Below are positions 1 through 44,158 of a DNA stretch of 44,158 bases, one piece after another; the first letter of the stretch is position 1; each line of letters begins with the position of its first letter. Position numbers and translations under genes: made by a program. The stretch is from Sulfurovum sp. (GTDB lineage Bacteria; Campylobacterota; Campylobacteria; Campylobacterales; Sulfurovaceae), in NCBI GenBank assembly GCA_028696055.1, contig JAQVHV010000003.1, positions 1 through 44,158 of the forward strand, given 5' to 3'. Below the pieces are notes generated by a model. That model searched no databases, was not told where the DNA came from, and worked only from the letters and a program-made list of their open reading frames with translations.

Positions 1-262
1 AGCCAATAACAGCCAAAGGGAGGAAAGCGACAAAAAGTTTTTGCCAAAGAGAGATTTTTTTGAAGGAGATCTTCTCTTTATACAAGAGTAGAACCGCCAT
101 GATCGCCGCAAACTGGATGATCACTTCATAGGCTTTGGTCAGATGATCCTGGGAGACTCCCAGAAACTTACTGGCCACGATCATGTGCCCCGTCGAAGAG
201 ATAGGTAAAAACTCCGTAAAACCCTCGATAATTCCTATGATGATCGCCTGAATAATATCCAA
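1..262 (-). CDS. uppP: Undecaprenyl-diphosphatase UppP/BacA, N-terminal part (runs off the window)
   Basis: Membrane phosphatase that regenerates undecaprenyl phosphate for peptidoglycan and other envelope polymers. About 87 residues are visible. They start DIIQAIIIGIIEGFTEFLPI and continue with SSTGH, the conserved first motif of the BacA family, then a hydrophobic stretch (VIIQFAAIMAVLLLY). I place the start at a TTG at 260-262, which directly precedes Asp-Ile-Ile and follows an AAGGAA ribosome-binding site about 6 nt upstream; no ATG fits. It lies 10 nt after the ABC exporter stop, so serB, the exporter and uppP look like one transcription unit. The family call is firm; the C-terminal two thirds lie outside the window. 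Confidence 0.9.
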   Translation of the reverse strand, partial: MDIIQAIIIGIIEGFTEFLPISSTGHMIVASKFLGVSQDHLTKAYEVIIQFAAIMAVLLLYKEKISFKKISLWQKLFVAFLPLAVIG

Positions 263-272
263 AAACCGTTCC

Positions 273-2039
273 TTATATCATCGAGCTGAAATAGCTCTCG
301 TCTTTGGCCAACAGCTCTTTGGGAGTACCGCTGTCAACCACGCTGCCATCTTCGAGTACGTAGATGTACCCTGCACTCTTGATCGTACTCAGCCTGTGCG
401 CGATCGTGATCACTGTCTTTTCCCGGAGGAACTCATGCAGTGCTGAAAAGAGTCTCTCCTCGGTATGTACATCCAGTGCTGATGTAGATTCATCGAAGAT
501 CACCACTCGTGGATCACTCAGTATCATACGCGCGATGGCCACCCTCTGTCTCTGTCCACCGGAGAGTTTGATGCCGTCTTTCCCTACCAGTGTCTCCAGC
601 CCGTTTTCAAGACCGGCCAACACTGTGTCAAGTTGTGCAATGTGCAGTGCTTTCTTGATCTCTTCGTCACTGTAGCTCTTGCCCAGTGTCAAATTAAAGC
701 GCATTGTATCATTAAAGAGTTTAGGATGTTGCAATATCAGGTGGATATTTTCACGGATTGTTGAAAGTTTCAATCCCGTGTGTGGAATATCACCATAGAT
801 GATCTCCCCCTCTTCAAAAGGATAGAAGCCTACAAGAATATTTGCCAGAGTCGTTTTGCCTGAACCGCTGGCACCTACCAATGCAACTTTACTGCCTGCC
901 GGAATCTGCATATTTATATTTTTTAATACAGGTTTCTCCTTCTGGTAGCTGAAAGAGAGGTTCCTGACCTCGATGCCCAGTGTCTTGCACCCTTCAAACG
1001 GGTTTGCTTTTTCTTCTATGACCCGCTCCTGGCCAAGCGAGAAGAGACTATTGATGCGTTCGCAGGCAGCATTGGCAGTTGCGAGTACATACTGGAAGTT
1101 GATGATATCCTGTGTTGGAGCCACCATGACCCAAAGGTAAGAGAAGATCGCAAGCATCAATCCTACAGAAAGATCGGAGTATGCCACTGCAAGTATACTT
1201 ACTGCCCTGAAGATCTCATAACCGCCCAGGAATACCAGATAGGAGAACTTGATCGCAGCATCACTCCTGTAGCCATAGGCAGTGGCATGCTCTTTGAGCT
1301 CTTTTGCTTTCATTTCGCTCTTCTTGAAGAAGTACGCCTCTTTGTTGGCGGCACGTATCTGGTGGAAAAGTTCCAGAGTCTCGGTCAGTGCGTCCTGAAA
1401 CACGCCGACCGCTCTGTTCTCCTCTTTTTTCAGTTTGCCGATATTTCTTGAGAGTTTAGCGGTAAAAAAGACTACCAGCGGGTTGGTGATAAGGATAAAA
1501 AGCGCCAGCTGCCAGTGTATCCAAAGCAAAACAACGGCAGAGAAGATCAATGTAAACGAAGCGATGATAAGCTTGGAGATCGTCGTACTGATAAAGCCGT
1601 CTATCGTCTCAACATCTGTCACCAGCTTGGAAGTAACGGCTCCCACCCGCATCATTTCATACTCTTTGAGCGAGACATGCCTGAGATGCCTGAGCAGCGC
1701 CTGCCTCATTTTATAGGTCATCTCTTTTGAGATCGTCACAAAGATCTTTGCCTGCCAGATCCCCAGAAGCACACTGAACAGACGGAGCAGGAGTATCACT
1801 ATCAAGGTCGCGAACACATACCCCTTGATATCACTCTGCCAGAGATTGACCTCTATCCAGGTGATATACCCATGAGGCTTGTTTAACAAAAGTTCGTCAA
1901 CAAGGATCGGGATAAAAAGCGGGATCATCACGATAAGAAGTGTCGACAATAGGGCTATAATATTGCCCAGAATGAGTGTTTTTTTGTGCTGCAGCAACTC
2001 TTTGATGATCCCTTTGATGCTGCAGCTGTTCTGTTGCAT
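273..2039 (-). CDS. ABC exporter, fused membrane and ATPase domains (MsbA-like)
   Basis: A 588-residue half-transporter. Residues 1-320 hold about six membrane helices (for example ALLSTLLIVMIPLFIPILV near 29). The C-terminal 240 residues are a nucleotide-binding domain with Walker A GASGSGKTT, Q-loop region, signature LSGGQRQRVAIARM, Walker B VVIFDES and H-loop IAHRLS. It should dimerise in the inner membrane and export a lipid, peptide or drug. The next gene, uppP, and general resemblance to MsbA suggest an envelope-lipid substrate, but nothing in the sequence fixes it. Its ATG overlaps the serB stop as TAATG, so translation is probably coupled. Confidence 0.9.
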   Translation of the reverse strand: MQQNSCSIKGIIKELLQHKKTLILGNIIALLSTLLIVMIPLFIPILVDELLLNKPHGYITWIEVNLWQSDIKGYVFATLIVILLLRLFSVLLGIWQAKIFVTISKEMTYKMRQALLRHLRHVSLKEYEMMRVGAVTSKLVTDVETIDGFISTTISKLIIASFTLIFSAVVLLWIHWQLALFILITNPLVVFFTAKLSRNIGKLKKEENRAVGVFQDALTETLELFHQIRAANKEAYFFKKSEMKAKELKEHATAYGYRSDAAIKFSYLVFLGGYEIFRAVSILAVAYSDLSVGLMLAIFSYLWVMVAPTQDIINFQYVLATANAACERINSLFSLGQERVIEEKANPFEGCKTLGIEVRNLSFSYQKEKPVLKNINMQIPAGSKVALVGASGSGKTTLANILVGFYPFEEGEIIYGDIPHTGLKLSTIRENIHLILQHPKLFNDTMRFNLTLGKSYSDEEIKKALHIAQLDTVLAGLENGLETLVGKDGIKLSGGQRQRVAIARMILSDPRVVIFDESTSALDVHTEERLFSALHEFLREKTVITIAHRLSTIKSAGYIYVLEDGSVVDSGTPKELLAKDESYFSSMI

Positions 2040-2671
2040 TAGTCTGCGTCTACTACTTTCAGGATCTCTCTGAGATCTTTGATATCCACACAGTGTGTCG
2101 CCGCCTCTTTAAGCACCGGCTTCGCACAAAATGCCACCCTTGTGTCAGCATGGGCGAACATACTCAGGTCATTGGCCCCATCACCCACGACCAAAGTATC
2201 CTCGCGCCCTACACCAAGCAGCCCCTGCATACGGACGATCATATCGCCCTTTGCGTTGGAGTACATCATCTCTCCTCCGACTTCTCCGGTCAACATCCCG
2301 TTCTCCACATGAAGAAAATTGGAAAAGTCTGCATTGATCCCCAATCTTTCGCACGCAGGCTTGGTCGCGTTTCTAAAACCGCCCGAGAAACAGACCACCG
2401 TGTAGCCGCGTTCTTTTAGTCCGGCTACCACTTCAGCAGCACCCGGCATCATAGGAAGATTGCTGCAGATGGCATTGACCTTCTCCTCTTCCAGCCCTTC
2501 CAACAGTGCCACCCTTGCCCTGAGTGACTTATAGAAATCCAGCTCTCCGGCCATCGCACGTTCAGTGATCCCCGCTACCTGCTCTTCTAGACCCAGAGGT
2601 GCTGCCAAAAAGTCGATGGTCTCGCCATCCATCAATGTCGAATCAAAGTCAAATACTGCCAGTTTGGACAT
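2039..2671 (-). CDS. serB: Phosphoserine phosphatase
   Basis: HAD-superfamily enzyme for the last step of serine synthesis (phosphoserine to serine). The 210 residues begin MSKLAVFDFDSTLMDGE, giving HAD motif I DxDST with the nucleophile Asp8. Motif II is seen as CFSGGF and motif IV as GDGANDL near residue 163. It lacks the N-terminal ACT-like extension of E. coli SerB and matches the short epsilonproteobacterial form. The start is supported by GAGGG about 5 nt upstream. A TATAAT box lies about 30 nt upstream on the minus strand. Confidence 0.95.
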   Translation of the reverse strand: MSKLAVFDFDSTLMDGETIDFLAAPLGLEEQVAGITERAMAGELDFYKSLRARVALLEGLEEEKVNAICSNLPMMPGAAEVVAGLKERGYTVVCFSGGFRNATKPACERLGINADFSNFLHVENGMLTGEVGGEMMYSNAKGDMIVRMQGLLGVGREDTLVVGDGANDLSMFAHADTRVAFCAKPVLKEAATHCVDIKDLREILKVVDAD

Positions 2672-2696
2672 AATTACCCTCTATGTATATTTTGGA

Positions 2697-2706
2697 TAGA
2701 ATTATA
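2697..2706. promoter_or_regulatory. Overlapping divergent -10 elements between serB and metF
   Basis: The 75-bp gap between serB and metF holds ATTATA at 2701-2706, which reads TATAAT towards serB, and an overlapping TAGAAT at 2697-2702 towards metF. Positions suit the -10 box of sigma70-type promoters for both genes. No clear -35 is seen, as is common in Campylobacterota. Confidence 0.45.
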
Positions 2707-2746
2707 GCCAATTAACCCAAAATACCCAGTAAAAGGCCCATTTTAG

Positions 2747-3664
2747 ATGTTTGAAGCTTTCTGTAACAACTTATGTCATGAAAAACCGTTTATCACTGTA
2801 GAGGTCAACCCTCCGCACGGTGCATCACTCGATCCTGTTATCGAAATGATCAAGGCAAGCAACCTTGCTGATAAAGTATCGGGTTTTTCGTGTACGGATA
2901 ACCCGCTTGCAAAACTCAAAATGTCGGGCGTGCTCTCCGCGATCAAACTGCAACAGACCTTCGGTAAACCGGTGATCGCTACGATGAGCATGAGGGACAA
3001 GAACAAGCTCTCGCTGCAGTCGACACTGCTTGGTGCCAATGATTTTGATCTGAGATGTATCCTTGCGCTCACCGGTGACCCGGCAAAGCTTTCGGACCAG
3101 CCTGAAGTGAAAGGGGTTGTGGAGCGTGACTCCACCCTGCTTCTCAGCATCATCTATCACCTGAACAAAGGCGTGGACTACTCCAACAAGCCGCTCAACC
3201 CCGCACCCAAACCGATCTATCCATTCGCCGTCGCCAATGCTTATGCCAAAGATATGAAAAAACTGCAGAAGCGTATCATCAAAAAACTCAACTACGGAGC
3301 AAGAGCGATCATCACGCAGCCTGTCTATGATCTTGAAAATGCCAAAGAACTCCTGGAGATCTTTGAAGAGGCAAAAGAGATCAGTATCCGGGATACGGCA
3401 AAAGAGGCACAACTCGTCCTTGGGCAGTTCCCTATTGTAGCAGCACGTACTGCCAACTTCATCGATGACAAAGTACCGGGTATCTCAGTACCCAAAGCGA
3501 TCATCGACGAGATGAACCTCGCGGCAATGGATGGTGAAGAAAAAGAAAAAGAGGTGGGATTCGCCCTCTCCAAACGCATCTTTGACGAGATGATGGCACT
3601 GCACGGGAAAGTCCACCTGATGACGCACAATAGGTTTGATCTCTGCAGTGAGCTGATCGGATAA
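2747..3664 (+). CDS. metF: Methylenetetrahydrofolate reductase family protein
   Basis: A 305-residue protein of the MTHFR family (TIM barrel, FAD). It reduces 5,10-methylene-THF to 5-methyl-THF, supplying methyl groups for methionine. Family hallmarks are the early Glu in TVEVNPPHGAS, the flavin-site segment LALTGDP near residue 106, and YPFAVANAY and ITQPVYD in the second half. Length matches bacterial MetF (about 300). It is a single gene, divergent from serB, with AAAGG upstream of the ATG but rather far away. The sequence is somewhat divergent from E. coli MetF, so a role in C1 fixation rather than methionine synthesis alone is possible. Confidence 0.88.
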   Translation: MFEAFCNNLCHEKPFITVEVNPPHGASLDPVIEMIKASNLADKVSGFSCTDNPLAKLKMSGVLSAIKLQQTFGKPVIATMSMRDKNKLSLQSTLLGANDFDLRCILALTGDPAKLSDQPEVKGVVERDSTLLLSIIYHLNKGVDYSNKPLNPAPKPIYPFAVANAYAKDMKKLQKRIIKKLNYGARAIITQPVYDLENAKELLEIFEEAKEISIRDTAKEAQLVLGQFPIVAARTANFIDDKVPGISVPKAIIDEMNLAAMDGEEKEKEVGFALSKRIFDEMMALHGKVHLMTHNRFDLCSELIG

Positions 3665-3740
3665 TACAAAACTTATTACTTTTATAATAATTCATTAAAC
3701 TTCTCCTGCTATACTGTTCCAAAATATTTTAGGAGTATTA

Positions 3741-4046
3741 ATGTCCGAATTAATGAAGTTTAAACTCGTCAACAAGATCGAGGGGCTCTCGTTTATCCTC
3801 TTGATCTTTATCGCTATGCCGCTCAAATACAGCTTTGGATACCCCATCGCTACCAAGATCGCGGGGATGGCACACGGTCTGCTTGTTTTTGTATTTATCT
3901 ACCAGATCATCGAGGCGAAAAAAGAGGCCGGCTTTACCATGAAAGAGACAGCACTCTACTCACTTCTTTCACTCATTCCGTTTGGCTCTTTCTATACAGA
4001 CAAACTGCTTGCCAAAAAGATCGAAGACTCCAAGGTCAAAGCGTAA
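3741..4046 (+). CDS. DUF3817-type small membrane protein
   Basis: A 101-residue integral membrane protein with about three hydrophobic segments (GLSFILLIFIAMPLKY, GMAHGLLVFVFIYQII, LYSLLSLIPFGSFYTD). The pattern EGxSFxLLxFIAMPLKY...G..HG.LF..Y matches DUF3817 proteins, which have no established biochemical role. AGGAG lies 6 nt before the ATG. The last 11 bp overlap the converging end of yqaA. Family call fairly confident; function unknown. Confidence 0.8.
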   Translation: MSELMKFKLVNKIEGLSFILLIFIAMPLKYSFGYPIATKIAGMAHGLLVFVFIYQIIEAKKEAGFTMKETALYSLLSLIPFGSFYTDKLLAKKIEDSKVKA

Positions 4047-4449
4047 CCATCAAAACGATGACAGCGTAACGTGCGGCCTTGGCTGCCGCTACGATCACGA
4101 CAAACCACTTAAACTCGTATCTCAAAACCCCGGCTATAAATGTCAACGGATCTCCGATGATCGGCATCCATGAAAGCAGCAGTGTCCAACCGCCGTATCT
4201 GCCGAACGTCCTACTCGCTCTTGACATCTTTTCTCTACTCAGATAGCCTCTATTTTCCAGATAAGCTTCGCCTTTAAGTCCCAGCCAGTAGTTAACCATA
4301 GACCCCAATGTATTTCCCACGGAAGCAACCAGCCAGAGCAACCATACAACATAGCCTTCGGAAATAGCATAAATCAGTAACGCTTCGCTCCCCATAGGCA
4401 CGAGCGTAGCTGAAACAAAAGCGACAAAAAAAAGTGTGAGATAGACCAT
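4036..4449 (-). CDS. yqaA: YqaA-like DedA/VTT-family membrane protein
   Basis: 137 residues with four to five hydrophobic segments. The DedA/SNARE-associated (VTT) signature is visible: GSEALLIYAI, then ASVGNTLGSMVNYWLG (the G..xG...Y..G element), then the amphipathic stretch with FGRYGGWTLLLSWMPIIGDP. DedA proteins are linked to recycling of undecaprenyl phosphate and lipids across the membrane; YqaA itself is uncharacterised. Its ATG overlaps the lpxH-like stop (TGATG), so the two are probably cotranscribed. This would fit a shared envelope role, which is inference. Confidence 0.85.
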   Translation of the reverse strand: MVYLTLFFVAFVSATLVPMGSEALLIYAISEGYVVWLLWLVASVGNTLGSMVNYWLGLKGEAYLENRGYLSREKMSRASRTFGRYGGWTLLLSWMPIIGDPLTFIAGVLRYEFKWFVVIVAAAKAARYAVIVLMVTL

Positions 4450-5138
4450 CAGAGTCTTTTGAAGACTATCTTACCCTCTTCTATCACGCCGATCTCTCCC
4501 TGGCATGCCAGAGAGGGGAGAGAGATGTACTTTCCGATCGTTTTAGCCTGGTGAAAGTGGCCCTCTATCACAAGGTCTGCATCTTGATAATATTTTAGTA
4601 TCTGTGCAACCCGTTTCTCAAAACCGATAAAATTAAAACAGATCTCTTTCCCGGAAAGTTTACCCATGCGATGGTTGATAATAAGCTTTTCCAAGGGTTT
4701 CAAGAGGGTAAGTGTGGTCTTGTTGCGAAGCACTTTGCAGTAGAGATCATACCCAAATCCCGTCACATATCTGTCACCATGAGAGAGCGCGACCTTTTGT
4801 CCGTTCAGTTCACAGCAAATAGGTTGTTCTTCTCTGCTGTAAACCTTCATGTCGGGGAAAATCTCTGCTAGGCAGAAGTCATGGTTGCCCTCAAGATAGA
4901 TGAACTCTATCTCTTTGGAGAGTCTCTGCAGTAGTTCTATTGCTTCTTTTGAGAATATTTGGATATAGTCGTTGAAACCAAACAAAAGATCGAAGTTATC
5001 CCCCATCAAAAAGATTTGAGAGGTTTGGATCTCTTTTGCAGCGATTTTTTGAAGAAGTTTGTAAAATGCATCCCCGTGGTGGGGATAGTGGGAATCGGCG
5101 ATAAAGATGGCATTTTCTTTTATCTCTCTATTTCCCAC
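4449..5138 (-). CDS. lpxH: LpxH-like metallophosphoesterase (UDP-2,3-diacylglucosamine hydrolase type)
   Basis: 229 residues of the calcineurin-like metallophosphoesterase fold. All metal motifs are present: IADSHY (D-x-H), MGDNFD (GD), GNHDF (GNHD), LSHGD and EGHFHQ (GHxH). LpxH removes UMP from UDP-diacylglucosamine in lipid A synthesis, and length and motif spacing match. The start is a GTG at 5136-5138 with AAAAGG 7 nt upstream. It forms an operon with yqaA. Another phosphoesterase specificity cannot be excluded, but the early position of the GHFH motif and the downstream aromatic region fit LpxH. Confidence 0.82.
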   Translation of the reverse strand: MGNREIKENAIFIADSHYPHHGDAFYKLLQKIAAKEIQTSQIFLMGDNFDLLFGFNDYIQIFSKEAIELLQRLSKEIEFIYLEGNHDFCLAEIFPDMKVYSREEQPICCELNGQKVALSHGDRYVTGFGYDLYCKVLRNKTTLTLLKPLEKLIINHRMGKLSGKEICFNFIGFEKRVAQILKYYQDADLVIEGHFHQAKTIGKYISLPSLACQGEIGVIEEGKIVFKRL

Positions 5139-5183
5139 ACTTAAACCTTTTCAGACATTTCTCTCTACTTTTTTTAAAAGGAA

Positions 5184-5240
5184 GCATTGCTCTGCAATGC
5201 AAACCAAACCTGCTACCTGCTACTTACTATCTACTACCTA
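5184..5240 (-). repeat. Intergenic element copy 1: purine-rich tract plus GCATTGC hairpin
   Basis: Read on the minus strand, this begins 1 nt after the argC stop with a run of imperfect AGTAG-type units (TAGTAGATAGTAAGTAGCAGG, then TAGCAGG). It continues into TTTGGTTTGCAT and a perfect 7-bp hairpin GCATTGC-aga-GCAATGC (plus strand 5184-5200). A close relative follows greA (6296-6355), and looser ones lie at 33751-33801 and 35327-35372. It may act as a 3' end hairpin; there is no long T-run. Confidence 0.6.
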
Positions 5241-5241
5241 G

Positions 5242-6249
5242 TTACGGCATATAAGCGATCGTCGGAATCCCCATCCCTTCAGGGAAACCGCACATCAGGT
5301 TTGCTGCGGCAAGTGCCTGAGAACTTGCGCCACGCAGAAGGTTGTCTATCGCAGAGTTCACAAAGAGCGCATTGCCGTTTTTCTGTGCATAGATATCACA
5401 GAAGTGCGTGCCGGCCGTACTCTTTACATCTACAGGATTCTCCCGGATACGGATAAAGGGATCGTTCTTGTAGTGTTCTCTCAGCACCGCAAGCGGATCG
5501 ATATCCTCTTTGAGCACCGCATAGCATGATATTAGTTCACCGCGAGTCGCGGGGATAAGATGGGGCACAAAATTGACCTGCATCTTCACTCCGTGTACCT
5601 TCTCTATCTTCTCAGCGATCTCCGGTGCGTGACGGTGTTTCAGAGGGTTGTAGGCAAAGATATTGTCATTGACCGTTACAAAGTGCGTTGTTTCACTGAG
5701 CTTCTTCCCCGCACCGCTGACACCGGACTTTGCATCGACAAAAAGCGGTACGTTAGTATCCAGGTAGGGAATGAACGGCAGGATCCCCAGCAGTGTCGCT
5801 GTCGGGTAACATCCCGGTCCCGCCGCAAGGTTGGTAGACTTCAACGCTTCACGGTAGTACTCGATCAGTGCATAGACCGAACTCTCCAAATGTTCCTTAT
5901 CTTCATGCTCACAGTAGTTTGCTTCGTAGGTATCCAGCTCAAGACGATAGTCTGCCGAAAGATCAACCACCTTTACACCCTTAGCCAACACCTCTTTGGC
6001 AAATCCCATGGAAGCTTTATGGGGCAATGCCAGAAATACCAGGTCACAATGTTCAACTACACCTTCTACTGATGCCTTCTCCACATTGAGTGATACGACA
6101 CCTTCAAGTGACGGATGCAGTCTTTCGATCATGGTGTCACCCGTTGTAGTGGCAAGATAACTTAACTGAAAATGGGGATGCGTCACCAGCATCTTCACCA
6201 GTTCAAGTCCAGTATAACCGCTCGCACCTACTACACCTACATTTATCAT
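5242..6249 (-). CDS. argC: N-acetyl-gamma-glutamyl-phosphate reductase
   Basis: Third enzyme of arginine synthesis: NADPH reduction of N-acetylglutamyl phosphate to the semialdehyde. The 335 residues start MINVGVVGASGYTGLELV with the NADP Rossmann GxSGYTG motif. The catalytic Cys lies in AGPGCYPTAT near residue 147, and the dimer/active-site block KSGVSGAGK follows. The C-terminus IDNLLRGASSQALAAANLM is typical. AAGGA is 6-7 nt upstream of the ATG. No other arg gene is adjacent. Confidence 0.96.
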   Translation of the reverse strand: MINVGVVGASGYTGLELVKMLVTHPHFQLSYLATTTGDTMIERLHPSLEGVVSLNVEKASVEGVVEHCDLVFLALPHKASMGFAKEVLAKGVKVVDLSADYRLELDTYEANYCEHEDKEHLESSVYALIEYYREALKSTNLAAGPGCYPTATLLGILPFIPYLDTNVPLFVDAKSGVSGAGKKLSETTHFVTVNDNIFAYNPLKHRHAPEIAEKIEKVHGVKMQVNFVPHLIPATRGELISCYAVLKEDIDPLAVLREHYKNDPFIRIRENPVDVKSTAGTHFCDIYAQKNGNALFVNSAIDNLLRGASSQALAAANLMCGFPEGMGIPTIAYMP

Positions 6250-6295
6250 CTATTTTCCTTCATATTGGTTGGTAAACAAACCCTCTATTTATCAT

Positions 6296-6355
6296 AGCAT
6301 TGCAAGCAATGCATACCAAAACCTGCTCCCTGCTATTTCCTATCTACTACCTAGA
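6296..6355 (-). repeat. Intergenic element copy 2: purine-rich tract plus GCATTGC hairpin
   Basis: On the minus strand it begins inside the greA stop and reads CTAGGTAGTAGATAGGAAAT, then AGCAGGGAGCAGG, TTTTGGTATGCAT and a perfect 7-bp hairpin GCATTGC-tt-GCAATGC (plus strand 6297-6312). It aligns almost without gaps with the element after argC. Both start exactly at a stop codon, so they look like a mobile or amplified 3'-flanking unit. Confidence 0.6.
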
Positions 6356-6836
6356 GGTCGATCTCTTCGTAGCGTATCTCTTCGATATCATATACTTTAT
6401 CCCCGCTCGGAAGCGCTAATTCGATCTCTTCTCCCTCTTCTTTACCGATCATTGCGCGTGCCATCGGCGACTGTATGGAGATAAGATTTTTAGCCGGATT
6501 GGATTCATAGGCACCGACGATCGTGTACTTTACCTCTTTATCCGTCTCATGGTCTGTGAGTACCACTGTGGATCCGAAGCTGACTCTCTGATGGGCAAGC
6601 TTAGAGGGATCAACAACCTGTGCACGCCCAACCACATCCTGCAATTCGGTGATACGTGCCTCCATCATCCCCTGTTTCTCTTTTGCCGCATGGTACTCTG
6701 CATTCTCCTTTAGGTCACCCAGTTCTCTCGCTTCATCGATCACCCTTGCAATGATTGCTCTTTCAACATTCTTGAGATACTCAAGTTCTTGTGAAAGTTT
6801 TTTATAGGTTATTTCCAACATAGGCTCTTTTTGCAC
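6351..6836 (-). CDS. greA: Transcript cleavage factor GreA
   Basis: 161 residues. GreA rescues backtracked RNA polymerase by stimulating cleavage of the nascent RNA. The N-terminal coiled coil carries the acidic tip in DEARELGDLKENAEYHAAKE, with Asp and Glu residues that coordinate the catalytic Mg. The C-terminal FKBP-like domain has ISIQSPMARAMIGKEEGEEI. I take the GTG start at 6834-6836: CCAAAGGAAAA lies about 5-7 nt upstream, and an internal ATG five codons later has no better site. It is divergent from surE. Confidence 0.95.
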   Translation of the reverse strand: MQKEPMLEITYKKLSQELEYLKNVERAIIARVIDEARELGDLKENAEYHAAKEKQGMMEARITELQDVVGRAQVVDPSKLAHQRVSFGSTVVLTDHETDKEVKYTIVGAYESNPAKNLISIQSPMARAMIGKEEGEEIELALPSGDKVYDIEEIRYEEIDL

Positions 6837-6938
6837 AGTTTTTCCTTTGGTTTAATTTGTATCCGAGTAAAACGCTTTTCGCACACCCTGCTTTCGATGG
6901 ACGCTTCACAGCACTCGTGTTTGTTTTATCAATGTTTT

Positions 6939-6962
6939 ATTATAATTTAAGGGTATTATACC
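6939..6962. promoter_or_regulatory. Divergent promoter region of greA and surE with an 11-bp palindrome
   Basis: TATAAT at 6941-6946 faces surE. The overlapping ATTATA at 6939-6944 gives TATAAT on the minus strand towards greA. Just downstream, GGTATTATACC (6952-6962) is a perfect 11-nt palindrome and also contains a TATAAT on the minus strand. It may be a second -10 for greA, an operator, or both. Confidence 0.45.
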
Positions 6963-6987
6963 AAAAAGATTTTTTAAAGAGGTGCGG

Positions 6988-7767
6988 ATGAGACATATAC
7001 TGGTTACCAACGATGATGGTTTTGAATCCAAAGGACTGCATGCACTTGTAGAGGCGCTCAAGCCGCTCGCGCGGGTAACAGTGGTAGCACCTACGATGGA
7101 GAAGTCCGCCTGCGGACACTCACTTACCCTCACGCGGCCTTTGCGTTTCATCGAACTTGATGATGACTTTTTCAAGCTGGATGACGGTACGCCGACTGAC
7201 TGCGTCTTTCTCTCTCTCAACAAACTTTTTGATGAGGACTACAAACCCGATCTGGTGATTTCGGGGATCAACAAAGGGTCGAACATGGGTGAAGATATCA
7301 CCTACTCGGGTACGGCATCCGCTGCGATGGAAGCGGTGCTGCAGGGTATCCCTGCTATCGCCATTTCGCAGGTCTGTATCGACAAGTGCCAGAATATCGA
7401 TGATATGGGGTACGATCTTGCCCAGCAGAGCATAGCGACTTTGGTTAAGCGCATCTTTGAAGGAGCGTTTCCTCTGCCTGAGCGCAAGTTTCTCAATGTC
7501 AATATCCCTCCGATCAAAGCGGAAGCGTGTCAGGGCTTTAAAGTAACCCGGGCGGGCAAACGTGCCTACGGCAACGATGCGCATGTACACTGGAACCCGC
7601 GGGGACATGAGTACTACTGGATCGGGCTTCCGCGGCTTGACTGGCATCTCACAGAGGGACATATCACCGATTTTGAAGCGATCAGACAGAACTTCATCTC
7701 CATTACCCCTGTACATCTGGATATGACAAGCCATGATGATATCGCGGCACTGGAGGCGTGGCTGTGA
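6988..7767 (+). CDS. surE: 5'/3'-nucleotidase SurE
   Basis: Metal-dependent nucleoside monophosphate phosphatase. MRHILVTNDDGFESKGL holds the metal-binding NDD motif (Asp9, Asp10). Further landmarks are SACGHSLTLTRPL, the metal-site Asn in SGINKGSNMGED and YSGTASAAMEA. 259 residues, as expected. I choose the ATG at 6988: AAAGAGG ends 5 nt upstream, whereas the GTG at 6982 lies inside that site. The stop overlaps the tcdA start (GTGA), so the two are cotranslated. Confidence 0.95.
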   Translation: MRHILVTNDDGFESKGLHALVEALKPLARVTVVAPTMEKSACGHSLTLTRPLRFIELDDDFFKLDDGTPTDCVFLSLNKLFDEDYKPDLVISGINKGSNMGEDITYSGTASAAMEAVLQGIPAIAISQVCIDKCQNIDDMGYDLAQQSIATLVKRIFEGAFPLPERKFLNVNIPPIKAEACQGFKVTRAGKRAYGNDAHVHWNPRGHEYYWIGLPRLDWHLTEGHITDFEAIRQNFISITPVHLDMTSHDDIAALEAWL

Positions 7768-8402
7768 GATATGAGCGTTGCCGTATGCTGTTCGGAGAAG
7801 AGGGATTTGAGAAGCTTCAAAATGCCAAAGTACTTATCCTTGGGGTCGGAGGGGTCGGTTCCTATGCACTCGACTGCCTCTACCGTTCGGGCGTGAAGGA
7901 TATCACGATCCTCGATTATGACCGCTACGACGAGACCAACCAGAACAGGCAGATCGGCTCCGAAGCGGTCGGTATGCTCAAAACCAAGCGCCTGGCAGAG
8001 CTCTACCCCGGTATCAACACGATCATACAGAAGATGGATATGGCATGGGTTGAAGCCTTTGATTTTGATCCCTATGATCTGGTGATCGATGCCGCCGATA
8101 CGACCAAAGTGAAGATAGAGGTCGCCAAAAAATGCTACAAAAAGCTGATCATGTCGGTAGGTTCGGCAAAACGTTTTGATACGGCGAAGATCGAAGTGGC
8201 GACGATCTGGAAAACACACGGGGATGCCCTGGCACGCAAGATCCGCAATGAACTCAAAAAAGCGAAGTTCAGCAAAAACTTTACCGTGGTCTACTCGCCT
8301 GAAGAGGACCAGTGCAAGGTCAAAGGTTCCTGCGTCGCTGTCACCGGGGCGTTTGGGCTGACAGTCTGTTCTGAAGCGATCAAGAGGATTTTAAAAGATT
8401 AA
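7764..8402 (+). CDS. tcdA: tRNA threonylcarbamoyladenosine dehydratase TcdA (CsdL), ThiF/E1-like
   Basis: E1-like ATPase that cyclises t6A37 of ANN-decoding tRNAs to ct6A. The N-terminal GVGGVGSYALDCLYRSG is the ATP-binding loop, followed by DYDRYDETNQNRQIGS (the Asn-Arg-Gln block of the ThiF/MoeB family) and VIDAADTTKVK. 212 residues, a little shorter than E. coli TcdA, with no CxxC zinc pairs, as in TcdA rather than MoeB. The start is a GTG at 7764 with GGAGG 7 nt upstream; the GTG at 7758 is too close to that site. It ends converging on a small minus-strand gene. Confidence 0.88.
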   Translation: MRYERCRMLFGEEGFEKLQNAKVLILGVGGVGSYALDCLYRSGVKDITILDYDRYDETNQNRQIGSEAVGMLKTKRLAELYPGINTIIQKMDMAWVEAFDFDPYDLVIDAADTTKVKIEVAKKCYKKLIMSVGSAKRFDTAKIEVATIWKTHGDALARKIRNELKKAKFSKNFTVVYSPEEDQCKVKGSCVAVTGAFGLTVCSEAIKRILKD

Positions 8403-8587
8403 TCCTCCATTTTAAAGCGGCAATCTCCCAGCGTAACGGTTTTGCATTTTTTAACCTCTGCAAGGATATATTCCCACGTCGCTTCCACGTCGGTTTCGGG
8501 CATCTCTTTCTCGATGATGTTCATCGCCTCCTGTTTTGAAGTTTTTGTCCACTTCTTCTCATAGGTATACTGCGTAAGTATCTGCAC
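8399..8587 (-). CDS. Small conserved-looking protein of unknown function (62 aa)
   Basis: Starts VQILTQYTYEKKWTKTSKQE, then an acidic region (EKEMPETDVEATWEYILAEV) and ends with LGDCRFKMED. It is soluble and mixed-charge, with no domain I recognise. The GTG at 8585-8587 has AAAGGG 8 nt upstream; a GTG three codons earlier overlaps that site. It follows the stop of the next small minus-strand gene by 14 nt, and its stop overlaps the tcdA stop by 4 bp on the other strand. Confidence 0.6.
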   Translation of the reverse strand: MQILTQYTYEKKWTKTSKQEAMNIIEKEMPETDVEATWEYILAEVKKCKTVTLGDCRFKMED

Positions 8588-8601
8588 GCTGTTCACCCTT
8601 T

Positions 8602-8796
8602 CTATATCCAACCCAATTCGGCAAAGATCGGCTCCATCTCCATCCACCAGTTCTGAAATCTCACTGAGATATCATTGATCGCCTCATCTTCTTCTCGCCA
8701 CTCTTCCAGCTTCTCCAGGATAAGCGGTTTGTTCTCTTCGGAGACTTTCTCGGATTTTTGCACGTGCTGGATCACCTCTTCGATTTTCTCTTTCAT
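8602..8796 (-). CDS. Small acidic helical protein of unknown function (64 aa)
   Basis: Begins MKEKIEEVIQHVQKSEKVSE; highly charged and probably all helical, with an aromatic patch (FQNWWMEMEPIFAELGW) at the C-terminus. AAGGG lies 7 nt before the ATG. It is probably cotranscribed with the 62-residue gene downstream. I do not recognise the family; its neighbours (tcdA, nhaA) give no clear hint. Confidence 0.6.
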   Translation of the reverse strand: MKEKIEEVIQHVQKSEKVSEENKPLILEKLEEWREEDEAINDISVRFQNWWMEMEPIFAELGWI

Positions 8797-8912
8797 AGTA
8801 CTGCCCTTCTAAATCGTTTTAACTATTGTAGTTGATTCTCTATGAAAATGTCAATAACTTTTTATCTCTTTTACTGTATTGTTTCATCTAATAAAGGAGA
8901 CAATGATAAACT

Positions 8913-10088
8913 ATGTATAAAGAAACTCTACTCAATTTTATCAGGAAAGAATCATCAGCGGGGATTATCCTCATTATGACAACCATAGCGGCACTGCTGC
9001 TTCAGAACGGACCGCTCTCGGACTACTACAGCGGCTTTTTGCATACCCACGTCGAGATACGATTCGGAGAGCTTCAGATAGCCAAACCTCTCTTACTGTG
9101 GGTCAATGACGGACTGATGGCAATCTTCTTCTTCATGATAGGACTTGAGGTTAAAAGAGAAGTCATGGAGGGACATCTCTCCTCTCTCCGGCAAATTACT
9201 CTGCCGGCAATTGCCGCTGTAGGGGGAATGGTTGTCCCGGCACTCTTTTTTATGCTTTTCAACGCCGGCGATGAATTTGCAATGAACGGATGGGCGATAC
9301 CCACCGCTACCGATATTGCCTTTGCGTTGGGGATCCTCTCATTGCTTGGACCGCGCGTGCCTGTATCACTCAAGATCTTTCTGATGGCACTGGCGATCAT
9401 CGATGACCTTGGAGCCATTATCATTATAGCGCTCTTCTACACGACAGACCTCTCCACCACATCAATTGTCATTGCGAGCATCGCATTGGCTGTGCTCTTT
9501 GCCTTCAATCGGTTGAACGTTGTGAAACAATCGCTTTATATTGTTGTAGGTATTGTACTGTGGGTCTCCGTGCTGAAATCCGGAGTACATGCCACATTGG
9601 CCGGCGTTGCGCTCGCATTTATGATACCACTTACATCCAAAGATGAAAGAGGACAGACTTTCTCCATGCTCAAGAATATGGAGCATGGGTTGCATTACTG
9701 GGTGGCGTTCTTCATCCTTCCTCTCTTTGCCTTTGTCAATGCCGGCGTAGACCTCCGCGGAATCTCTGTTGAAGAGATCGTCGGACCTGTCCCTATGGGT
9801 ATCATGATGGGACTTTTCATAGGAAAACAAGTAGGCGTTTTTGGCTTTTCGTGGATCGCGATCAAACTGGGACTTGCTTCACGCCCTACCGGCTCGACAT
9901 GGATACAGCTCTATGGGGTAGCCATCCTTACAGGTATCGGATTCACCATGAGTCTCTTTGTCGACAGCTTGGCCTTCAACGATACCGATCTTTTCCGTTA
10001 TGCCGATAAACTGGCGATCCTGCTTGGATCTTTCCTCTCCGGCATCACCGGCTATCTCTTGTTAAAATCAAAATTCAGCAGAAGATAA
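8913..10088 (+). CDS. nhaA: Na+/H+ antiporter NhaA
   Basis: Inner-membrane sodium/proton antiporter for pH and Na+ homeostasis. 391 residues with about 12 membrane segments. Hallmarks are LLLWVNDGLMAIFFFMIGLE, the helix-IV motif GWAIPTATDIAFALG, and LMALAIIDDLGAIIIIALF, which carries the adjacent Asp-Asp pair (equivalent to D163/D164) that binds Na+. The C-terminal LYGVAILTGIGFTMSLFV is also typical. AAAGGAG lies 13 nt from the ATG, a long spacing; a five-codon frame (8903-8920) sits between the two. Confidence 0.97.
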   Translation: MYKETLLNFIRKESSAGIILIMTTIAALLLQNGPLSDYYSGFLHTHVEIRFGELQIAKPLLLWVNDGLMAIFFFMIGLEVKREVMEGHLSSLRQITLPAIAAVGGMVVPALFFMLFNAGDEFAMNGWAIPTATDIAFALGILSLLGPRVPVSLKIFLMALAIIDDLGAIIIIALFYTTDLSTTSIVIASIALAVLFAFNRLNVVKQSLYIVVGIVLWVSVLKSGVHATLAGVALAFMIPLTSKDERGQTFSMLKNMEHGLHYWVAFFILPLFAFVNAGVDLRGISVEEIVGPVPMGIMMGLFIGKQVGVFGFSWIAIKLGLASRPTGSTWIQLYGVAILTGIGFTMSLFVDSLAFNDTDLFRYADKLAILLGSFLSGITGYLLLKSKFSRR

Positions 10089-10147
10089 CCCTCTTCATTC
10101 CCTCTCTTATGAGGGGGGATCCAATAACATCAAAAGCACCATTACGC

Positions 10148-10153
10148 TATAAT
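10148..10153 (+). promoter_or_regulatory. Probable -10 element for valS
   Basis: A perfect TATAAT lies 17 nt before the first valS ATG and 32 nt before the second. No convincing -35 is visible. Its closeness to the first ATG makes the second ATG (10186) more comfortable for ribosome binding. Confidence 0.45.
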
Positions 10154-10170
10154 CGCGGCATATTATCTAA

Positions 10171-12846
10171 ATGACGGACAAAACAATGAGTGAAACTACC
10201 CAAAATACCAATAACAAAAAGGGCTACGATCCCAAGGCCACTGAAGACAAGTACTACAAGATATGGGAAGAGCGCGGATACTTTGAAATAGATGGTAACC
10301 AGGCAATTCAGCAAACAGATGATGATGGTAAGGCAAAAACCTTTGCCATCATGATGCCGCCTCCAAATGTCACAGGAAGTCTGCATATAGGTCATGCACT
10401 GACATTCACACTCCAGGACATCATCACCCGTTACAAAAGAATGGACGGATATAAAACACTCTGGCAGCCGGGGACCGACCATGCGGGTATCGCTACCCAG
10501 AATGTCGTAGAGAAACAACTGCTTGCGGAAGGTACCACTAAGGAAGAGATAGGTAGAGAAGCATTTCTTGAACGCGCCTGGAAGCAAAAAGAGACAAGCG
10601 GCGGCAGTATCGTCCACCAGATGAGAAAACTGGGGGTATCCCCGGCATGGAGCCGTGAGAGATTTACGATGGATGAGGGACTGAAAGAAGCAGTTAAAGA
10701 GGCTTTTGTCCACCTCTATAACGAAGGGATGATCGTACAGAACAACTATATGATCAACTGGTGTACGCATGACGGTGCACTCTCGGATATCGAAGTAGAA
10801 CACGAAGAGGTCAACGGCAAATTCTACCACATGAACTACCACTTTGCTGACGGCAGCGGGCATATCACGGTCGCTACGACAAGACCCGAAACCTACTTCG
10901 GGGATACAGCGATCATGGTACACCCGGAGGATGAGCGCTACACAGATATCATCGGCAAAGAGGTGATCATACCGTTGACGGACAGGAAGATCAAAGTGAT
11001 CGCTGATGCACACGTTGACAGGGAGTTTGGTACGGGTATCGTAAAGGTAACTCCGGCGCACGACCAGAACGACTACGAAGTCGGAAAGCGTCACGACCTG
11101 GAGTTCATCACGGTATTTGATGAGAAAGGTATCTTGAACGAATACTGCGGCGAGTTTGCAGGGATGGAGAGACTTGAAGCAAGAAAGCCGATCGTAGAGA
11201 AGCTTGAAAAAGAGGGGTATATCGTCAAGATAGAGGAGCATGTACACCAGGTCGGCCACTGCTACAGATGTAAGAACATCGTCGAGCCCTATATCTCAAA
11301 ACAGTGGTTTGTCAGAAGCGAAGTGGCAAAGAACTCTATCGAGAAGACCTATGCCGGTGAGGCACAGTTCCACCCGCAGCACTGGCTCAACTCCTACAGG
11401 GCATGGATGGATGAACTGAGAGACTGGTGTATCTCCAGACAGCTCTGGTGGGGGCACAGGATCCCGGTATTCTACTGTGACGAGTGCGGCCACCAGTGGG
11501 CGGACAAGCATGACCATCCCGAAGCGTGTCCTCACTGTGCGAGCAAAAATATCCATCAGGACCCTGATGTACTTGATACATGGTTCTCCTCCGCACTCTG
11601 GGCATTCTCTCCGCTTGGCTGGGGGAACAACGGCAAGATGGCAGGCACCTACAACGACACGGACCTTGCCGACTTCTACCCCAACTCACTGCTGATCACC
11701 GGATTTGACATTATGTTCTTCTGGGTGGCACGTATGATGATGATGGGTGAGCACTTCATGGGTGAGCTTCCGTTCAAAGATATCTATATGCATGCGCTTG
11801 TAAGAGATGAGCACGGTGCGAAGATGAGTAAATCCAAAGGGAACGTCATCGACCCGCTGGATATGGTCGAAGAGCACAGTGCGGATATCATCAGGTTTAC
11901 CCTGGCATTCCTTGCGGTACAGGGAAGAGATATCAAGCTTGGTGCCAAGAACCTTGAGCAGTTCAGGAACTTCACCAACAAGCTCTACAATGCAAGCAAC
12001 TTCCTTCAGATGAATGTGGATACTTTTGCTGACCTCAAGGATATTGAGATCAAAACACCGCTTGGAAGATATATGCAGAGCCGTCTGGCAAAAGCGGTCG
12101 AAGAGGTACGCGAAACGCTCGAGACCTACAAGTTCAATGAAGCGGCAAGCAACCTCTATAGATTTGTATGGAACGAGTTCTGTGACTGGGGGATCGAATA
12201 CTCCAAAGCGTCCAAAGAGTCTATCGCCGAACTGGGTGCGATCTTCAAAGAGACATTGAAAATGGTCTCTCCGTTCATGCCGTTTATCTCTGAGCACCTC
12301 TACCACAAGCTTTCAGGTACCGAGCTTGAAAGCGGTGAGTCGGTGATGGTGATGAACTTCCCTAAAGCGGTGGCTACGGATGAAGATGCCGAAGCGATGT
12401 TTGCGATCATCGAAGAGGCGATCACTGCGATCAGAAGGGCGAAGGTGATCATCGATATGGGTAACTCCAAGATCGCCAAAGCCTATGTCAAACTGGGCAG
12501 AGAGATCGACAGAGAAGCGGCAAAACCGTTCATCGAAAAACTTGCGAAAGTCGAGGATGTGGAGTTTGTCGATGCCAAAGTGGAGAACTCTGTGACCGAT
12601 GTAAGTGACAACCTTGAGGTCTACATCCCGACAGATGAGATCGACCTGAGTGCGATCATCGGCAAACTGAGCAAGCAAAAAGAGAAGCTTGAGAAAGAGA
12701 TCAACAAGCTCAGCGGGATGCTTGGCAACGAGAAGTTCGTGGCAAATGCACCTGAGCAGGTCATCGCCGAGAACAGAAAAGCGCTTGAGGATGCTCAAGC
12801 AAAAATGGAAAAAGTGGCAGCAGAGCTTGCAGGATTTGGGGTATAA
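10171..12846 (+). CDS. valS: Valyl-tRNA synthetase
   Basis: Class I synthetase that charges tRNA-Val. In 891 residues, HIGH is at 72-75 (within PPPNVTGSLHIGH), the CP1 editing domain follows with ATTRPETYFGDTAIMVHP, and KMSKS starts near residue 551. The Cys pairs CYRCKN and CDEC...CPHC suggest zinc knuckles. The anticodon-binding domain and a C-terminal coiled coil (about 830-890) complete the family layout. Length is normal. The start could be ATG 10171 or ATG 10186 (MSETTQNT); neither has a strong ribosome-binding site. Confidence 0.97.
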   Translation: MTDKTMSETTQNTNNKKGYDPKATEDKYYKIWEERGYFEIDGNQAIQQTDDDGKAKTFAIMMPPPNVTGSLHIGHALTFTLQDIITRYKRMDGYKTLWQPGTDHAGIATQNVVEKQLLAEGTTKEEIGREAFLERAWKQKETSGGSIVHQMRKLGVSPAWSRERFTMDEGLKEAVKEAFVHLYNEGMIVQNNYMINWCTHDGALSDIEVEHEEVNGKFYHMNYHFADGSGHITVATTRPETYFGDTAIMVHPEDERYTDIIGKEVIIPLTDRKIKVIADAHVDREFGTGIVKVTPAHDQNDYEVGKRHDLEFITVFDEKGILNEYCGEFAGMERLEARKPIVEKLEKEGYIVKIEEHVHQVGHCYRCKNIVEPYISKQWFVRSEVAKNSIEKTYAGEAQFHPQHWLNSYRAWMDELRDWCISRQLWWGHRIPVFYCDECGHQWADKHDHPEACPHCASKNIHQDPDVLDTWFSSALWAFSPLGWGNNGKMAGTYNDTDLADFYPNSLLITGFDIMFFWVARMMMMGEHFMGELPFKDIYMHALVRDEHGAKMSKSKGNVIDPLDMVEEHSADIIRFTLAFLAVQGRDIKLGAKNLEQFRNFTNKLYNASNFLQMNVDTFADLKDIEIKTPLGRYMQSRLAKAVEEVRETLETYKFNEAASNLYRFVWNEFCDWGIEYSKASKESIAELGAIFKETLKMVSPFMPFISEHLYHKLSGTELESGESVMVMNFPKAVATDEDAEAMFAIIEEAITAIRRAKVIIDMGNSKIAKAYVKLGREIDREAAKPFIEKLAKVEDVEFVDAKVENSVTDVSDNLEVYIPTDEIDLSAIIGKLSKQKEKLEKEINKLSGMLGNEKFVANAPEQVIAENRKALEDAQAKMEKVAAELAGFGV

Positions 12847-12867
12847 ACCACCAATCCTGCACTTCCG

Positions 12868-12901
12868 TCCTTCTGTCTGTAAAGAAGGATGACGCTTTTT
12901 T
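12868..12901 (+). terminator. Rho-independent terminator after valS
   Basis: TCCTTCT (12868-12874) pairs perfectly with AGAAGGA (12883-12889) across an 8-nt loop. A T6 run follows at 12896-12901, six bases past the stem. It lies just downstream of the valS stop. Confidence 0.7.
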
Positions 12902-13006
12902 ACCTGCTTATTTACAAAAATCGAAAATAAACCGCAAATAAATTTTACTTTCAACTTTTCAATGTATAGTAAAAGCAATCAATTAAAACCTCTACAGGAA
13001 TAGACA

Positions 13007-13591
13007 ATGACCCAAAAAGCACAGGAAGCCTACAACCACCTGCTCAACAAAGCCTATGACAAGGCCTTCGTACTCTATAGCGAGATGGCTGCACAAAACG
13101 ACCCGGTGGCACACTACTACCTGGGGTTCCTCCACTTCAGGGGATTCGGCGTAGACCAGGACAGCAAAAAAGCCTTTGCACACTACCTTGAAGCAGCCAC
13201 GAGGGAAGTACCGCTGGCACAGTTCGATACAGCGCTGATGCTGGAAAACGGCGAAGGGTGCGAGCAGAACTTCTCAGAAGCGGCATTCTGGTACGAAGAG
13301 GCGGCAAAACGCGGCAACATCGATGCCTTCAACAACCTTGCAGCGATGTATAAAGAGGGGCGCGGTGTCCTCCAGGACTACCAGAAAGCATTTATCCTCT
13401 TCAAAAAGGCTGCCATGGCAGGCAATGCCTCTGCGCAATTCAACCTCGGTGCACTCTATGACCTTGGCCTGGGGTGCGAAGAGGATAAAGAGCAGGCGAT
13501 CGAGTGGTGCCGAAAAGCAGCTTACCAGGGCCACCAGAAAGCAAAAGAGATCATTATGAGAATGCAGAACGAAGGAAAGATCGTTTTCTAG
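13007..13591 (+). CDS. Sel1-like repeat (tetratricopeptide-type) protein
   Basis: 194 residues built of about five Sel1 repeats: units such as AQFDTALMLENGEGCEQNFS and AFNNLAAMYKEGRGVLQDYQ show the A..xLG..Y..G.GV..D...A..W..KAA pattern. Such solenoids are protein-protein adaptors; many in Campylobacterota are secreted Cys-rich proteins, but this one has few Cys and no signal peptide, so it is probably cytoplasmic. AGGA lies 8-9 nt upstream; a TATAGT box is at 12965-12970. Partner unknown. Confidence 0.88.
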   Translation: MTQKAQEAYNHLLNKAYDKAFVLYSEMAAQNDPVAHYYLGFLHFRGFGVDQDSKKAFAHYLEAATREVPLAQFDTALMLENGEGCEQNFSEAAFWYEEAAKRGNIDAFNNLAAMYKEGRGVLQDYQKAFILFKKAAMAGNASAQFNLGALYDLGLGCEEDKEQAIEWCRKAAYQGHQKAKEIIMRMQNEGKIVF

Positions 13592-13609
13592 CCCCTGCCC
13601 TCTCAGGGG
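13592..13609 (+). terminator. Stem-loop directly after the Sel1-repeat gene
   Basis: CCCCTG-ccctct-CAGGGG begins at the base after the stop codon. The stem is 6 bp and GC-rich, and the following sequence is pyrimidine-rich (CTCTCTTCTCTTC) rather than a T-run, so intrinsic termination is only possible. Confidence 0.4.
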
Positions 13610-13988
13610 AGAAGGGTTCCCTCTCTTCTCTTCTACTTCTTTTCCTTATAAAACCTACCATACAGCACATTTTATGAGATTTTGCATTTTTTTAACAAAT
13701 ACACATTTTGTGGTTTTATGAAGATATGTTCCCAATAAACAAACACTTTGTGCAAATATCGCTGATCTCCTCGCAAAATACACACTCTATTTTGAAATGT
13801 TTTAGCTATTTTGAGCTTTTTTCATGTAAAATATTCAAAATAAGGGGTTTTTATTCAATAAACACACATTTTTTCTGTTGGTTTTTCTTTGGATTGCTGG
13901 CTAATTAATACAAAGTGTTGGTTGAATGAATAGTTATCATCCAAAATCACAATAATCTAAATTTAAGGTATTAGCATGTATGATTTTA
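13610..13988. other. AT-rich non-coding stretch with repeated A/T-CACA motifs
   Basis: No credible gene. Four loosely related motifs lie on the plus strand: AAATACACATTTTG (about 13698), AATAAACAAACACTTTG (about 13735), AAATACACACTCTATTTTG (about 13776) and AATAAACACACATTTTT (about 13858). Base composition drops sharply here relative to valS, marking the start of the AT-rich accessory region. Confidence 0.4.
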
Positions 13989-14004
13989 CCAAACAATCGT
14001 TTGG
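13989..14004. promoter_or_regulatory. Operator-like palindrome at the tetR start
   Basis: CCAAACAATCGTTTGG: arms CCAAAC and GTTTGG are perfect inverted repeats around AATC. It ends 8 nt before the tetR ATG I favour. The 15-mer CAAACAATCGTTTGG recurs exactly at 14591-14605, just after tetR and before the next gene, which is the classic layout of a TetR autoregulatory and target operator pair. Confidence 0.7.
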
Positions 14005-14012
14005 GGAACTAT

Positions 14013-14570
14013 ATGGCAATACAGAAAACTTCTCGTGAAGAGATATTAAAACAATCAGCGAAATTATTCAAAACAAAAGGATATTACAATACTTCAATGT
14101 CAGATATTGCTGATGCCTGCGGATTGCTTAAAGGTAGCATCTATCATCATTTTAAAAGCAAAGATGATATAGGTATAGAATCATTAAAATTTATACATGA
14201 ATACTTTAGAAATGAGATTTTTTCCATAGCTTATAGGGATGATTTGAGAACTTTAGAAAAAATTAAATTGATTGTGAAAAAAACAGATGATTACTTTTTA
14301 CATAGTGAAGGTGGTTGCCTATTGGGGAATTTGGCACTTGAAGTGTCGTGGACAGATATCAAATTTAAAGATGAAATAAAAGATTATTTTACAAACTGGG
14401 AAAAAGCATTATACACAATTTTTAAAGAAAAAATCAATGATAATAAAGCGCATGAATTATCAAAAGAATTTGTTGAGTCAATACAAGGTTCAATCATGAT
14501 GATGAATCTTTACAACGATAAAAAAAGATACCTAAAAGTAGGTCAAAAAATGATTCATTTACTAGAGTAA
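14013..14570 (+). CDS. TetR/AcrR-family transcriptional repressor
   Basis: 185 residues. The N-terminal helix-turn-helix is clear: REEILKQSAKLFKTKGYYNT followed by SMSDIADACGLLKGSIYHHF, the TetR consensus. The rest is the all-helical ligand domain with GGCLLGNLALEVSWTD; Cys102 sits in a conserved-looking pocket segment and could be a redox or electrophile sensor (inference). I favour ATG 14013 over ATG 13980: GGGGA lies just upstream, and the earlier start would place the operator inside the gene. It probably represses itself and the HDO-HPP genes. Codon use is AT-rich, unlike flanking housekeeping genes. Confidence 0.9.
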   Translation: MAIQKTSREEILKQSAKLFKTKGYYNTSMSDIADACGLLKGSIYHHFKSKDDIGIESLKFIHEYFRNEIFSIAYRDDLRTLEKIKLIVKKTDDYFLHSEGGCLLGNLALEVSWTDIKFKDEIKDYFTNWEKALYTIFKEKINDNKAHELSKEFVESIQGSIMMMNLYNDKKRYLKVGQKMIHLLE

Positions 14571-14589
14571 ATTTTTTTGGCCTATTTTA

Positions 14590-14613
14590 TCAAACAATCG
14601 TTTGGTTGTTTGA
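14590..14613. promoter_or_regulatory. Second operator-like palindrome, upstream of the HDO gene
   Basis: TCAAACAA (14590-14597) and TTGTTTGA (14606-14613) are perfect 8-bp inverted repeats around TCGTTTGG. The left part contains the exact 15-mer CAAACAATCGTTTGG found at the tetR start. It lies 20 nt after the tetR stop and about 100 nt before the next gene. Confidence 0.7.
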
Positions 14614-14710
14614 GGAGGTTTCAGAAAGAAAATTATAAACATAAACAAATGGTACAAATAGCTAAAGTTAGCCAAATAAAGGCTCAAAAAACAAAAAACA
14701 AGGAAAACAA

Positions 14711-15454
14711 ATGTCATTATACGAAGAAATTAATTATCAAGAACTAGAGTTATTAGAAAAAAAACACAATTGGATTGTAGAGCCTATTTATAAAGCTTCT
14801 ACCTATGTTAAAAATATGCCATTTTATGAGTGGATTGAGAATTTAGACAATCCTGAAGATTTTAAAGAAGCTGGATGCCAACTATATTATCATTCTGATA
14901 CTTTTCCAAAGGTTATGGGATTAATGTTGGCATTAACTCCACTAAAAGAAAGCAATATGATGCCATTTTATGCGAAACATGCTTATGGAGAATCTGATCA
15001 CTCTCAAATGCTTTTAGATTGGATGATTAAGTACGGTTTAGTAAAAGATTATGAGGAAATTAATGATGTAATAATTACGAAAGAAACCAATGCTTGTGTT
15101 AATTATGCTTATCAAATGGCAATTGAACAAGATAGAGAAAAATGGCTTGTTGGACTTAATAGTGGAATTGAAAGATGCTCAAATGATTTTTTTAAAGCAA
15201 TTTCTCCTAAATTGCATAGTCTAAATGTGGGTGATGAATATTTTGATGTGCATGTAGAAGCAGATGAGCATCATAGCATTATGGGACTTGATTATATTGA
15301 ACAATACGATCCAAATTCAAAAAGGGGGCAAATTTTAATTTCTAAAGCTTTAGAGGGTATTGAACTATGGGCTAGCATGATTCATTCATGGATTGGAATA
15401 TACACTTATCCAAAGTTTGACTTAAAAGGAAATTTAATTAAGGAAATTAAATGA
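14711..15454 (+). CDS. Haem-oxygenase-like putative diiron/iron-containing redox enzyme
   Basis: 247 residues, soluble and helical, resembling the TenA/PqqC/haem-oxygenase-like (HDO) superfamily. Possible metal ligands cluster in two helices: KHAYGESDHSQ (His90, Glu94, Asp96, His97) and FDVHVEADEHHS (His181, Glu183, Asp185, His187, His188), with Glu154 between. Other HDO members oxidise small amines or lipids with O2, or act as PQQ- or thiamine-pathway enzymes; the substrate here is unknown. AAGGA is 7 nt before the ATG. Its stop overlaps the HPP-gene start (ATGA), so the two work in the same unit, probably under the TetR protein upstream. Confidence 0.7.
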   Translation: MSLYEEINYQELELLEKKHNWIVEPIYKASTYVKNMPFYEWIENLDNPEDFKEAGCQLYYHSDTFPKVMGLMLALTPLKESNMMPFYAKHAYGESDHSQMLLDWMIKYGLVKDYEEINDVIITKETNACVNYAYQMAIEQDREKWLVGLNSGIERCSNDFFKAISPKLHSLNVGDEYFDVHVEADEHHSIMGLDYIEQYDPNSKRGQILISKALEGIELWASMIHSWIGIYTYPKFDLKGNLIKEIK

Positions 15455-15963
15455 TAAACTATTTTATTAAATTTAAAGGTGAACATCAAGCATTACCTCC
15501 AAAAGCAACAATATCATCTATTATATTTGCTTGGATAGGTGGATTTATCGCTATCTCTTCAGTAGCTGTATTAACAAATATAACAGAGCATCCGTTGGTT
15601 CTAGGTTCTTTTGGAGCTTCGTGTGTTCTATTGTTCGGATTTCCAAAAAGTCCTTTTTCTCAACCTAGAAATGTTATTTTAGGACATTTTTTATCTAGCT
15701 TTATAGGTCTTACTTTTTACCATTTTATAGGAGATGCATGGTGGAGCTTAGGAATGGCACTTGCTACTGCAATATCAGTTATGATAGTGACAAGAACTGT
15801 ACACCCACCTGCAGGTTCAAATCCTGTTATTGTGTTTTTAGTAGGTGCAAAGTGGACATTTTTATTGACACCAACTTTGATTGGTGCTATTATTCTCGTA
15901 GTTGTGGCACTATTTTACATAAATATTGATAAGAAACAACATTACCCATCATATTGGTTTTAA
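15451..15963 (+). CDS. HPP-family membrane protein
   Basis: 170 residues with four to five membrane segments (IIFAWIGGFIAISSVAVL; LVLGSFGASCVLLFGFP; FLSSFIGLTFYHFIG; LLTPTLIGAIILVVVALFYI). The family name motif His-Pro-Pro is at 118-120 in RTVHPPAGSNP. Plant and cyanobacterial HPP proteins are reported nitrite transporters; bacterial members are mostly uncharacterised. Translationally coupled to the HDO gene. A transport or membrane partner role for the HDO enzyme's substrate is inference. Confidence 0.9.
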   Translation: MINYFIKFKGEHQALPPKATISSIIFAWIGGFIAISSVAVLTNITEHPLVLGSFGASCVLLFGFPKSPFSQPRNVILGHFLSSFIGLTFYHFIGDAWWSLGMALATAISVMIVTRTVHPPAGSNPVIVFLVGAKWTFLLTPTLIGAIILVVVALFYINIDKKQHYPSYWF

Positions 15964-15982
15964 AGATGATAACAAAACATAG

Positions 15983-16018
15983 TAGCCAATAAATTACCTA
16001 GCGGCAATTTATTGGCTA
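15983..16018. terminator. Bidirectional terminator-like hairpin between convergent genes
   Basis: TAGCCAATAAATT (15983-15995) and AATTTATTGGCTA (16006-16018) form a perfect 13-bp stem with a 10-nt loop. It lies between the HPP gene and a converging minus-strand gene. No immediate T-run, but stem length and location fit a shared terminator. Confidence 0.6.
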
Positions 16019-16043
16019 TATTCAGTCGTTAGTAGTATTTTTT

Positions 16044-16562
16044 TCATTTATATCCATCCTCAAGTAAAATAAAAAAATCATTTAATATCTTATATCCCTT
16101 TTCTTTAGATATGTCATCATATCCCATTGCTGAAGCTAACGACGCATCTATAACAAAATTTGAAGCTATTGATGAACCTATATTCATAATATTTTCTGCT
16201 TGGGCTGGATTTTGATAAGTTAATTCTTGTATCTCTTTGATTACCCTTCTTATATAATTATCTGACCAATTTAATTTATCTTTAAAAAATAATTTTGTTA
16301 AACCATGAGCTTTATCATATGCGTCCTGTATATCTAAATTGTTGTGAAATGTACTTTCATATTGATATGTGACAATATTGAAATAACCTGTTACAACCAA
16401 AAAACATATAAGTTTTTGCTCACTATCTAACTGAGTACCGTACAGTAATTGTTTATAATAATCATTATGTTGGAGAATGGACATCATACTATTGTGTGTA
16501 TAATCATATCTTTTTCTAGCATTACCATTAAATGCATTACTAATATTATCAAACAAGCCCAT
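16044..16562 (-). CDS. Unknown 172-aa protein, MGLF-type start
   Basis: Begins MGLFDNISNAFNGNARKRYD; soluble, rich in Asn/Tyr/Lys, probably helical, with a hydrophobic helix LICFLVVTGYFNIV in the middle and a C-terminal SSIASNFVIDASLASAMGYD. I do not recognise a family. It lies 31 nt downstream of another minus-strand gene whose product also begins MGLF followed by an amphipathic stretch, so the two are probably cotranscribed and may be distant paralogues or partners. AGGAA lies about 4 nt upstream. AT-rich codon use points to horizontal origin. Confidence 0.65.
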   Translation of the reverse strand: MGLFDNISNAFNGNARKRYDYTHNSMMSILQHNDYYKQLLYGTQLDSEQKLICFLVVTGYFNIVTYQYESTFHNNLDIQDAYDKAHGLTKLFFKDKLNWSDNYIRRVIKEIQELTYQNPAQAENIMNIGSSIASNFVIDASLASAMGYDDISKEKGYKILNDFFILLEDGYK

Positions 16563-16593
16563 ACTATTCCTTTTTTATCTAAAAATTTTAAAA

Positions 16594-17013
16594 TTATTTT
16601 TGATTATCTGTCAGTAAATTAAATAAGGCCATCGGAGCATAGGGAAATCCATTTACCCATTCACTGTACGCATTCCCCCCGGTAATCATACAGTCTTGAT
16701 AGACTGGTTCGGAACTATTTTCCATTATTTGTGGTAATACTGTATTAACTTCATGTGGCGAATAATCTAAGATATTTAGTAAAAACTTTTTATATAAATC
16801 AAGAGTTTTTACTTCGTCTAGGTCAAAGTTTTGTCCAATGTTATCTACTGTGCCAAAAAAATACATAAGCATTTTCATTTCATTTTCTTTACTTTCATTT
16901 ATTTTATGAGTAACCCCCACTCCTAAAGAAGCGGAACTAAAAAGATTTAACGCCTCTAATATTTCATTAGTATTATCTTTTTTACTTCCAAATAAGCTAC
17001 TAAATAATCCCAT
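16594..17013 (-). CDS. Unknown 139-aa protein, MGLF-type start
   Basis: Begins MGLFSSLFGSKKDNTNEILE, an amphipathic N-terminus followed by a charged segment. The middle and end are acidic and helical (DNIGQNFDLDEVKTLDLYKK), ending WVNGFPYAPMALFNLLTDNQK. No family recognised. GGGAGA lies upstream of the ATG and a TATAG-type box about 30 nt upstream. It is the first gene of a two-gene minus-strand unit within the AT-rich region. Whether it is envelope-associated through the MGLF helix is speculation. Confidence 0.65.
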   Translation of the reverse strand: MGLFSSLFGSKKDNTNEILEALNLFSSASLGVGVTHKINESKENEMKMLMYFFGTVDNIGQNFDLDEVKTLDLYKKFLLNILDYSPHEVNTVLPQIMENSSEPVYQDCMITGGNAYSEWVNGFPYAPMALFNLLTDNQK

Positions 17014-17212
17014 AGTATATTCTCCCTATTGCAAATATCATTGAATACTATAGCATTTATGCTGTCATATCTCTGTAACATCTACCTTAAATAACTCATT
17101 TAAAATAAATTTTATTTTGATAGCACTTTTTATAAAGATTAAGTCATGTGACACAAGTGTAACATTTTTTTTTCTACAATAAATGCAAAAGAACTAGACA
17201 GGATATTCAACA

Positions 17213-17428
17213 ATGAGAAATAAACTATTCTGGTATATACCAGCAGCATTACTATTCTTGGGGCTGTTTCCTCTTCCTTATAGCTATTATATGCTACTCA
17301 GGCTAGTCGTATTTATATCAGCATTATATATTATGGTGCGGAATAAAGATGAATGGCTATATGTATTTCTTGGTATAGCTCTTCTATTTAACCCTATTTT
17401 ACCTATTGGAATGTCCCCCGTTTCATAG
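17213..17428 (+). CDS. Small membrane protein, DUF6804-like, possibly C-terminally truncated
   Basis: 71 residues with about three hydrophobic segments (YIPAALLFLGLFPLPYSYYM; LLRLVVFISALYIMV; WLYVFLGIALLFNPILPI). The RLVVF...W...F..IALLFNPI.PI layout resembles the DUF6804 family, whose members as I recall continue for another membrane segment after the NP.xPI motif; this one stops within eight residues, close to a 143-bp repeat. Truncation by repeat insertion is possible. AGGA lies 9 nt upstream. Confidence 0.6.
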   Translation: MRNKLFWYIPAALLFLGLFPLPYSYYMLLRLVVFISALYIMVRNKDEWLYVFLGIALLFNPILPIGMSPVS

Positions 17429-17500
17429 ACACTTTTTTTTCCTCGTCCCACCTCTCCGTAGGTGGGATGCATAAGCATATTCAATAACTGATAATCCCTT

Positions 17501-17643
17501 CCCTCACTCCGTATCTCCTGATGCGGAGTGTATACCGACAGATGAGTTATCAGTGTTTTTTAAGTCCAGCGATAGCTGGTACATCTGCCTTTACGTTATC
17601 ATGTAGCATCTGCATTCCCGATCAGGAGATCGGGAACGAGAGA
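17501..17643 (+). repeat. 143-bp structured direct repeat, copy A (REP/BIME-like)
   Basis: Identical in length and about 97% identical to 17961-18103 (four differences, all transitions). Three stem-loops: CTCCGTATC-tcct-GATGCGGAG (17507-17528), CCAGC-gata-GCTGG (17566-17579) and TTCCCGATC-agga-GATCGGGAA (17615-17636). The third sits in the GCATTCCC...GGGAACGAG context common to REP-type elements. The first hairpin aligns with the reverse complement of the third, so the element is two head-to-head REP-like units around a core. Confidence 0.85.
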
Positions 17644-17660
17644 TAATCAAGGTCTTTAAT

Positions 17661-17951
17661 ATGAAAAACAGTTTTTATTTTATATTTTTTCCAATAATAT
17701 ATGTTGGAATTAGTGGTTGTAGTTTAAATTATTTGGATGCACCAATGCCAAACACTTCTGAAATTTGGACTAAGGTTGGATATTCAAGCGAACAAACAAA
17801 ATATGAAGCAAATTTATGTGGTAATTTAGATAGTAAGGTTAGTTATAAGGAATTCTATTGCTGTATGGTCAATAAAGGATTTCAATACAATATTGTTAGA
17901 GGCAGAGGGCTTCATAAAAATGAAAGACCAAGTTGTTCAAATATAGAATAA
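17661..17951 (+). CDS. Small lipoprotein of unknown function
   Basis: 96 residues. The N-terminus MKNSFYFIFFPIIYVGISGC is a lipoprotein signal with a lipobox ending at Cys20, so the mature protein should be lipid-anchored. The mature part has four more Cys (in LCGN, YCCMV and SCSN contexts) that could form disulfides in the periplasm. AAGG is upstream with about 10 nt spacing. It is bracketed by the two 143-bp repeats, so it may have moved or duplicated with them. No family recognised. Confidence 0.65.
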   Translation: MKNSFYFIFFPIIYVGISGCSLNYLDAPMPNTSEIWTKVGYSSEQTKYEANLCGNLDSKVSYKEFYCCMVNKGFQYNIVRGRGLHKNERPSCSNIE

Positions 17952-17960
17952 GAAACCTTT

Positions 17961-18103
17961 CCCTCGCTCCGTATCTCCTGATGCGGAGTGTATACCGACA
18001 GATGAGTTATCAGTATTTTTCAAGTCCAGCGATAGCTGGTACATCTGCCTTTACGTTATCATGCAGCATCTGCATTCCCGATCAGGAGATCGGGAACGAG
18101 AGA
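17961..18103 (+). repeat. 143-bp structured direct repeat, copy B (REP/BIME-like)
   Basis: Second copy, exactly 460 bp downstream of copy A and without indels. It begins 9 nt after the lipoprotein stop. The same three hairpins are intact; the four substitutions (at 17966, 18015, 18021 and 18064) lie outside the paired arms. Confidence 0.85.
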
Positions 18104-18194
18104 AACATCGTTTTTACTTCATCTTGAATAATGATCTCTTTTTTAATTGTTATAGAAGTTATTTTAGAAGGGTAGAGGGAAATTTGTAACATTG

Positions 18195-18448
18195 CTATAA
18201 GGCGGGAATGAACGGCATCCTTTTGTAGATGTTATCCTCGAACTCCATCGTAGGGCATCCCTTAGTCATTACCGTCCTGCATTCCTTCTCATCCATCCAG
18301 ATGAAAAACCACTCATATCTTGGACTAAAAGTGGCAGAATCCTTAAAAAGGTCATTCTGTTTTGCATTTATCCCTCTTAACCCAGTTAGACTAAGTATCC
18401 AAATTCCAAGCTCTGGCAAAAGGTTGGGAAGTTCAAAAAGTTGGACAA
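18195..18448 (-). pseudogene. Probable frameshifted small gene
   Basis: On the minus strand a strong AGGAGG is followed 6 nt later by TTG (18446-18448), but that frame stops after 20 codons. A frame that reads LFELPNLLPELGIWILSLTG and continues to a stop at 18195 opens about five bases after the TTG. Adding one base near 18443 would join the two into an 84-residue protein. The coherent C-terminal part (YEWFFIWMDEKECRTVMTKG) suggests it was once coding. Family unknown; in-frame initiation at TTG 18419 is the alternative. Confidence 0.35.
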
Positions 18449-18567
18449 GAAAGACCTCCTAATTTTATTCCCGAAAAGGGTAAATTATTATAGCACATTT
18501 TTACTGGTTCCCAAATTGTGAGATTCTCTCGTTCCCATCGTCCCGAGAGTGTGAAAGAACACACCTC

Positions 18568-18723
18568 TCACAGCCTCAATCTACCTAAACATAAAGATTT
18601 TTTTTCTAAATGACCAAGAAATCTGAATAATAGTAAAAAATCATCCAAATTAAGTCTAAAATGAGCGATATATGTAGCTATTTCTTCTTTTATAGCTTCT
18701 GTATTGCCTTCTTTTATCGCATT
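18568..18723 (-). pseudogene. Fragment of a decayed gene (C-terminal part)
   Basis: Minus-strand reading gives AIKEGNTEAIKEEIATYIAH, then FRLNLDDFLLLFRFLGHLEK and a stop at 18568. It looks like a real helical protein tail, but there is no start: upstream is a REP-like GGGAATGCG...ACGAGGG sequence and stops. Probably a gene remnant interrupted by repeat insertion. Confidence 0.3.
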
Positions 18724-19198
18724 CCCTCGTTATGTCTCTCTGAGGCGTAATGCATACTTCATTCTAATTACTCAAAAAAGTTATAATCCATCGCTAGATG
18801 GCTGGGAAATGTCTAATATGTAGCCTACTAGTGAAATGATATTTCCATTTCAGTTTTAAATGAGGGTATGTACCCCAAGGATGAGAAGCGTTAAGCGAAC
18901 GACAATAGTTTGTCGTTTGTAGCTTCGGAACCGGAAGTGATGTGCAGAATGCACCACTGCAAGCAGAGGAGTGGAACGAAGCCTCCTTTGTTCAGGGCGC
19001 ATTCCCGATCAGAAGATCAAGAACGGGTCAAGGTGTCTGAATAGGCTGGATCGCTATACCATTGGTGCACTTGTTTTATGTTTCATCTGATATAGTGGCG
19101 AACAAATATGAAGATTTGAGTACGCATAAGCAGCTGGTTGATAGAGAAATAGTTGTTGCAATCTTCAAATACGTGTACGTTTAAAATAAGGAAGATCT
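18724..19198. other. Non-coding stretch before selO with several stem-loops and a degenerate repeat end
   Basis: No gene seen. Stem-loops include AACGACA...TGTCGTT (about 18898-18916), GTGCA-gaa-TGCAC (about 18942) and AGGAG...CTCCT (about 18967-18986). At 18999-19025 GCATTCCCGATCAGAAGATC is a degenerate copy of the 3' hairpin of the 143-bp repeats. AAGGA lies just before the selO ATG. Confidence 0.4.
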
Positions 19199-20932
19199 AT
19201 GAACTCAACACATAAAACCTCTGCAGAAGTAGAGACGCTCTGCGATCTCGCGACATTGGCGGATTATTCTCTCATGGATAGATTAAACCCTGATCCCGAA
19301 GCAACAGCAGACGGTGTCGACCACGCGCCAAGAGAAGTCTTCAGCGGGCATTATGTCCCCGTCAACCCTACACCGATTGACGACCCCGTGTATATCGCGC
19401 ACAGTGAGAACTTCTTTCGTGAACTCGGGTTTAGCGACACTTTGGCAACATCAGAGGATTTTGTCAGAATGTTCTCCGGCGATACCTCGCAACTGCCGGA
19501 GCCGATGCGAAGGGTCGGTTGGGCGACAGGATATGCGCTTTCCATCTACGGAACGGAGTACTACGAGCAGTGCCCCTTTCAAACGGGTAACGGATACGGT
19601 GATGGCCGTGCCATTTCCATCCTTGAAGCAGTGATCAACGGAAAACGCTGGGAGATGCAGCTCAAAGGAGGCGGTAGAACGCCCTACTGCCGGGGTGCTG
19701 ACGGTCGTGCCGTCCTGCGTTCAAGTATTCGTGAGTTTTTGGCACAGGAGCATATGCATGCTCTGGGCGTACCGACATCACGCTCTTTGACTCTCTACAC
19801 CTCAAAAACAGAGACGGTCAGACGGCCATGGTTCACAAGTCGATCGTACTCAAGAGACCCTGAAGTGATGATCGATGAGGCCGTTGCCATCACCACACGG
19901 GTTGCACCTTCGTTTCTTCGGGTGGGTCAACTTGAACTTTTCGGTCGTCGTGCGCGTAAAAATGAGCATCCAAAAGCGATGGAGGAGCTTGAGCAGATCG
20001 TGCTGCACCTGATCGATCGTGAGTACAGTGACGTCATCGATGCGTCTTTGCCGACACAGGAAAAAGTGCTCTTACTGGCTCGCGAGTTTCGAAATCGACT
20101 CACCTCTCTGGTGGCGAACTGGGTCCGTGTGGGCTACTGTCAGGGAAATTTCAACAGCGACAACTGTGCCGCAGGCGGTTTTACCCTCGATTACGGACCG
20201 TTTGGGTTTATCGATATGTTTGACCCGAGATATCAGCCGTGGACGGGTGGCGGAGTGCACTTCTCATTTCTCAATCAACCGCAGGCTGCCGAGCGCAACT
20301 TTCATATGTTCTGCCTGGCTTTGAAACCGCTGCTGGCATCGAATGAGGATGCTCTGGATCAGTTGGATGAGATAAGAGAGGGATTTCCTCAGGTCATGCA
20401 GGGGCAAATGATAAAGATGTGGGCTTCCAAACTTGGACTCAAAACTTTCAATGCATCACTCTTCAATGCACTGGTAACGCTGATGATAGAGACCTCTGTT
20501 GACTATACGATCTTCTTTCGCGAACTCTCTACGGTACCCGAGGATATCTCTGTGCTCACTAAAAGCTTTTACGGTGACTCCGGATTCAATGAAAAGATCT
20601 TAAAAAGATGGTCAGAGTGGCTGGAAGAATGGAGAGCGCTCATTCAGCATTCCAACCCGGTCGATATCAATGCCACTTCGCCGGAATCCCGTGAAAAGCT
20701 TTCTAAGCAAATGAAAGCGTCGAACCCAAAATACACGTTGCGGGAGTGGTTTCTTGTCCCTGCCTATCAACAGGCCGCCCATGGAGACTATACACTCATC
20801 AAAGAGTTGCAGGAAGTGATGGCAAACCCCTACGCAGAGCAATCCAAAGAGATAGAGGAGAAATACTATAGAGAAAAGCCCTCAGAGTTCTTTGAAATTG
20901 CCGGCATATCCCATGTCAGCTGTTCGTCGTGA
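19199..20932 (+). CDS. selO: SelO/YdiU protein adenylyltransferase (pseudokinase fold)
   Basis: 577 residues of the UPF0061/SelO family, which transfers AMP from ATP to Ser/Thr/Tyr of target proteins, with roles in redox stress in other bacteria. Visible landmarks: [31 protein letters not shown] (ATP-binding Lys and Arg), [26 protein letters not shown] and [14 protein letters not shown] (metal-binding Asp). It ends in Cys-Ser-Ser; the Cys is third from the end, where animal SelO carries selenocysteine. Higher GC than the island before it. Single gene with its own AAGGA site. Confidence 0.95.
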
Positions 20933-20980
20933 ATTTCGCTGCAATCTTAAAAAGTATTGCTAGAAAATGGGATCGGATAG

Positions 20981-21013
20981 AACCTTGCAAAATATATCAC
21001 TTTACAAGGTTTT
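20981..21013 (+). terminator. Terminator-like hairpin after selO
   Basis: AACCTTG (20981-20987) pairs with CAAGGTT (21005-21011), followed by a short TTTT. It lies about 50 nt after the selO stop and upstream of the hydrogenase operon. The loop is 17 nt and the T-run short, so strength is doubtful. Confidence 0.45.
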
Positions 21014-21134
21014 CACTCCTCTGTTTGGATCTAAAATATAGTAATCATTGATCACACCTATTGAAACCAGAGAGGATTTATGGATTGTAATATCTAAAAT
21101 TCATCTATTGTTTTAAATAATATGCAGAATCTGT

Positions 21135-21140
21135 TATAAT
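21135..21140 (+). promoter_or_regulatory. Probable -10 element of the hydrogenase operon
   Basis: TATAAT 33 nt before the ATG of the first hydrogenase gene, with GGAG at 21161-21164 as ribosome-binding site. No clear -35. The next nine genes follow with gaps of at most about 130 nt, so this may drive the whole operon. Confidence 0.5.
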
Positions 21141-21172
21141 CCAAGAAGAACAGATCAAATGGAGTATCCAGT

Positions 21173-23593
21173 ATGCAAATCGTGATCATAGGCGGCGGGA
21201 TATCGGCAGCATACATAGCCAATCGCATCAAAGAGAGAGCTATGGAAGCGGACGTACATATCATCTCAAATGAGCCTTGTGCACCCTATGACAGGATACA
21301 CCTCTGCCGCCTGGTGGGCAGCAAAGAGACTCCAAGAGATATCTCTTTGGAACTCCACCCTTCCGTAGAAGTCACATTGAACCAAAAAGTGATCAATATT
21401 GATACAGATGCCAAAAAAATACTCACAACCGACCACGCCTACAACTATGACAAACTGATCATCGCGACAGGATCTACCCCAAAAACGCTTTTTGATATCA
21501 AAGATCTTGATAATGCCAGCGTCTTTAGGTGTGCCAATGACGCTAAAAAGATCAAAGAAGGGATCAAAGGCCGTGAAGTAGTCATCGTCGGTTCTGGTCC
21601 CATAGCACTCGAACTGCTTGAAACACTGAATGCTATGGAAGATACAGCGCATATCACCCTGCTCGTACGCTCCAACAGACTCTATGACAGATCACTCTCG
21701 GCAGAGGCCCAAAACGAGATAGAATCAGCCTATCTTAAAAGCGGTAAACTGCATATCTCCTATGAAAATGAGATCATTGATAAAACCATCAAAGATGGAC
21801 ATATCACACAGTTAAAGACGAAGAAGTTTGAGATCAACGATCCCTATCTTATCTTTGGTGTGGGGATACAACCCAATATCGATTTTGCCAAGGCGTCGTT
21901 GGCATGCAAGAGAGGGATCTTGACCAATGATTTTATGCAGACAAGCGATGAGGATATCTATGCGGTTGGTGAGGCTGCTGAAGTGGAGTCACTGAACTTC
22001 ATTGCAGGCCATGTAAAAGAGTGTACACTCCAAGCGGATGTGGCCCTGTCTCATCTGTTTGGAAGCGAGGAGAAGAGATTTACCCCAGAAGTATCTGTAG
22101 ATATGTTAAAAGTCGGCGAATTTGACCTCATAGATGTCAGTAGTCCGGAACGTACCAAAGAGCAAGCGTTTGAAAAGATACTGATGACCTCCCCTAAGGA
22201 CCACAGGCTGGATGAGTACTATATCAGTGACGACAAACTGGTACGGTTTATAGGGCTAAACTCCAATGTGGATGTAGGTTACCTTGAAGACCTTATGCGA
22301 GACCAAAATCCGATAGATGCCTCCTACCTCTATGAGAACAGAGTCCTTTCAGAAAGAGGAAGGCTGATATGCAGCTGCGAACATCTCTATCAAAAAGACC
22401 TGGAAGATATCGTACGTATGAGCGGAGTATCCAATTTTCAAGAGCTGGGTGAGTTTACACAGGCAGGCCGTGTGTGCGGATGTTGTAAAAACATGGTAAA
22501 AAATATAATCGAAGCATCACAAGAGCTTATCGATCCGAATATGCCGAAAAAAACCCCTGAAGATATCAAACAGGAAAAAGAGATAGCGCGCGCTAAAGAA
22601 CGTATTGAAAAGTTCAACAGACTCCATCCGCATAACCAGCTTGACACCGATAACCTCTCCTCTGCTATGGATGCGTATGATATCACGGATAAAGAGATGA
22701 ACCAATGGGTTTCCATGGTGACAGCAAATATGCAGCTACACCCTGAGTTTGAGGAACTGGTAAAAAAAGGAGTTAAAACACTCAACAGGGTACCGGTGAT
22801 CTGGCTGGAACTGGCAGACTGTTCCGGTAACTCTGAAGCCTTTATCAAAACTGCTGATCCGGGCATAGCTGATCTGATCTTTGAGTATATCTCACTGGAC
22901 TACCATGAGCTTCTGATGAGCAGTGCGGGTGATCAGAGTGAAACCGTATTGGAGCATATCATCTCCCATCAAAAAGGAGAGTATATACTCATCGTAGAGG
23001 GGGCCATCCCTTTAGCAATGGATGGCAAGTTTTTACGTATAGGCCCGCAAGGTCAAACAGGACTTGAACTTCTGAAAAAGTGTGCGGAGGATGCTGCATT
23101 GATCATCTCAGTGGGTGCATGTGCGTTTGATGGTGGAGTAGTTGCAGCTGCGCCCAATCCTACGGGGGCAGTCGGTGTCAGCGAAGCACTTGGAAGAGAT
23201 GACATCATCAACCTTCCCGGATGTCCTGTCAACCCGATCAATATCGTCGGCACCCTGCTCTATTACCTGATGTTCGAAGAGCTTCCGGCGCTTGATAAGT
23301 ATAACCGTCCTCTATGGGCCTATGAGGGGAGGATCCATGACAACTGTGAAAGGCGTGGCCACTATGAGCTGGGTGAGTTTGTCAAAGAGTGGGGAGATGA
23401 GGGGGCGAAAAAAGGATGGTGTCTCTTTGAGATGGGATGCAAAGGGCCCTATGCCAATGCCAACTGCCCTACGATGAAGTTCAACCAGGGTACCAGCTGG
23501 CCGGTACAGGGCGGACACGGCTGTATGGGGTGTGTAGAGGCGAAGTTCTTTGACAGACTGGCAACGGAAAGAAAGATAGAGGAGGAAAAGTGA
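21173..23593 (+). CDS. Fusion: NirB-like FAD/NAD(P) oxidoreductase + BFD [2Fe-2S] + NiFe hydrogenase small subunit
   Basis: 806 residues in three parts. Residues 1-380 are a pyridine-nucleotide-disulfide oxidoreductase module: FAD loop GGGISAAY from 7, NAD(P) loop GSGPIALE from 140, and the second FAD motif DIYAVGEAAEV. Residues about 395-455 are a BFD-like [2Fe-2S] domain (Cys400, 402, 435, 438), as in NirB. After a charged helical linker, residues about 535-806 are a hydrogenase small subunit: proximal site Cys550, Cys650, Cys684, but Asn553 replaces the usual second Cys (CSGNSE); distal site His722, Cys725, Cys750, Cys756; medial site Cys765, Cys784, Cys787. There is no Tat signal, so it is cytoplasmic. 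The fusion would let electrons from H2 pass to FAD and NAD(P) within one chain (inference). Confidence 0.93.
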   Translation: MQIVIIGGGISAAYIANRIKERAMEADVHIISNEPCAPYDRIHLCRLVGSKETPRDISLELHPSVEVTLNQKVINIDTDAKKILTTDHAYNYDKLIIATGSTPKTLFDIKDLDNASVFRCANDAKKIKEGIKGREVVIVGSGPIALELLETLNAMEDTAHITLLVRSNRLYDRSLSAEAQNEIESAYLKSGKLHISYENEIIDKTIKDGHITQLKTKKFEINDPYLIFGVGIQPNIDFAKASLACKRGILTNDFMQTSDEDIYAVGEAAEVESLNFIAGHVKECTLQADVALSHLFGSEEKRFTPEVSVDMLKVGEFDLIDVSSPERTKEQAFEKILMTSPKDHRLDEYYISDDKLVRFIGLNSNVDVGYLEDLMRDQNPIDASYLYENRVLSERGRLICSCEHLYQKDLEDIVRMSGVSNFQELGEFTQAGRVCGCCKNMVKNIIEASQELIDPNMPKKTPEDIKQEKEIARAKERIEKFNRLHPHNQLDTDNLSSAMDAYDITDKEMNQWVSMVTANMQLHPEFEELVKKGVKTLNRVPVIWLELADCSGNSEAFIKTADPGIADLIFEYISLDYHELLMSSAGDQSETVLEHIISHQKGEYILIVEGAIPLAMDGKFLRIGPQGQTGLELLKKCAEDAALIISVGACAFDGGVVAAAPNPTGAVGVSEALGRDDIINLPGCPVNPINIVGTLLYYLMFEELPALDKYNRPLWAYEGRIHDNCERRGHYELGEFVKEWGDEGAKKGWCLFEMGCKGPYANANCPTMKFNQGTSWPVQGGHGCMGCVEAKFFDRLATERKIEEEK

Positions 23594-23611
23594 TAAGAAT
23601 TACAAGCGTTA

Positions 23612-23714
23612 AAATGCAGTGCAATAAATCACTAAATGATTTATGTGAAATTCAATGCAGTGAGGCACTTTTAAGACTAAAGTCTAATGCAGGCCTTTCA
23701 CTAAATGAAAGGCT
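23612..23714 (+). promoter_or_regulatory. Three tandem hairpin units in the gap before the large-subunit gene; the last sequesters its ribosome-binding site
   Basis: Three units each begin AATGCAG (23613, 23654, 23686) and carry a stem: ATAAATCA-ctaaa-TGATTTAT (23624-23644), AGACT-aa-AGTCT (23674-23685) and GCCTTTC-actaaat-GAAAGGC (23693-23713). The 3' arm of the last contains GAAAGG, the ribosome-binding site of the gene starting at 23720. Confidence 0.65.
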
Positions 23715-23719
23715 GTGAA

Positions 23720-25396
23720 ATGCCGAATCGTAAAAAAATCGTCATAGACCCTATCACTCGCATCGAGGGGCATCTGCGTGCAGAAGTTGAGATAGATGAG
23801 AACAATGTGGTCAAAGAGGCCTATGTAAGCGGACAGCTCTTCAGGGGGATAGAGATCATACTTAAAAATAGAGACCCAAGAGATGCAGGCTTGCTGGCAG
23901 GAAGGATCTGTGGCGTCTGTACCAATGTACACTTCCGTGCAGCGATCTCGGCGGTTGAAGATGCCTACGGCATCACGATACCGACCAACAGCGAGATCAT
24001 CAGAGACCTGATGGCACTGGCACTCTTTCTGCAGGATCATGTCGTTCACTTTTACCATCTGCACCTTTTAGACTATGTTGATGTCACCAAAGCGCTTGAG
24101 GCAGATCCGGAGCTCACCTCAGAAATTGCCCAAAAGTACTCCTCCCAACCTTACCGTAACTCAGACACACACTATGTAGAGGTGAAAGAGAAACTCAAGA
24201 AGTTTGTGGATGCCGGGAGACTCGGACTTTTCAGTAACGGGTATTGGGGACATAAAGCCTATACGCTTACACCTGAAGAGAATCTCCTTCTGTTATCGCA
24301 CTACCTCGAAGCGTTGAAGTTTCAAACCGATATCTCCAAAGCTGTTGCCATTTTCGGGTCAAAGACCCCGCACCCGCAGACTATCGTAGTGGGCGGGATC
24401 ACCAGTGTGGCTGACATGATCAACCCGCAAAGACTCAATGAGTTCATTTTGATTCTCAAAGAGTCAAAAGCGTTTATAGACAGAGCCTACCTGCCTGATG
24501 TCAGATTGATCACAAAGGCCTACAGAGAGGATATCAAGGCGGGTCATGGACGCACAGAAGGGAACTTTCTCTGTGTGGGAGGATTTCCGCTGGATAAAGC
24601 GCATCGACTCTTTGAAGACGGTATCATTTTTGGACACGAGCTGGAGAGGGTTCAGCCTTTTGATGAGAGTAAGATCACCGAAAATGTAGATCGTGCCTGG
24701 TATGAAGGAGATGAACCGCACTATACAGACCTCAACGAGGACGGTACACTCAAAACCCAGAAAAGAGAGGATAAATACAGCTGGGTCAAAGCACCGCGTT
24801 ATGAGGGAAAACCCATGGAGTGCGGGCCGCTTGCAAGAGTGCTTGTCAGCTATCAAAAAGGGAACCGCTTTATCAAACCTTTTGTAGATGAGTTCCTTGA
24901 GGCATGCCAGCTGGAACTGGGCGACCTTGCCACCACTGTCGGTAGAAATGCAGCCAGGGCCATAGAGAGTGCCTATATCGGCGAATATATCTTCAAGCTT
25001 GTGAACAATCTTCTTGAACATATCAAGTACTATGATACGGAAACCTGGAGCAAGTATGACTTTGAGGAGTTGCCGCATCAGGCCAAAGGGAGGGCTTTCT
25101 TTGAAGTGCCCAGAGGTGTGCTCAGCCACTTTGTCAATATAAAAGATCAAAAGATCGCCAATTATCAGGTCATCGCTCCAACCACATGGAATGCCTCTCC
25201 AAAAGACAGTGAAGATCAAAGAGGCCCCTATGAAGAGGCACTTATAGGGATTAAACTCGAAGATCCTTCCCGACCTTTGGAAGTCTTACGCGTACTCCAT
25301 GCCTTTGATCCGTGTCTGGCCTGTGCTGTACATATCATCGATACCAAAGGCAAAGAGCTAAGCAAATACAAGATAAACTCAATCTGTTCAATCTAA
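23720..25396 (+). CDS. NiFe hydrogenase large subunit (cytoplasmic, group 2-like)
   Basis: 558 residues, the catalytic subunit that binds the NiFe(CN)2CO site. The N-terminus IDPITRIEGHLRAEVEI is the family opening; L1 is RICGVC (Cys64, Cys67) and L2 is DPCLACAVH (Cys532, Cys535). A 20-residue tail after His538 (IIDTKGKELSKYKINSICSI) is the peptide expected to be removed by the maturation protease encoded at 29094. I choose ATG 23720 over ATG 23705: GAAAGG lies 7 nt upstream, and the first conserved residues follow closely. The subgroup is judged from the lack of a Tat-exported partner and the small-subunit motif; phylogeny was not run. Confidence 0.95.
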   Translation: MPNRKKIVIDPITRIEGHLRAEVEIDENNVVKEAYVSGQLFRGIEIILKNRDPRDAGLLAGRICGVCTNVHFRAAISAVEDAYGITIPTNSEIIRDLMALALFLQDHVVHFYHLHLLDYVDVTKALEADPELTSEIAQKYSSQPYRNSDTHYVEVKEKLKKFVDAGRLGLFSNGYWGHKAYTLTPEENLLLLSHYLEALKFQTDISKAVAIFGSKTPHPQTIVVGGITSVADMINPQRLNEFILILKESKAFIDRAYLPDVRLITKAYREDIKAGHGRTEGNFLCVGGFPLDKAHRLFEDGIIFGHELERVQPFDESKITENVDRAWYEGDEPHYTDLNEDGTLKTQKREDKYSWVKAPRYEGKPMECGPLARVLVSYQKGNRFIKPFVDEFLEACQLELGDLATTVGRNAARAIESAYIGEYIFKLVNNLLEHIKYYDTETWSKYDFEELPHQAKGRAFFEVPRGVLSHFVNIKDQKIANYQVIAPTTWNASPKDSEDQRGPYEEALIGIKLEDPSRPLEVLRVLHAFDPCLACAVHIIDTKGKELSKYKINSICSI

Positions 25397-25407
25397 AGGA
25401 GATTCTT

Positions 25408-25584
25408 ATGTTGAAAACTATTATCGTTCTGTTCTCATTGACCGCACATCTTTTTGCACACGCTGAGGGGCACGATCATTTGCACCTCTTAGGTTTTCTG
25501 CACAGCAATGAATTTGGTGTTTTAGTCATTGTGATCCTGGGGATTTTTATACTCTACAGATATTTGGAGAAAAAAAATGTGTAA
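25408..25584 (+). CDS. Tiny His-rich membrane protein of the hydrogenase operon
   Basis: 58 residues: N-terminal signal-like helix (MLKTIIVLFSLTAHLFAHA), a His-rich centre AEGHDHLHLLGFLHS with five His, and a membrane helix FGVLVIVILGIFILYRYLEK. AAAGGAG precedes the ATG with 7 nt spacing, and the stop overlaps hypB by 8 bp, so it is a genuine operon member. It could bind Ni2+ or Zn2+ near the membrane, or dock the soluble hydrogenase; both are inference. Not HupE, which is much longer. Confidence 0.75.
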   Translation: MLKTIIVLFSLTAHLFAHAEGHDHLHLLGFLHSNEFGVLVIVILGIFILYRYLEKKNV

Positions 25585-26317
25585 AGATTGCGGTTGTTCG
25601 GTCACAGAAGCGCATCATCATGATCACTCTCATGAAACCTTGCATCATAACCCGCAGCTCAATGACAGTAAGACCATAGATGTCATCACCAAAATTTTGC
25701 ATAAGAACGATCATGAGGCAGCACATAACAGGGAGCATCTGGAGAAACACCATGTACTGGGTATCAATCTTATGAGCAGCCCCGGAAGCGGCAAGACCTC
25801 TCTGCTGGAAGCGATGGCAGATCTTGCTGATTTTTCATTTGCTGTGGTAGAGGGTGACCTGGAGACAAACAAGGATGCCCAGAGACTGAAAGCCAAAGGA
25901 ATCGAGGCGTATCAGATACAGACAGGGTCTGCCTGTCACCTGGATGCCTTTATGGTACACAAAGGGCTTCACCATATAAACCTAAATGAAATTGATATCT
26001 GTTTTGTGGAGAATGTAGGCAACCTTGTCTGTCCTGCAAGCTATGATGTGGGCATGCATCTGAACATCGTACTGGTCTCCATCCCCGAAGGGGAGGACAA
26101 GATCGCCAAATACCCTGTGATGTTCAGGAAAGCGGACCTTATACTTTTTACAAAGACCGATCTCCTCCCCTATTTTGACTATGATATCGAATCTGAAAAA
26201 AGGGCGGCCAGAACATTGAAGCCCAATGTGGACATTCTTGAGGTCAACACCAAAGATCCGGAAAGTATCAAAAAAGTGCTTGAGTGGATAGCGTTCAAAC
26301 ATAGGTTCAGGAGTTGA
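25577..26317 (+). CDS. hypB: Hydrogenase nickel incorporation GTPase HypB
   Basis: 246 residues. The N-terminal CKDCGC motif (residues 2-7) is the high-affinity Ni site of E. coli-type HypB, followed by a His cluster (EAHHHDHSHETLHH). The G domain has P-loop SSPGSGKTS near 67-75, a switch region with VVEGDLET, the metal-site Cys in TGSACHLDA, and TKTDLL for guanine recognition. It delivers Ni2+ with HypA to the large-subunit precursor, driven by GTP hydrolysis. HypC starts 1 nt after the stop. Confidence 0.97.
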   Translation: MCKDCGCSVTEAHHHDHSHETLHHNPQLNDSKTIDVITKILHKNDHEAAHNREHLEKHHVLGINLMSSPGSGKTSLLEAMADLADFSFAVVEGDLETNKDAQRLKAKGIEAYQIQTGSACHLDAFMVHKGLHHINLNEIDICFVENVGNLVCPASYDVGMHLNIVLVSIPEGEDKIAKYPVMFRKADLILFTKTDLLPYFDYDIESEKRAARTLKPNVDILEVNTKDPESIKKVLEWIAFKHRFRS

Positions 26318-26318
26318 T

Positions 26319-26612
26319 ATGTGCCTCTCCATCCCTTCTCAGATCACCAGGATCGACCGCAGCCGCAATCTAGCGACAGTGGAAACCATGGGTGTAGCGC
26401 GTGAAGCATCACTGGATCTTATCGACCGGCCTGTAGATGTGGGGGACTATGTGTTGATACATATCGGTTTTGCGATGAACAAGATCGATGAAGCGGATGC
26501 GCTCCAAAGTCTTGAATCATACAAAGAGATCATTGCAGCGATGGAAGCAGAAGAACAAGAACAGTTTATCACACAGAGTGACCACTCTACCCATCGGGGT
26601 GAAGATGAGTAG
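26319..26612 (+). CDS. hypC: Hydrogenase assembly chaperone HypC
   Basis: 97 residues beginning MCLSIPSQI; Cys2 is the essential residue that holds the Fe(CN)2CO intermediate with HypD and then binds the large-subunit precursor. The body (NLATVETMGVAREASLDLI, VGDYVLIHIGFAMNKID) is typical OB-fold HypC. The C-terminal 25 residues are an acidic extension. The stop overlaps hypD by 8 bp. Confidence 0.97.
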   Translation: MCLSIPSQITRIDRSRNLATVETMGVAREASLDLIDRPVDVGDYVLIHIGFAMNKIDEADALQSLESYKEIIAAMEAEEQEQFITQSDHSTHRGEDE

Positions 26613-27729
26613 TCTTTCGTTAAGGGAGCTTTATGAAGGCTTCCGTGATCCCAGAACCATACGGGCGCTGGTCAAGAAGATTGAGATCGAGGCAGATAAG
26701 CTTGGGCGGGATATACATATCATGGAGGTATGCGGAGGCCATACCCATAGCATCGTCAAACATGGTCTTCACCAGCTTATGCCGCAGAACATCCATTTTA
26801 TACACGGTCCCGGATGTCCGGTATGTGTCTTGCCCAAAGAGCGTATAGACCATGCCTACAGACTGGCTATGCAGAGTGATGTGATACTGGTCACACTGGG
26901 AGATATGATCAAAGTTCCGGGTTCCAAAGGATCGCTGCAGGATGCAAGGGCACAAGGTGCAGATGTAAGATATGTCTACTCTCCTCTTGATACGCTCAGG
27001 ATCGCCAAAGAAAACCCGGATAAAAAGGTGATCTTCTTTGCGATCGGATTTGAGACGACTACCCCGATGACTGCTGCGCTTGTTGGACATGTCATCAATG
27101 AAAAAATCGATAACATTTTTTTTCATATCAATCATATCACTGTTCCTGAACCAATGAAAGTACTCCTGGATGCCAAAAGATCAAAGATCGATGCCTTTAT
27201 CGGTCCCAGCCATGTCAGCGTCATCTCCGGAGCAAAGATCTATAAAGTGTTTCCCGAAGCGTACCATACCCCTGTGGTCGTTTGCGGTTTTGAACCGGTA
27301 GATATCCTGGAAGGTATTCTGATGCTCCTAAAACAACGCAATGACAATCGTTGTGAAGTAGAGATCGAATATACCCGGAGTGTCACACCCGAAGGCAACC
27401 TTGTGGCACAGAAACTCATCGATACTTTTTTCGAAAAACGTAACCATTTCCGCTGGCGCGGCATAGGAGATATTGCGCAGAGTGCACTGCAACTCAGAGA
27501 GGAGTTTGCCTATCTGGATGCTGAAAAGATCTACAGCGACCTGCTGCCGAACCATCAGATAGACGATCACAAACAGTGCATATGCGGGGAGATACTCATG
27601 GGAGCGGCAAACCCCTGCGAATGCAAGCTCTTTGGCAATGCCTGTACCCCCTCCTCTCCGCTTGGAAGCTGCATGGTCTCCAGCGAGGGTGCATGTGCGG
27701 CATACTACAGATATGGAAATATGCGATGA
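26605..27729 (+). CDS. hypD: Hydrogenase maturation protein HypD
   Basis: 374 residues. HypD is the scaffold where CN and CO are attached to iron. Conserved blocks: MEVCGGHTHSI, HGPGCPVCVLP (Cys in the Fe site), IGFETTTP, IGPSHVSVI, and the C-terminal [4Fe-4S] region CICGEILMGAANPCEC...NACTP...GSCMVSSEGAC. I start at ATG 26605, which overlaps the hypC stop; an in-frame ATG 117 nt upstream would only read hypC sequence in the wrong frame. Confidence 0.97.
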   Translation: MSSLSLRELYEGFRDPRTIRALVKKIEIEADKLGRDIHIMEVCGGHTHSIVKHGLHQLMPQNIHFIHGPGCPVCVLPKERIDHAYRLAMQSDVILVTLGDMIKVPGSKGSLQDARAQGADVRYVYSPLDTLRIAKENPDKKVIFFAIGFETTTPMTAALVGHVINEKIDNIFFHINHITVPEPMKVLLDAKRSKIDAFIGPSHVSVISGAKIYKVFPEAYHTPVVVCGFEPVDILEGILMLLKQRNDNRCEVEIEYTRSVTPEGNLVAQKLIDTFFEKRNHFRWRGIGDIAQSALQLREEFAYLDAEKIYSDLLPNHQIDDHKQCICGEILMGAANPCECKLFGNACTPSSPLGSCMVSSEGACAAYYRYGNMR

Positions 27730-28721
27730 AAAGCATCACATTGGCACACGGGAATGGCGGGGAAGAGAACGGCAGACTTATAGAGGAGCTTTTCTACAAA
27801 CACTTTCATAATCCCATCCTCGAACAAGCAGAAGATGCTGCCCTGATAGAAAAAGGCAGACTGGCATTTGCAACCGACAGTTTTACGGTGACTCCACTCT
27901 TTTTCAAAGGCGGGGATATCGGTAAACTCAGTATATGCGGCACATGCAATGACCTGGCCATGATGGGTGCAAAACCAAAATACCTCACCTGTGCGGTGAT
28001 CATCGAAGAGGGATTTGAGATGCCATTGCTTGAAAAGATCGTCCTATCCATGAGATCAGAACTTGAAAAAAACGGGGCCATCATCGTCAGCGGAGACACC
28101 AAGGTCGTCCCCAAAGGAAGTGTCGATAAGCTCTTTATCAACACCACCGGGATAGGAGAGATACGCTATCAGGGGATCTCCGCCAATACGCTCAGTCCGG
28201 ATGATGTGATCATCATATCTAACAGCATCGGCAAACATGGTGCGACCATATTTTTGGAGCGTGAAGGGATGGAGTTCTCCACTGCACTTGAAAGTGACTG
28301 CAGATCACTGTGGCCTGTGGTTGAAAAGCTTATAGAGGCAAATATACGCATCAAGGCCATGAGAGATGCCACAAGAGGCGGTATCGCAGCCGTTCTCAAC
28401 GAGTGGGCCAAACAGTCTGATATCTGTATAGAAGTGGAGGAGGAAAATGTGCCGGTCAGCCCGGAGGTCAAAGGTGTATGCGAACTCTTGGGCTTTGAGG
28501 CATTCAGTTTGGCCAACGAAGGTACATTCCTTATCGCTGTAGACCCCGAAGATGCCCTAAAAACCGTGGAACTGTTACGTTCCATGGAAGCCTCCTGTAT
28601 GGCAAAAGTCATTGGCAAGGTTACGAACAGACATCCTCGGAAAGTGCTGCTGAAGACACCATATGGCACCACCAGATTCCTTGAGCTTCCATCAGGCGAA
28701 CTGCTCCCGAGGATATGCTGA
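27726..28721 (+). CDS. hypE: Hydrogenase maturation protein HypE (carbamoyl dehydratase)
   Basis: 331 residues, AIR-synthase/PurM fold. It dehydrates the thiocarboxamide on its C-terminal Cys to thiocyanate, the source of the cyanide ligands. MKSITLAHGNGGEENGRLI is the ATP-loop start, with FATDSFTVTPLFF, MRDATRGGIAAVLNEWA and the C-terminus ending PRIC, which presents the acceptor Cys. ATG overlaps the hypD stop (ATGA). Confidence 0.97.
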   Translation: MKSITLAHGNGGEENGRLIEELFYKHFHNPILEQAEDAALIEKGRLAFATDSFTVTPLFFKGGDIGKLSICGTCNDLAMMGAKPKYLTCAVIIEEGFEMPLLEKIVLSMRSELEKNGAIIVSGDTKVVPKGSVDKLFINTTGIGEIRYQGISANTLSPDDVIIISNSIGKHGATIFLEREGMEFSTALESDCRSLWPVVEKLIEANIRIKAMRDATRGGIAAVLNEWAKQSDICIEVEEENVPVSPEVKGVCELLGFEAFSLANEGTFLIAVDPEDALKTVELLRSMEASCMAKVIGKVTNRHPRKVLLKTPYGTTRFLELPSGELLPRIC

Positions 28722-29062
28722 TGCATGAATACTCCATCGTTAGCTCACTCATAGAATTGTGTGAAGAAGAGGCTGGCAAACATCAAGCTGCCAGTGTAAA
28801 GAGGGTTGAAGTCAAGATCGGTGCATACAGCGGGGTGGAGCCGCATCTTCTTGAAGTGGCATTTGCTACATTCAAAAAGACAGGTATCTGCAAGAATGCC
28901 GATTTTATCATGCATATTCAGCCTCTGAAGGTGAGATGTTTTTCCTGCGGCGCAGAGAATGAACTCATAACCAACCGATACTGCTGTCCAAAATGTGAGA
29001 GTCCCAATGTAGAGGTCATTGACGGCGAGGAGATGTACCTGATGCGTCTGGAACTGGAGTAG
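28721..29062 (+). CDS. hypA: Hydrogenase nickel incorporation protein HypA
   Basis: 113 residues. The start must be ATG 28721 so that the protein begins Met-His-Glu-Tyr: the N-terminal amine and His2 bind Ni2+. An in-frame ATG two codons upstream would mask that site. The zinc site is CFSCG...CCPKC near residues 72-92. It hands nickel to HypB and the large subunit. The ATG shares its A with the hypE stop (TGATG). Confidence 0.96.
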   Translation: MHEYSIVSSLIELCEEEAGKHQAASVKRVEVKIGAYSGVEPHLLEVAFATFKKTGICKNADFIMHIQPLKVRCFSCGAENELITNRYCCPKCESPNVEVIDGEEMYLMRLELE

Positions 29063-29093
29063 ATTTGCGTTACGACAGAAAGGAGAGAGATAG

Positions 29094-29624
29094 ATGAAAA
29101 GTATCGTGATCGGAGTAGGAAACACGCTTTTCAGAGATGACGGTATCGGCGTCTATGCGGCCTGCTTCCTCAAAAAAAATTACGCATTTTCCCCACACCT
29201 TGAGATCCTGGATGGAGGTACCATGGGGCTCAATCTGATAGGATACCTTCAAGCGTATGAGCAGGTGATCATACTCGATACTCTCTCCATCGATGATGAG
29301 CCAGGTGAACTCTACAGGATACCGGCCGATGAATTTCACGGCCTCGGAGCACAAAGAAACACAGCCCATGAAGTCGAGATCATACAGATGCTTGAGGCAG
29401 GAGCACTTTATGACTTAGAGGCCCGTGTAACTATCCTCGGCATAGTCCCGGAGGATATCACGACTGTATCTGTAGGACTTAGTAGTTCTTTGGAGCAGCA
29501 TTTTAGCAGCTATCTGCAATTGGTACTCGATGAGATCACTTCCCTGGGGATTGAACCAACACGAACGAAAGAGTGTTCTCTTCAAACCGTGATTGAAGAG
29601 CTTATGGGAAGCGATCATAGATGA
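29094..29624 (+). CDS. NiFe hydrogenase maturation endopeptidase (HyaD/HupD family)
   Basis: 176 residues. It recognises nickel in the assembled large subunit and cuts after the His of L2, here releasing the 20-residue tail. Metal-probing residues are Asp16 (GNTLFRDDGIG), Asp62 (VIILDTLS) and His92 (NTAHEVE). AAAGGAGAG precedes the ATG. The C-terminal 20 residues are a weakly conserved extension. It overlaps hypF by ATGA. Its presence beside the only large-subunit gene in the window suggests a dedicated pair. Confidence 0.95.
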   Translation: MKSIVIGVGNTLFRDDGIGVYAACFLKKNYAFSPHLEILDGGTMGLNLIGYLQAYEQVIILDTLSIDDEPGELYRIPADEFHGLGAQRNTAHEVEIIQMLEAGALYDLEARVTILGIVPEDITTVSVGLSSSLEQHFSSYLQLVLDEITSLGIEPTRTKECSLQTVIEELMGSDHR

Positions 29625-31837
29625 AAAACTATCATCTTACGATCCGGGGTACCGTACAGGGAGTCGGCTTCCGTCCCTTTCTCTATCGTCTGGCAAAAGA
29701 GCTTCAGATCAACGGCAGAGTATGGAACTCTCATCAGGGCGTTGAAATGCTTCTTCAAGCCTCCCCTGCACAGCTTGAGAACTTTTTGAGACAACTGAAA
29801 GCCGATCCCCCGCCCCGCTCAAAGATCGATGAGCTCCATTGCAAGAGTATGGAAAAAGAGATAGATTTTTCAGAAATGACTATTGATCATAAGAAGAGAA
29901 AAGAGGGAACTCTCAATCTTATCACCCCTCTTGATACAGGGATATGTAAAAAGTGTAAAGAGGAGCTATTTGACCCTTCAAGCAGACGTTACCTCTACCC
30001 TTTTATCAACTGTGTGGAGTGTGGACCACGCTATACGGTACTCAAAGCACTTCCCTATGAGAGAGAAGAGACTTCAACGCATGCCTTTCCGCTATGCAAG
30101 AAGTGCCAGGAGGAGTATGAGAACCCTGATAACCGCAGGTTTCATGCACAAGGCATCTGTTGTCCGGAGTGCGGTCCCCAGATCGCACTCTATGATCATC
30201 ACGCCAAGATCTCTAAAGGGATAAAGGGGCTTGAACTTATCATAGAGGCACTGGCTGAAGGGAAAATCATCGCCATGAAAGGCATAGGAGGATTTCATCT
30301 CATTTGTGATGCAACCGATACCCAAGCCGTCAAACGTTTGCGCGAGAGAAAACATCGCCCTTCAAAACCATTTGCCGTAATGGTCAAAGAGATCAAAGAT
30401 GCCAAAAAACTCTTAGAGATCAATGCGCACGAAGAAGCCTTGCTCACCTCTTCCAAGAAACCTATCCTTATCGCTCAAATGAGATCACATGCCAGCCTCA
30501 GTGCACAAGTCGCACCGGGACTCGACAAGCTTGGGGTGATGCTTGCCTATACCCCACTGCAGTTGATGCTTTTGGAACGATTTGATAAACCGATTGTTCT
30601 CACAAGCGCAAATATCAGCAGTTCACCACTCTGTGCATCATTTGATGAGATAAAGGCCCATAAACATCTATGGGACCTTTGCCTTGACCATGATCTGGAG
30701 ATCATAAACCGGTGTGATGACTCTGTGGTCATGAGTGTGGATAATAAAACAGTGGTATTAAGAGGTGCCAGAGGGTACGCTCCAACGCATTTTAAACTTC
30801 CTGCCGGTATCAATAAAAACACTTTATCTGCCGGTGCCAACCAAAAGAGTACGATAACGATCTCTTTTAATGAGCATCTGGTCATCTCCCCCTACATTGG
30901 CGATCTGACATCTGTTGAATCGATAGAGCATTTTGAGAAAACACTACACGCTTTTGAGGCTTTATACCATTTTATACCCGACCGGATCGTCTGCGACAAA
31001 CATCCCCTCTATGAGACTACCAAATGGGCCAAAAACCAAAAGTATGAGACGGTCCAGGTTCAGCACCATAAGGCGCATATCGCTTCAGTAATGTTTGAAC
31101 ATCATCTCAAAGAAGAGGTGCTTGGCGTAGCATTTGACGGGAGCGGGTATGGTGATGACGGAAAAGTGTGGGGCGGGGAGTTCTTCCGTGGTGCAAGGGA
31201 CGACCTTAAAAGAATAGGGAACTTCAAATACTTCAAGCTACTCGGGGGTGAAACCGCCATCAAAGAACCGCGTAGAGTAGCCCTCTCTTTACTCTTTTCA
31301 CTCTACGGCAAAGAGGCAATAAACCTCAAAAATCCCACCACTGCCGCATTCAGCAAAAATGAAATAGAAAACCTCTATCTGCTTTACGAAAAAGGGATCA
31401 ATGCTCCCTTGAGTAGTTCAGCCGGCAGACTCTTCGATGCTATAGCCAGTATCACAGGGATCTGCCAGCAGATAAGCTATGAAGGAGAATGCGGTATGCG
31501 CATGGAATCCTTTTATGATCCTCAGATCACCCAGAGCTATCCTTTTGAAGTGATCAACGGCGAAATCGACTGGTCTATGATGATCGAAGCGGTATTGGAA
31601 GAAGAGCATCAAACTCAGGCTGTTTCCAAATTCTTCAATACCCTGGTTGAGATCATCTGTTACTTTTATGAGCAAGAGCATTTGAAAGTGGTGGTTGGCG
31701 GAGGTGTATTTCAGAACAAAACACTCCTTGGGCTCCTTTCCGGTAAAATAGACGATCTATATTGGAATGAACAAGTCCCTGTCAATGATGGCGGAGTGAG
31801 TATGGGACAGCTTGCATTCGTACTGGAAAAAGAATAA
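29621..31837 (+). CDS. hypF: Carbamoyltransferase HypF
   Basis: 738 residues; makes carbamoyl-AMP from carbamoyl phosphate and transfers it to the HypE Cys. Domains in order: acylphosphatase (RGTVQGVGFRPFLYRLA, 1-85), two zinc fingers with CKKC...CVEC and CKKC...CPEC (about 108-190), YrdC-like domain (IIAMKGIGGFHLICDA; KHRPSKPFAVM) and Kae1-like domain (VQHHKAHIASV; VAFDGSGYGDDGKVWGGEF). Complete and of normal length. Last gene of the hydrogenase operon. Confidence 0.97.
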   Translation: MKNYHLTIRGTVQGVGFRPFLYRLAKELQINGRVWNSHQGVEMLLQASPAQLENFLRQLKADPPPRSKIDELHCKSMEKEIDFSEMTIDHKKRKEGTLNLITPLDTGICKKCKEELFDPSSRRYLYPFINCVECGPRYTVLKALPYEREETSTHAFPLCKKCQEEYENPDNRRFHAQGICCPECGPQIALYDHHAKISKGIKGLELIIEALAEGKIIAMKGIGGFHLICDATDTQAVKRLRERKHRPSKPFAVMVKEIKDAKKLLEINAHEEALLTSSKKPILIAQMRSHASLSAQVAPGLDKLGVMLAYTPLQLMLLERFDKPIVLTSANISSSPLCASFDEIKAHKHLWDLCLDHDLEIINRCDDSVVMSVDNKTVVLRGARGYAPTHFKLPAGINKNTLSAGANQKSTITISFNEHLVISPYIGDLTSVESIEHFEKTLHAFEALYHFIPDRIVCDKHPLYETTKWAKNQKYETVQVQHHKAHIASVMFEHHLKEEVLGVAFDGSGYGDDGKVWGGEFFRGARDDLKRIGNFKYFKLLGGETAIKEPRRVALSLLFSLYGKEAINLKNPTTAAFSKNEIENLYLLYEKGINAPLSSSAGRLFDAIASITGICQQISYEGECGMRMESFYDPQITQSYPFEVINGEIDWSMMIEAVLEEEHQTQAVSKFFNTLVEIICYFYEQEHLKVVVGGGVFQNKTLLGLLSGKIDDLYWNEQVPVNDGGVSMGQLAFVLEKE

Positions 31838-31913
31838 AAGTACACCTCATTAATACACTTGTCTTCCCTCTGTAAAACTCCTCATTATCCTTTTAAATAA
31901 CGTTGTCATTTCA

Positions 31914-31942
31914 TTGACCCATTAAGCCATTGAGAGTATAAT
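31914..31942 (+). promoter_or_regulatory. Strong sigma70-type promoter with a leaderless-like position
   Basis: TTGACC (31914-31919), a 17-bp spacer and TATAAT (31937-31942). The ATG of the glycosylase gene begins only 7 nt after the -10 box, about where transcription should start. Confidence 0.65.
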
Positions 31943-31948
31943 ACCTCC

Positions 31949-32608
31949 ATGAAAAACCTCAAAAATGCCCTACTTCTCAAACACCTTTATCAGTTGAAAG
32001 ATCTCGGTCACCGTTATACCGACCTGACGATCTTCAAAGAAGACCCTTCCGACCTTGCATTGCCAAACACGATGGAAGCACTGAAAAAGCAGGCACTCAA
32101 CTGCCACCTGTGCGAACTGAGCAAAAGCAGAACCAAAGTCGTATTCGGTGAAGGCAATGAGAATGCGGATATCCTCTTTGTCGGAGAAGGTCCGGGAGCG
32201 AGTGAGGATACACAGGGCAAACCGTTTGTCGGCAAATCCGGCGAACTTCTCACCAAGATGATCGAAAATGTGCTCAACATCCCAAGATCAGAAGTCTATA
32301 TCGCCAATATCGTCAAGTGCCATCCTCCGGGCAACCGTGCTCCCACTGCTACAGAAGCGCATACCTGCAGGCCCTACCTCTTCAAACAGATCGAACTGAT
32401 CAAGCCAAAGCTGATCGTCACGCTCGGAGCTACGGCCTATCATTACCTGACCGATGATACTACCCCCATCAGCCAGATCAGAGGTGTGATCAACCAGCAG
32501 CCGGATTATATCGTCATCCCCACATTCCACCCCAGCTACCTGCTAAGAAACCCCAGTGCGAAAAAAGAGGTGTTTGAAGACCTGAAAAAGGTAAAAAGCC
32601 TGATGTAA
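31949..32608 (+). CDS. Uracil-DNA glycosylase, family 4-like
   Basis: 219 residues. It removes uracil from DNA. The N-terminal Cys pair NCHLCELSKSRT and later Cys (VKCHPPGNRAPT; HTCRPYL) supply the four ligands of a [4Fe-4S] cluster. Active-site motifs are FVGEGPGASEDTQGKPFVG and PTFHPSYLLRNP. This matches the thermophile/bacterial family 4 (UdgA) type rather than Ung. There is no obvious ribosome-binding site; the promoter suggests a leaderless mRNA. Confidence 0.9.
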   Translation: MKNLKNALLLKHLYQLKDLGHRYTDLTIFKEDPSDLALPNTMEALKKQALNCHLCELSKSRTKVVFGEGNENADILFVGEGPGASEDTQGKPFVGKSGELLTKMIENVLNIPRSEVYIANIVKCHPPGNRAPTATEAHTCRPYLFKQIELIKPKLIVTLGATAYHYLTDDTTPISQIRGVINQQPDYIVIPTFHPSYLLRNPSAKKEVFEDLKKVKSLM

Positions 32609-32662
32609 AAAGGTGCGAAACAGAAGCTTTGCCTCCATCCGGTACTCTCCCGAAAATGTGAT

Positions 32663-32692
32663 TTGACAAACCGATTATTTATGTGGTATGAT
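32663..32692 (+). promoter_or_regulatory. Sigma70-type promoter for the AmmeMemoRadiSam genes
   Basis: TTGACA (32663-32668), 18-bp spacer, TATGAT (32687-32692): one of the best promoter matches in the window. Transcription would start near 32700, about 34 nt before the rSAM gene. Confidence 0.65.
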
Positions 32693-32702
32693 GAGAGATA
32701 CC

Positions 32703-32719
32703 TGAGTCTTTATGACTCA
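32703..32719 (+). promoter_or_regulatory. Leader hairpin just upstream of the rSAM ribosome-binding site
   Basis: TGAGTC-tttat-GACTCA is a perfect 6-bp stem at the very start of the predicted mRNA. Flanking AGAGA (before) and TCTCT (after) could extend it around the AGAGGGG ribosome-binding site. It may be a leader structure or stabiliser. Confidence 0.4.
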
Positions 32720-32733
32720 AAGAGGGGTCTCTG

Positions 32734-33726
32734 ATGCAATACTATAAAGAAGAGAAAGAAAAAGAGAGGATCATCTGCCTGCTCTGCCGCCACTACTGCA
32801 AACTCAAAGAAGGCAGGATAGGAATGTGCGGTGTCAACCAGAATGTTGGGGGCAAACTGAAAAATCTGGTATACGGCCACCCTGTTGCACTCCATGTCGA
32901 TCCGGTAGAGAAAAAGCCGCTTTACCATCTTCTTCCTGGAACTACCGCCCTCTCCTTCGGGACGGTCGGGTGCAACTTCCGGTGTCCTTTCTGCCAGAAC
33001 TGGGATATCTCCCAGGAACATAAGATCAATGAAAATATCTATGTCTCCCCCGAAGAGATGGTAGCAATGGCACTTGAAAACGGATGCAGTTCGATCGCCT
33101 ACACCTACAATGAACCGACGATTTTCTATCCCTATGCCAAAGATATCGGTCTGCTTGCAAAAGAAAAGGGACTGAAAAATATCTATGTAAGCAACGGGTT
33201 TGAAACTCCCGAAGTGATCGAAGATATGGGAAGCTGGCTCGATGCGGCCAACATCGACCTGAAAAGCTGGAATGACGAATACTACAGAAAAGTACTCAAA
33301 GGAGGCCTTGAAGAGGTCAAGGATACCCTGAGAAGAATGGTGGCCCAAGGGATATGGGTGGAGGTGACCACACTCCTGATAGAGGGTGAAAATGACAGCG
33401 ACAAAGATCTCAGAGAGATGGCAGAGTTCATCAAAAATGATTTGGGAGCCCATGTCCCCTGGCATCTGAGCGCATTCCATCCCGACTACAAAATGCTTGA
33501 TCATGAAAGAACAGGCCTGGAGACACTGAAGCGCGCCAAAAAGATAGGAAAAGAGGCGGGGCTGCACTATATCTACCTGGGGAATGTCCCTGTGCATGGC
33601 GATACGCACTGTCCCGAATGCAACGAACTGCTGATAGACAGAACAGGATATACGATCACCGTCAATAAACTAAAAGACGGGCATTGCCCCAAATGCCAAA
33701 GAGAGATTGAAGGAGTCTGGGAATGA
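32734..33726 (+). CDS. amrS: AmmeMemoRadiSam system radical SAM enzyme
   Basis: 330 residues. The radical SAM motif is GCNFRCPFCQNWD (C-x3-C-x2-C) near residue 80. An N-terminal Cys cluster (CLLCRHYCKLKEGRIGMCGV) and a C-terminal pair of CxxC motifs (CPEC, CPKC) suggest extra metal sites. This arrangement is characteristic of the rSAM member of the AmmeMemoRadiSam set. The reaction is not known; gene linkage to Memo and AMMECR1 proteins is the defining feature and is seen here. AGAGGGG lies about 7 nt before the ATG. Confidence 0.93.
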   Translation: MQYYKEEKEKERIICLLCRHYCKLKEGRIGMCGVNQNVGGKLKNLVYGHPVALHVDPVEKKPLYHLLPGTTALSFGTVGCNFRCPFCQNWDISQEHKINENIYVSPEEMVAMALENGCSSIAYTYNEPTIFYPYAKDIGLLAKEKGLKNIYVSNGFETPEVIEDMGSWLDAANIDLKSWNDEYYRKVLKGGLEEVKDTLRRMVAQGIWVEVTTLLIEGENDSDKDLREMAEFIKNDLGAHVPWHLSAFHPDYKMLDHERTGLETLKRAKKIGKEAGLHYIYLGNVPVHGDTHCPECNELLIDRTGYTITVNKLKDGHCPKCQREIEGVWE

Positions 33727-33735
33727 CTCCTTCTC

Positions 33736-33933
33736 TTGCCAAAGGCAAAGCAACTAATAACTAGGAGTGAGGAGTGTTGGCATGCTTTTCTTACGAAAAG
33801 CTTTTGTTGAAGTGTGTATGATGGTCTTTAAAGCCCACCCTGTTAACAGAAGTGGTGTCTGACCAGAGGGAGGAAGTGCCTTTAGGGTGAGGAACGAAAG
33901 TGAAGCCACAGAAGAGAAGAAGCTTTGCTTCTT
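33736..33933 (+). repeat. Intergenic element copy 3 and neighbouring hairpins between amrS and amrB
   Basis: This 240-bp gap has no gene. It holds TTGCC-aaa-GGCAA (33736-33748), then AACTAATAACTAGGAGTGAG, GAGTGTTGGCATGC, and GCTTTTC-ttac-GAAAAGC (33784-33801). The tract-plus-hairpin order resembles the elements after argC and greA. A further perfect stem AAGAAGC-ttt-GCTTCTT is at 33917-33933, shortly before the amrB ribosome-binding site. Confidence 0.5.
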
Positions 33934-33966
33934 TTCAAGGAGATGAAAACAAAAAGGAGTCTGGAG

Positions 33967-34776
33967 ATGAGCACAAGAGAGACAGCGGTAGAGGGCCAGT
34001 TCTACCCTTCCAACCCCCAGGAGATAAAAAAAGTATTTGACCACTACAACCAGATACTTGAAAAACATTTTGCAAAAGAGGATCCGATCTGGCAGCTGCA
34101 CCCCAGAGCCGTCATTGTTCCGCATGCAGGATATATCTACAGCGGTTTCACGGCCAATATCGCATTCAAACTGCTTGCAGATCAGGAGATTGAACGTATC
34201 GTGATCATCGGTCCGAGCCACCGTGTCTATTTCAAAGGGACCAGTATCGCCGATTGCGACACTTACCATACGCCGCTGGGCGACCTTCCCATAGACAGAA
34301 AACTTGGATGCGAACTGAAAGAGGAGTTTGGCCTGGAGTACTTTCCCGAAGCACACCACGAACACAGCACAGAAGTGCAGTTTCCTTTTATCAAAGCCTA
34401 TAAGCCGGAGGTGCAGGTCGAAGAGATCGTCTATTCTGATGAGAAACCTGAGAGACTGGCACCCCTGATCAAACGCTTGCTTCAGGATCCCAAGACCGCA
34501 GTGGTAATCAGCACAGATCTCAGCCACTACTACAATATCAAGAAAGCAAACCATCTTGACAACATCTGTCTGGATGCCGTAAAAACCCTTGATCGGACGA
34601 AGCTGCACGAAGGGTGCGAAGCGTGCGGAAAGATCGGTGTGGAGGCCTTGATGATTGCAGCAAAAGAGCTGGGGCTGGAACCTGTCCTGCTGGATTATCG
34701 GACAAGTGCGGATGCAAGCGGTGATGAGTCGCAAGTCGTCGGATATATGAGCGCTGCTTTCGTGGAGTCCAAATGA
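33967..34776 (+). CDS. amrB: AmmeMemoRadiSam system protein B (Memo family)
   Basis: 269 residues of the MEMO1 fold, related to class III aromatic dioxygenases. Conserved metal-site positions are visible: His53 (VPHAGYIYSG), His85 (GPSHRVYF), Asp184 and His187 (STDLSHYY) and Cys217 (EGCEACGKIG), matching His/His/Asp/His/Cys of human MEMO1. Function in bacteria unknown. I take ATG 33967 with GGAG 7 nt upstream and the family start ETAVEGQFYPSN; an ATG 42 nt upstream adds an unrelated basic stretch. Overlaps amrA by ATGA. Confidence 0.93.
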   Translation: MSTRETAVEGQFYPSNPQEIKKVFDHYNQILEKHFAKEDPIWQLHPRAVIVPHAGYIYSGFTANIAFKLLADQEIERIVIIGPSHRVYFKGTSIADCDTYHTPLGDLPIDRKLGCELKEEFGLEYFPEAHHEHSTEVQFPFIKAYKPEVQVEEIVYSDEKPERLAPLIKRLLQDPKTAVVISTDLSHYYNIKKANHLDNICLDAVKTLDRTKLHEGCEACGKIGVEALMIAAKELGLEPVLLDYRTSADASGDESQVVGYMSAAFVESK

Positions 34777-35339
34777 AAAAAGAGGTGTTACTGAAACTTG
34801 CACGTGCAGCCATCGCCGAAGCAGTGGGAGTCCCCTACCCCCTGGATCTGGATGGGATGCTTCAGGCGAACCCCTGGCTCAAAGAGGATGGCGCATGTTT
34901 TGTCACGCTCACCGTCGGGGAGTATGAGATGCTCAGAGGCTGTATCGGCTCTATCGTCGCACACCGCCCTCTCTATGAAGATCTGGTCCACAACGCAAAA
35001 GCTGCTGCACTGGATGATCCGAGATTTCCTTCACTGAGTAAAGATGAGTTTGAGAAGATTGTGATAGAGGTCTCTATCCTTACACCGCCGCAGGAAATCG
35101 ACTACAGTACTGTCGATGACCTGAAAACAAAGATCAACGTAGGCATTGACGGTGTGATCCTCAAACACGATGCAGTCCACCAGGCGACCTACCTGCCGCA
35201 GGTATGGGAAGAGCTACCGGATTTTAAAAGTTTTTTCATGCATCTCTGCATGAAAGCCGGTATGGGGATGGAGTGCCTCGCCTTCCACCCGCAGATTTTT
35301 ACCTATCAGGTAGAGAAGCATAAGGAAGGTAGTAAGTAG
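34773..35339 (+). CDS. amrA: AmmeMemoRadiSam system protein A (AMMECR1 domain)
   Basis: 188 residues. The AMMECR1 signature LRGCIGS is at 54-60, followed by AAALDDPRFPSLSKDEFEKI and IEVSILTPPQEI. AMMECR1 proteins are widespread but biochemically undefined. Translational coupling to amrB and linkage to amrS suggest the three act together, perhaps modifying a shared substrate. The last codons (KEGSK) overlap the start of a repeat element, so the C-terminus may have been reshaped by it. Confidence 0.93.
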   Translation: MKKEVLLKLARAAIAEAVGVPYPLDLDGMLQANPWLKEDGACFVTLTVGEYEMLRGCIGSIVAHRPLYEDLVHNAKAAALDDPRFPSLSKDEFEKIVIEVSILTPPQEIDYSTVDDLKTKINVGIDGVILKHDAVHQATYLPQVWEELPDFKSFFMHLCMKAGMGMECLAFHPQIFTYQVEKHKEGSK

Positions 35340-35372
35340 AATTTAGTGATTGCCTGCATTGCTGTGCAATGC
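35327..35372 (+). repeat. Intergenic element copy 4: purine-rich tract plus GCATTGC hairpin
   Basis: GGTAGTAAGTAGAATTTAGTG, then ATTGCCTGCAT and the perfect hairpin GCATTGC-tgt-GCAATGC (35356-35372). The tract overlaps the amrA stop, as the copies after argC and greA abut theirs. Confidence 0.5.
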
Positions 35373-35391
35373 CTCTAAAAAATAAAAAAAT

Positions 35392-35481
35392 GTCAGCCTG
35401 AACGACCTTGAAAGCGAAGCGATTCGAGAAGGCTGACGCTTTTGGTTACTTTTCTAAAAAGTAACATACAACTTTTGTTGT
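35392..35481. repeat. Three consecutive hairpins upstream of pcm
   Basis: GTCAGCCT (35392-35399) pairs with AGGCTGAC (35430-35437); GTTACTTTT-cta-AAAAGTAAC (35445-35465) has a perfect 9-bp stem; ACAAC-tttt-GTTGT (35468-35481) follows. The first, with GAACGACCTTGAAAGCGAAG in its loop, resembles dispersed palindromic repeats seen in many bacterial genomes. One or more may terminate the amr transcript. Confidence 0.6.
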
Positions 35482-35538
35482 AAATTCATTGTTGTGACTG
35501 CAAGCAATTCAAACAATCGTAGATCAAAAAGGAAAAAA

Positions 35539-36156
35539 GTGAAAGATTTGGATGCACTTATTGATGCGATCATCATGGACAGAGTACTGAAAAGCCGGCA
35601 TATTATCGAAGCTTTTGAAAAGGTCGACAGAGCGGATTTTGTCCCTGATATGTTCAAAGAGAGTGCCTATGTCGATGCACCGCTGGGTATCGGGGAGAAC
35701 CAGACGATATCCCAGCCTACGACCGTCGCATTCATGCTTGAACACCTCTCTCCTCAGAAAGGAGACAAGATCCTCGATATCGGTGCGGGTTCGGCCTGGA
35801 CGACTGCCATGCTATGTCATATCGTCGGGAAAGAGGGAAGCGTCCTGGGGCTCGAGAGGATAGACTCTCTCGTAGAGCTGGGCAAGTTCAATCTTGCAAG
35901 GTACTTCCCGAATGAAAAGAGATGCAGGATCGAAAAAGCCGGGGAGAAACTCGGAGTTCCAGGGAAAAAATTTGACAAGATACTCGTCTCCGCAGCGGCA
36001 GATGAACTCCCCGAAGAGCTGGTAGACCAGCTCAATGTCGGAGGAAAACTTGTCATCCCGGTAAGAGACTCCATCGAGGTGGTCACAAAAACCTCTGAAG
36101 AAGAGTATCAAAGAGAGAGCATCTATGGGTTCAGGTTTGTTCCGCTGGTCTATTGA
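35539..36156 (+). CDS. pcm: Protein-L-isoaspartate O-methyltransferase
   Basis: 205 residues. It methylates isoaspartyl residues with SAM so damaged proteins can be repaired. Landmarks: HIIEAFEKVDRADFVP, the substrate motif GENQTISQPTTVAFMLEHL, SAM-binding LDIGAGSAWTTA (motif I; the usual second Gly is Ala or Ser here) and KILVSAAADELPEELV. I choose GTG 35539 because AAAAAGGA lies 5 nt upstream; an in-frame GTG 15 codons earlier has no such site and adds a basic tail. Confidence 0.88.
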   Translation: MKDLDALIDAIIMDRVLKSRHIIEAFEKVDRADFVPDMFKESAYVDAPLGIGENQTISQPTTVAFMLEHLSPQKGDKILDIGAGSAWTTAMLCHIVGKEGSVLGLERIDSLVELGKFNLARYFPNEKRCRIEKAGEKLGVPGKKFDKILVSAAADELPEELVDQLNVGGKLVIPVRDSIEVVTKTSEEEYQRESIYGFRFVPLVY

Positions 36157-36175
36157 ATGTTTTTAATATCCCTGG

Positions 36176-36688
36176 ATGAGCATTATGGAAATTGAAAGGA
36201 AGATGATAGAGATGGATATAAAACACCATGAGAAATTTATCAGACGCTGTATGGAACTGGCACAGGAGTCGCTGGATGCCGGAGACAATCCTTTCGGTGC
36301 GCTTGTTGTCAAAGAGGGTCAAATCATTGCCGAAGCACGAAACAGTGCCGTACGCCATGAGATGACAGACCATGCGGAGATCATTGCGATGAGGAAAGCG
36401 AAAGAAATACTCGGCTCTCCCGATCTTTCCGGCTGCATCCTCTACTCCAACTGTGAACCATGTCCCATGTGCTCCTTTATGATCCGCGAGCAAAAGATCC
36501 ATGAAGTAGTATTTGCACTCCGAACTCCCCATATGGGAGGATACTCCCGGTGGGACATCCTCCAGGATAAAGGGCTGGCACGGTATGAACCTTCATTTGC
36601 AATACCCCCGAAGGTGATTACCGGAGTCCTTGAAAAAGAGGCGGCTGAGCAGTTTGAAAAAGCGGGATGGACGATACACAAGATGTAA
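36176..36688 (+). CDS. Nucleoside/guanine deaminase-like protein (CDA superfamily)
   Basis: 170 residues. Zinc motifs are DHAEIIAM (His and catalytic Glu) and EPCPMC (two Cys), with NPFGALVVKEG as substrate loop. Order and length resemble guanine deaminases of the GuaD type more than TadA, whose typical GEVPVGAV motif is absent. It would deaminate a free base or nucleoside; which one is not decided by sequence. Start uncertain: ATGs at 36176, 36185, 36203 and 36212 are all in frame and none has an ideal ribosome-binding site. Confidence 0.82.
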   Translation: MSIMEIERKMIEMDIKHHEKFIRRCMELAQESLDAGDNPFGALVVKEGQIIAEARNSAVRHEMTDHAEIIAMRKAKEILGSPDLSGCILYSNCEPCPMCSFMIREQKIHEVVFALRTPHMGGYSRWDILQDKGLARYEPSFAIPPKVITGVLEKEAAEQFEKAGWTIHKM

Positions 36689-36762
36689 CGTCTCTTCAAT
36701 CCAATCGCTTTCATTGATCAAATAATAAGCACATTTTTTCTCTTTTCCTGTCTGATATGCTC

Positions 36763-36768
36763 TATAAT
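36763..36768 (+). promoter_or_regulatory. Probable -10 element before the sensor-like gene
   Basis: TATAAT 29 nt before the ATG at 36798, with AAGGA as ribosome-binding site in between. Separates this gene from the deaminase unit. Confidence 0.45.
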
Positions 36769-36797
36769 GAGACAAAGAAGCAAACAAGGATAAGAGA

Positions 36798-37658
36798 ATG
36801 AAAGAGTATATAGGAGCCTATTTCCAAGCAAAGGAGCAAGTCAACGGCTTTATCGAAGACAGTGTATTGAATTTCGGTGCACTGAGTGCACTGGAAGAAG
36901 AGAATTTTGCGAGTCTCTTTCAGGTATTCAAGTCTCTGGAACTGGTCTATGTCGTCGATGCGGATACCTCGGTGCAAAGCTCGCCCAATATCTATCCCAA
37001 CCGTATCGATGAAACTGCAAAAGATATCAGCAGAAGCTACCTGCTTGACCGCCTGGAGATCAAGGAGAACGGCTTTGCTTTCACCGCACCCTACAAAAGT
37101 GCAGCGACACAGACACTCTGTATCACCGTTTCCAAAAAAGAGGATGGGAAGATCATCTTTATGGATTTTGATCTCAAAAGATTGCTGGAGAGACTGAAAC
37201 TTATCGAGAGACATGCCACTTTTGACAGTGTTCAACTCTCTTTTTACCTCTTTACCGGGGCATTTATGGGGATCATCGCTCTGGCAGCCGTCCTCTACTC
37301 GCTCTTTGACTTTGCAGGCAACGTGATGGCATTGAACCTCGATATCCATACGATCTTCAAACCGATCATTGCCGCAACACTGGGACTTGCGATCTTTGAT
37401 CTGTCAAAAACCGTTCTGGAACAGGAGGTCTTTTATAAAAGCTATGTCAAAAACTCCAAAGATGAAGTAAAACTGCTGACCAAGTTCCTCTTTACGATCC
37501 TCATCGCCCTGGCGATCGAGACCCTGATGGTGGTCTTTAAGATCGCGATGAAAGAGGATGGAGAGATGATCAACGCACTCTACCTGATGGGCGGTATCGC
37601 ACTGATCATACTTTCATTGGCCGTGTTCATCTACCTGACACAGAGGAAGTCCTGTTAG
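36798..37658 (+). CDS. Membrane protein with PDC/Cache-like N-terminal region
   Basis: 286 residues. The N-terminal 140 are soluble and look like a sensory PDC/Cache fold (SLFQVFKSLELVYVVDADTS, then SRSYLLDRLEIKENGFAFTA and CITVSKKEDGKIIFMDFDL). Four membrane helices follow: FYLFTGAFMGIIALAAVLYS, HTIFKPIIAATLGLAIFDL, LFTILIALAIETLMVVF and LYLMGGIALIILSLAVFIYL. There is no kinase, GGDEF or MCP output domain. The N-terminal domain is not preceded by a membrane helix, so it would face the cytoplasm unless the topology is unusual. Function unknown. Confidence 0.7.
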   Translation: MKEYIGAYFQAKEQVNGFIEDSVLNFGALSALEEENFASLFQVFKSLELVYVVDADTSVQSSPNIYPNRIDETAKDISRSYLLDRLEIKENGFAFTAPYKSAATQTLCITVSKKEDGKIIFMDFDLKRLLERLKLIERHATFDSVQLSFYLFTGAFMGIIALAAVLYSLFDFAGNVMALNLDIHTIFKPIIAATLGLAIFDLSKTVLEQEVFYKSYVKNSKDEVKLLTKFLFTILIALAIETLMVVFKIAMKEDGEMINALYLMGGIALIILSLAVFIYLTQRKSC

Positions 37659-37680
37659 GGTCCGACAAGCCAATGCAATG

Positions 37681-37686
37681 TATAAT
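37681..37686 (+). promoter_or_regulatory. Probable -10 element of the ligase-deacylase pair
   Basis: TATAAT 29 nt before the ATG at 37715, between the sensor-like gene and the GCS2-type ligase. Confidence 0.45.
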
Positions 37687-37714
37687 AGTTTAAAAAGCAT
37701 CGGTTGGATTACAA

Positions 37715-39136
37715 ATGGGCTCAGAGATACACAAAACAGTATTCACAGAAGAAGATTACCGGGCATTTGAAGAGGCCTGGCTCTCTGAGCTTGATTTTGT
37801 TCAAAACCTCTTTGAACAGGGAAGTGCACTTTTTAGTGAGTCCAAACGTATTGGCTATGAGCTTGAGACATGTATACTTGATGCGGAGTATCAGCCTGCA
37901 CCGATCAATCAAAAGATACTCTCAGAACTTGACCCTGCCCTCTTTACCACTGAACTTGCAAACTATGACCTGGAAATAAACGGCAGTGTCTTTACACTCG
38001 GGCCCTCCACTCCTTTAGAACTTCAAGAAAACATTACCGGGCTCTTCCGGGAAGCAGAAAAGAGTGCCAAAAAATTCAACACCCATCTTGGGCTTTTCGG
38101 TGTCTTTCCCAATCTTATGCCAGAGCATTTCGACCCCAAAAACTATCAGTCGGATATGAAACGCTATACACTGGCATCCCAGCGAATCCACGAACTCCGC
38201 CATGAGAGTGTCGAGCTTCTCTTTCACGGCAAAGATGAAGTCAAGCTGCAAAGAGATGATGTCATGAGCGAGGCATTAAGCACTTCATTTCAAATACACT
38301 TTCAAATTCCTTTTTCACGTGCTGTAGACTACTACCATGCAGCACTGATCGCTTCAGTCATCATGGTAGGATTTGGAGCGAACGCTTCATTGGTAGTGGG
38401 CAAAAGGGCCTGGCATGAGTCACGCATCCCTATCTTTGAACAGTCGGTCGATGTCAGAGACAAAGAAAGACGCGTACAAGGAGATGAAAAAAGGGTTCAC
38501 TTCGCACATGGCTATATCGACTCATGGAGGGAACTGTTCGAGCAGAACAAGGCATTTAAGATCATGTTTCCAGATGTGGTAAATCAGCCCGTGGAAAAAC
38601 TCTACCACTTCAACCTTCACAATGGAACCATATGGAGATGGATACGCCCTATGATCTCTCAGGAGAAAAATGGCAAATGGGGACTCCGCATGGAGCTTCG
38701 GGTACTGCCCTCCGGGCCTACCCTGATCGATATGCAGACAAACCTCTGGTTTTTTATCGGGCTTATCGAAGGATTGGTCAAGAGCGGCAGCAACCTGACA
38801 GAAACTCCTTTTGAGGTGCTCAAAAATGACTTTTACCAGATAGCGAAATGGGGGATGCAGCATCCTTTCCATGAACCCATTGACGGCAAAAGCAGACTGC
38901 TCAATGAGTGGATCTCCTGCGAAGGGCTGGAGTTGGCAAAAAAGGGATTGGCGTCGCTCGGAGTCAAAGATACGGAAACCTATATGGATATCGTCAAAGC
39001 GCGTGCTTTAAGCGGACAAAACGGTGCAGTATGGCAGCTTAAGCACTTTGAAAAATACCGAAATATCAACAAGCTTGTGGAGGATTATATGAAACATCTT
39101 GAAGCAGATACTCCCGTACACCAATGGAGCCTGTAA
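37715..39136 (+). CDS. GCS2-type glutamate-cysteine ligase-like carboxylate-amine ligase
   Basis: 473 residues. ESKRIGYELETCILDAEYQP and ELANYDLEINGSVFTLGP fit the metal/ATP-binding opening of the GCS2 (gamma-glutamylcysteine synthetase family 2) fold, with FQIHFQIPF and LRMELRVLPSGPT as later conserved strands. These enzymes join the gamma-carboxyl of glutamate, or similar acids, to an amine using ATP. No gshB is nearby, so glutathione synthesis is not implied. The stop overlaps the next gene (TAATG), which encodes an AstE/AspA-like deacylase, so ligase and hydrolase may act on the same amide. Confidence 0.8.
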   Translation: MGSEIHKTVFTEEDYRAFEEAWLSELDFVQNLFEQGSALFSESKRIGYELETCILDAEYQPAPINQKILSELDPALFTTELANYDLEINGSVFTLGPSTPLELQENITGLFREAEKSAKKFNTHLGLFGVFPNLMPEHFDPKNYQSDMKRYTLASQRIHELRHESVELLFHGKDEVKLQRDDVMSEALSTSFQIHFQIPFSRAVDYYHAALIASVIMVGFGANASLVVGKRAWHESRIPIFEQSVDVRDKERRVQGDEKRVHFAHGYIDSWRELFEQNKAFKIMFPDVVNQPVEKLYHFNLHNGTIWRWIRPMISQEKNGKWGLRMELRVLPSGPTLIDMQTNLWFFIGLIEGLVKSGSNLTETPFEVLKNDFYQIAKWGMQHPFHEPIDGKSRLLNEWISCEGLELAKKGLASLGVKDTETYMDIVKARALSGQNGAVWQLKHFEKYRNINKLVEDYMKHLEADTPVHQWSL

Positions 39137-40152
39137 TGAAAAAACTCAATATCGTCAATGAGATCCCTGAAAAATTTCTGGAGATCAATTACCGTGATAT
39201 CAAAGAGATATTTGACAGACCGACACTTGTATATCTCAGAGGAGATAAAGAGCCTCCCCTGTTCATCTCTATCCTGCTGCACGGAAATGAGTTTAGCGGT
39301 TTGCAAATCATGCAGGAGGTCCTCAAAAAGTATCGTGAAGATGGTTCCTATCATCTTCCAAGGAGTATCTGGCTCTTTGTGGGCAATGTCGAAGCGGCCT
39401 CTTTGGGGCTCAGGAGGCAGGATGATGAACTCGATTTCAACCGTGCCTGGCCGGGTACACCCCACCCTGATGCCCCTGCCTCACAGCTCATCGCTGAAGT
39501 GATGGAGAAGATCACCCAAAATGCGCTCTTTGCAGCCCTTGATCTGCACAACAATACCGGGACGAACCCGCCTTACGGATGTATCTCGGTTGTCAATGAG
39601 AAAAACAAATATCTGAGCAGTTTCTTCAACCACATCGGCATGGTCTTCCATACCCCAAAAGGTGTCTCTACGATGGCATTCGATGAGATCTGTCCGGCGA
39701 TTACACTGGAGTGCTCTACACCGGGTAATCCACTGGGGATAGAAAAGGCCGTTGCACTGATCGATGATCTGATGCATATGGACCATTTCCCGGATAAAGC
39801 ACTGCCCGAACATGATCTTCAACTCGTACATAATAGTGCTGTGCTCAAGATAGCAGAAGGAGTGACATTCGGCTTTGGAGAGGAGAATGAAGCGTTTGAA
39901 CTGACCTTGACAGACAACTTTGACTGTCATAACTTTACACGGCTTAAAAAAGATGAAGTATTTGCGCATACAACGGTCGATCGCCCCCTCATCGCCACAG
40001 CAGAAGACGGTACGGACATTACCGATACCATTATCAAAAATGATAATGGTGCACTCTCACTGAAGAGGCCGCTGATGCCTGCCATGATCACACTGGATAA
40101 AAAAATTATTCTTCAGGATTGTCTTTGTTATTTATTGGAAGATTATAGATAG
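39136..40152 (+). CDS. M14-family AstE/AspA-like deacylase
   Basis: 338 residues. Zinc ligands are seen in LLHGNEFSG (His and Glu) and the second His in LDLHNNTG; RRQDDELDFNRAWPG provides substrate-carboxylate Arg residues. This is the succinylglutamate desuccinylase/aspartoacylase branch of M14, which cleaves N-acyl amino acids. The product may be an amino acid or amine released from an amide, possibly the one made by the ligase upstream. Start ATG 39136 overlaps the ligase stop. Confidence 0.88.
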   Translation: MKKLNIVNEIPEKFLEINYRDIKEIFDRPTLVYLRGDKEPPLFISILLHGNEFSGLQIMQEVLKKYREDGSYHLPRSIWLFVGNVEAASLGLRRQDDELDFNRAWPGTPHPDAPASQLIAEVMEKITQNALFAALDLHNNTGTNPPYGCISVVNEKNKYLSSFFNHIGMVFHTPKGVSTMAFDEICPAITLECSTPGNPLGIEKAVALIDDLMHMDHFPDKALPEHDLQLVHNSAVLKIAEGVTFGFGEENEAFELTLTDNFDCHNFTRLKKDEVFAHTTVDRPLIATAEDGTDITDTIIKNDNGALSLKRPLMPAMITLDKKIILQDCLCYLLEDYR

Positions 40153-40172
40153 AAGAGAACAGCAGCACGGAA

Positions 40173-40193
40173 GGGGTGGATTTCAACCACCCC
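40173..40193. terminator. Bidirectional terminator between the M14 gene and hemL
   Basis: GGGGTGG-atttcaa-CCACCCC, a perfect GC-rich 7-bp stem in the 52-bp gap between converging genes. AT-rich sequence follows on the plus strand. Confidence 0.65.
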
Positions 40194-40204
40194 GAATACA
40201 TTAT

Positions 40205-41497
40205 TTATTTAGTCAGTTCGGCCAATGTCTCATAGGCTGCTTTGATCGCTTCATCGATCATCTCATCGGCCGTAGCCATAGAGATAAACCCTGTTTCAAA
40301 GGATGAGCATGCGAGGTAAACACCGCGATCGAGCATCCCCTTATGGAACTTGGCGAACATTGCCGTATCGTTCTGCTGCGCCTCATCGAAATTTCTTACC
40401 GGTATCTCGGAGAAGAAGAAACCGAACATGCTTCCCCTCACATCTGTTACCATCGGTATACCCACTGCTATCGCCGCCTTCTCGAATCCATCCATCAATC
40501 TTTTTGCTTTATTGCCTAACTCTAGATAGATACCCGGATTTGCCTTGAGCTTTTTAAGGCTTGCAAGGCCCGCAGCCATTGCTACGGGGTTGCCGCTGAG
40601 GGTACCCGCCTGATAGACAGGGCCTTCAGGGGAGAGATATGCCATGATCTCCGCTCTTGCACCAAAGGCGCCAACAGGCATCCCCCCACCGATCACTTTG
40701 CCCAATGTCACCATATCCGGTTTCACGGTTGTGATCCCCTGCGCACCTTTCAGTGATGCCCTGAATCCGCTCATCACTTCATCAAAGATCAGCAGTGTGC
40801 CGTGTGCATTACAGATCTCTCTCAGCTCCTGCAGGAACTCTTCTGTGGCAGGAACCAATCCCATGTTCCCCGCAATAGGTTCGATGATCACACATGCGAT
40901 CTCACCCTTGGCATCGGCAAAACACTGTTTTACCTCTTCGATATCGTTGTATGTCGCAAGCAGTGTATGCTTGGTCAGATCTGCCGGAACTCCCGGGCTG
41001 GACGGTGTACCGAACGTTGCCAGCCCAGAACCTGCCTGCACCAGCAGCGAATCAGAGTGTCCATGGTAACATCCGGTAAATTTCAGGATATTGTCCCTTC
41101 CCGTAAACCCGCGTGCCAGGCGGATCGCAGACATCACCGCCTCCGTACCGGAACTGACGAAACGTACCTTGTCGATCGTATCAAAAAGTGTCGTGATCTC
41201 TGTTGCAAGTGCTGTTTCTACTTCTGTCGGCGCACCGAAACTCAGCCCGTTTCTGACCGCTTCCATCACGGCATTCTGGATATCAGCATCCGCATGGCCG
41301 AAGATCAGCGGCCCCCAGCTTTGAACAAAGTCGATATATCTGTTCCCATCGATGTCATAAAGGTATCCACCCTCGCCTCTTTCGATGAACGGAGGTGTTC
41401 CCTCTACACCCTTAAACGCACGGACAGGTGAGTCAACACCTCCCGGGATTACTTTGTATGCCTTTTCAAATGCTGCTATGCTTTTATCGTATGCCAT
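40205..41497 (-). CDS. hemL: Glutamate-1-semialdehyde 2,1-aminomutase
   Basis: 430 residues. PLP enzyme that makes 5-aminolevulinate for haem and other tetrapyrroles by the C5 route. Landmarks: [62 protein letters not shown] and the PLP-lysine block [17 protein letters not shown]. Complete, usual length. AAGGA lies 7 nt before the ATG. The gene is alone and divergent from the tonB-like gene. Confidence 0.98.
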
Positions 41498-41610
41498 ATG
41501 ATTAATCCTTGTTGTGTATAATTCTGATATTTAAGAAAGTGCTCCGCAATGGAGTTGAACAATCGTCAGATAATTAGCGTGAATTATACTACAATGGCAC
41601 TAAGGGGTCG

Positions 41611-42489
41611 ATTATCCGTAACAGAACACTTATAGCATTTCTACTGTCACTGTTGCTGTATCTATTGATCTTCCTTTTCCTCTTCTTTGTTGTAAATGTG
41701 AAGGCATTTAAGCTCCCTGAACCTCAAAGCCAGTCCCGGAAGATATCACTTGATCTTAAAACCTTTATACCCCCGGCCCCAAAGACTACCCCGCTAACCG
41801 AGCCTGTCTCACCGGTATCTGAGATCATCCCACCCCCGATGGTAAAACCGCAGAAAGAGCCTGAACCTGTCAGAAAAGAGAAAAAAAGTACCGAGAAGAG
41901 CTTCATCACGGCAAAAGATACCGAGGAGAATAATGCCACTAAGCTCGCTGAAGCCAAACCTAAAGTAGCTGTAAAATCCAAAGAGACCGTTCCTAAAAAG
42001 GAGACCCAGGTACGCAAAGCGCAACCCCTTCAAAAAGTGGCGCAACACAAGCCGGTGCAAACCTCCAAGGATCCGCTTGCCAACGCTTTGATGGGTTCGG
42101 GCAGCACCATGACACCCCGGCCGAAAAAGGATGCCTTTGTTGATCAGATGGTCTCCCGTATCTATGGCAAAGAGTTCCATACCTACAGTAAAGAACAGCA
42201 AAAATTCATCAAACAGAAACTCGGGGAGATATACCGTATCACACAAAATACCCTCTGGCGCAAAGGCTACCCCGATATCGCAGTACGCATGCAGATGCAG
42301 GGGACCAATATCGTCTCTTTCTATCTTCACCCCAACGGGGATATCTCCGATCTGCACCTGAGATCCTCCATAGGCTACAGGGCCTTGGATGAGAATACCA
42401 TTGAAGTGATCAAAACGGCCTATAAGGACTATCCAAAACCAGAGAAAAAAACGAAGATCATGTTCTATGTACACTATAAGATCTATTAA
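41611..42489 (+). CDS. TonB-like energy transducer with a probable non-canonical start
   Basis: About 292 residues. A membrane helix (TLIAFLLSLLLYLLIFLFLF) is followed by a Pro/Lys/Glu-rich periplasm-spanning region (EPVRKEKKSTEKSF, KPKVAVKSKETVPKKE) and a C-terminal TonB-type domain (YPDIAVRMQMQGTNIVSFYL; GYRALDENTIEVIKTAYKDY). It would couple the proton gradient to outer-membrane receptors with ExbB/ExbD, not present here. No ATG or GTG fits: the basic residues before the helix (IIRNRT) are only included if ATT 41611 or ATC 41614 is used, next to AAGGGG. The alternative TTG 41653 would lose them. Confidence 0.78.
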   Translation: MIRNRTLIAFLLSLLLYLLIFLFLFFVVNVKAFKLPEPQSQSRKISLDLKTFIPPAPKTTPLTEPVSPVSEIIPPPMVKPQKEPEPVRKEKKSTEKSFITAKDTEENNATKLAEAKPKVAVKSKETVPKKETQVRKAQPLQKVAQHKPVQTSKDPLANALMGSGSTMTPRPKKDAFVDQMVSRIYGKEFHTYSKEQQKFIKQKLGEIYRITQNTLWRKGYPDIAVRMQMQGTNIVSFYLHPNGDISDLHLRSSIGYRALDENTIEVIKTAYKDYPKPEKKTKIMFYVHYKIY

Positions 42490-42589
42490 ACAGTGATACT
42501 TTATCTGTCTATTAGATTCATAATATGAATTTAAGTAACTCTTTCTTATAATTATTATAAGAATACACTAAGTTCAAAAAGGGGAGCTC

Positions 42590-43246
42590 ATGTTGGATTT
42601 GATTGTAAGGTTAGGTGCATCTCCTACGATAGGCTCCTATATTCTGCCTGGAGAACCTTTGATAAAGCTGAGCCAGAAGCTCGATAGCCATATCAAACTG
42701 ACGGTTCTCGATAGTGAAGAGATCATAGAGGGGATCAAAAACGGTATCTTTGACCTTGGAGTGATCGAATCGGCTATCTTTGATGATGCGCTGATCTATA
42801 CGGAGTGGATGGAGGATGAACTGGTAGTCTGTTCCAAAACTCCGCTCGGAGACTCCCTCGACAGGGAGAAGATCAGCCGTTGCCAGCTACTCTGTAGACA
42901 GGAAGAGTCTCCGACCCGTCAACTGATCACCGATTTTTTCAGTAACCATCGGCTTATGTATCATCATTTTGATTCACTGATGGAGGTTGACAATATGACC
43001 TCCGCCATACAGGGTATCAAGTGGTCAAAACCCAACAGGGAAAACCCTACGGTGACCATTGTTTCAAAACTCGCGATCATCGATGAACTTGAGAGAAAAG
43101 AGCTCTACTGTTCCCGTATCGAAGGGGCTGCTCTCTCCAGAAAATTCTATATCATTTATGACAAAGAGATCGGAGATACCGAAAAAATCCAGGAGATCAT
43201 CACTTACTTTAATACATGGCGCGACGCTAGCGTACACGCCAGCTAG
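42590..43246 (+). CDS. Orphan LysR-type effector-binding domain without a DNA-binding domain
   Basis: 218 residues. The opening RLGASPTIGSYILPGEPLIK matches the first strand and helix of the LysR-type regulator co-inducer domain (periplasmic-binding-protein fold), with IIEGIKNGIFDLGVIESAIF and LVVCSKTPLG following. The usual 60-residue N-terminal helix-turn-helix is absent: the ATG has its own AAAAGGGGAG and the upstream 100 bp encode no HTH. It could be a ligand sink, a modulator of a full-length LysR, or a decayed regulator. The 3' end overlaps the FAH gene by 20 bp. Confidence 0.8.
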   Translation: MLDLIVRLGASPTIGSYILPGEPLIKLSQKLDSHIKLTVLDSEEIIEGIKNGIFDLGVIESAIFDDALIYTEWMEDELVVCSKTPLGDSLDREKISRCQLLCRQEESPTRQLITDFFSNHRLMYHHFDSLMEVDNMTSAIQGIKWSKPNRENPTVTIVSKLAIIDELERKELYCSRIEGAALSRKFYIIYDKEIGDTEKIQEIITYFNTWRDASVHAS

Positions 43247-43835
43247 ACTCCACCAGGAGTCTCTTCCCCTCATAGACTCTTCCTGTAAACTCATCTCCGA
43301 CACTGTAGTTTCCTACCCCTTTGGGCGTACCTGACATGACAATGTCTCCATCCTCGAAGGACATAAAACTCTCTATCTCCCTGAGCATCTCCAAAGGTTT
43401 ATAGATCATCAGTTCATAATCGGCGAACTGTATACGCTGACCATTGATCCAAAGCTCCATACGAAGCTGCCTGAGATCTCCGCTGAAAGGTACGAACTCA
43501 CCCAGTACCGCGGAGCCGTCAAACGCTTTTGCCCTCTCCCAGGGCAAGCCCTTTTCCTTCAGCTTATTCTGCACCCCCGCTTTGGTCAGGTCCAGCCCGA
43601 AGCCGATACCCGTGATCTGTTTGTTTTGGATCAGAAAGCATATCTCCCCCTCAAAACGTGTATCTTCACTGAAAAAACGAAGCGTATCGGTGATCGCAGA
43701 GTTTGGCTTGTTGAAAACCACCATGCTCTCGGGAGTTTCGTTACCCAACTCTTTGATATGCTCGACATAGTTACGTCCGATACAGACGACTTTGGACGGT
43801 GCCACCCGCATTTCATCAAATGTTACTTGTTTCAT
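43227..43835 (-). CDS. Fumarylacetoacetate hydrolase (FAH) family protein
   Basis: 202 residues. CIGRNYVEHIKELGN, FEGEICFLI (metal-site Glu pair), GFGLDLT and VMSGTPKGVG are hallmarks of the FAH fold, which includes acylpyruvases, oxaloacetate decarboxylases and tautomerases. The single-domain form fits acylpyruvate hydrolase/oxaloacetate decarboxylase-type members. The substrate cannot be told from sequence. It converges on the LysR-like gene and overlaps its end. Confidence 0.9.
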   Translation of the reverse strand: MKQVTFDEMRVAPSKVVCIGRNYVEHIKELGNETPESMVVFNKPNSAITDTLRFFSEDTRFEGEICFLIQNKQITGIGFGLDLTKAGVQNKLKEKGLPWERAKAFDGSAVLGEFVPFSGDLRQLRMELWINGQRIQFADYELMIYKPLEMLREIESFMSFEDGDIVMSGTPKGVGNYSVGDEFTGRVYEGKRLLVESSWRVR

Positions 43836-43904
43836 CTTTGACTCGCTCTCATCTGTTATCTCCCTCTTTCAGGCGCAAAAAATTATAAAGAGATATTGTA
43901 TCAG

Positions 43905-44033
43905 ATCCACTTTGAAGTATGCCATGTGATCAGAATAATCCGGTGCAGCGAAACATATAATTGCCAAAAATAATAAATATAACACTTTTTTTGCTCCTTT
44001 GCGAAAAACTAACATATAATTAACAAAGTGGAT
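43905..44033. promoter_or_regulatory. Regulatory-looking repeats upstream of the last gene
   Basis: A 10-bp inverted repeat, ATCCACTTTG (43905-43914) and CAAAGTGGAT (44024-44033), encloses an 11-bp direct repeat AACATATAATT at 43952-43962 and 44011-44021. The latter repeats contain -10-like TATAAT. No gene is present in 43836-44069. Confidence 0.45.
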
Positions 44034-44069
44034 TTATAATGAGTAGTCATTTTATTAAAAGGAGACTAC

Positions 44070-44158
44070 ATGGACATAATAGGACAATTTCCGTTGTTTT
44101 ATTTTCCGGAGTACGGAAGTGCTTGGATGATGGGTATCACTGGTACCATACATATCCT
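44070..44158 (+). CDS. N-terminus of a membrane protein, runs off the window
   Basis: AAAAGGAG lies 6 nt before an ATG that opens MDIIGQFPLFYFPEYGSAWM and continues MGITGTIHI to the window end. The start resembles membrane-bound cytochrome-type proteins in which FP..G.....G....HI precedes a haem-binding helix, but 29 residues are too few to name it. Confidence 0.5.
   Translation, partial: MDIIGQFPLFYFPEYGSAWMMGITGTIHI

Follow-up and report, generated by a model that had tools for sequence, protein, structure and literature searches.

The 44,158-nucleotide window, an entire contig (C28) from a Sulfurovum draft genome of 1.9 Mb (87% complete), contains a single open frame in which a [NiFe]-hydrogenase small subunit is joined behind a flavoprotein and a BFD-type [2Fe-2S] domain. 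As judged from the comparisons presented here, the fusion is real, conserved, under selection and already published in silico. It probably forms part of a cytoplasmic, soluble, two-polypeptide H2:NADP+ oxidoreductase, in which a group 1b-type small subunit has been fused behind a flavoprotein-BFD protein. If true, widespread sulfur-oxidising bacteria own an H2-to-NAD(P)H enzyme of unusual simplicity, with two polypeptides compared with four or more in the soluble group 3 hydrogenases, which bears on how these bacteria pay for carbon fixation and would provide a cofactor-regeneration catalyst.

Architecture and occurrence of the fused gene

The frame starts with ATG, encodes 806 residues and comprises the following features.

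21173..23593, + strand: fused [NiFe]-hydrogenase small subunit, 806 residues (domain matches and 66 distinct full-length homologues)
21173..21979, + strand: FAD/NAD(P) flavoprotein domain, Pyr_redox_2, residues 1-269, ferredoxin-reductase fold (Pfam and fold comparison)
21305..21307, + strand: Cys45 in PYDRIHLC (invariant in 66/66 fusions)
21665..21673, + strand: V165-R166-S167, predicted 2'-phosphate selectivity site for the pyridine nucleotide, NADP(H) type (alignment of 66 fusions and BphA4 comparison)
22364..22513, + strand: BFD-type [2Fe-2S] domain with C400, C402, C435 and C438 (Pfam and alignment)
22586..22783, + strand: linker, residues 472-537, a fossil Tat signal peptide with n-region; D506-K507 in place of the twin arginines (alignment, HMMs, hhalign)
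22784..23557, + strand: NiFe small-subunit core, residues 538-795 (Pfam/NCBIfam and alignment)
within 22784..23557, + strand: cluster ligands, proximal C550, N553, C650, C684; distal H722, C725, C750, C756; medial C765, C784, C787 (alignment)
22820..22831, + strand: proximal-cluster motif C-S-G-N, with C17 kept and C20 replaced by Asn, as in HucS (alignment of 66 fusions and HucS comparison)

The sequence-only reading had placed an FAD/NAD(P) oxidoreductase, a BFD domain with cysteines 400, 402, 435 and 438, and a small subunit in this one frame. Indeed, Pfam assigns Pyr_redox_2 to residues 1-269 (E 1e-40), Fer2_BFD to 398-447 (1e-8), Oxidored_q6 to 550-697 and NiFe_hyd_SSU_C to 717-795 (6e-29), the NCBIfam model hydA (TIGR00391) covers residues 492-798 with 372 bits, and the four cysteine positions are exact. 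The proposed likeness of the N-terminal half to NirB stands for the order of the domains, an FAD/NAD(P) domain ahead of a BFD domain with the pattern CxC...CxxC, but not for the fold. The NirB model (TIGR02374) matches residues 1-449 only, with 155 bits against a cut-off of 578; the sirohaem/[4Fe-4S] half is missing, a single BFD domain is present, and identity to the nearest non-fused homologues found is ~28%. The flavin part adopts the fold of ferredoxin-NAD(P) reductases like putidaredoxin reductase and BphA4 (Foldseek, E 1e-29 to 1e-32, with target-based TM-scores of 0.80-0.85). The ferredoxin of those enzymes is a separate protein, whereas the BFD domain would be the built-in ferredoxin of the fused flavoprotein.

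The same fusion was recovered as 66 distinct full-length sequences, the set behind the conservation counts given here. Full-length fusions were present in 10 further genomes of a sample of 60, and a scan of 84,980 species genomes yielded ~65 fusion loci, nearly all in Campylobacterota (including Sulfurovum, Sulfurimonas, Sulfuricurvum, Hydrogenimonas and Arcobacter). When the phylum was sampled evenly, the fusion turned up in 40 of 397 genomes, representing 12 of 68 genera. The scan found it outside the phylum in Thiomicrospira microaerophila and Hydrogenovibrio sp. SC-1; both gammaproteobacterial copies nest inside the Campylobacterota clade of the small-subunit tree, which suggests that they were acquired by transfer. 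The plasmid records searched held no full-length fusion. That two genes had been wrongly joined by an assembly or annotation error has a negligible probability and was ruled out, since the identical join recurs across dozens of assemblies made independently, some of them single-contig or gammaproteobacterial; no support for such an error was found, and the fusion is genuine.

The suspicion that the fusion might already be catalogued in related Campylobacterota proved correct. The fused small subunit of Hydrogenovibrio crunogenus XCL-2, whose in silico description Hansen & Perner 2016 credit to Scott 2006, has 813 residues, includes a pyridine nucleotide-disulfide oxidoreductase and lacks a Tat signal (PMC4744846). 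Fusions of this type, ~813 residues long, lack a Tat signal and a cytochrome b and accompany a group 1b-type large subunit; they include the XCL-2 operon Tcr_2035-2043, cluster I of strain SP-41 and the copies of Sulfurovum sp. AR, Sulfurimonas autotrophica, Sulfuricurvum kujiense and T. microaerophila (PMC4744846, PMC6501319), as well as that of Arcobacter nitrofigilis (PMC4744846). The window protein, a single frame of ~800 residues with the oxidoreductase N-terminal to a group 1 small subunit, shows no difference in kind and is ~56% identical to the Sulfurovum sp. AR copy, which was recovered here together with that of T. microaerophila (L080 and L086). The architecture itself is already known in silico, and the window protein is another member of that type; no biochemistry of the fused enzyme, including NAD(P) reduction, was found in the literature searched. 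The fossil Tat linker, the Huc-like proximal site and the NADP-type pocket are new and absent from that literature; new too are the purifying selection on every region and the closed genomes in which the fusion is the sole small subunit.

The linker and its relation to Tat signals

Stand-alone small subunits of Campylobacterota start with an n-region and a Tat signal (SRRDFLKWASATTAMLMLPASFTPLVAEAAELMNRVPVIW), and the fusion linkers align in register with these presequences (ITDKEMNQWVSMVTANMQLHPEFEELVKKGVKTLNRVPVIW). With a threshold of E<=0.01, an HMM built from the presequences only detects all 66 linkers and none of 1320 shuffled ones. In the reverse direction, an HMM of the linker picks out Tat-bearing small subunits among 4576 ORFs, while ORFs other than fusions, fusion fragments and small subunits reach only E ~0.9 or worse. 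Profile-profile comparison (hhalign) relates linker and Tat presequence with 98% at E 2e-13, and the whole-fusion profile, aligned over 491-795 to 8-310 of the Desulfovibrio precursor chain 1h2a, reaches into that chain's presequence. As the linker-only profile matched no hydrogenase among PDB chains, the case for a fossil Tat signal rests on the Campylobacterota homologues.

The features associated with export are gone. The RRxF motif is found in all 30 stand-alone small subunits and in none of the 66 fusions, which likewise lack the RRxFxK twin-arginine signal of periplasmic group 1b HydABC (0/66). Mean hydropathy of the h-region falls from +0.96 in the stand-alone proteins to -0.05 in the fusions, and the alignment shows that the fusions lack the C-terminal anchor helix which the stand-alone proteins have. 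The alignments and profiles indicate that the linker (~472-537) is a remnant of a Tat export signal whose twin arginines have been lost and whose hydrophobic core is now polar.

Tat signals are present across group 1 hydrogenases, and for this reason the Tat-bearing state is taken as the older one; the tree itself does not prove the order. The fusion clade has 77% support in a quick small-subunit tree with a long outgroup branch and weak rooting, so no claim is made about its sister Tat lineage. The group 1b HydABC enzymes of Campylobacterota (Wolinella, Helicobacter type) have stand-alone small subunits 44-50% identical to the fusion small-subunit core, and share with the fusion locus the large-subunit family and the HupD/HyaD-type protease. 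The fusion differs from them in that the Tat signal has become a linker, anchor and cytochrome b are gone, a flavoprotein-BFD part has been added and C20 is replaced by Asn. The small subunit would derive from a Tat-exported, membrane-anchored group 1b-type enzyme joined in frame behind a flavoprotein-BFD protein, with the export signal surviving as linker, minus twin arginines and hydrophobic core, and the anchor helix lost. On balance, we lean towards the view that the fusion trapped the Tat signal inside the protein and moved the hydrogenase from periplasm to cytoplasm, the dead signal persisting as a conserved interdomain linker; a respiratory enzyme would have become a one-step H2-to-NADPH converter with a Huc-like proximal site and a built-in ferredoxin. 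Such a fossil signal would illustrate how an enzyme once exported can return to the cytoplasm.

Cluster ligands, operon and selection

The BFD cysteines and the proximal, medial and distal ligands are invariant in the 66 fusions except at the Cys20 position, with one gap at C787. A small subunit described as complete with three cluster sites is confirmed for all ligands but this one: the proximal Cys20 is Asn553 in 66 of 66 fusions (DCSGNSE versus ECTGCSE), and the CxxC proximal motif of group 1b HydABC is absent from them. Of two Tat-exported lineages, one has the same Asn, as do most signal-less small subunits of ~300 residues, and HucS of the group 2a hydrogenase Huc has CSGN at this site. 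All three clusters of Huc are [3Fe-4S] (PMC10017518). Analogous to Huc, with which it shares the CSGN motif, the fusion is likely to hold a [3Fe-4S] proximal cluster. Because the site occurs in working enzymes, the Asn is not in itself a sign of decay. The two differ at the distal site, where the fusion keeps the His (H722 in 66/66, HDNC) and HucS has Thr (TGC); moreover, Huc reduces menaquinone and has no flavoprotein.

Apart from the fusions, a second Tat-exported hydrogenase lineage of Campylobacterota was observed beside the classical CTGC type, with a Huc-like C-A-G-N proximal motif and a clade of its own (99% support). Its members are stand-alone small subunits (L013, L014, L015, L018-L020, L109, L111, L112, L114-L116, L118, L120-L122), and matches to the region also occur on plasmids of Sulfurovum mangrovi and Sulfurimonas paralvinellae.

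Downstream of the fusion lie the large subunit and the maturation genes.

23705..25396, + strand: [NiFe]-hydrogenase large subunit, PF00374, with RICGVCT and DPCLACAVH and a C-terminal extension (Pfam/NCBIfam)
25577..26317, + strand: HypB (Pfam, cobW/HypB/UreG family)
26319..26612, + strand: HypC (Pfam)
26608..27729, + strand: HypD, sole copy in the genome (Pfam and genome search)
27723..28721, + strand: HypE, AIRS family (Pfam)
28715..29062, + strand: HypA (Pfam/NCBIfam)
29094..29624, + strand: HupD/HyaD-type large-subunit endopeptidase (Pfam/NCBIfam)
29621..31837, + strand: HypF (Pfam/NCBIfam)

The adjoining large subunit is of group 1b type, with the L1 and L2 motifs RICGVCT and DPCLACAVH. 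The fusion had been set against soluble hydrogenases with a separate diaphorase; the operon indeed holds no diaphorase genes, and its large subunit is not of the ShyA/HoxH type found in the NAD(P)-linked bidirectional hydrogenases of group 3 (ShyA 107 bits, cut-off 700). The operon also has no cytochrome b gene, the PF01292 matches of the genome being on other contigs. One hydrogenase and one HypD were found in the draft genome, both in the window. Wherever the contig extends far enough, the large subunit lies directly downstream of the fusion, with the exceptions of L051 (10001-12412) and L069 (9962-12421), full-length fusions whose flanks show no large-subunit gene within ~9 kb downstream.

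Hansen & Perner judged the Fe-S sites unconserved and offered decay as one possibility for XCL-2, where H2 uptake was absent from every fraction under the conditions tested (PMC4744846). The lack of detected uptake in a strain carrying the same type counts against an active enzyme, and a non-functional hydrogenase that has shed Tat signal, anchor and Fe-S sites would fit the missing Tat signal and cytochrome b and the incompletely matched group 1 cluster motifs (PMC4744846). Pairwise dN/dS is, in contrast, 0.06-0.11 for the whole gene (14 pairs), 0.05-0.14 for the linker and ~0.1 in all four regions; by this measure every region of the fusion is under purifying selection. All cluster ligands but one are invariant, and at the exceptional position HucS and Tat-exported relatives normally have Asn as well. 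Among 39 fusion genomes of high completeness, 7 have the fusion as their only PF14720 small subunit, two of these being single-contig, and the homologous cluster of strain SP-41 is transcribed, more so with H2 as sole donor (PMC6501319). Decay is very improbable and was rejected on purifying selection and ligand conservation. If the fusion is a working enzyme, the published suspicion that such genes are wrecks is answered, and the long-open XCL-2 puzzle becomes testable.

Nucleotide site and proposed electron flow

Position 165 is acidic in none of the 66 fusions, and 166 is Arg in 64 of them. BphA4 T176R variants score 40.2-41.1 bits compared with 37.4 for the wild type, which places R166 at BphA4 position 176. 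Wild-type BphA4, which is NADH-dependent, has Glu-Thr-Gln where the fusion has Val-Arg-Ser. In enzymes that use NAD, the second strand of the nucleotide domain typically ends in an acidic residue, and NADPH is favoured by T176R-type mutants of BphA4 and by Arg198 of E. coli glutathione reductase. From the absence of an acidic residue at 165 and the Arg at 166 we infer that the nucleotide site prefers NADP(H); position 172, the equivalent of the second 2'-phosphate-binding Arg in glutathione reductase, is not basic and counts against this.

In the proposed enzyme, the large subunit would cleave H2 at its NiFe site. The small-subunit domain would relay the electrons over its proximal cluster (probably [3Fe-4S]), its medial [3Fe-4S] and its distal [4Fe-4S] cluster to the BFD [2Fe-2S] cluster, to which it is covalently joined; from there they would reach FAD, which would reduce NADP+ by hydride transfer. 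Its likely role would be to supply NADPH for autotrophy without reverse electron transport. A hard-wired electron exit in a cytoplasmic, two-polypeptide enzyme, as the sequence-only reading had it, is still the best-supported reading, with electron path and location as predictions. An AlphaFold model of the fusion alone is poor in the small-subunit half and too weak for cluster distances.

The main reason for caution is the proximal site. In Huc, a high-potential proximal cluster accompanies menaquinone reduction (PMC10017518), and a proximal [3Fe-4S] cluster of high potential would make transfer to NADP+ (~-320 mV) harder. A higher-potential acceptor would suit such a site, and the same enzyme in the same location may instead reduce NAD+ or a soluble carrier (ferredoxin, rubredoxin, thiol or quinone). 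This alternative would accord with the invariant Cys45 and with the presence of NADH-using ferredoxin reductases and CoA-disulfide reductases among the relatives by fold; Arg at the 2'-phosphate position in 64 of 66 fusions with an acidic residue in none argues against NAD+, and in our reading of the alignment Cys45 is off the cysteine position of the CoA-disulfide reductase family. An acceptor other than NADP+ is accordingly unlikely, though it deserves weight. Cys45 (PYDRIHLC, window 21305-21307) is absent from aligned non-fused relatives and may lie near the flavin.

The direction of flow can also be questioned. NADH electrons flow inward in NirB, which has the same domain order, and many fusion hosts are probably microaerophiles; electrons could pass from NAD(P)H through FAD and BFD to the NiFe site for reactivation after O2 damage, for O2 removal or for venting reductant as H2. 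NADPH-driven H2 formation is, however, uphill unless H2 is very low, and protection alone leaves the loss of anchor and export unexplained. Such reverse flow is improbable, and H2-driven reduction of NADP+ is the direction we favour.

Further genes of the region were observed alongside. A SelO protein adenylyltransferase gene lies directly upstream of the fusion (window 19199-20932), with no relative seen beside other fusions. Between large subunit and hypB is a 58-residue His-rich ORF (window 25408-25584), probably a one-helix membrane protein, with no Pfam family and no relative seen in the loci scanned. Downstream of hypF, three ORFs (window 32734-35339) resemble by eye a radical SAM, MEMO and AMMECR1 trio, relatives of which also occur close to the fusion in L067, with a single one in L087.
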